IMG/VR virus record: IMGVR_UViG_3300027467_000500
Location: 1-30,502 of that record
Strand: one strand, 5' to 3'
DNA from: a virus
DNA: 30,502 nt
In this document: one piece after another, positions 1 to 30,502 of the stretch
Position numbering within the stretch: position 1 is the first letter of the stretch
Layout of the letters: each line of letters begins with the position of its first letter
The notes under the pieces: generated by a model
Told to the model about the DNA's origin: nothing
Databases searched by the model: none
The model's input: only the letters and a program-made list of their open reading frames with translations
Program-made: the position numbers and the translations under genes

Positions 1-162
1 GTCATCTGACTCCTGGATCTGGTATTCCTCCACCTCGTAGGCCATGCCCTTGCGGAACCACGAGACCCGCACCACGGCGAGCAGCTCGTAAGGAATGTCG
101 CCGACGGTGTACCCCAGGGTGGGCTTCCTGGGGCGTTTCGACTGGGGCGGTTCCTTTTTCAC
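1..162 (-). CDS. Hypothetical phage protein (N-terminal part, runs off the window)
   Basis: The minus strand has a GTG start at 162 with a purine-rich ribosome site (GGAGAG) about 5 bases upstream, and the frame is open for 54 codons to the window edge. The protein begins VKKEPPQSKRPRKPTLG, a basic proline-rich tail, followed by a compact beta-like segment (YTVGDIPYELLAVVRVSWF, then RKGMAYEVEEYQIQ). I do not recognise the family. It lies 74 bases downstream of the primase/helicase gene in the same direction, so it probably belongs to the same early transcript. A competing open frame over the same bases is arginine-rich and low in complexity, and it lacks a good ribosome site, so I treat it as a shadow. 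Confidence 0.6.
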   Translation of the reverse strand, partial: MKKEPPQSKRPRKPTLGYTVGDIPYELLAVVRVSWFRKGMAYEVEEYQIQESDD

Positions 163-236
163 GGGATCTCTCCAAAACACCCACGCGGCAACCCGCATGA
201 GCCCTAGGAAAAAGTTAGGCGGGGTGAACTGGCCCA

Positions 237-2639
237 TCAGTCCCACATCCGTGCGGCTTCCTGCATCAGCTGCTCCAGCTCTTCAGAGGTGCGTTCTTCC
301 CTTGGGGAGGGTTCAAAAACCTGTCCCGTTATGCCAGATCCATTGGTATGACTGGGAAGTAAATCGGGACACGGGGTAGGGCTGTCCTCTTTTGCTCCAG
401 TCTCCCCATCAAAAGAGGACACGCTTAGGGGCTGTCCTTTTTTACTTCCCAGTCCCTGACTGGGTTTTCCTAATTCAGGACACTTATTCACACACATATC
501 ACGCGAGAGAACAGCCTGGTACAAATTGGAAGGCCTGGCACCTGTGGAGGTCTGACCAACCACCTCAACCAAGCCCCGCGAAGCAAGCCTCTGGAGCGCC
601 TTGCCGATAGCGGCCACACTTCCACCGCACAGCGCGTCCGCAGCCAGGTCAGAGCGGCTCAGAGAGCGCGGATATGCAGCCCTAAGGCGTTGGAGCACCC
701 TGTCGACGATGGAAGCCGGGCTGGCGCTGTCGGTATCCAGCTCCACGTAGTCCGCTAGCGAGAAGGTGAGGTCGCTTTCGAGCTTCATCAGCAGCTTGGA
801 GCCATCGCGGCCAGCCCTGGACTTCTCCACGGTGATGAGGCGAGCGTTGTAGCCGGTCTGCTCCACCTGCTTTTTGTCTGGCCGCCGCAGTCCCCACACT
901 TCATCCACAGCATCCCGAATGGCGGTGCTGCCCCGGAACCCGCCGGTTTTGTTGGCGTGGTGGATCAGCAGGATGGTGCAAGCCGGGAACATGCGCCCGT
1001 TGTTGTTCGCCAGCCAGTAAATCGGGCTCGCAAACTCTTTTTTGTTTTCGTCGAACGCCGAGCCCCTGCTGCAGCCAGTGATCGAGTCAATGATCACGAG
1101 CTTGGGTTTGTGCTTCTCGATCAGCTTGACGAAGCGGTAGTACCAGTTGAGGTCCCACCCCATCACCACTGTCACGGGGTCAGTGCGGCGAAACTCCAGA
1201 TCCCGCATCTGCTGCTGAACCTGAACCTCGGACTGGTCGCCATTAAGGATCAACACAGATCCCGCCTGCACTGGAACGAGATCGCCGCGCACAGAGAACG
1301 GAATCCCCCGCGCCACGTGCTTAGCGATGGTCCACGCGGACATGGATTTGCCATCCCCACCAGCGCCGTGAATCATCACGGTTCCAGGGCAAGGCAACAG
1401 ATCCGGGATCAGGTACTCAAAGTTGAGGTCCTTGTCGAGCAGATGAGACATGGCCATCTCGTCATCTTGCTGCTCAAACTGCATCTGAGCGATCAGCAAC
1501 CGCTCCAGAGCCCCAGCGTCCCGGTAGCCAGCTTCGAGCGCCAACACGTTCATCGCGTGCGCAGCTTCAGCCGGGTTTTGAATCTGCTGGATCTCTTTCG
1601 CCCGGCGAATCACCTCGGCGTAGGTGATGACGACTTGCCGAATCCGGGTGACGTTATCGGCCTCAACGGCCATAACAACTTTTCGCAAACCGGGTGAAAG
1701 CCACATGCGCCCCGGCATCTGCTCATCAGCCATCCAGAACAGGGTTCCGAGGCTTACAGGCCCTTTGCGAAAACTTTTCCAGACCTCTTCACAGGGATTG
1801 TGGTTTGAATCTCCCCACTCCTCTGCGTACTCAGGATCATCGGCAGACCATGCCGACCACAACATCAAGCCAAGATCATTCGGCAACTCCGAGTGGATCG
1901 CCATCCCCACCTTGACCCAGTGATCGCGGCTACCACTGCCCTGCCCAGGAATAACTCGCAAGGCGGATTGAATGATCTCGGCAACCTCAGCTGGGTCTCG
2001 ATCTGAGAAATCAAGAGATTTACGGTTTTTGATAAAGCCGCCGTCTTGAACGTCCTTTCCGGCTGCATCCCGCATCTCCGCAAGCAGCCATTCAGGAGCA
2101 TCAGGAATGACATCCAGATCGCCTTCAAAGCCGTACTGACCAGCTGGAGCCTTCCCATCACTGGAGCCCGGATAAGCGCCATAGAGGACGCCCTGACGGC
2201 CCCAGAGCACCTCATACCCAGCGCCGGTATCCGACAACCCAAAACCCTTCACCGAGGCCCACAGAGCCTCTGGGACGCGAAAGAGATACTTAGCGGCGTT
2301 GGCTTTGGTCGACGTGATGACTGGAGCACCTTCCAGCGACTCGCCCCACTTCTTTTTGAGACGACTGAGATTGCGATCCACATCAAGGATCACAAGCCCG
2401 CCACTACGGGCACCAGTGAACGCCCCCACCGCCTGGAACACATCAGGCTTGCGCTCAATCTGCAGCGCCACATCCGAAGGCGCCATCACCGTGTGATGAC
2501 TGCGCTCTAAGGGCGTCTTGCCCTTGCTGATTTTCCCGGACTGGATCGCCTTGCCCTTGGCGTAAATCGGGGCATAAGCGATTCCTGCAGGCAGCTGGCG
2601 CACAAACGCCAACAGCTCCTGCGTCTTACTTTGAGACAT
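237..2639 (-). CDS. Bifunctional prim-pol primase / RepA-like SF4 helicase
   Basis: An 800-residue replication protein expected to prime and unwind phage DNA. Residues about 10-190 look like an archaeo-eukaryotic prim-pol domain with the metal-binding acidic pair in LDVD (D86, D88) and a third acidic residue in GYEVLW (E143). Residues 218-307 are a PriCT-2-type segment (DHWVKVGMAIH, WSAWS, WKSF, LGTLFWMA). A RecA-fold helicase follows: Walker A GAGGDGKS at 426-433, Walker B LVIIDS at 515-520, and LLIHHANK at 558-565. Residues about 645-715 look like a winged helix, and the tail to 800 is low in complexity. The central His usually found in prim-pol motif II seems to be Lys (K117 in AAKYLF). 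The gene diverges from the SSB gene. No separate DNA polymerase is visible, so whether this is the only phage polymerase cannot be judged here. Confidence 0.9.
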   Translation of the reverse strand: MSQSKTQELLAFVRQLPAGIAYAPIYAKGKAIQSGKISKGKTPLERSHHTVMAPSDVALQIERKPDVFQAVGAFTGARSGGLVILDVDRNLSRLKKKWGESLEGAPVITSTKANAAKYLFRVPEALWASVKGFGLSDTGAGYEVLWGRQGVLYGAYPGSSDGKAPAGQYGFEGDLDVIPDAPEWLLAEMRDAAGKDVQDGGFIKNRKSLDFSDRDPAEVAEIIQSALRVIPGQGSGSRDHWVKVGMAIHSELPNDLGLMLWSAWSADDPEYAEEWGDSNHNPCEEVWKSFRKGPVSLGTLFWMADEQMPGRMWLSPGLRKVVMAVEADNVTRIRQVVITYAEVIRRAKEIQQIQNPAEAAHAMNVLALEAGYRDAGALERLLIAQMQFEQQDDEMAMSHLLDKDLNFEYLIPDLLPCPGTVMIHGAGGDGKSMSAWTIAKHVARGIPFSVRGDLVPVQAGSVLILNGDQSEVQVQQQMRDLEFRRTDPVTVVMGWDLNWYYRFVKLIEKHKPKLVIIDSITGCSRGSAFDENKKEFASPIYWLANNNGRMFPACTILLIHHANKTGGFRGSTAIRDAVDEVWGLRRPDKKQVEQTGYNARLITVEKSRAGRDGSKLLMKLESDLTFSLADYVELDTDSASPASIVDRVLQRLRAAYPRSLSRSDLAADALCGGSVAAIGKALQRLASRGLVEVVGQTSTGARPSNLYQAVLSRDMCVNKCPELGKPSQGLGSKKGQPLSVSSFDGETGAKEDSPTPCPDLLPSHTNGSGITGQVFEPSPREERTSEELEQLMQEAARMWD

Positions 2640-2668
2640 GCTAGACTCTCACACGAGAATGTTCATCA

Positions 2669-2700
2669 CGCCCTACAGCCTTCTGGCCGTAGGGCGTTTT
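2669..2700 (+). terminator. Hairpin with T tract in the divergent intergenic region
   Basis: Arms CGCCCTAC and GTAGGGCG, with an inner GCC/GGC pair, one A.C mismatch and a TTCT loop, are followed on the plus strand by TTTT. It looks like a rho-independent terminator for plus-strand transcription, although no plus-strand gene lies to its left. Read on the minus strand it is a leader hairpin about 30 bases before the primase start, without a T tract. Its job may be to block antisense transcription into the SSB gene or to act in the primase leader. Confidence 0.5.
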
Positions 2701-2732
2701 CTCATGCTAGCCAGCTCGTCAATCCCGTGTTA

Positions 2733-2740
2733 CTGTATTA
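2733..2740. promoter_or_regulatory. Candidate divergent promoter core
   Basis: CTGTATTA on the plus strand reads TAATACAG on the minus strand, so a -10-like hexamer is present in both directions between the divergent primase and SSB genes. The same 8-mer recurs at 16741, before the tail tube gene. No convincing -35 element is seen. The call rests on position and resemblance only. Confidence 0.3.
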
Positions 2741-2779
2741 GACGTTGCCCTCGGGCGACCACCAAAACGCACCAAACAA

Positions 2780-3361
2780 ATGCCTTTCCTGTCCAAAACC
2801 GCTTCGGCCGCAGTCAGCTCTAATGCCACAGGCGGCGGATACCTCAGCCTTAGCAAACTGCCCGATGGCGGCAGCGTCCGCTTCGCCCTACTCACTGACG
2901 AACCTCTGGAGTTCTACGAATCCTGGGGCCAGTCCAACGGAGCTTCTAAACCCTTCCGCTTTGAATACGAGCCAACTTACGAAGATGTCGTGGCTGAAAT
3001 GGGCGATTTCGAGCCCCGAGAAGGCCGAGGAGGCCCCGGAACAGCCGACGTAAAGTTTGCCATCGCTGTCCCTATTTATTCATACGACACGGGTAAAGTT
3101 CAGGTTCTGCAAATCACTCAAAAGTCCATTCTTAAGGAGATTGATTCTATCTCCCAGATGGAAGATTACTCTGATTTGCTTAACTGGGATTTCACAATCA
3201 GCAAGAAAGGTTCAGGTCTTTTGACCGAATATACGGTTCGTCCTGTACCTCGTAAGAAAGGTTCGCAAGAACACATTGACGCGGCTTGGCTTGAGGCTAA
3301 AGCCGAGGGCTTCGACATTTCGCGCCTACTCACAGGCGGGAACCCTTTCAAGGCCGCTTAA
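2780..3361 (+). CDS. Single-stranded DNA-binding protein (gp32-like)
   Basis: A 193-residue protein resembling the small gp32-like ssDNA-binding proteins of cyanobacterial and T4-related phages. It would coat single strands during replication and recombination. The N-terminus is short and Ser/Ala-rich (MPFLSKTASAA). The probable OB-fold core has VRFALLTDEPLEFYESWG (33-50), PFRFEYEP (58-65), VKFAIAVPIYSYDTGKVQVL (91-110) and LLNWDFTISKKGSGLLTEY (133-151). A C-terminal part follows with DISRLLTGGNPF. It opens a rightward replication group with the homing endonuclease and the exonuclease, which fits this role. There is no clear Shine-Dalgarno before the ATG. Recognition is by motif pattern only, so the assignment to gp32-like rather than another OB-fold SSB is less certain than the general role. 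Confidence 0.75.
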   Translation: MPFLSKTASAAVSSNATGGGYLSLSKLPDGGSVRFALLTDEPLEFYESWGQSNGASKPFRFEYEPTYEDVVAEMGDFEPREGRGGPGTADVKFAIAVPIYSYDTGKVQVLQITQKSILKEIDSISQMEDYSDLLNWDFTISKKGSGLLTEYTVRPVPRKKGSQEHIDAAWLEAKAEGFDISRLLTGGNPFKAA

Positions 3362-3363
3362 GT

Positions 3364-3423
3364 CGGTATAGTGGTTGGGCAGCGGTGCTTACAACACCCT
3401 GCCCACGACCAACCGCACTACCG
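3364..3423 (+). promoter_or_regulatory. Long imperfect leader hairpin abutting the HNH start
   Basis: Almost the whole gap between the SSB stop and the HNH start folds into one helix of about 21 pairs: CGGT/ACCG, AGTG/CACT, GTTGG/CCAAC, GCAG/CTGC and GGTG/CACC, with small bulges and the loop CTTACAA. The helix ends four bases before the ATG at 3428. A -10-like TATAGT lies at its 5' base (3367-3372). It could limit translation or mark a processed leader. Seen directly in the sequence; function inferred. Confidence 0.55.
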
Positions 3424-3427
3424 GCTG

Positions 3428-3940
3428 ATGGCACGAGCTTATCGCTTGCTCCCTAGCGCAGAACTGCTTTGGGAGCTTTTCGAGTACAGACCCTTGACCG
3501 GCGAACTCGTGTGGCGCAAAGCCCCGAGCAACCGTGTTCGAGTTGGCTCAACAACAGGTTCAACCCACATGCAGGGGTATGTATCGACACGCTTAAACGG
3601 AACTAGCTACCTGACGCATCGCCTTGTGTGGCTCTGGTTGCACGGCGAAGATCCCAAAAATTTTCAAGTGGATCACATCGACGGCAATCGGTTGAACAAC
3701 ACGTGGAGCAATCTGCGTCTTGCTACTGCCTCACAGAACGCTTTCAACAGCAAGACACGCAAGCACAACACATCAAAGGTCAAAGGTGTTCGCCTAATGC
3801 CTAACGGGCGCTTTCAAGCACGTATCCGAAAAGCCGGTGTTACCCACCACCTCGGAACTTTTGACACTGCCGAGCAAGCTGCACTGGCCTACGAAAAAGC
3901 CGCCGTGCAGTTGCACGGGGAATTTTCTCGTGTAAGGTAA
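3428..3940 (+). CDS. HNH homing endonuclease with AP2 DNA-binding domain
   Basis: A 170-residue free-standing homing endonuclease. The N-terminus has the usual LPSAELLWELFEYRPLTGEL followed by VWRK. The HNH core is VDHIDGNRLNNTWSNLRLAT with the downstream QNAFN segment. The C-terminus is an AP2-type DNA-binding domain (KGVRLMPNGRFQARIRK, then HHLGTFDTAEQAALAYEKAA). I chose the ATG at 3428 over an upstream in-frame GTG at 3371 because the family starts close to this point and the GTG lies inside a strong hairpin. It sits between two replication genes, a typical place for such elements. It probably cleaves the equivalent site in phages lacking it and spreads by repair. It is not inside an intron that I can see: both neighbours look intact. 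Confidence 0.88.
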   Translation: MARAYRLLPSAELLWELFEYRPLTGELVWRKAPSNRVRVGSTTGSTHMQGYVSTRLNGTSYLTHRLVWLWLHGEDPKNFQVDHIDGNRLNNTWSNLRLATASQNAFNSKTRKHNTSKVKGVRLMPNGRFQARIRKAGVTHHLGTFDTAEQAALAYEKAAVQLHGEFSRVR

Positions 3941-3960
3941 ATTCGGGAAAAAGTAACTAA

Positions 3961-4803
3961 ATGGCCTCCAACACCCAAGACACGCTGGCAGGACTGCGTA
4001 AATGGAGGCTGGAACAAGACAATTCAGGCCCCTTCCGGGTCTACCGAGACATTAACGGTAATATCTACCATAGTGTTACACACATCCTAAAGGAAACAAG
4101 CGACAAAACCGGATTGGAACGCTGGGAAGCTCGCCTGGGACCCGTTGAGGCAAGTTGCCAGCGGAATGTTGCAGCAACCCGAGGCAACATGGCCCACGGT
4201 CAAGCGGAATACCTATTGAAAACGGCAATGCAGCTGGCACGATCCACTGCAAACAAGCGCAACTCCATCCGCTGGGACGAACAGGGATTGGCACGCATCC
4301 CGGCCCCCATCACGCAATGGGCATTGAAGAGGGTCCGGCCAAATGTTCCAAGGGTTGGCTGGAGCGCATCAGGCTACGCCCGAGGCTTATCCGACTGGAT
4401 CGCCGAGAACGTCACCGAAATTTTTGCCAGCGAATTTTCCATTCACCACCCCGCCGGCTTCGCCGGCACTTGTGACGCATTGGTGGGAATGAAGAATAAC
4501 GAGCTGGTACTAGCGGACTGGAAAACCAGCGTGGGCCGCAAAACCAAGCTCGACGATGAAGGACTGGAACGCCTCCCGCCGGGCCATTCCTATATCGATC
4601 AGTGCGGTGCCTACAGCCTCGGCCTCACCCACCTCACCGGCCTCAAACCAACTGGAGCAGCCATCGTATTGGCACGCCGCTGCGGCAACCCCAACATTCA
4701 CACGATGACTAGGGCAGAACTAGACGACGCTGAAAAGTCATTCATGGCCAGGGTGGAGCTTTACTTCGACCAGCTGCAAAACGCCATTCATGTCTCGGCC
4801 TAA
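3961..4803 (+). CDS. PD-(D/E)XK exonuclease (MGME1/RecB-like)
   Basis: A 280-residue nuclease of the Cas4/RecB/MGME1-like group, expected to process DNA ends in replication or recombination. The N-terminal part has HSVTHIL (37-43) and the helix with TRGNMAHGQAEYL (73-85), giving the H79/E83 pair common in this group. The catalytic core has the acidic SEF (E158), GFAGTCDALVG with D172, and LADWKTS with D186 and K188. YIDQCGAYSLG (Q214, Y218) matches the RecB motif that follows the active site. Start ATG at 3961; the upstream sequence is A-rich with no strong ribosome site. It belongs with the SSB gene in the rightward replication group. A direct repeat used several times downstream (GCCATTCAT) first occurs inside its last codons. 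Confidence 0.82.
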   Translation: MASNTQDTLAGLRKWRLEQDNSGPFRVYRDINGNIYHSVTHILKETSDKTGLERWEARLGPVEASCQRNVAATRGNMAHGQAEYLLKTAMQLARSTANKRNSIRWDEQGLARIPAPITQWALKRVRPNVPRVGWSASGYARGLSDWIAENVTEIFASEFSIHHPAGFAGTCDALVGMKNNELVLADWKTSVGRKTKLDDEGLERLPPGHSYIDQCGAYSLGLTHLTGLKPTGAAIVLARRCGNPNIHTMTRAELDDAEKSFMARVELYFDQLQNAIHVSA

Positions 4804-4860
4804 CGGCCTCGACGAAAAGCCATTCATAACTGCCATTCATGTATTGTTTCGGCCATTCAT
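4783..4860 (+). repeat. Four direct copies of GCCATTCAT
   Basis: Exact 9-base copies start at 4783, 4819, 4832 and 4852, the first within the end of the exonuclease gene and three in the non-coding stretch after it. A related CATTCATGGCC lies near 4740. Such clustered direct repeats resemble iterons or binding sites. No protein partner is known here, and chance duplication is possible. Confidence 0.5.
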
Positions 4861-4915
4861 AGCCTCAATACCTGGTACGTATTGGTACTTTTGCCGATAC
4901 CTGTAGGCGCCCGAT
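4861..4915. other. Non-coding stretch with short GGTAC/ATACC repeats
   Basis: Part of the 268-base gap between the rightward exonuclease gene and the leftward gene ending at 5072. GGTAC appears twice, with AATACC and GATACC nearby giving weak inverted symmetry. No open frame with a ribosome site is visible. It connects the GCCATTCAT repeats to the hairpin modules and may be part of one regulatory or origin region. Confidence 0.3.
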
Positions 4916-4997
4916 CCTCCCACGGTGGGAGGTCTGCTGGTGCTCAGCCCTCCGGGCTTCGCACACTGCGTCTCATGAGTCTCACTGAGAAGGGGAA

Positions 4998-5012
4998 TGA
5001 GAATCATTCTCA
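4998..5012. promoter_or_regulatory. 15-bp palindrome resembling a Fur box (copy 1)
   Basis: TGAGAATCATTCTCA is a perfect 7-1-7 inverted repeat that differs from the Fur 7-1-7 consensus (TGATAAT-N-ATTATCA) only at the symmetric positions 4 and 12. An identical copy lies at 8284-8298. It sits in non-coding DNA between the two hairpin modules. It could bind the host Fur protein or a phage repressor. Only the identity and symmetry are observed. Confidence 0.45.
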
Positions 5013-5021
5013 AGGCAAGGA

Positions 5022-5049
5022 CAGCAGAAAGGCTCCCATGGTGGGAGCC
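5022..5049 (-). terminator. Terminator for the leftward two-gene operon
   Basis: On the minus strand the stem GGCTCCCA/TGGGAGCC with a three-base loop is followed by TTTCTG, 23 bases after the stop codon of the gene ending at 5072. The T tract is short. The same hairpin is element P2 of the tandem structured modules, so termination may not be its only role. Confidence 0.5.
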
Positions 5050-5071
5050 CGTTAGGTCAACTGGAGCGTGC

Positions 5072-5494
5072 TCACCCCTGCGGGGTTCGCACTTTTCTAG
5101 AGGGCTGAGCTTTTCCCGCATCGCTCCGCTTTTTCCGGGGGGATCCGGAAGATGCTTTGACCCTCACAGCTGGAGCGGCTGGAGCTTTTTCTGGTGTGCG
5201 CGGAAAAAGTCCCGTAGCTTGTGGAAAACAATCAGCGGGAATGTCAGCCCCGCCATTGATGCGCTGGCAGTCTCGCCAGTACGGGATCAGCTCCCGGAAT
5301 AGTTGGAGCGGGCCTTCTTTACCGTGCTGTTGCTGGAGCGTTAAAAGGTCAGCCCAGTCCGAAGCCTCGATGCTGGAGCGTTCAATGGCCCATCGCAGAT
5401 CGCGTAGGTGGCGCTTCTCAAGGCGCAGCTGTTCGCGCTCAGCCTCTCGGCTCTCGCGCTGGCGTCCCTTGGTGGTCCACTCACCCCCGGTCAT
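5072..5494 (-). CDS. Hypothetical basic coiled-coil-like protein
   Basis: A 140-residue protein I cannot assign. Residues 10-40 are a highly charged helix (RQRESREAEREQLRLEKRHL). The middle (43-90) is a likely small folded domain with EASDWADLLTLQQQ, LFRELIPYWRDCQRING and GADIPADCF. The C-terminus (100-140) is Pro/Ala/Lys/Arg-rich and probably disordered. The basic tail suggests contact with nucleic acid, but no DNA-binding motif is clear. Its ATG overlaps the stop of the upstream zinc-ribbon gene (ATGA), so the two are probably translated together. Its last codons coincide with structured hairpin Q2. An overlapping frame on the other strand is Arg/Ser-rich and judged a shadow. Confidence 0.65.
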   Translation of the reverse strand: MTGGEWTTKGRQRESREAEREQLRLEKRHLRDLRWAIERSSIEASDWADLLTLQQQHGKEGPLQLFRELIPYWRDCQRINGGADIPADCFPQATGLFPRTPEKAPAAPAVRVKASSGSPRKKRSDAGKAQPSRKVRTPQG

Positions 5495-5763
5495 TCTTGG
5501 GGCTCCGCGTAGGCCGACTCGATGCGAGCACCGCAGCAGTCACAGTAGAGGGCTGGATCTTCCCAGTTAGCCTCAACCGCCACCAGACCCCAGCCGTCTG
5601 TGCCGGTTGTGGTTGCGATTGATTCGCGCTCAGCGCTGGCGCACCTATGGCAGCAGGCGCCGCCATCGTGAAAGATGCCAAACAGCGGGTAACCGCCTGG
5701 CCAAGCGTACGGGCTGGCACTGAGCTGATCAGCAAGCCGTAGGCTGCGAGATTGTGTGGTCAT
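5491..5763 (-). CDS. Small zinc-ribbon-like conserved phage/plasmid protein
   Basis: A 90-residue protein with two Cys pairs spaced like a zinc ribbon: CCHRC (C38, C41) and CDCC (C74, C77). The segment YAWPGGYPLFGIFHDGGACC resembles short proteins common on phages and plasmids whose function is unknown. The C-terminus is acidic (ESAYAEPQE). Start ATG at 5763; the stop overlaps the next ATG by four bases. A 13-base palindrome lies just upstream of the start and may be an operator for this pair. The zinc-binding role is inferred from Cys spacing only. Confidence 0.65.
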   Translation of the reverse strand: MTTQSRSLRLADQLSASPYAWPGGYPLFGIFHDGGACCHRCASAERESIATTTGTDGWGLVAVEANWEDPALYCDCCGARIESAYAEPQE

Positions 5764-5777
5764 GGTGCCCTATGGGT

Positions 5778-5790
5778 GAGGGTTACCCTC
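5778..5790. promoter_or_regulatory. Palindromic operator candidate GAGGGTTACCCTC
   Basis: A perfect 6-1-6 inverted repeat 14 bases upstream of the start of the leftward zinc-ribbon gene, in the 145-base divergent gap before the acidic 284-residue gene. Related half-sites (AGGGTA and TACCCT, separated by 13 bases) occur at about 8394-8418 before the large terminase gene. It may control the leftward operon. Confidence 0.35.
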
Positions 5791-5908
5791 TAACACTACC
5801 ACCAAGGGCAAGCGGCGCCGACCGTTTGAAGAAGTGTAACAGTAGGGAGGGTTATGGCTGGCGCTGGAGCGATGATGGGGGCTGAACACCTAGGGAGACA
5901 ATCCCACC

Positions 5909-6763
5909 ATGGCAACCACACCCAAGGCCAGCCCCGCTCTGCTGGAGCGTATTGATCGTCTCGCCGGATGCTCCGGCCACTGGCTGCTAATTCGAGATGG
6001 CGAACCCGAGCGCGATGGTTTCGGCTCTTGGCACCAAAGCCCGGAGCGCCATCTCGAAACCTGCCTAGCCGAGCACTGGCGCGACGTGTCTCTCGGTTTC
6101 GTGCCCACCTATTGCGGCTGGAGCGATTACGCGAGCACCGGCCTTGTGGGTAAGGCTAATTACAACGTGCTCATCGATCCCTCCAGCACGCCGGACCCGC
6201 TCGGTGGAATCCTCACCGTTGGTTACGGCTGGAACGGTTCCGGCGTTGTGCTCGATCTGTTGCGGGTTTCTGCTGACGTGCTGGAGACTGTTGAAGCGCT
6301 GGAGTCCTACCCGCTGATCAGTGAAGACGAGCACTCCAGCTTGGAGCTGGAGGAGATTGAACGGGCTTGGCAAGACTCCTACGCGTCAGACTGGCGCGAT
6401 CTCGTGCGAGATCAGCTGGCCGCATACTGCCCAACCGACGTGCTGGAGCGTAACGCTTACGGCCCGAGCACCGCTAAGTTCTGGGCTGATGACCAGCTGG
6501 ACTCACTGTTTGAAGACAAGCTGGAACGGGAACTGCAGGAACTGTTCCAGCTTTGCCTGGAGTGGAGCGGTGAAGGTTGGGTAGTGGAGGATCTCAGTAG
6601 CGGCGCGTATCTCAAGCTTGAGAAGGTTGCACGCGGAATCGACCGCTCAGACCTAGTGGCGCTCACTGGCTTGGCACTGCTGCCAGCGGATCATGAGTGG
6701 CGCCGGGAGTCCTACCCCTGGCCGGATGGTTCCGGCGGTGCTCTGGCTCCCGCGCTTGCCTAG
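5909..6763 (+). CDS. Acidic hypothetical protein, candidate DNA-mimic/anti-defence
   Basis: A 284-residue protein of unknown family. By direct count it has 50 Asp/Glu and 22 Lys/Arg, a net charge of about -28. Acidic helices lie at 141-151 (DEHSSLELEEI) and 205-240 (DQLDSLFEDKLERELQELF). The N-terminal half has SGHWLLIRDGEPERDGFGSW and a Gly-rich beta-like part (GGILTVGYGWNGSGVVLDLL). The ribosome site AGGGAG lies 11 bases before the ATG. It is followed after 53 bases by an equally acidic ArdA-like gene. Shared charge and neighbourhood suggest a DNA-mimic or anti-restriction role, but this is inference; no catalytic motif is visible. Confidence 0.7.
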   Translation: MATTPKASPALLERIDRLAGCSGHWLLIRDGEPERDGFGSWHQSPERHLETCLAEHWRDVSLGFVPTYCGWSDYASTGLVGKANYNVLIDPSSTPDPLGGILTVGYGWNGSGVVLDLLRVSADVLETVEALESYPLISEDEHSSLELEEIERAWQDSYASDWRDLVRDQLAAYCPTDVLERNAYGPSTAKFWADDQLDSLFEDKLERELQELFQLCLEWSGEGWVVEDLSSGAYLKLEKVARGIDRSDLVALTGLALLPADHEWRRESYPWPDGSGGALAPALA

Positions 6764-6816
6764 TGGCGCGATCTGCTGTAATGTATTTCACGAGACCCAA
6801 CCCATAGGCTCACACG

Positions 6817-7470
6817 ATGACTCGCTACACCACCGAACAGCTGGCGTCCTTCCCCTGGATCGTCAGCACTGACACGTTGCGCACCGATCACTTGGCGGAT
6901 GCCTACCTTGGCGCTTTTGACCGCTTGGAGCAAGACATACCGGAACCGTTCCGCTCAGATCTGCAGCAATGCGCCGCTTACGCTTCGGACCTTACCGGCC
7001 CGGAACCGTGCGACGCCTGGGATGAGGCTACTGCCTGGGCTTTCGACCGCCTGAAAGATCTGGCGCCGACTGGTTTCTACTTTGGCGCGTCCGAAGGCGA
7101 TGGCTCTTGTTTCGGATTCTGGTTGCAGGAAGAATGGGCAGAGTGCCTGGAGCATTGCGGCTTTGCTGCAGACTCTGACCCTGCGGCTTTGGTGCCGATC
7201 ATCTCTGAGCTGTGCAGTTCTGGCGTTGATCCCGATACCTACCAAGACTGCTACCAAGGCGAGGCAGAAGGCTACACCTCAGAACAGGCCGGGGCAGATT
7301 ACGCTCAGCAGTTGGCCGATGAGTTAGGACTGCCCCCCAAGCTTGACGGCGCCAGCTGGCCAATGAGTTGTATTGACTGGCAGGCTGCTTGGCGCGAACT
7401 AGAGCTTGGCGATGCCTACTGGTTACAGCGTATTAACGGGAGCCAATGGGCAGTATTCCGGCCTTGCTAA
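6817..7470 (+). CDS. ArdA-like antirestriction protein
   Basis: A 217-residue acidic protein (39 Asp/Glu against 10 Lys/Arg, net about -29). The C-terminal 70 residues have the ArdA-type order: YQGEAEGYTSEQAGADYAQQ, LADELGLP, then CIDWQAAWRELELGDAYW and WAVFRP, matching the family pattern of an Asp-aromatic-x-Ala core, a short G-D-Y motif and a terminal V-F-R. ArdA proteins mimic B-form DNA and block type I restriction enzymes. The N-terminal half (GFYFGASEGDGSCFGFWLQ) is less typical, and the classical YNNG-type N-terminal motif is absent, so it may be a divergent relative. A -10-like TGTAAT lies about 40 bases upstream, and a strong terminator follows the stop. Confidence 0.55.
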   Translation: MTRYTTEQLASFPWIVSTDTLRTDHLADAYLGAFDRLEQDIPEPFRSDLQQCAAYASDLTGPEPCDAWDEATAWAFDRLKDLAPTGFYFGASEGDGSCFGFWLQEEWAECLEHCGFAADSDPAALVPIISELCSSGVDPDTYQDCYQGEAEGYTSEQAGADYAQQLADELGLPPKLDGASWPMSCIDWQAAWRELELGDAYWLQRINGSQWAVFRPC

Positions 7471-7492
7471 CTGGCGTTCTTACCGATCAACG

Positions 7493-7518
7493 GCCCGGCC
7501 AGTAGGTCGGGCTTTTTT
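7493..7518 (+). terminator. Rho-independent terminator after the ArdA-like gene
   Basis: Stem GCCCGGCC/GGTCGGGC (one G.T pair), loop AGTA, followed by six T. It begins 22 bases after the stop of the acidic gene pair and separates them from the packaging genes. Confidence 0.85.
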
Positions 7519-7586
7519 CGCGGCGCTCGCTACGCTCGCTTGCGAAACGTGAGACCAAAGAGGTTACCATAAGAGCACAGCAGTTT

Positions 7587-8051
7587 GTGACATTAACCGT
7601 GGAAGAATCCGCTTCCCACGAAGTAGAAAAGCCCACCACCGTCGCAAACGATGAGGCAAAGCGCTGGCGCGGTGGGCGCGGCCCTGCAGACAAGGTGGAA
7701 GAGCGCGTGAACTGGTGTTATGCGGAAATCTTGCGCGGTGGAACACGTCGCCAGGTGACCGCTCGCCTTACTGAACGCTTCGGAACGTCCCTGAGAACGG
7801 CAGACTCTGACTATTCGCGTGCTTTGGAGCTTTTAAAGGTTGAGCAAAGTGCTACAAGGTCGGATCTGCTGAACCAAATACAAGCGCTCCGCCTTGCGAC
7901 GGTGAGAAAAGCCCTAGCGAAGGGTCAACTGCAGACCGTAGCAATGCTGCTCAAGGACATGGGCGCGGTGATTGGAGAGGCTGCACCAGAGCAACAGGCC
8001 GCCGCTGCACCCACGCTGAACATCACGGTGGAAGACAAGCGCCAGGGCTAG
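7587..8051 (+). CDS. terS: Terminase small subunit
   Basis: A 154-residue protein placed one small gene before the large terminase, as expected for the DNA-recognition subunit of the packaging motor. Residues 35-85 form a helical DNA-binding region (DKVEERVNWCYAEILRGGTR, then RQVTARLTERFGTSLRTADS). Residues 90-130 form a long helix pair suited to oligomerisation (RSDLLNQIQALRLATVRKAL). The C-terminal tail is Ala/Pro-rich and ends NITVEDKRQG, plausible for large-subunit contact. The start is GTG at 7587 without a good ribosome site; another GTG at 7602 is possible. The assignment relies on position and helix pattern rather than a diagnostic motif. Confidence 0.7.
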   Translation: MTLTVEESASHEVEKPTTVANDEAKRWRGGRGPADKVEERVNWCYAEILRGGTRRQVTARLTERFGTSLRTADSDYSRALELLKVEQSATRSDLLNQIQALRLATVRKALAKGQLQTVAMLLKDMGAVIGEAAPEQQAAAAPTLNITVEDKRQG

Positions 8052-8105
8052 CCATCTGGCCGATAGTGTGCAACAATGGGAGGCAAGCTAACCCCGCTCC
8101 CCACC

Positions 8106-8249
8106 ATGGATCGCCTCCTTACCCTCGCCGCACTGCTCACCGCTTGCGGTGTGCTCGCGATGGGCGCCGACAATGCGAACCAGCTGGCACGCTGCGAGTC
8201 TGCCGGACGCTCCGCTGCCGAGTGCCGCCTGGTGGTGCTCGGTCGCTGA
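8106..8249 (+). CDS. Tiny secreted or lipoprotein-like protein
   Basis: A 47-residue open frame between the terminase genes. Residues 4-19 are hydrophobic and contain LTAC (C14), which fits a lipobox. The rest is short, with two more Cys (RCESAGRSAAECRLVVLGR; C30 and C40). Few basic residues precede the hydrophobic run, so secretion is uncertain; a single membrane helix is the alternative. The purine block GGGAGG is about 24 bases before the ATG, too far for an ideal ribosome site. Small Cys-containing proteins of this shape are common in cyanobacterial mobile DNA, but I know no function. A role in superinfection exclusion is possible and untested. Confidence 0.55.
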   Translation: MDRLLTLAALLTACGVLAMGADNANQLARCESAGRSAAECRLVVLGR

Positions 8250-8274
8250 TCCGCGCGGTTAATACCGCCAGCCG

Positions 8275-8305
8275 CCCCGGGACTGAGAATCATTCTCACC
8301 CGGGG
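8275..8305. promoter_or_regulatory. Hairpin enclosing the second Fur-box-like palindrome
   Basis: CCCCGGG (8275-8281) and CCCGGGG (8299-8305) flank TGAGAATCATTCTCA (8284-8298), giving a nested inverted repeat of 14 pairs with a two-base bulge. The inner 15 bases are identical to 4998-5012. No T tract follows, so it is not an ordinary terminator. The location, 25 bases after the tiny lipoprotein gene and 135 bases before terL, suits an operator or a packaging-related site. Confidence 0.5.
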
Positions 8306-8440
8306 TAGGGTTCGGGATCGGCAAAGGGCAGGTGCGGCCCAGGGAACCTACTGACATATCCTCAATTTCTTCTTCTGTACTACACCGGGGGCAGGGTAGC
8401 GATTCCTGTAATACCCTAGAAAGTACCCATACCACCAAAA
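8306..8440. promoter_or_regulatory. Leader region of the large terminase gene
   Basis: No convincing gene is seen. It holds CTGTAATA at 8406 (-10-like, 35 bases before the terL ATG) and the half-sites AGGGTA/TACCCT 13 bases apart around 8394-8418, with another TACCC shortly after. No Shine-Dalgarno precedes terL. A promoter here is plausible but unproven. Confidence 0.3.
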
Positions 8441-9691
8441 ATGCCCGATTCTGCTGGAGCACTCACCCTTCGCTACGCCCAAGGCGAGGTGTTTTCCAGC
8501 CGAAAACGCTTCAGAGTATTGGTAGCTGGCCGAAGATTTGGCAAAAGTTATCTGTCATGTATCGAGTTATTGCGTGGGGCGATCGAAAGGCCGGGCGAAA
8601 CCTTTTTCTATGCCGCCCCTACATACCGAATGGCGAAAGACATTGCCTGGAAGGTAATGAAACGCCTCGTCCCAAAAGCCTGGATCAAATCCAAGAACGA
8701 AACGGACCTCAAGATCGAGTTAGTGAACGGCTCGACGATCGAACTAAAGGGCACTGAAAACGCCATGGCCCTGCGAGGCCGCAGTTTGGCTGGCGTCGTA
8801 CTCGACGAAGCCGCATTTATGGACGCCGAGGTCTGGTTCGAGGTGATCCGCCCCGCCCTCGCGGATAAACAAGGCTGGGCATTGTTCATCTCAACGCCCG
8901 ACGGCACCGCCAGCTGGTTCTACGAACTCTGGCAATACGCCGACAGCGGCGACAAGGACTGGAGCCGCTGGCAATTCACCACGATCGACGGCGATAACGT
9001 CCCCCCGGAAGAAATCGAAGCCGCCCGTGCCCAACTCGACCCCCGCACCTTCCGCCAAGAGTTCGAGGCTAGCTTCGAGAATCTCAGCGGTCTCGTTGCC
9101 GTCTCATTCGGCGACGACAACATCGACAAACAAGTCCAAGACCTTCCGATTTTGCCCTTGCTGCTAGGCCTCGACTTCAACGTGGAGTTTATGGCGGGCG
9201 TGTTTGCGGTCAAAAAAGGCGAAGACCTGTGGGTATTTGACGAACTGATCCTTACAGGTGGAGCGACAACCTGGGATTTCTGCGAGGCTGTCCAGCAAAA
9301 GTTCGGAATTGAGCGCCGCATCATCGCGTGCCCCGATCCGACCGGCGGCGCTCGTAAAACAGCCGGCGTCGGCCAAACAGACCACTCAATTCTCCGCAAA
9401 TCAGGCTTTACGGTGTCTAGCCCTCGCGCACCATGGAAAATTCGAGACAAAATCAACGCCGTAAATATGGGTTTGCTTGACGCCACAGGTCGCCGCCGCA
9501 TCCATATCCATCCCCGCTGCAAAGAACTAATCAAGTCCCTACGAACCCTTACATACGCACCAAACACGGGTCTACCTAACAAAAACTTGGGAGTTGACCA
9601 TGCTTTCGATGCGCTGGGCTATCTCTGCCTACAGAGCTTCAACCTCGCCAAACCAGAAAGCCTCGGCAAAACGTCCTATCGTGTGTGGTAG
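8441..9691 (+). CDS. terL: Terminase large subunit (packaging ATPase and nuclease)
   Basis: A 416-residue packaging motor protein that translocates DNA into the prohead and cuts the concatemer. ATPase: Walker A VAGRRFGKS (28-36), Walker B GVVLDEA (118-124, D122/E123) and coupling motif STP (151-153). RNase H-like nuclease: first acidic residue in LGLDFN (D245), a likely second in CPDPTGG (D299), and the last in GVDHAFDALGY (D386 or D390). At 416 residues it is at the short end for the family, but all motors and nuclease landmarks are present. The ATG at 8441 lacks a clear ribosome site. It follows terS and precedes the portal region, the usual head-gene order. Confidence 0.93.
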   Translation: MPDSAGALTLRYAQGEVFSSRKRFRVLVAGRRFGKSYLSCIELLRGAIERPGETFFYAAPTYRMAKDIAWKVMKRLVPKAWIKSKNETDLKIELVNGSTIELKGTENAMALRGRSLAGVVLDEAAFMDAEVWFEVIRPALADKQGWALFISTPDGTASWFYELWQYADSGDKDWSRWQFTTIDGDNVPPEEIEAARAQLDPRTFRQEFEASFENLSGLVAVSFGDDNIDKQVQDLPILPLLLGLDFNVEFMAGVFAVKKGEDLWVFDELILTGGATTWDFCEAVQQKFGIERRIIACPDPTGGARKTAGVGQTDHSILRKSGFTVSSPRAPWKIRDKINAVNMGLLDATGRRRIHIHPRCKELIKSLRTLTYAPNTGLPNKNLGVDHAFDALGYLCLQSFNLAKPESLGKTSYRVW

Positions 9692-9709
9692 CACCCTCCC
9701 TGGCACACA

Positions 9710-9877
9710 ATGGCGGCAAAAAAGCCCACCAAAGGCCAAAAGAAGGTCGAGAAAGTGATGTCAGAGTATAAATCTGGCGCACTCAAGTCCAGCTCGGGCA
9801 AAAAAGTAACTAGCCGCAAGCAAGCCATCGCCATTGCGATGAGCGAGGCTGGCATGAGCAAGAAAAAGAGGAAGTAA
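9710..9877 (+). CDS. Small basic DUF6496-like protein
   Basis: A 55-residue Lys-rich protein: KVEKVMSEYKSGALKSSSGK (12-31), VTSRKQAIAIAMSEAGMS (33-50), and a basic end KKKRK. This pattern (VM-x-E-[YF]-K-x-G-x-L, then V-T-x-R-K-Q-A-I-A-I) matches a widespread small phage/bacterial family of unknown function that I recall as DUF6496. The charge suggests nucleic-acid contact. It lies 18 bases after terL and two bases before the next gene, so it is part of the head operon. Confidence 0.75.
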   Translation: MAAKKPTKGQKKVEKVMSEYKSGALKSSSGKKVTSRKQAIAIAMSEAGMSKKKRK

Positions 9878-9879
9878 CC

Positions 9880-10230
9880 ATGGCCGCCGTAGCAACTACA
9901 AAAATTAACCGTTACACCAATACAGTCGAGTACTACGGCGCTGCAATGACCGCTGTAGACGACTGGTTTGAAGTAGGTGCTCACTCTAGTGAGTACACGT
10001 TTGCGGTACTTGTTACCGGCGGCGCAAACTTTAAGCTTGCCTTGGAATGTGGCTGCGCTGAAAGCGCCGCGTGGTTTACCATCGAAACCAGCAAAACAAT
10101 TAGCTCAAACGGCGCCTACACCTACCCATACACAGGACGAGCATCTTCTCGCATCCGCGTACGCATTGAAGAAATTAGCTCTGGTACTCCTAGCGTTACA
10201 CCTCTTATTGCAGTCGCATATCACGGCTAA
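9880..10230 (+). CDS. Hypothetical head-region protein, beta-rich
   Basis: A 116-residue protein preceded by a good ribosome site (GAGGAAG). It is mostly alternating beta-like sequence (EYTFAVLVTGGANFKLALEC, SRIRVRIEEISSGTP, TPLIAVAYHG), low in charge, with no membrane segment. A decoration or minor virion protein would fit both the sequence and its place between terminase and portal, but I do not recognise the family. Its stop overlaps the next start (TAATG). Confidence 0.65.
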   Translation: MAAVATTKINRYTNTVEYYGAAMTAVDDWFEVGAHSSEYTFAVLVTGGANFKLALECGCAESAAWFTIETSKTISSNGAYTYPYTGRASSRIRVRIEEISSGTPSVTPLIAVAYHG

Positions 10231-10427
10231 TGGCAATCCAAACCGTCAACGGAGGCTGTGTTCACATCGAAATTGATGCTGAAGATGGTCTCACCCACGC
10301 CACTTTTGTATTCAAATCTCCTCAAAACCCCGAAATCCTCGGCGGCTTCGTATCAATGCTTGCCCAAGGCATCGAAGTGCTGGTTCCTATTTCAGATCCC
10401 GACGACGAGGAAGACGACGATGATTGA
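10230..10427 (+). CDS. Small hypothetical protein with acidic tail
   Basis: A 65-residue protein coupled to the preceding gene by a one-base TAATG overlap. The first 55 residues form a possible small alpha/beta fold (VHIEIDAEDGLTHATFVFKS; FVSMLAQGIEVLVPI). The last residues are almost all acidic (DPDDEEDDDD). No family is recognised. Acidic tails of this kind can prevent premature contact with DNA or partner proteins, which is speculation here. Confidence 0.6.
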   Translation: MAIQTVNGGCVHIEIDAEDGLTHATFVFKSPQNPEILGGFVSMLAQGIEVLVPISDPDDEEDDDD

Positions 10428-10459
10428 TGCCAAAATAAGTACACAGTAGGAGCCTAGCC

Positions 10460-11902
10460 GTGGTCTACAGCGCCAACGTCCCGCCAACTGGAGCTGTAGT
10501 CAGCGAATCCCCGTTCGTCCGCAGCCTCGAAGTCATCGGCATGATGCCGGACTGGGGCGTAATGGCAGCTGTCACGCGCGGCACGAACTACATCCGCGAC
10601 ATGAGCGAGACTTACCTCCCTCAAGAACCGCGTGAAGACGACGACGCGTACCAAACCCGCGTAGATCGCAGCGTCCTCAGCCCGTACACCAGCCGCCTGA
10701 TCGAAACCGCTGCTGGCGCCATCCTGCGCAAGCCTATCCACATCGAAGGCGACCCCTACTGGCTGGAGCTTGCACAAAACATCGACGGTATCGGCTCCAA
10801 CATCAACGAATACGCCCGCCGTGCGCTTGTAAGCAGCCTTACCTATGGCCACAGCGCGATCTTGGTGGACTATCCCGCAGCAATGGGAGCGCGAAATCTT
10901 GCTGAAGAACGCGCCCAGGGCCGCCGCCCCTACTTCGTGCACGTCGACGCCCCCCAGATCTGGGGGTGGCGCAAGGAATCCGGCACCAACCGGCTACTAC
11001 AAGTCCGCATCCACGACTACGACGTTCGCCCGCTGAACGAATTCGGCGAGGAACAGGTCGAAGAAATGCGCGTCATCTACCCCGGCCGCTACGACCTCTA
11101 CACACTGGGCCAAGAACTGGTCGAGTTCACCGCCACGGGCGGCTACAGCCTCGACGAAATCCCCCTAGTCCCGATCTACAGCAACCGCCGTGGCCTGCTG
11201 GTATCCCAGCCCCCGCTGCTGGACATTGCAAATCTGAATATCACCCACTACCAACGCCAAGCCGACCTGATCCACGCCCTTCACATCGCCGCCATGCCCA
11301 CCCTCGTCCTAGAGGGCTGGGACGACACCACCGGCTCCGCAACGATGGGCGTCAACTACGCCATCGCCATGCAACCGGGCAACAAGGCGTACTACGTGCA
11401 GGCCGACGCCACCAGCTTCGACGCGCAGATGCAGGAACTCCAGTCCCTGGAGAGCCAAATGTCCACACTGGGCGTTACCAAACTCTTCGGCCAGAAGTTT
11501 GTCGCTGAGTCCGCCGAGGCCAAGCGCATCGACCAAGCCCAATCCAACAGTGTGCTCTCGATTATCAGCCAAGAACTGGAAAGCGCCCTCAACCAAGCCT
11601 TTGCGTTTGCCGCCCAATACGTGGGCATGGAACCCCCCGAGATCACAATTGACCGCGACTTCGACTACTACCGCCTAATCGGCCAAGACGTGTCTGTGCT
11701 GACGCAACTGAACCTGATGGGCAAGATTAGCGACGCGATGCTGCTGGAGATCCTGCGTCGCGGCGAAGTCCTGCCTGACAACATCAACATCGAAGACGAA
11801 GTTGAGGCCGCCGGCAAAACCGCAACTGCCCTCACAGAAGAACCAGAAACAGAGGAAGAACCCGACTCCAGCGACAGCAGGAATGAATCTGCTATGTCTT
11901 AA
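10460..11902 (+). CDS. Portal protein (DUF4055-type)
   Basis: A 480-residue portal, the dodecameric ring through which DNA enters and leaves the capsid. The N-terminal part has YLPQEPREDDDAYQTRVDRS (52-71) followed by LSPYTSRLIETAAGAILRKP, the typical opening of DUF4055 portals. The middle has NINEYARRALVSSLTYGHSA and the DAPQIWGWR segment. The LQSLESQMSTLGVTKL and AESAEAKRI region matches the clip/stem helices of the family. The C-terminus is acidic. The GTG start at 10460 has AGGAG about seven bases upstream, which supports it. It lies between terminase and scaffold, as expected. Confidence 0.88.
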   Translation: MVYSANVPPTGAVVSESPFVRSLEVIGMMPDWGVMAAVTRGTNYIRDMSETYLPQEPREDDDAYQTRVDRSVLSPYTSRLIETAAGAILRKPIHIEGDPYWLELAQNIDGIGSNINEYARRALVSSLTYGHSAILVDYPAAMGARNLAEERAQGRRPYFVHVDAPQIWGWRKESGTNRLLQVRIHDYDVRPLNEFGEEQVEEMRVIYPGRYDLYTLGQELVEFTATGGYSLDEIPLVPIYSNRRGLLVSQPPLLDIANLNITHYQRQADLIHALHIAAMPTLVLEGWDDTTGSATMGVNYAIAMQPGNKAYYVQADATSFDAQMQELQSLESQMSTLGVTKLFGQKFVAESAEAKRIDQAQSNSVLSIISQELESALNQAFAFAAQYVGMEPPEITIDRDFDYYRLIGQDVSVLTQLNLMGKISDAMLLEILRRGEVLPDNINIEDEVEAAGKTATALTEEPETEEEPDSSDSRNESAMS

Positions 11903-11937
11903 CTGCTAATCTATAAGTGTCCAAGTAACACATAACT

Positions 11938-12645
11938 GTGCCCGAAGAACAGCAAGCACCAGTGACTCTTGTGGAGCCTGTTGCCCCTCAGCCTGTGGCT
12001 GAAAGCTCCGATCTGGCCGCCCAACTCGAAGCGCTTCGTGCGAAAAACCAAGAGTTGATCGCCGAGCGCCGCAAGGACCGCGAAAACCGCGAAACCCTTC
12101 AAAAACAAATCGAGGATCTGCGCATCGCGCAAGAATCCGCAAAAACCGCAAAGTTGGCGGAATCCGGCGAGTTCAAAACTCTCTGGGAGCAAGCCCAAGA
12201 AACAGTCGCCGAGCTCAAGCAAAAGCTCGCAGCAAAAGAATCCGAAGTGGAACAAATCCGCCAAGGATTCACACAAGAACAAGTGAAGTCCGCTGCGATA
12301 GCACAACTCTCCCAAGCTGGTGCACTGGCACCTGATCAGCTGTATCGTTTACTTCAGGAGAACCTACGCGCTAAAGAAGGACAGCCTGTGGCTGTTGTCG
12401 GCGGCGTCGAAGTTCCAGTTGGTGAATACATCGCCAACTTAAAGAACCCCGGCAGCGGTTACGAGCATCATTTTGCAGCTACGAACCGTGCCGGCATGGG
12501 TGTTACGGGTAGTGCCCGCAATACCTCCCTCCCCGGCCAAGCCAACCCCTGGTCTAAGGACAGCTGGAACGTCACTCAGCAAATGATGATGTTGAACAGC
12601 GACCCCGACAAAGCCCGGTTGTTGAAAGCTGAGGCCGGCCTCTAG
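11938..12645 (+). CDS. Capsid scaffold-like protein
   Basis: A 235-residue protein directly before the major capsid gene. Residues 24-120 are a charged coiled coil (LAAQLEALRAKNQELIAERR, then LQKQIEDLRIAQESAKTAKL and AELKQKLAAKESEVEQIRQG). A Gln/Ala-rich part and a flexible Asn/Gly-rich C-terminus follow, ending in a helix with MMMLNSDPDKARLLKAEAGL, which could bind capsid protein. Composition and place are typical of scaffold proteins that guide prohead assembly and are then removed. Start GTG at 11938; no good ribosome site. A -10-like TCTATAAG is about 25 bases upstream. Confidence 0.72.
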   Translation: MPEEQQAPVTLVEPVAPQPVAESSDLAAQLEALRAKNQELIAERRKDRENRETLQKQIEDLRIAQESAKTAKLAESGEFKTLWEQAQETVAELKQKLAAKESEVEQIRQGFTQEQVKSAAIAQLSQAGALAPDQLYRLLQENLRAKEGQPVAVVGGVEVPVGEYIANLKNPGSGYEHHFAATNRAGMGVTGSARNTSLPGQANPWSKDSWNVTQQMMMLNSDPDKARLLKAEAGL

Positions 12646-12657
12646 CCCCTGTGGGGC
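12645..12657 (+). promoter_or_regulatory. Small hairpin at the scaffold stop codon
   Basis: GCCCC/GGGGC with loop TGT overlaps the last base of the scaffold stop codon. No T tract follows, so it is not a standard terminator. It could be an RNA-processing or attenuation site raising capsid over scaffold expression, but five pairs is short. Confidence 0.3.
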
Positions 12658-12692
12658 AACCTCCCCAACCTTGACTCCACTGGAGCTACCAA

Positions 12693-13799
12693 ATGTCTGC
12701 TTCTAACAGCAACTTCGGGGGAACTTTTCTCTCGAACCTTGTAACTCGTCCCGAGTTTCTTCAGTACACCGCTGAGGGCATCTTCGAGCAGTCGAAGTGG
12801 ATCCAGAGCGGCATCGTGCAGCGCAACGCTGCCCTCGACGCCCGCGCTGGCGGCACCCGCGTGCGCGTGCCTTTCTTCGACCCCATCGCCCCTAGCGAAA
12901 CCCAAATCCTCTCCACCTCCAGCTGGAACGGTGGCTTGGGTTATCTGACCGCCCAGAACGTCACTGCCGACGAGCAGATCATGACGATTCTGCACCGTGG
13001 CTTTGCCTACGCCGCAGACGACCTCAGCAAGCTCGGCTCTGGCGCCGATCCTTTGGCCCACGTCCGCAACCAGCTGACCGCCGCCATCAACAAACTGAAG
13101 ACCGCCACCCTGTCTGCTCAACTGCTGGGTCTGTTCGGTGGTATCTCTGGCGCTGGCGTGCTTGGTCCCAACCAGACCGACAAATCGTTCGCTGGTGTCC
13201 CCGGTTCAATGACCGAGGCCAACTTCCTGAACGTTGCCAACGTGGTGGCCGCCAAGGCCAAGCTGGGCGAGCGAGGCGACAACTTCGACTCCATCGCCAT
13301 GCACTCCAACGTTGCGTATTACCTCCAGCAGGTGGGGATGCTGACCTTCAGCACCTCTGCACTGTCTGCAGGTGGCGCCGTTGTGTGGGGCGGCGGCGGT
13401 GTGGGCGTGACCCAAACCGAAGTGGCGACCTTCGCCGGTCTCCGCGTGGTGATCGACGACCAGCTGACCGCCCTGACCGGCGGCACCTCGACTCACGCCA
13501 AGAAGTACCCCGTGTACCTCTTCCAGAGCGGCGTCGTTTCCGAGGGCATCCAACAGGATCTGCGTCTGGCTGCAGACCGCAACATCCTGTCGATGCAGGA
13601 CATCCTGGCCGTGGATTACCACTACGGTTACCACGTGACCGGCACCAAGTGGAACGTGGCTGGCGACAACCCGACCAACGCTGCCACCACCGGCAACCTG
13701 GCCGACACCGCCTCCTGGAGCCTGGTGTACAGCAGCACCAAGCAAGTGCCCATCGCTCGCTTGCTCTGCAATACGCCCTTCGACACAACGGCGTACTGA
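12693..13799 (+). CDS. Major capsid protein (HK97-fold expected)
   Basis: A 368-residue protein, GC-rich and following the scaffold gene, with TGGAG seven bases before the ATG and a strong terminator after the stop, as expected for the most abundant virion protein. Segments typical of this capsid group are TRPEFLQYTAEGIFEQSKWI (18-37), GGTRVRVPFFDPIAP, AYAADDLSKLGSGADPL, the helix LTAAINKLKTATLSAQLLGL, HSNVAYYLQQVGM, GLRVVIDDQL and YPVYLFQSGVVSEGI. The HK97 fold itself is inferred from family knowledge. It ends at the gene boundary where a homing endonuclease has inserted, a common neighbourhood for such elements. Confidence 0.85.
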   Translation: MSASNSNFGGTFLSNLVTRPEFLQYTAEGIFEQSKWIQSGIVQRNAALDARAGGTRVRVPFFDPIAPSETQILSTSSWNGGLGYLTAQNVTADEQIMTILHRGFAYAADDLSKLGSGADPLAHVRNQLTAAINKLKTATLSAQLLGLFGGISGAGVLGPNQTDKSFAGVPGSMTEANFLNVANVVAAKAKLGERGDNFDSIAMHSNVAYYLQQVGMLTFSTSALSAGGAVVWGGGGVGVTQTEVATFAGLRVVIDDQLTALTGGTSTHAKKYPVYLFQSGVVSEGIQQDLRLAADRNILSMQDILAVDYHYGYHVTGTKWNVAGDNPTNAATTGNLADTASWSLVYSSTKQVPIARLLCNTPFDTTAY

Positions 13800-13826
13800 C
13801 AAACAGCTTTACTTGCTGTACGATAC

Positions 13827-13851
13827 GGGCTCCTTACGGGAGCCCTTTTTT
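13827..13851 (+). terminator. Rho-independent terminator after the capsid gene
   Basis: Stem GGGCTCC/GGAGCCC with loop TTACG and six T. The next gene's ATG begins one base after the T tract. The 3' arm contains the GGGAG that would be the only ribosome site for that gene. Confidence 0.9.
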
Positions 13852-13852
13852 C

Positions 13853-14362
13853 ATGGAATTACGTCGGATCCCTTCGGTAATCGGTTACAGCGCAACAAAA
13901 ACAGGAGAAATTTACAGCCACCATCGGTTTGAACCTTTTCCCTTAAAGCAGACTTTGCATACTCAGGGGTATAGACAGGTCAACTTAAAAACAACTAAGG
14001 GTTTTAGAACTCGATTAGTCCACGTTTTGGTTCTTGAGGCATGGGTAGGTCCACGCCCAGAAAAAATGGTTACAAACCATAAGAACGGAGACAAAACCGA
14101 TAACAGACTTGAAAATCTTGAGTATGTAACGCAAACGGAAAATATGAAGCACTCCTACGCAATGGGGCTAAGCCCAAAACCACCAACGCGCTACGGGGAA
14201 CAGCTGACGCACCTTACAAAAATGACAACAGAAAAAGTCCTGGCTCTACGAGCCGAAAACGACCGCGAACCAGGCTATCTACAGCGTATGGCAAGTAAGT
14301 ACGGAATTACTGCCGCAACAGTGTCAAAAATCCTGCTGCGCCAAACGTGGAAACACCTTTAA
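13853..14362 (+). CDS. HNH homing endonuclease (NUMOD4-HNH type)
   Basis: A 169-residue free-standing endonuclease. The N-terminus (MELRRIPSVIGYSATKTGEI, then YSHHRF) resembles NUMOD4. The central part LVHVLVLEAWVGPRP leads to the HNH core NHKNGDKTDNRLENLEYVT. The C-terminus (LRAENDREPGYLQRMASKYG, ITAATVSKIL) is a helix-turn-helix suited to site recognition. GC is clearly lower than in the capsid gene (38% in a 60-base line I counted, against 60%), pointing to separate origin. I chose the ATG at 13853: an open frame continues upstream through the capsid gene, but the homology begins here. Its stop overlaps the stop of the antisense gene at 14359. Confidence 0.87.
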   Translation: MELRRIPSVIGYSATKTGEIYSHHRFEPFPLKQTLHTQGYRQVNLKTTKGFRTRLVHVLVLEAWVGPRPEKMVTNHKNGDKTDNRLENLEYVTQTENMKHSYAMGLSPKPPTRYGEQLTHLTKMTTEKVLALRAENDREPGYLQRMASKYGITAATVSKILLRQTWKHL

Positions 14363-14634
14363 CCCTCAATCTCACCAATCCGAATCCGCTCCTGATACTC
14401 AAAAATCACTGGAGCACGACCCACCATCTTGTAAGAGTGGCTGAGCAGTTCACGAAATACATGCGGACTGACGGCCAGCTCCTGCTGGATAGTCTCTGCA
14501 TCTTTACCGGCAGCGAACATTTCGCGGATTGCCTCAGCAACAGGCTCCAGTGCGCGAACGGTGTCACCGGGCAGCGCGGACGGTGCGGATTTCTCCTTTA
14601 CTTCTAGGCTGTCAGCAGCTTTGCGAGCAGGCAT
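14359..14634 (-). CDS. HTH-like small protein antisense to the structural operon
   Basis: A 91-residue protein, the only minus-strand gene to the right of 5763. Residues 26-65 form helices with a helix-turn-helix-like stretch (GKDAETIQQELAVSPHVFRE), followed by LLSHSYKMVGRAPVIFEY. The N-terminus is short, basic and probably flexible. It may be a DNA-binding regulator, but the match is weak. Its stop shares TTAA with the HNH stop and its start shares CATG with the start of the next plus-strand gene, so there is no intergenic DNA on either side. Any promoter must lie inside the neighbouring genes. Confidence 0.6.
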   Translation of the reverse strand: MPARKAADSLEVKEKSAPSALPGDTVRALEPVAEAIREMFAAGKDAETIQQELAVSPHVFRELLSHSYKMVGRAPVIFEYQERIRIGEIEG

Positions 14635-14827
14635 GAGTACAGTGCGTCTCTTCGTACTACAGGATAACTGTCGCAGCTTTGTTGACGTTCAGTACGGCCA
14701 ACACCTAGAAGCCCAAGCCGAACTCGAAATGTTTGGCGCCAAGGTTTATCACTCAATGGTGCTACGTGACCCACCCAAACAGAGGAAATCACGCACTGGC
14801 GCTAGACTCAAACAAAGGATGTACTGA
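14633..14827 (+). CDS. Small hypothetical protein
   Basis: A 64-residue protein starting at an ATG that overlaps the antisense gene's start by two bases. The sequence VRLFVLQDNCRSFVDVQYGQ, then AELEMFGAKVYHSMVLRDPP, suggests a small alpha/beta fold; the C-terminus is basic (KQRKSRTGARLKQRMY). No family is recognised. It is two bases from the next gene's GTG start, which places it in the head-tail connector operon. A longer upstream extension is open but would run against the antisense gene, so I prefer this start. Confidence 0.5.
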   Translation: MSTVRLFVLQDNCRSFVDVQYGQHLEAQAELEMFGAKVYHSMVLRDPPKQRKSRTGARLKQRMY

Positions 14828-14829
14828 TT

Positions 14830-15360
14830 GTGGCTGCCGTCATTGATGCCACTGTTGCCGGCGCGTCAGCCAATAGCTACGTGACGCTGGCCGCCGCAAA
14901 CACATACTTCGAGACCGTCCCAGACTCGGCCACTTGGACCGATAAGACTGACGACCAAAAAAACCGCGCCCTCATCAGCGCCACCCGCTGGATCGACGCC
15001 CTCAGCTTTTACGGCGACCGCTGCACCACAACCCAAGCTTTGAAGTGGCCCCGCGAGGACTTCGAGGTTGACGGCATCGAACTGGTCTGCACCATCATCC
15101 CGACAGAAATCAAAGTCGCCACCTACGAACTGGCACGCGCCCTCGCCAACGACACAGACGCCATCACGGGCAGCACCGGCACAACCGGCCTCTACGACCA
15201 AGTGGAACTGGGCGAACTGAAGGTCAAATACAAGTCCAGCTCGACAACACCAGGCATGGTGAACAACGTCTTCGACCTATACCCCTGGCTGCAGACTTAC
15301 CTTGGCGCTTACTGCATGGGCGGCGCCACCAACTACGCCGTCCGTCTACGTCGAGGCTGA
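14830..15360 (+). CDS. Head-tail adaptor (DnaT-like/gp6-type connector)
   Basis: A 176-residue protein opening the neck gene group. The pattern ASANSYVTLAAANTYFETVP, followed by LISATRWIDALSFYGDRCTT, LKWPRED and EIKVATYELARALAND, is that of small phage connector proteins annotated as DnaT-like or head-tail adaptors, which bind below the portal. The C-terminal VELGELKVKYKSSS and DLYPWLQTYL match the same group. Start GTG at 14830, close behind the previous stop, with AAAGGATG upstream. The connector role is inferred from pattern and position. Confidence 0.75.
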   Translation: MAAVIDATVAGASANSYVTLAAANTYFETVPDSATWTDKTDDQKNRALISATRWIDALSFYGDRCTTTQALKWPREDFEVDGIELVCTIIPTEIKVATYELARALANDTDAITGSTGTTGLYDQVELGELKVKYKSSSTTPGMVNNVFDLYPWLQTYLGAYCMGGATNYAVRLRRG

Positions 15361-15361
15361 C

Positions 15362-15739
15362 ATGGGCCTGATCGACACCACTTTCGCCCCAATTCCCACC
15401 TCAGTCCTCGCCGACTGGGGCCAAAACATCACGTACATCAAAACCGCAACACCCCGCACCTACAACCCCACCACCGGAGCGGTCACTGGTTCCGACACTA
15501 CCGTCACGGTCAAAGGTGTTATTACGCGCGTAAGTCCTCGTGAGGCCGAGGGTCTTTACCAAACAACCGATCTCAAAGTCATCATCGGCGTCAGTGAACT
15601 TGGCACCTACTACCCAACCGAAGCCGACCGCATCCAGTACCAACAGGCTGGAGCAACTCGTGAGGCAAAGATCATCGCCATCACCACTTATCGCGGCGAC
15701 AACCCGGTCTACCACTCCCTAATCGTGAGGCCCCAATAA
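15362..15739 (+). CDS. Head-tail stopper-like neck protein
   Basis: A 125-residue beta-rich protein (GQNITYIKTATPRTYNPTTG, TVTVKGVITRVSPREAEGLY, DLKVIIGVSELG, REAKIIAITTYRGDN). This suits a small barrel such as gp16/FII-type stopper proteins, which close the portal channel and join the tail. The ATG at 15362 is two bases after the preceding stop; an in-frame extension upstream would overlap the adaptor gene and is less likely. Its stop overlaps the next ATG by one base. The identification rests on order in the neck module. Confidence 0.65.
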   Translation: MGLIDTTFAPIPTSVLADWGQNITYIKTATPRTYNPTTGAVTGSDTTVTVKGVITRVSPREAEGLYQTTDLKVIIGVSELGTYYPTEADRIQYQQAGATREAKIIAITTYRGDNPVYHSLIVRPQ

Positions 15740-16287
15740 TGGCACGTAAAGGAAATTTTCTAAACGAACTGGATCGCTTAGGACAAAATCTGGATCGTCT
15801 TGCTGTTGCAGCTTTTAGTCGAGGACCAGCTCGCGCCGCAGAAGAAATTGTCGTAGATCTACAAGAAGCAGGCCCTGTGTGGTCAGGTAAGTTTTCAAAC
15901 TCTTGGCAAATTGAAACCACTGACGGACGCCGGACTGCAGGTGATGGGGCCCCTGGTGTTCCACGGCGTGTACCTGCACCACTGCTTAGCGGGCGCGGTT
16001 TTGCCTTCGATGATGTTAAGTACACCATCTCAAATTTCGCATCTTACGCAGACGAAGCACGCGACTTAGCAGAAGGCATTTTTATCGACCCCGGTACAAC
16101 TCCGCTAAAGGAATATGATCGCGGCACTCGTGTAAGTGGCTATCGCGGCGACTTGATAGGGGATGATGAAGGCCCTAACCGCAGCACAGCCCCACTTGAC
16201 TGGTACACAACCTATGCCCGTGGCGGTGCTATAGATAGGCGGATACGGATTGAAATGGACGAAGAACTGGGACGCATCCGTTTATGA
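15739..16287 (+). CDS. Tail-completion / HK97 gp10-like protein
   Basis: A 182-residue protein in the place of the neck protein that joins tail and head. The opening NELDRLGQNLDRLAVAAFSR is a long helix, and the middle has GPVWSGKFSNSWQIET, a signature-like segment of gp10/tail-completion proteins. IDWY-type segments near the end (APLDWYTTYARGGAIDRRI) follow. It overlaps the next gene by four bases (ATGA). Residues about 60-150 contain an insertion with a Gly/Pro-rich stretch compared with shorter family members. Confidence 0.65.
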   Translation: MARKGNFLNELDRLGQNLDRLAVAAFSRGPARAAEEIVVDLQEAGPVWSGKFSNSWQIETTDGRRTAGDGAPGVPRRVPAPLLSGRGFAFDDVKYTISNFASYADEARDLAEGIFIDPGTTPLKEYDRGTRVSGYRGDLIGDDEGPNRSTAPLDWYTTYARGGAIDRRIRIEMDEELGRIRL

Positions 16288-16715
16288 ACTACCAAGCAAT
16301 CCGCGCCGCTGTCGAAAATCCGCTTCTTACAGCGTTTGGTGCACTGGTGCCACCAGTACCCGTGTATTTCGACAACATCACAGCGGTCCCGCCTAACACC
16401 ACCACTGAGTACGTTCGCGTCAATGTTACTTTCGGTATTACCAACGAACCCACGCTTACCAGCAGCGTTGACAACGCCCGTGGCGCTGTTGTTATCCGCA
16501 TTTTCACCGAAAAAGGCAAAGGCCCAGCCCGCAACCAAGCATTGATCACCACAGCAGTCAATGCATTGGAAACACTAAACAACACCGCCAAAACAACAAG
16601 CGGCGTGTTTTTCCGCGTCGGCGAAATCAATGGGCCGACATTTTCAGCGACAGAGGAAGCCCCACACTTTGTAGGAAGGATTGATACCTCTTACGTCGCA
16701 ACTGTTTTGTCGTAG
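16284..16715 (+). CDS. Tail terminator-like protein
   Basis: A 143-residue protein matching the small terminator proteins (DUF4128-type) that cap the tail tube: NYQAIRAAVENPLLTAFGAL at the start, PVYFDNITAVPPNTTTEYVR, GAVVIRIFTEKGKGPARNQA (the typical strand-loop with GKG), and the C-terminal HFVGRIDTSYVATV. The start overlaps the previous gene by four bases. Position directly before the tail tube gene supports the call. Confidence 0.75.
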   Translation: MNYQAIRAAVENPLLTAFGALVPPVPVYFDNITAVPPNTTTEYVRVNVTFGITNEPTLTSSVDNARGAVVIRIFTEKGKGPARNQALITTAVNALETLNNTAKTTSGVFFRVGEINGPTFSATEEAPHFVGRIDTSYVATVLS

Positions 16716-16751
16716 GTGATGCTTAACAACAGGCGCTAACCTGTATTAAGC

Positions 16752-16764
16752 CGGGCAGTGCCCG
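16752..16764. promoter_or_regulatory. Palindrome CGGGCAGTGCCCG before the tail tube gene
   Basis: A perfect 6-1-6 inverted repeat in the 76-base leader of the tail tube gene, directly after a -10-like CTGTATTA (16741-16748). It is placed where an operator or a leader hairpin would be expected. It lacks a T tract. Confidence 0.35.
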
Positions 16765-16791
16765 CCCAACAACGTTCACTTGGTACGCCCT

Positions 16792-17562
16792 ATGGCCACC
16801 ACCGTTCTGTCCGGCACGTCCGGCGCTCTTTACTACAAACCCGCCGGCACCACCGGCACTTTCGGCGAAGCCGGCGTCAACACCGGCACCGATGTAATCA
16901 CTGTTGCTCCCTACCTGAACTTCAAGGCAGGCGACCCGGTGAAATTCCGCGTGGTGAACAGCCAGACCGGCGGCTCCGGCACCGGCACCCTGCCTGCGCC
17001 CATCTCTGACGCCACCACCTACTACGTCCTGAGCTACACCGCTGCAACTGGTGCGCTCACCGTATCGACTTCTGTTGGCGGCACCATCTTGGCCATCACC
17101 GACGATGGTACTGCGGCTGCCCCCAACGAGTTCGAGGTGTACTACGCCGATTTCGCCGTTGTCGGCCAAGTCCGCGACTGGAGCTTCGAGATCAGCCGCG
17201 CTGAGATCGACGTAACCACCATCGGTCAAACCCCTGGCCAGTACGTGCCCTTCCGCAGCTACATCAGCGGCTTTGGCGATGGCACCGGCACCGCAACGGT
17301 CTACATGACCAACGAGGACGCCGCCCTGTCCAACCGCATGATCGAGGACGTGCTCCAGCGCCAGCAAAACGGCGCTGCCTTCAAGCTGTACACCGACCGC
17401 GTGTATAGCGGCGGCACCCTGAGCGATACCCTTAGCCGTTCGATCAGCTTTGATGCCGTGCTGACCTCTGCCAGCCTGAACATCAACCCCGACGACGCCC
17501 AATCGGTGACCGTCAACTTCCGTCCCGCCGGCACCCCTACCTTCGACTTCTCCAAGTCCTGA
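16792..17562 (+). CDS. Major tail tube protein
   Basis: A 256-residue protein between the tail terminator and the tail chaperone genes, as in lambda-like tails. The tube-fold core begins VGQVRDWSFEISRAEIDVTT (124-143), followed by SYISGFGDGTGTATVYM and ends with SASLNINPDDAQSVTVNFRP. Residues about 30-120 carry an inserted beta-rich domain (LNFKAGDPVKFRVV, TTYYVLSYTAATGALTVSTS) of the kind displayed on virions. The GC-rich gene is followed by a strong terminator. I chose ATG at 16792; a TTG 12 bases upstream is open but unlikely. Two paralogues lie at 26543 and 26959. Confidence 0.83.
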   Translation: MATTVLSGTSGALYYKPAGTTGTFGEAGVNTGTDVITVAPYLNFKAGDPVKFRVVNSQTGGSGTGTLPAPISDATTYYVLSYTAATGALTVSTSVGGTILAITDDGTAAAPNEFEVYYADFAVVGQVRDWSFEISRAEIDVTTIGQTPGQYVPFRSYISGFGDGTGTATVYMTNEDAALSNRMIEDVLQRQQNGAAFKLYTDRVYSGGTLSDTLSRSISFDAVLTSASLNINPDDAQSVTVNFRPAGTPTFDFSKS

Positions 17563-17590
17563 TAGGCTGCTGGAGCAGTTGGATTCAGCA

Positions 17591-17616
17591 CCCCGGCCTA
17601 ACCGCCGGGGTTTTTT
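17591..17616 (+). terminator. Rho-independent terminator after the tail tube gene
   Basis: Stem CCCCGGC/GCCGGGG, loop CTAACC, followed by six T and then ATTT. It separates the highly expressed tube gene from the chaperone and tape-measure genes. Confidence 0.9.
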
Positions 17617-17658
17617 ATTTCTAGTCCGCTACAGTAGTCCGAGAAAGACCAGGACTTC

Positions 17659-18006
17659 ATGCCTGCCTCAATTCCAGTCCGCGCTATTGATCGCCTGCGC
17701 AAAGCAGCCAATCTGGAGCCGGTCAAAAAACAAGTTGAACTGTCTGACGGCAGCACATTTGAAATGTGGGTGGCACCATTGACGATGGCTGAGCGCGAAC
17801 GCGCCCAAAAACAAGCCAAGTCCGACGACGCCAACGCCTTCGCACTTCAACTGCTGATCGCCAAGGCCCTCGACGAAAACGGCACCAAGCTGTTCAGCGC
17901 CGGTGAAATCGACGTCCTTAAAAACGAAGTCAAGGACAAAGACCTCCAAGCTCTGATGCTGGCGATCTTGACTGACGACGCCGAGCCCATCGACCCCAAG
18001 AACTAG
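17659..18006 (+). CDS. Tail assembly chaperone, first frame (gpG-like)
   Basis: A 115-residue protein in front of the tape measure gene. Residues 20-62 (PVKKQVELSDGSTFEMWVAP, LTMAERERAQKQA) and 62-105 (FALQLLIAKALDENGTKLFS, VLKNEVKDKDLQALMLAIL) fit the gpG-type chaperones that coat the tape measure during assembly. The ATG at 17659 has AGGA just upstream. A second frame, 51 codons from its first ATG, continues in the -1 frame and encodes the typical gpT-like segment, so a frameshifted fusion is expected. A run CCCC at 17994-17997, just before the stop, is the best slip point. Confidence 0.75.
   Translation: MPASIPVRAIDRLRKAANLEPVKKQVELSDGSTFEMWVAPLTMAERERAQKQAKSDDANAFALQLLIAKALDENGTKLFSAGEIDVLKNEVKDKDLQALMLAILTDDAEPIDPKN
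17992..18006 (+). other. Candidate -1 ribosomal frameshift region
   Basis: The gpG-like frame reads GAC CCC AAG AAC TAG here. The -1 frame is open from 17976, after a TGA at 17973-17975, onward into the gpT-like frame. Only 30 bases are therefore available for a shift. The CCCC run lets a Pro tRNA on CCC move back one base with full pairing. No classical X-XXY-YYZ heptamer is visible. Confidence 0.4.
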
Positions 18007-18035
18007 CCAAGGAGCTTCGCCAGGACAACTGGCTC

Positions 18036-18191
18036 ATGCTCCAGTTCGGCGTCGCCAAAGAGCTGGGACTAAGCCTCGGCCAAGTCCGCAGCATGATGAC
18101 CGCCGAAGAACTCCTTGGCTGGAGCGCGTACTTCCAGATCCTGAACGAGGACCAGCAAAAGGAAATCGAAAAGGCCAAACGCCGCCGCTAA
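18036..18191 (+). CDS. Tail assembly chaperone, second frame (gpT-like)
   Basis: Coordinates give the frame from its first ATG (51 residues); the open frame reaches back to 17976 and reads QELAKELRQDNWLMLQFGVA across the junction. The core GLSLGQVRSMMTAEELLGWS, then AYFQILNEDQQ, is the usual gpT-type end, with Met-Thr-x-x-Glu-Leu and a Trp. It ends in a basic tail (KAKRRR). Fusion to the gpG-like protein by a -1 shift would give about 165-170 residues. Separate initiation at 18036 is possible; AAGGAG is about 21 bases upstream, too far to be convincing. Confidence 0.7.
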   Translation: MLQFGVAKELGLSLGQVRSMMTAEELLGWSAYFQILNEDQQKEIEKAKRRR

Positions 18192-18206
18192 CCCGGTGGC
18201 TTTTTT
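18181..18206 (+). terminator. Terminator between tail chaperone and tape measure
   Basis: Stem GCCGCC/GGTGGC (one G.T pair), eight-base loop and six T. It overlaps the last codons of the second chaperone frame. Tape measure transcription must read through it or start just after it. Confidence 0.75.
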
Positions 18207-18244
18207 GTCGCGTAAACTGAAGTACCAGAGTGTGACGCAGCGCC

Positions 18245-21200
18245 GTGGCTTACAGAGCCGATATCGAAATTGCGGTACGCGGCGCCCAAGATCTGAAGCG
18301 CTTACAGAATGAAATATCGACTGCTTCAAAGCTAGTCAATCAACTTAATCAGTACATTGAAACTTTTGGCGGACCTTCTATTGTCCGTAGTATTCGTAAC
18401 TTAAAAGATGTTGTAGGTGAAGCCGCTACAGCGTTTAATAAAGCAGCTCTAGGTACTGATGAAGCGACTATTGCAGCCAAGAAATATATTGAAGCTACGG
18501 CAGAACTTAATGCAGGGTTACGTGAACGTAAAGAATTACTTTCAAGCATCACAGAGCAAGAACGTAAAGCCCGACTGGCCCGTTCTGGTATTGTCGAAGT
18601 AACTCAGTACGGAGGTCCAATTGGACCGGGACAAGCTAGTCCTGTGGCCTTGCGTTCAGAATTGCGTGGGCGTACACAACAAATTCTCGATGAGCGTAAA
18701 GGCGCAAAAGAACTTGAATTAGCTCTACTGGAACTTGAAGAAAGGCGTAGAACAGAAACAAATGCCATGCTGGACGCTAAAGCTGCGTCGGTAGCTCTGC
18801 GTGCTGAAAGGGAAAAAGAAGTATTTCTTGCAGGTAAAACACAATTTGCAGAACCGATTGGTCCTGGCCAAGTCTCCCCGGTGGCACTTAGCAGCAGAGT
18901 AGAAGGGCGCATACAAAGTATTCTTCAAGAACGACAAGGCCGCAAAGAATTAAATGCAGTTCTTGAAGACCAGTTTGAGAAAGAAAGACAACTGCAAAAC
19001 AATCGTCTTGACGAAAAAGCTGCACAAGTACAGGCAGCCCTAGACAAACAAACTGCTGCCACTGCTGAGACAGCCGCACAAACAGCAAAGTTAAATGAGA
19101 GAACTCTAGAATTTACAGCGCGTACAGACCAAGCAGCTCGTGCTGCGCGAGCGCAAACAGCTGAGTATCTGCGCCAGCAGCGCATTCTCAAAGAACTACG
19201 AAAAACACAAGCAACTGCTCCTGCAGGAGGTTTCCCCGTAGAAGGACCTATGGCAAGTCCGGGTTTCCGGGGTATGCAGCGCAACGTAGGTAAATTCGGA
19301 GAAAACCTAGCCCTTGGCGCAGGTTTTCCTTTGCTTTTTGGGGGTGGCCCCGGTGCTGTTGCTGGTTCTGTGCTTGGTTCATTCGTAGGCACAGGTTTTG
19401 GTGGTCAAATTCTTGGCGGGGCTATTGGACAAGTTTTGGACCAAACGCTGATAAAAATTAAAGACATAGGTAATGCAATTAAGCAGTTAAATTTTGACAC
19501 TCTTACCGAGTCAGGAATTAAATTTTCAGCTGAAGTACAATCACAGCTAGACTTACTTCTGCAAGTCGGAGATGCGTTAACAGCACAAAAAATTGTAAGC
19601 CAAGAAGTTGCTCGTGAGACAGGAACACTACCTGGTGTAACTGAAGATGTAGCCAATAGTGTGAACATACTGAATGACTCTTGGCGTAAAACAATAAATG
19701 CCGTAAGCACCACAGCAGGGATTATCGCTGCCCCCTTAGCAGTCGCGCTAGCCGGTGTACTAGAAACAGTAAATAGTATCTTTAGAGTTTTAAATGGAGT
19801 GCTTAGTTTAATCGGTACAGGAATTAAAACAGCTGCAGAATTTGTTATCGAGTTGATCGGAGGTAAGGATGCTATTGAATTTATCAATAACGGTATAGAT
19901 AAATTGAACAGCGGTCTTAGTGAAGCTACTGCCCGAGCTGCTGAATTTCGTAACACTATTAACCAAGCCGTAGTGCAATCAAGTATTGAGTTACGGGCCA
20001 CTAAAGCGCTTACACCTGGTGTAACAACAGAGGATAAGCTTACAAATATAAATGTTCAAAAGCAAAAAGAACTCGATCTTTTGTTTCAGGATGAAATAGA
20101 TGCCCGCATTAAAATTCGCCAAGAAAATGCAAAAGCCTCAATAGAAACTGTAGAAGGGTTAATAAAACAAAATACATTGCTGTTTAAAAACAAACGGGAA
20201 AACATCGAGATAAATGCGCAGAGACAAATTACGGCTGAAATTCAACGCAACCAAGCTGAACTGGATCGCAGGGCCGCGCAGGAATTAGAGCGTCAACGTA
20301 AAGAGCTAGAGCGTATAGCTAAAAAACGTATGGAGCAGATGGACACTGCTCAACGTAACTATGTCCTAGCTGAAGCCGAAATAGGCATACTTACAGCCGT
20401 AAATGACGAGGCAAAAGCACAAGCGGAATACGATAAAGCACGCGTAGAGCGTATGTACTCATTTTCCGAACTGCTTAAAAACGCGCTAAGTGACGAAGAG
20501 CGTGAGAGTTATTTGCAAACTCAGTACCTTAATGCGTTAGGTGCACAGGTTGTCTTAGACAAAAAACTACTAGACATACAGAAAGAGCAGACCGCAGAGC
20601 TATACAAACAACTAGATGCTTCGGGCATTTTGAATGACCAAGTACAAAAACGCTTAAAGCGTGGTGCTATGCCCGAAGGTGGCGCAGATAGACGCATTGG
20701 GATTATGGGTTTTACGTCTGGACTTAACCTAGACCCCAACGATAAAGCAGCGCAAAAATATGAAGAAATGAAGCAACGCTTAAAAGAATTATCTGACCCA
20801 ATCAACATGGCTGAACAAGGTGCATTAGCGATCGGTGATGCTTTTAGCACTGCTTTCCAAGGAATTATCAGTGGTACGCAGACTACCCAAGAAGCCTTAA
20901 GTAATTTCTTCAAAGGTGTCGGTGATGCGTTTATAAGCATGGCCACCGAAATTATTGCCCAGATGGTTGTTATGTTTGCCTTTAAACAACTACTTGGTTT
21001 GTTTGGAGGTGGCGGTAACGGTGGAATGTTCAAAGGCGCTGGACCGTACGCTATGCCGAAAGGCCCAGGTTTTGCGGAAGGCTTCTCGTTACCTAAACTT
21101 TACGCGGAAGGCGGCTTTGTCACTGGACCCACCAATGCCCTAATTGGCGAAGGCGGCGAGCCAGAGTACGTCATCCCCGCCAGCAAGATGCGTTCTGCAA

Positions 21201-21472
21201 TGGGACGCTACGCATCCGGTGCTCGTGGTTCCAGTGTTATCCCGACAGGCAGCGATGGCGGCGAAATGGGCGGCACCGCCACAATGGCACCAGCAGCCAT
21301 CGACGTTCGCTACACCGTGGAACGCATCAACTCGGTGGATTACGTCACCGCCGATCAATTCCGTCAGGGGATGCAGCAGGCTGCCGCACAGGGTGCCGCT
21401 CGCGGTGAGCAAGCCACAATCCGCCGCCTGCAACAGTCCCGTTCTACCCGTAGCCGCTTAGGTATCAGCTAA
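18245..21472 (+). CDS. Tail tape measure protein
   Basis: A 1075-residue protein that sets tail length and is ejected ahead of the DNA. It is dominated by long charged helices (1-120, 130-330, 560-800). A Gly-rich hydrophobic part (about 355-400: ALGAGFPLLFGGGPGAVAGS, VLGSFVGTGFGG) and further hydrophobic helices (about 490-545) could enter the membrane. The C-terminus has GGFVTGPTNALIGEGGEPEY followed by VIP, a motif common to tape measures. Residues 125-203 and 204-270 are a diverged direct duplication beginning PIGPGQ. Start GTG at 18245. GC is low for most of the gene (30-38% in lines I counted) and rises to 68% near the end, so the gene looks mosaic. Confidence 0.92.
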   Translation: MAYRADIEIAVRGAQDLKRLQNEISTASKLVNQLNQYIETFGGPSIVRSIRNLKDVVGEAATAFNKAALGTDEATIAAKKYIEATAELNAGLRERKELLSSITEQERKARLARSGIVEVTQYGGPIGPGQASPVALRSELRGRTQQILDERKGAKELELALLELEERRRTETNAMLDAKAASVALRAEREKEVFLAGKTQFAEPIGPGQVSPVALSSRVEGRIQSILQERQGRKELNAVLEDQFEKERQLQNNRLDEKAAQVQAALDKQTAATAETAAQTAKLNERTLEFTARTDQAARAARAQTAEYLRQQRILKELRKTQATAPAGGFPVEGPMASPGFRGMQRNVGKFGENLALGAGFPLLFGGGPGAVAGSVLGSFVGTGFGGQILGGAIGQVLDQTLIKIKDIGNAIKQLNFDTLTESGIKFSAEVQSQLDLLLQVGDALTAQKIVSQEVARETGTLPGVTEDVANSVNILNDSWRKTINAVSTTAGIIAAPLAVALAGVLETVNSIFRVLNGVLSLIGTGIKTAAEFVIELIGGKDAIEFINNGIDKLNSGLSEATARAAEFRNTINQAVVQSSIELRATKALTPGVTTEDKLTNINVQKQKELDLLFQDEIDARIKIRQENAKASIETVEGLIKQNTLLFKNKRENIEINAQRQITAEIQRNQAELDRRAAQELERQRKELERIAKKRMEQMDTAQRNYVLAEAEIGILTAVNDEAKAQAEYDKARVERMYSFSELLKNALSDEERESYLQTQYLNALGAQVVLDKKLLDIQKEQTAELYKQLDASGILNDQVQKRLKRGAMPEGGADRRIGIMGFTSGLNLDPNDKAAQKYEEMKQRLKELSDPINMAEQGALAIGDAFSTAFQGIISGTQTTQEALSNFFKGVGDAFISMATEIIAQMVVMFAFKQLLGLFGGGGNGGMFKGAGPYAMPKGPGFAEGFSLPKLYAEGGFVTGPTNALIGEGGEPEYVIPASKMRSAMGRYASGARGSSVIPTGSDGGEMGGTATMAPAAIDVRYTVERINSVDYVTADQFRQGMQQAAAQGAARGEQATIRRLQQSRSTRSRLGIS

Positions 21473-21966
21473 TGAGTACCGGACCCGAGTTTGACGACAA
21501 CATTGCCTACGGTTGCCTGCTAAGCATCTCCGAAAAAGGCGCCGGCCCCCGCTACACACTGCAGAACTTCTTTTCGACCGACAACATCGACCACAATGGC
21601 GGCGTGTACGGCTTCGCACCATTTGGATGGAGCGGCGTCACGGTCAACCGCAACGGCGACAACCAAACCACCAACCTGATTTTCCCGAACAACGGCCTGA
21701 CGCAGACGATTGCCGCCAAGATCCTGAACCAGGCCGGATGGCGCGTCGAAGTCGAGACCATGCTGTTTGACCCAGACGACCGCACCAAATTCCGATCACT
21801 AAGCAGCTACACCGGCATGGTCGTCGGCGGCATCTTCTCCGGTCCCACAATTGAGCTCGAGCTGGGCAACATCCTCGACGCCGTCGGGGCCGACGTCCCT
21901 CGTCGACGGCTTACGGAAGATCTCTTCGGTCCACTGCCCACCACCGCCAATGTGCGACTGCAGTGA
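21472..21966 (+). CDS. Minor tail protein (gpM/gpL position)
   Basis: A 164-residue protein coupled to the tape measure stop by TAATG. The sequence is beta-rich: IAYGCLLSISEKGAGPRYTL, VYGFAPFGWSGVTVNRNGDN, and LELGNILDAVGADVPRRRL near the end, resembling small distal-tail proteins that attach the tip to the tube. Gene order (tape measure, this gene, K-like, J-like) matches lambda M/L. Its 3' end overlaps the next gene by 17 bases. Confidence 0.6.
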   Translation: MSTGPEFDDNIAYGCLLSISEKGAGPRYTLQNFFSTDNIDHNGGVYGFAPFGWSGVTVNRNGDNQTTNLIFPNNGLTQTIAAKILNQAGWRVEVETMLFDPDDRTKFRSLSSYTGMVVGGIFSGPTIELELGNILDAVGADVPRRRLTEDLFGPLPTTANVRLQ

Positions 21967-22318
21967 CCTCGTTGGCAAGCCGTACCGCCTTGGCGCAGAT
22001 GGCAGCGATGGCGCAATCGACTGCATCCATTTGGTCTACACAGTATTGGGCAGATTAGGCATCCCCACGCCTGAGTTCCAAGCTGACTGGTACACCGCCG
22101 ACATTAAAACGGTCTTACGCGACATCCACAAATGGGGTCGTCGTGTTGCACAGCCGCAGTACGATGGTGACGTGGTAATGCTTGCCCACGACAACTGGGC
22201 TTTTGGGGTTACGTGGCAAGACGGCATTTTCTACATCAATCGGGATCTGCTGAAGGTGGCTTGGCTCCCTTTGTGCGCAGCACCCAAATGCCGCTGTTAC
22301 CGTATGAAAAAGATCTAA
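21950..22318 (+). CDS. NlpC/P60-like tail assembly protein (gpK-like)
   Basis: A 122-residue protein between the minor tail gene and the tail-tip gene. DGAIDCIHLVYTVLG carries the expected catalytic Cys (C25) of NlpC/P60 peptidases, and YDGDVVML (71-78) the following strand. In K proteins the catalytic His normally comes just after, in an H-V-G-V-like motif; here the sequence reads NWAFGVTW, with the nearest His at H80, so activity is uncertain. The ATG at 21950 is chosen because the homology starts there. In the family the domain helps tip assembly or local peptidoglycan cleavage. The C-terminus overlaps the J-like gene by 31 bases. Confidence 0.72.
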   Translation: MCDCSDLVGKPYRLGADGSDGAIDCIHLVYTVLGRLGIPTPEFQADWYTADIKTVLRDIHKWGRRVAQPQYDGDVVMLAHDNWAFGVTWQDGIFYINRDLLKVAWLPLCAAPKCRCYRMKKI

Positions 22319-25300
22319 TTGAACTTCTCGGGCTTACGGAGGAAGAATATAAAGCGCACAAAAAAGAATTACTTTGGCAAAACAGAGAGCGTTCGGCTGA
22401 ATATGCGCATATACCAGATATTCGATGCGATCCCCTAACAATCAGCATCATCAGCCTAGTTGTAGGTGTCTTGTCTACAGCAGCTAGTTACCTTTTAACT
22501 CCCAAGCCAGCTCAAGCTAACCAAGCTCGCATCCGCAACCGCCAGCTCGACAGCATCACCGGGCGTGATCGTTTCGCTCCTACTTACGGCTTCCAAGCAG
22601 GACAAGACATCTCCCGTTACGGCGAAACAATTCCTATTATTTTTACCAAGCAACTACAAGATCCGTCCCTAACCAATACTGCTGGCGGCTATACCGGCGG
22701 TGTGATGATCAGCCCCAAGCTGGTCTGGTCACGGCTATTTAGCTGGGGCAACTACCAATCTGCCGACCTCGTATTTTTGGTCGGGCAAGGGCGTATGTCG
22801 CGTGCGTTTGATCCCACCAATGCGACCCAAAAAGCCGCTGATCTCGCTGGTCTTTTCATCGGCCAATCACCGATTGACTCCCTTAGCGACCAAGATTTCT
22901 CTTGGTACTACTACCAAGGCGGTGAACCCAACGCAAACGGCATCGGTTACAGCACAGACAGCCGCCTAACGGGTCAACATTACCGCCACGGTGAGTTCAA
23001 CAAGATTGATAACCCCCAGGTCAACGTATTTTTTGCTCCAACATTTGCCGGCGGTGACAGCGAAGCGTTTTCTCACACGTATTCGCCTAGCAATCAACTT
23101 CGTTTTGGCACGTACAACGCCATCCCGAATGGAACGCCTTATCGCGTCAACTGGCAAATCGCCTCACGTTTAGCGGATTACGAAGAGGAAGCTAAAAAAG
23201 ATGCCAACGCTCGTCGCCTTCAGGTTGCGGGCAACTACGCAATGAACGGCACGGGCAGAAATTATCCACGCCGCGTAGGCGTTCTCCGATTTGTTCCAAA
23301 AATAGGCAGCGTAGAAACGGCTGATGCAATCACCGGTAACAACGGAAAACCGATCAGTACCGTTGTTGTTGGCGATTTAATCGAATTACGTTTTGGCGGG
23401 ACAAAACTAGACACAAACGAACTTGAGTCGCAATTATTTAATCAAGACGCAACTCGCTATCGCAAAGGCGCGGTAGACAATGAAAGCATACGATCTGACA
23501 TTAGCGGCGAGCTGGAGCAATACGATAATTTGCTTCAATCTGGTGAAAAATTTGTAATCGGTAATTGCTTATTTTGTGTCCTAAGAAGAGATATACCTGT
23601 ATTTAACCGCAACGGATCAGCGGACATTACTGTAACGCTGCAATGTGAAGAAATATACGACGCCGCCCAAGGGTCCATCGGCTTAGTAAATCCGACGTAT
23701 GTGTTTAACGAAAAAGCACTTCCCGAAAACATTAACGGTCCTCGCGTAGACATTGGTCAGGCATGGTATCCGCTGTGCCAACAAGATATAGCTTCGTTCC
23801 AAAATGTTCGTCAGTGCAGTTACACCGAAATCGGCATCCGTTCACAAGTGTGGATGCGATTCAACGGTCTTACAAACTTCATCTCCCTACCAGGACCAGC
23901 AAAACTATCGGATCTAGACGACCGTAATATCCAAGTTCAGGCTGGTACTGTCCAAACCTATGGGATGCGCTACAGCTTTTTCTCGCTGTATGTACGTCCA
24001 GCAGATGCTGGACCAAGTGCTAGTTGGGCACGCATCAATCAAATCCCTTTGGCCGTGCGCGGTAATGCACCACGCGATATTTTCAACTACTTACGAATTG
24101 CTCACCCCTTAAAACAGTGGGAATTCCGCTTGCGACCACTAAGTTCGGGCGAGCTAGTTCAAATTATTGGCAGCAATAGTGGTTTTTTACGGCTAGACAC
24201 TAAAGAAAATTTCGTAAAAGTTCCTACGCTTGTCAACAATCAGCAGTTTACGTTTTACACTAAAGGCATTGAAGAGCGCATTGGTGATATAGCAATTAGC
24301 CCGCAAATGGTCAACGGGCGCCGCAGCAATCCGACTACAACCACGACATTTACTTTTGTTGTGACCTTGGTGCGAGCAGAAGTAAACGGCGTTACCGCCA
24401 ACGAAAAACAAGTAAGTAACGGTATCGCAAAAGCAATTAACAAAGATCCCGACCCAGATGCTTCTGAGGGTGCGTACCCGAATGTCCCTTGGAGCGGCAC
24501 ACCTTTAGGCGGTACATATACCTTTGTAGATGCCGATGCCGCATTGTTCAAATTAACCGGAGCTGACTCAACCGAGATGCAGCTCAAGATGACTTTGCGT
24601 GCAACTCAACTACTCGGTCCGTATAACAATAATCGAGATATTTGGTGGACTATTGACAGCATTGATCCTATCTACATTTCTCCTGGTGTTACGAGTACTA
24701 AATGGAAAGACGGTACTGAGTATCAAATCAGTAAAACTTTATTTGACGGTAGCAAGATTACTTATACCTTCCGCCTGAACATCAGAAAAGCTGACAAGCA
24801 AACCAATATCGACGATGCCGAGCGCATTTTTGAGGCCAATGCGGCGATCTCTGAAGTCTCCCATTATGGCGATTTAATTACCCGCAGTTGCGATAGCGCT
24901 GCCGAACACGAAATCGTTTACGTCAACGAAAGTATCGACCCCGGAAAAAACGCTACCTACACGGGTTGCGCCATGGCGGGCTTAAAAGTTCGCAGCTCCC
25001 GCAACCTTGCCGGACTGGAGCAACTGCACATCTATCAGAAAAACGGCATCCTCGTAGAACGCCACGAGCGCACAGCGCAGGGCAACATCATCAGTTACGC
25101 CGCCACCGAGTCATCCAACATTTTCAGCGATCTGGTTTATTACTTACTGACCAACAGCCAAGCGGGCTTGGGTGAACTGATTGACAAGAATCAGATTGAT
25201 CTTGGCTCCTTTGCCACGACGGCATCCTTCCTGAAAGCCAATAAGTTGTACTACGACGACGTGATCGTTGAGCCAACGAATATCCGCGATTTTGTCGCCA

Positions 25301-26157
25301 GTATCGCGCCGTCCATGCTTTGCAACATGGTCACACGTAACGGCAAATTTGCGCTTGAGCCTGCGTTGCCCTATGACCCGACCACCTACCTGATGATGCC
25401 GAAATTCCCGGTAACGCCTTCGATTTTGGTCAAAGCGCTATTTACGGACGGCAACATCATCGAAGATTCCTTCGAGCTGAATTACCTCAACTCAGAAGAG
25501 CGCAAGCCAATGAAGGTGGCGCTGCGTTACCGCTCTGAATATCCCAACCGTTTCCCGGAAGAGCGCACAGTGTTGGCGTCGTACAACAACGATCCGGCAT
25601 GGTCAAACGCCCCAATCGAAGAGTTTAATTTCACCCATATCACCAGCTACGAACACGCTGCCCTCGTCGCCAAGTATTTCCTGAGCGTGCGCCGTAATAT
25701 CACCCACACGATTAGTTTTAAAACCACGCCTTACGGCAACGCACTGGCACCAGGTGACTACATCCGCGTTGTTACACAGCAGAACATTTACAACACTGCT
25801 ATTTACAACGATGGTTACATCACCGAAGACGGCAGCGTTATTTCATCCGAACCACTGGCGCAAAATCAGCAGCACGACGTTTTCCTCTGGGACCGCTCAG
25901 ACCGCGAAGTCAAAGAAACGCAAATTTTCGTAGACATCAACAACAAAGTACAAAGCGACAAAAATGCCTTCTTTGCGATCCGCGATAATAGCAATACCTA
26001 CAACTTGGTGTACTTGGTCGAATCACTGCAGCTTGACCAAGACGGACTGGTGCAAGTCGTCGCCAGCCACTACCCAGTCACACTTGCCCGCAAGAGCGTG
26101 ATTTCAGAAGAAATCAATGTCCAGACAGGCATCTTTACAATAGAAACGTCCACCTGA
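22288..26157 (+). CDS. Tail-tip (central fibre) protein, gpJ-like
   Basis: A 1289-residue protein in the place of lambda J, expected to form the tail tip and contact the host surface. The N-terminus has a hydrophobic helix (about 50-72: TISIISLVVGVLSTAASYLL) seen in several J-like proteins, then the conserved-type opening YGETIPIIFTKQ and GGVMISPKLVWSRLFSWGNY. The middle is a chain of beta-rich domains. The later part with HYGDLITRSC, AGLKVRSSRNLAGLEQLHIY and LRYRSEYPNRFPEERTVLAS matches the hub-like portion of the tip. ATG at 22288 is chosen over an upstream start because it avoids a long overlap with the K-like gene. GC is lower at 23.3-24.8 kb than in the last third, another sign of mosaicism. 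Confidence 0.82.
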   Translation: MPLLPYEKDLIELLGLTEEEYKAHKKELLWQNRERSAEYAHIPDIRCDPLTISIISLVVGVLSTAASYLLTPKPAQANQARIRNRQLDSITGRDRFAPTYGFQAGQDISRYGETIPIIFTKQLQDPSLTNTAGGYTGGVMISPKLVWSRLFSWGNYQSADLVFLVGQGRMSRAFDPTNATQKAADLAGLFIGQSPIDSLSDQDFSWYYYQGGEPNANGIGYSTDSRLTGQHYRHGEFNKIDNPQVNVFFAPTFAGGDSEAFSHTYSPSNQLRFGTYNAIPNGTPYRVNWQIASRLADYEEEAKKDANARRLQVAGNYAMNGTGRNYPRRVGVLRFVPKIGSVETADAITGNNGKPISTVVVGDLIELRFGGTKLDTNELESQLFNQDATRYRKGAVDNESIRSDISGELEQYDNLLQSGEKFVIGNCLFCVLRRDIPVFNRNGSADITVTLQCEEIYDAAQGSIGLVNPTYVFNEKALPENINGPRVDIGQAWYPLCQQDIASFQNVRQCSYTEIGIRSQVWMRFNGLTNFISLPGPAKLSDLDDRNIQVQAGTVQTYGMRYSFFSLYVRPADAGPSASWARINQIPLAVRGNAPRDIFNYLRIAHPLKQWEFRLRPLSSGELVQIIGSNSGFLRLDTKENFVKVPTLVNNQQFTFYTKGIEERIGDIAISPQMVNGRRSNPTTTTTFTFVVTLVRAEVNGVTANEKQVSNGIAKAINKDPDPDASEGAYPNVPWSGTPLGGTYTFVDADAALFKLTGADSTEMQLKMTLRATQLLGPYNNNRDIWWTIDSIDPIYISPGVTSTKWKDGTEYQISKTLFDGSKITYTFRLNIRKADKQTNIDDAERIFEANAAISEVSHYGDLITRSCDSAAEHEIVYVNESIDPGKNATYTGCAMAGLKVRSSRNLAGLEQLHIYQKNGILVERHERTAQGNIISYAATESSNIFSDLVYYLLTNSQAGLGELIDKNQIDLGSFATTASFLKANKLYYDDVIVEPTNIRDFVASIAPSMLCNMVTRNGKFALEPALPYDPTTYLMMPKFPVTPSILVKALFTDGNIIEDSFELNYLNSEERKPMKVALRYRSEYPNRFPEERTVLASYNNDPAWSNAPIEEFNFTHITSYEHAALVAKYFLSVRRNITHTISFKTTPYGNALAPGDYIRVVTQQNIYNTAIYNDGYITEDGSVISSEPLAQNQQHDVFLWDRSDREVKETQIFVDINNKVQSDKNAFFAIRDNSNTYNLVYLVESLQLDQDGLVQVVASHYPVTLARKSVISEEINVQTGIFTIETST

Positions 26158-26162
26158 GCGCC

Positions 26163-26546
26163 ATGGCATACCCATCGTCTGTGGTTCCCACCTCGCGCTC
26201 GGTGCGACTGGGCGATTATCCGGTTCGGTCGTTTCGCGCTCAAAACGGTAAGGAACTGCGGATGCTGTATGGCAACCGCCGCAGCGGGCAGGAACTGGAA
26301 CTGACCTACGAAAACATTTCGGATTCGGATGTTGTCGGTTTTACCGCCCACTACGAGGACATGAAGGGCACACACGGATCCTTCGATGTTCCAACCTCCA
26401 ACTTTGACGGCTGGGGCGCAAATGTTGCCTCCCCGTTTCAAGAACCCCAAAACAACCTGTACCGCTTTGCGGATGCGCCTCAGATCACTAGCGTGAGACC
26501 AGGGCGTAGCACCGTTGTTGTCCGTCTCGTGAGCGTAATCCGATGA
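26163..26546 (+). CDS. Small tail protein, unknown
   Basis: A 127-residue protein after the tail tip gene. VRLGDYPVRSFRAQNGKELR (14-33), MLYGNRRSGQELELTYENIS and VGFTAHYEDMKGTHGSFDVP suggest a beta sandwich; it ends in VRPGRSTVVVRLVSVIR. The pattern resembles small proteins found beside cyanophage tail tips, but I have no function. It overlaps the next gene by four bases (ATGA), so it probably works with the tube-like proteins that follow. Confidence 0.65.
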   Translation: MAYPSSVVPTSRSVRLGDYPVRSFRAQNGKELRMLYGNRRSGQELELTYENISDSDVVGFTAHYEDMKGTHGSFDVPTSNFDGWGANVASPFQEPQNNLYRFADAPQITSVRPGRSTVVVRLVSVIR

Positions 26547-26959
26547 GCAAGATGTACACAGGCCGCGACGGTCGCATGTTGCTCGGCACCACCGACCTCG
26601 GCAAGGTGACCAACTGGACCCTGCAGGCGGATCTGGAAACACTGGAGACCACCTCGTTAGGTGACTACCAGCGCGAATACACACCCGGCGTGCAGTCCTT
26701 CAGCGGAAGCGCCACACTGCTGTATTACAACGACGGCACCGCAAACGACGCCAGCACGCTTTTGCGTGAAATCGTCAAAACCGGCAGCGTGACAACACCA
26801 GTAACGCTGACTTTGCGGTTGACTGATGGCACAACCAACAGCGATGCAACCTTCAGCGCTTATATCACCAGCGCCAGCATTGGCGCATCCGTGGGCGAAG
26901 TATCGTCAGCGCAAATTAGTTTCCAAGCCACTGGCGCACTGACCACCGCAACACTGTAA
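26543..26959 (+). CDS. Tail-tube-like protein (paralogue 1)
   Basis: A 138-residue protein with the tube-fold pattern: LGKVTNWTLQADLETLETTS (19-38), then LGDYQREY, QSFSGSATLLYYNDG (51-65), and a C-terminal strand pair ISFQATGALTTAT. This lines up with the major tail tube core at 16792 (VGQVRDW, VTTIG, SGFGDGTGTATVYM) without its inserted domain. Placement after the tail tip, and not before the chaperone, suggests a specialised tube or ring near the tip, or a decorating protein. The stop overlaps the next ATG by one base. Confidence 0.6.
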   Translation: MSKMYTGRDGRMLLGTTDLGKVTNWTLQADLETLETTSLGDYQREYTPGVQSFSGSATLLYYNDGTANDASTLLREIVKTGSVTTPVTLTLRLTDGTTNSDATFSAYITSASIGASVGEVSSAQISFQATGALTTATL

Positions 26960-27834
26960 TGAGCGTCTACCTTGGCACTTACGGTTACGTCGCCCTTAAG
27001 CGCACATCGCCAACACAGGCTGTGCAAACAGTGCTGCGTATCGGTGACGTAAACGCTGGTGCCAACCGCTTTCTTTTACGCGACGACAACAATACATTTG
27101 TAACCGGCGATTACATTTACATCCAAAACAACGCCGTTGCTGATCTCGACTTTATCGCTGCAAGCGGCTGGTACGACAGCCAAAGACACCGCGATGGCAA
27201 CTGGTACATCAATGTTGACGATGTAGGCGGCATCAGGCTTTACGACACTTACGCCAAAGCGATTAGCGGCAACTCTGCCGAAGCTGTTGATATAACCGTA
27301 CCCGCCGCAGATTTAACTCTCAACATCACAATTCAAAACAAGGATTACTTAACTCTCGGACAGGTCACTAATTACGAGTTAAGCACACAGCGCGAAACGA
27401 TTGACGTTACTGCTTTAAGCGACCAATTCCGCTCGCAGTTCGGTGCGTTAATGTCCGGCTCTGGTTCGCTCCAAGCGCACTGGAACTATCAAAACGCAGG
27501 CGAACAATCCAACTATTTGCTGCAGCTTGCCATTCGTACTGAAATTGGCAGCACGTTTGACGCCCGGTTTTACATCAAAACGGCGGAATACACCTCAGGG
27601 ATGGGGATCGACGAGACAGACGACGAGATTTATTACGAGGTCTCGGGCGTCATCACACAGGCTGGGATTGCCTTTTCGCCAGATTCCATTGTTCAAGTCA
27701 ACGCTGATTTTGTAACCACTGGTCCAATCCGCTTGAAGGTGCGGACGCTGAGTTACGACGAACTGCTCCAGGAAACTGGCGATCGCATCCTGCAAGAAAA
27801 CAGCAGCTCAATTCTGCTGGAGTCATCCAACTAA
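26959..27834 (+). CDS. Tail-tube-like protein with inserted domain (paralogue 2)
   Basis: A 291-residue protein sharing the tube core in its second part: LGQVTNYELSTQRETIDVTA (133-152), FRSQFGALMSGSGSLQAHWN (157-176), and a C-terminal strand region. The first 130 residues contain a beta-rich insertion with NTFVTGDYIYIQNN and NWYINVDDVGGIRLYDTYAK, comparable in place and pattern to the inserted domain of the major tail tube (LNFKAGDPVKF, TYYVL). Together with the gene before it, it looks like a duplicated tube module. A short repetitive tail (LLQETGDRILQENSSSILLE) ends the protein. Confidence 0.6.
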   Translation: MSVYLGTYGYVALKRTSPTQAVQTVLRIGDVNAGANRFLLRDDNNTFVTGDYIYIQNNAVADLDFIAASGWYDSQRHRDGNWYINVDDVGGIRLYDTYAKAISGNSAEAVDITVPAADLTLNITIQNKDYLTLGQVTNYELSTQRETIDVTALSDQFRSQFGALMSGSGSLQAHWNYQNAGEQSNYLLQLAIRTEIGSTFDARFYIKTAEYTSGMGIDETDDEIYYEVSGVITQAGIAFSPDSIVQVNADFVTTGPIRLKVRTLSYDELLQETGDRILQENSSSILLESSN

Positions 27835-27866
27835 ACTGGTAGCTAAGAGCCTCCAGCCGTAAAGAC

Positions 27867-30296
27867 GTGGCCGATCTAAAAATTTCCCAGCTAACGTCCC
27901 TGCCTGGCGGGAGCGTAGATGCTGGCGATGAACTGGCGATTGTTCATTTAGGCGATACCCGTAAGGTCACGGTCAAAAACCTGCTGGAAGGCGGCGTTGA
28001 TGACATGGATTCGGCTACGATCCCAAGCGCCAAGGTCGATTTTGCCGCTGGTTCCATCGTTGCTGCCTCATTGGCGACTGATGCGGTTACAACAGTCAAG
28101 ATCCAAGCTGACGCGGTAACTGGCGCCAAGCTGGCTGATGATTCCAGCGCCGTTGTTATCGCCACCAGCCTGCGTGGCAGCGGTGATTTTGAAGGTCAGC
28201 TTCACGTTGATAGCGATACCGATAAGGCTTCCTACTGGGACGGCAGCGCATGGGTTTATCTCAAGGCTGCAGGTTCTGTCAACACAGTCACGGGCGTCAC
28301 CAGCGGCATCGTCAACATTGTTTCTGCCGCCAGCAACGACTCGATCACGCTGACCCCATCACTAGACAACACCAGTAATGCCAACGAGTTTTTGGCTGGT
28401 CCTACAGGTGGTGGCGGTGCTGTTGCTTACCGCACGATTGATCCATCAGACCTGCCTTTAGCCAACACCTCACTGCGTGGTGCGGTGATCGTCAACGGCA
28501 ACGGCTTGACGATGGATGCAGGCGTCATCGAAATCGACAACACCGTCACCGCACAAGCCAGCCCGGTCTTCCACAAGATCGCTTACAACGCCCAAGGTCT
28601 TGTCACCAGTAGTTCCTCTGTCGCTGGCGCTGATCTGCCTGTTGCCACATCCAGCACACCTGGCGCTGTTCAGCCTGGCACTGGTCTTGTTGTTGATGGC
28701 GTCGGCGTCCTGAACCACGACAACGCAGTTGCTAGCGGCACGGTCAGCGGCATCAGCTACGACACCGAAGGGCATATCACCAATGCGGTGCCCTTGGTTG
28801 CCGGCGACATTCCCAACCTCGACGCCAGCAAAATCACAACGGGTTCGCTGGATGTAGCCCGTATTGCTGCCAACACAGTTACTGGCACAAAGCTGGCGAA
28901 CTACGCCATCACCAAGATTGGTGACACGCAGCCGACTGCTGACCAGATCGGCCAATTCTTCTTTAATCCGCTGACTCGTGACCTGTTCCTCTGGGACGGC
29001 AACGTGTTCCAGCCGATCGGCATCTCGGTCGGTGAGATTATTTTCGCTGGCACGTTCGATGCGTCTGCCGGTGGCGGCACCGGCTTGGTTGCTTCGGTAA
29101 CTGACGAGGGCACTGCAATCGGCTTAGTTGTTGGTCAACCGTTGCCAGCCGCCGCAGCGGCCAATAACCGGTACTACCTCGTGGTGTCGGAGGCTGGCAC
29201 GATCACCAGCGGCAACGCACCAAATGTTGCGCTTAGCCCGCCGGACATTGTGCTGTCAAACGGCAACCAATGGACTGAAATCGACGTTTCTCAGACGATT
29301 ACCAGCGTTAGCGCCAACCAAGTCAGTTACACACCAAGCGGCAGCGTTTCGGCTAGCAACGTCCAAGCTGCAATCGACGAGCTTGACACAGAGAAATTAG
29401 CCAAGGCAGGTGGCACCGTTACCGGTCAAGTGCTGATTGGCACGACTGGCTCGCTGGCGTTTGAAGGCAGCACAGATAACGCTTTTGAAACCAGCGTTGC
29501 AGTTACCGATCCAACGGCTGATCGCACCGTCACGATCCCGGACCAAGACGGCAACTTCCTGATTAGCGGTAACGCCAGCATCGTCAACGCTGACATCAAT
29601 GCCTCCGCTGCGATTGCAGACACAAAACTCGCCACAATCAGTACCGCCGGCAAGGTAGCCAACTCGGCAACCACTGCCACCAACGCCAACACCGCCAGCG
29701 CCATCGTTGCGCGTGACGCCTCCGGTAACTTCAGCGCGGGCACAATCAGCGCAGCCCTGAGCGGCAACGCCAGCACCGCGACCGCACTCGCCACCTCGCG
29801 GAACATCCAAGGTGTTGCCTTCGACGGCACCGCCAACATCACGGTCGTCACCGCCGGAAGTGGCATCTCGGTAACCGGCACAGCGGTCGCTAACACCGGC
29901 GTCCTCTCGGTGAACGGCAACGCTGGCGCGATTACAAACGTGGCGGTAACTAATGCCGCCCAGAGTTTTACTGCACAACAACGCGGGACAATTTCTGCAC
30001 TAACAGATGGCGCAACGATTACGCCGGATTTCAGTGCTGCTAATAATTTCAGCGTTACGCTAGGGGGAAACCGAACACTGGCTAACCCAACTAATTTGAC
30101 GGCTGGAGCTAGTGGCTGTATCTGGATTACGCAAGATGGCACCGGATCGCGGACCTTGGCTTATGGCAGCTACTGGGACTTCACCGGTGGCACTGCACCA
30201 ACGCTGACGACAACAGCCAGTGCGCGAGATTGTCTGGTTTATTCAGTGCAATCCAGCACGCAGATCACCGCAACCCTGATCACCAACCTGAGCTGA
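27867..30296 (+). CDS. Tail fibre protein
   Basis: An 809-residue fibre. The N-terminus (MADLKISQLTSLPGGSVDAG, then DELAIVHLGDTRKVTVKNLL) is the attachment-type opening of many fibres. The long middle is low-complexity, rich in Ser, Thr, Ala, Gly and Val, with repeated units such as STPGAV, TGTKL and VTGAKL that suit trimeric beta-helical shafts. The last 100 residues (LTDGATITPDFSAANNFSVT, GSRTLAYGSYWDFTGGTAPT) form a beta-rich tip resembling receptor-binding ends. Start GTG at 27867. It follows the tail-tube-like genes and is probably the host-binding element. Confidence 0.8.
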   Translation: MADLKISQLTSLPGGSVDAGDELAIVHLGDTRKVTVKNLLEGGVDDMDSATIPSAKVDFAAGSIVAASLATDAVTTVKIQADAVTGAKLADDSSAVVIATSLRGSGDFEGQLHVDSDTDKASYWDGSAWVYLKAAGSVNTVTGVTSGIVNIVSAASNDSITLTPSLDNTSNANEFLAGPTGGGGAVAYRTIDPSDLPLANTSLRGAVIVNGNGLTMDAGVIEIDNTVTAQASPVFHKIAYNAQGLVTSSSSVAGADLPVATSSTPGAVQPGTGLVVDGVGVLNHDNAVASGTVSGISYDTEGHITNAVPLVAGDIPNLDASKITTGSLDVARIAANTVTGTKLANYAITKIGDTQPTADQIGQFFFNPLTRDLFLWDGNVFQPIGISVGEIIFAGTFDASAGGGTGLVASVTDEGTAIGLVVGQPLPAAAAANNRYYLVVSEAGTITSGNAPNVALSPPDIVLSNGNQWTEIDVSQTITSVSANQVSYTPSGSVSASNVQAAIDELDTEKLAKAGGTVTGQVLIGTTGSLAFEGSTDNAFETSVAVTDPTADRTVTIPDQDGNFLISGNASIVNADINASAAIADTKLATISTAGKVANSATTATNANTASAIVARDASGNFSAGTISAALSGNASTATALATSRNIQGVAFDGTANITVVTAGSGISVTGTAVANTGVLSVNGNAGAITNVAVTNAAQSFTAQQRGTISALTDGATITPDFSAANNFSVTLGGNRTLANPTNLTAGASGCIWITQDGTGSRTLAYGSYWDFTGGTAPTLTTTASARDCLVYSVQSSTQITATLITNLS

Positions 30297-30300
30297 TCTG

Positions 30301-30441
30301 ATGATTCCCGGAAGCGCTAATCCCCTCCTGCTTGCCAGTGCTGCAGCCGGTGGATATTCCATTAGTAGAAGCCTTCGTTTCAACAGTAGTGACAGTGACT
30401 TGTGGCAAAACCTTTGTAATACACAGGAGGCAGCAAAATGA
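30301..30441 (+). pseudogene. Truncated fibre-type start (46 codons), possible remnant
   Basis: Encodes 46 residues beginning MIPGSANPLLLASAAAGGYS, then ISRSLRFNSSDSD, and ending LWQNLCNTQEAAK. The first 30 or so residues resemble the start of LamG-type cyanophage tail proteins, which normally continue for hundreds of residues. Here the sequence changes after NSSDSD and stops. The next gene begins inside its stop (ATGA) with a similar opening. It is either a remnant left by recombination or a short leader peptide coupled to the next gene. There is no strong ribosome site. Confidence 0.5.
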
Positions 30442-30502
30442 CTATCCCAGGAAGCGCAATATCTCTTCTTCTTGCAGGCGCAGCTACCGACCCTAACCTT
30501 GT
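30438..30502 (+). CDS. Fibre-type protein, start only (runs off the window)
   Basis: The ATG at 30438 has AGGAGG seven bases upstream, one of the best ribosome sites in the window. The 21 visible complete codons read MTIPGSAISLLLAGAATDPN plus L, closely like the start of the truncated frame just upstream and of LamG-type cyanophage tail proteins. The remainder lies outside the window. Confidence 0.6.
   Translation, partial: MTIPGSAISLLLAGAATDPNL

Follow-up and report, generated by a model that had tools for sequence, protein, structure and literature searches.

A likely leftward terminator, a thinly covarying hairpin pair and an array of strand-polar words at a convergent-gene locus of an uncultured cyanophage

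The Chi sequence of E. coli is GCTGGTGG. The Fur box of Xanthomonas has the consensus AATGAgAATcATTctCATT, a 7-1-7 palindrome (PMC1790865), and a precedent for the avoidance of Type III restriction sites is provided by T7 and EcoP15 (PMC3874151). The locus considered here lies in a 30.5-kb IMG/VR virus fragment, the whole of which we refer to as the window. By protein similarity the fragment is a cyanophage: the best match of its terminase is Cyanophage S-2L (42%), which is also the nearest named isolate for its capsid (42%), followed by Synechococcus and Prochlorococcus phages, and its tail protein matches only Synechococcus and Microcystis phages. A search of 17 relatives of the window for a homologue of PurZ, the mark of S-2L-type base modification, found none, and a tRNA scan also returned nothing. 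One related genome, G003, carries a 101-bp direct terminal repeat, which suggests that a complete genome in this group measures about 45.6 kb.

The original prediction, made from the window itself, described two tandem non-coding modules near 5 kb, each consisting of a P and a Q hairpin and selected for structure, and proposed that they act as a phage small RNA, a bidirectional terminator pair or an origin element. The hairpins sit between convergent genes, a rightward exonuclease gene and a small leftward gene, and a DNA similarity search of the hairpin locus against isolated phages found no match. The features discussed below are as follows.

3961-4803, plus strand: exonuclease gene of the PD-(D/E)XK type, left of the hairpins
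4784-4860, plus strand: four CCATTCAT direct repeats, at 4784, 4820, 4833 and 4853, right after the exonuclease stop
4866-4884: CAATAC-N7-GTATTG palindrome, upstream of P1, with 92.9% of cells paired in the nearest clade
4916-4932: P1 hairpin, palindromic, 7 bp, CCTCCCA-CGG-TGGGAGG, sharing the core of P2
4940-4964: Q1 hairpin, GTGC-TC-AGCCC-TCC-GGGCT-TC-GCAC
4975-5055, plus strand: possible 26-aa ORF, MSLTEKGNENHSQGKDSRKAPMVGAR; its N-terminal part is seen again in the nearest clade, its C-terminal frame is not kept
4998-5012: TGAGAATCATTCTCA, a 7-1-7 palindrome resembling a Fur box, located between P1-Q1 and P2-Q2, with a second copy at 8284-8298
5026-5030, minus strand: U-run of the putative P2 terminator, TTTCT here and TTTTTT (many), TTTTT or TTTTCT in relatives
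5031-5049, minus strand: P2 hairpin, GGCTCCCA-TGG-TGGGAGCC, one pair longer than P1
5068-5092, minus strand: Q2 hairpin, GTGC-TC-ACCCC-TGC-GGGGT-TC-GCAC
5072-5494, minus strand: small gene, 140 aa, with a Lys/Arg-rich C-terminus
13827-13851, plus strand: textbook terminator after the capsid gene, GGGCTCC-TTACG-GGAGCCC-TTTTTT, with a stem of the type found in the P2 slot

Relatives were gathered as about 145 loci through homologues of the exonuclease and of the leftward gene, with 10 more, partly on the same contigs, through the Q pattern; the intergenic comparison set comprises 92 distinct stretches. The leftward gene 5072-5494 has no match in Pfam or PHROG, and its homologues at 65 viral loci mark it as a real, conserved gene. 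Upstream of it, the gene 5491-5763 (minus strand) matches PHROG 18452, labelled DNA ligase, a label that looks doubtful for a product of only 90 aa. In four relatives (L020, L038, L085 and L132) an HNH/AP2-type endonuclease-like frame has, judged by eye, apparently been inserted in the hairpin intergenic region.

All four predicted hairpins are present. Identity between the two Q copies is 88%, their differences including one paired double change; the P copies agree at 14 of 15 core bases, and the folding z-scores of the single hairpins range from -2.4 to -3.9. Folding favours the minus strand for the Q hairpin (-14.4 kcal/mol, versus -12.3 kcal/mol on the plus strand), where it has a tandem GA/GA internal loop and where its GGA and GCA loops are GNA triloops. 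It is very improbable that all four arose as palindromes by chance or mutation in a GC-rich genome, with the double change between Q1 and Q2 a coincidence. Such an origin would fit the window as a whole, in which perfect hairpins with stems of 7 bp or longer outnumber those in shuffles only about twofold (12 versus 6.3); within the 297-nt stretch, however, such hairpins stand at two positions, and only 4 of 1000 dinucleotide shuffles contain two or more. Locally the four hairpins exceed chance, and the complementarity of the Q pair in all 38 copies and the turnover of the P2 stem in relatives, both described below, also weigh against a chance origin, which is disfavoured for P2 and may stand for P1.

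P2 is likely an intrinsic terminator of leftward transcription, a conclusion we draw from its anatomy, its recurrence in relatives, the turnover of its stem, the strand on which its wobbles pair and the persistence of its slot. It is a GC-rich stem-loop with a stem of 8-9 bp and a folding energy of -15.7 kcal/mol on the minus strand, and it lies 22 nt past the stop of 5072-5494, that is, just downstream of a gene on the same strand. A leftward hairpin with a U-run is found in the intergenic region of 54 of the 92 distinct relatives, most but not all of them exactly in the P2 slot, as against 9.8 in dinucleotide shuffles; for rightward hairpins with a U-run the corresponding numbers are 18 and 9.3. 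The stems that occupy the P2 slot are wholly different among relatives (GGCTCCC/GGGAGCC, AAGCTCCC/GGGAGCTT, GGCTCTC/GAGAGCC, CCCGGCTACCT/AGGTAGCCGGG, CCCGGTTA/TAACCGGG and GCACCAGG/CTGGTGC) and stand at one place, after the leftward stop codon. The slot persists even where the adjacent leftward gene has been exchanged for another leftward ORF (L016-L019, L024, L025, L050 and L078).

In one anchored group (alignment A4), 96.6% of cells pair in the leftward sense, compared with 83.9% when the opposite strand of these loci is read, and this difference consists of G-U wobbles whose pairing is confined to leftward RNA; changes on both sides are seen in one pair only. In the nearest clade (alignment A3), the P2 stem shows compensatory changes from GC to AU in L025 and from CG to UA in L038, with a covariation score not clearly above column shuffles (71/500). 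Stem turnover together with A4 makes the stronger case that the P2 stem is kept by compensatory change, and A3 by itself a weak one. The U-run of the window, TTTCT, is short and weak; P2 escaped a stricter terminator scan there, apparently through pairing of the first U into the stem. The U-run lies on the leftward side only, the plus strand continuing CGTTAGG, and of the proposed bidirectional terminator pair it is therefore a leftward terminator, with a structure that appears to be under selection, that survives.

Taken together, the locus probably marks where two convergent operons, one leftward and one rightward, meet with their 3' ends, with P2 and its U-run as a Rho-independent terminator of the leftward one. 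RNA polymerase moving leftward through the genes 5491-5763 and 5072-5494, the operon that P2 would serve, would read through the stop codon within Q2, after which the P2 stem-loop would form and the polymerase would be released at the U-run. The hairpins would lie within a putative cis-acting locus, rich in strand-polar repeats and operator-like palindromes that serve a purpose of their own.

Q2 cannot be called non-coding, as it covers the last codons of the conserved leftward gene together with its stop codon (TGA, 5072-5074), and the stretch is therefore not wholly non-coding. The compensatory pair that had set the two Q copies apart is real: in the 38 copies it takes the form C-G or G-C, with a single G-U and no mispaired copy, and both states recur. 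Few events lie behind the change, probably one to three independent switches between C-G and G-C as estimated without a tree, and because the copies are related and the switches few, the covariation is thin. A further argument for Q2, from strand asymmetry, was dropped, as it involves a single wobble type and too few events. On the minus strand Q2 continues GCTCCAG, with no U-run, and on the plus strand it is followed by TTTTCT, a T-run missing in most relatives that have Q2. Placed over the stop codon, Q2 could perhaps shield the 3' end of the mRNA and, in the few loci where TTTTCT follows, might help to stop rightward transcripts. No Q copies were found beyond the hairpin slot in 1.05 Mb of relatives. 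Among approximately 85,000 bacterial and archaeal genomes there is one exact match, which immediately follows a terminator-like hairpin in an Oscillospiraceae MAG; it shares only the 25-nt hairpin and was judged to be chance, and the idea of Q as a host or mobile repeat was rejected.

The left copy behaves differently from the selected module that had been proposed, in that the stems of P1 and Q1 are not maintained in relatives by paired changes; unpaired stem substitutions, which the original prediction had named as evidence against itself, are found in Q1 and to some extent in P1. In alignment A5, P1 is represented by 6 distinct stems, which show 4 broken pairs and no compensatory change, a count that sets aside L025, where P1 was aligned with unrelated sequence that was the source of the only P1 double change. 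Q1 is represented by 8 distinct stems, in which 15 of 72 pairs are broken on the plus strand and 26 on the minus strand. Both hairpins are confined to the nearest clade and absent or replaced in many relatives, Q1 is degenerate in several members of that clade, and P1 has a U-run on neither side in the window. Because P1 is without compensatory change and the Q1 stem is lost in several relatives, structural selection is unsupported for this copy. Similarity and clade distribution suggest that P1/Q1 is most likely a partial duplicate, in the nearest clade, of the Q-P end module, in which the P copy would be without a U-run and the Q copy would be decaying; the P-Q spacers of the two modules are not alignable, and a duplication origin is what we infer.

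A different account, which we consider unlikely, would place P1-Q1, and perhaps P2-Q2, in a short rightward RNA, either a leader that starts from a TTGGCA-N18-AATACT/CAATAC element before a tiny ORF beginning MSL, or a regulatory small RNA of roughly 190 nt with its end at Q2-TTTTCT. The promoter-like element and the order of the hairpins are conserved in the nearest clade, an ORF beginning MSL follows in many relatives, and substitutions in Q1 give more wobbles on the plus strand (13 versus 2). Additionally, three leader helices have 88.2% of cells paired versus at most 44% when slid, although this value overstates the case because its reference structure comes from one of the members and the misaligned L025 was included. 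The A5 counts (0 compensatory changes in P1, 15 broken pairs of 72 in Q1) and the lack of P1/Q1 outside the nearest clade speak against such an RNA, and the P1+Q1 leader as a whole (4900-5000, plus strand) folds no better than shuffles (z -0.34). A possible promoter, TTGG(C/T)A-N18-(A/G)ATAC(T/C), overlaps the CAATAC palindrome and is at most suggestive; a sigma-70 consensus scan gave 0 matches. In an Rfam covariance-model search at gathering score the hairpins match no known RNA family, and the small-RNA candidate is not borne out.

In many relatives the MSL ORFs in the slot of 4975-5055 encode proteins of 40-60 aa that contain a single hydrophobic segment, such as MSLTAETVLLAPLAGILLGLAWGLLLGRL; in the clade of the window they are 23-32 aa long and hydrophilic. 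As a firm gene this ORF was set aside; its start and N-terminus recur but its C-terminal frame shifts between relatives.

The terminator reading of P2 leaves aside what else is present at the locus, and the polar words and the Fur-box-like palindrome are more unusual observations than the hairpins. The locus is a genome-wide peak of the strand-polar words CTGGNRC, CCATTCA and AGTCTCA. CTGGNRC peaks here in five of five near-complete genomes (G001, G003, G008, G013 and G014), with 26-33 forward and 0-2 reverse occurrences in 3.4 kb, compared with approximately 3 per kb forward elsewhere. The word is often followed by G, and it is polar whatever the direction of the genes (window peak 4000-7500; relatives L013-L156); within the leftward gene it occurs 373 times against a codon-shuffle null of 94 ± 9. 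In the intergenic regions of relatives, CTGGNNC occurs 439 times forward and 15 reverse and CCATTCA 302 times forward and once reverse, the CCATTCA array being kept on the plus strand only, and between 4.0 and 7.5 kb of the window CTGGNNCG is found 19 times forward and 0 reverse. These word counts are effect sizes and not P values, because the relatives are not independent and significance would be overstated. Avoidance of Type III restriction was rejected as a source of the polar words, since it explains the absent reverse sites and not the forward excess.

It is conceivable, and we hold it tentatively, that the locus is a cis-acting DNA element of replication or recombination, origin or Chi-like, with P1, the CAATAC...GTATTG palindrome and TGAGAATCATTCTCA as protein-binding sites in double- or single-stranded DNA. 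The CTGGNRC peak in all five near-complete genomes, the excess over the codon-shuffle null in the leftward gene and the polarity of CCATTCA (302 versus 1) are consistent with such a role, as is the proximity of exonuclease and single-strand-binding-like genes. Set against it are a GC skew without a clear turning point at the locus, the non-independence of the relatives, which inflates the counts, polar words here without any protein known to bind them, and the irregular spacing of the CCATTCAT repeats (36, 13 and 20 nt), which differs from that of an iteron-type origin. For the origin element that had been suggested earlier, the evidence would come from the polar repeats and not from the hairpins. 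Somewhat speculatively, the 4-7 kb region might be a new kind of phage cis-element, a polar CTGGNRC/CCATTCA/AGTCTCA array that extends over coding and non-coding DNA around the exonuclease, is read single-stranded (as DNA in replication or recombination, or as RNA) and has hairpins and Fur-like operators embedded in it. A Chi-like role or single-strand recognition for CTGGNRC is a guess.

The Fur-type sites at 4996-5012 and 8282-8298 are consensus palindromes in intergenic DNA, as expected of Fur-box operators, and both positions recur in relatives; binding is at most predicted. The second site is flanked by CCCCGGG/CCCGGGG arms and lies upstream of the terminase gene.

The original prediction is partly supported: the hairpins resolve into what would be an ordinary terminator, a pair whose covariation is real but thin, and a left module for which structural selection lacks evidence. 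For one base pair the compensatory change between the copies is real, but it does not extend to the module, and it is the relatives that separate the likely working terminator from its look-alike. Should the polar words and the Fur-type operators prove to be cis-signals, they would offer a clue to the start of replication or recombination, or to the sensing of host metal status, in an abundant uncultured cyanophage group.

Compared with known systems, P2 resembles a Rho-independent terminator in its GC-rich stem-loop and its U-run just past a stop codon, and in having stems that are freely replaced while the structure is kept; it differs in the shortness of the U-run in the window and in the look-alike P1/Q1, without a U-run, that lies beyond it. 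Like a bidirectional terminator, the hairpins stand between rightward and leftward genes and Q2 is followed by TTTTCT on the plus strand, but the P2 U-run is on one side only and the Q2 T-run is absent in most relatives bearing Q2. Cyanophage S-2L, the closest isolate by terminase and capsid (42% identical in each), has another gene order, a GC content of 69% and neither the CCATTCA array nor a polar CTGGNRC peak. CTGGNRC shares with E. coli Chi its short length, strand polarity, over-representation and CTGG core, whereas it is concentrated at one phage locus. The Fur-like site of the window differs from the known Fur box in its setting, a phage genome where it is flanked by hairpins and falls within a possible ORF; over 4996-5012 (AATGAGAATCATTCTCA) it exactly matches positions 1 to 17 of the 19-position Xanthomonas Fur box (PMC1790865).
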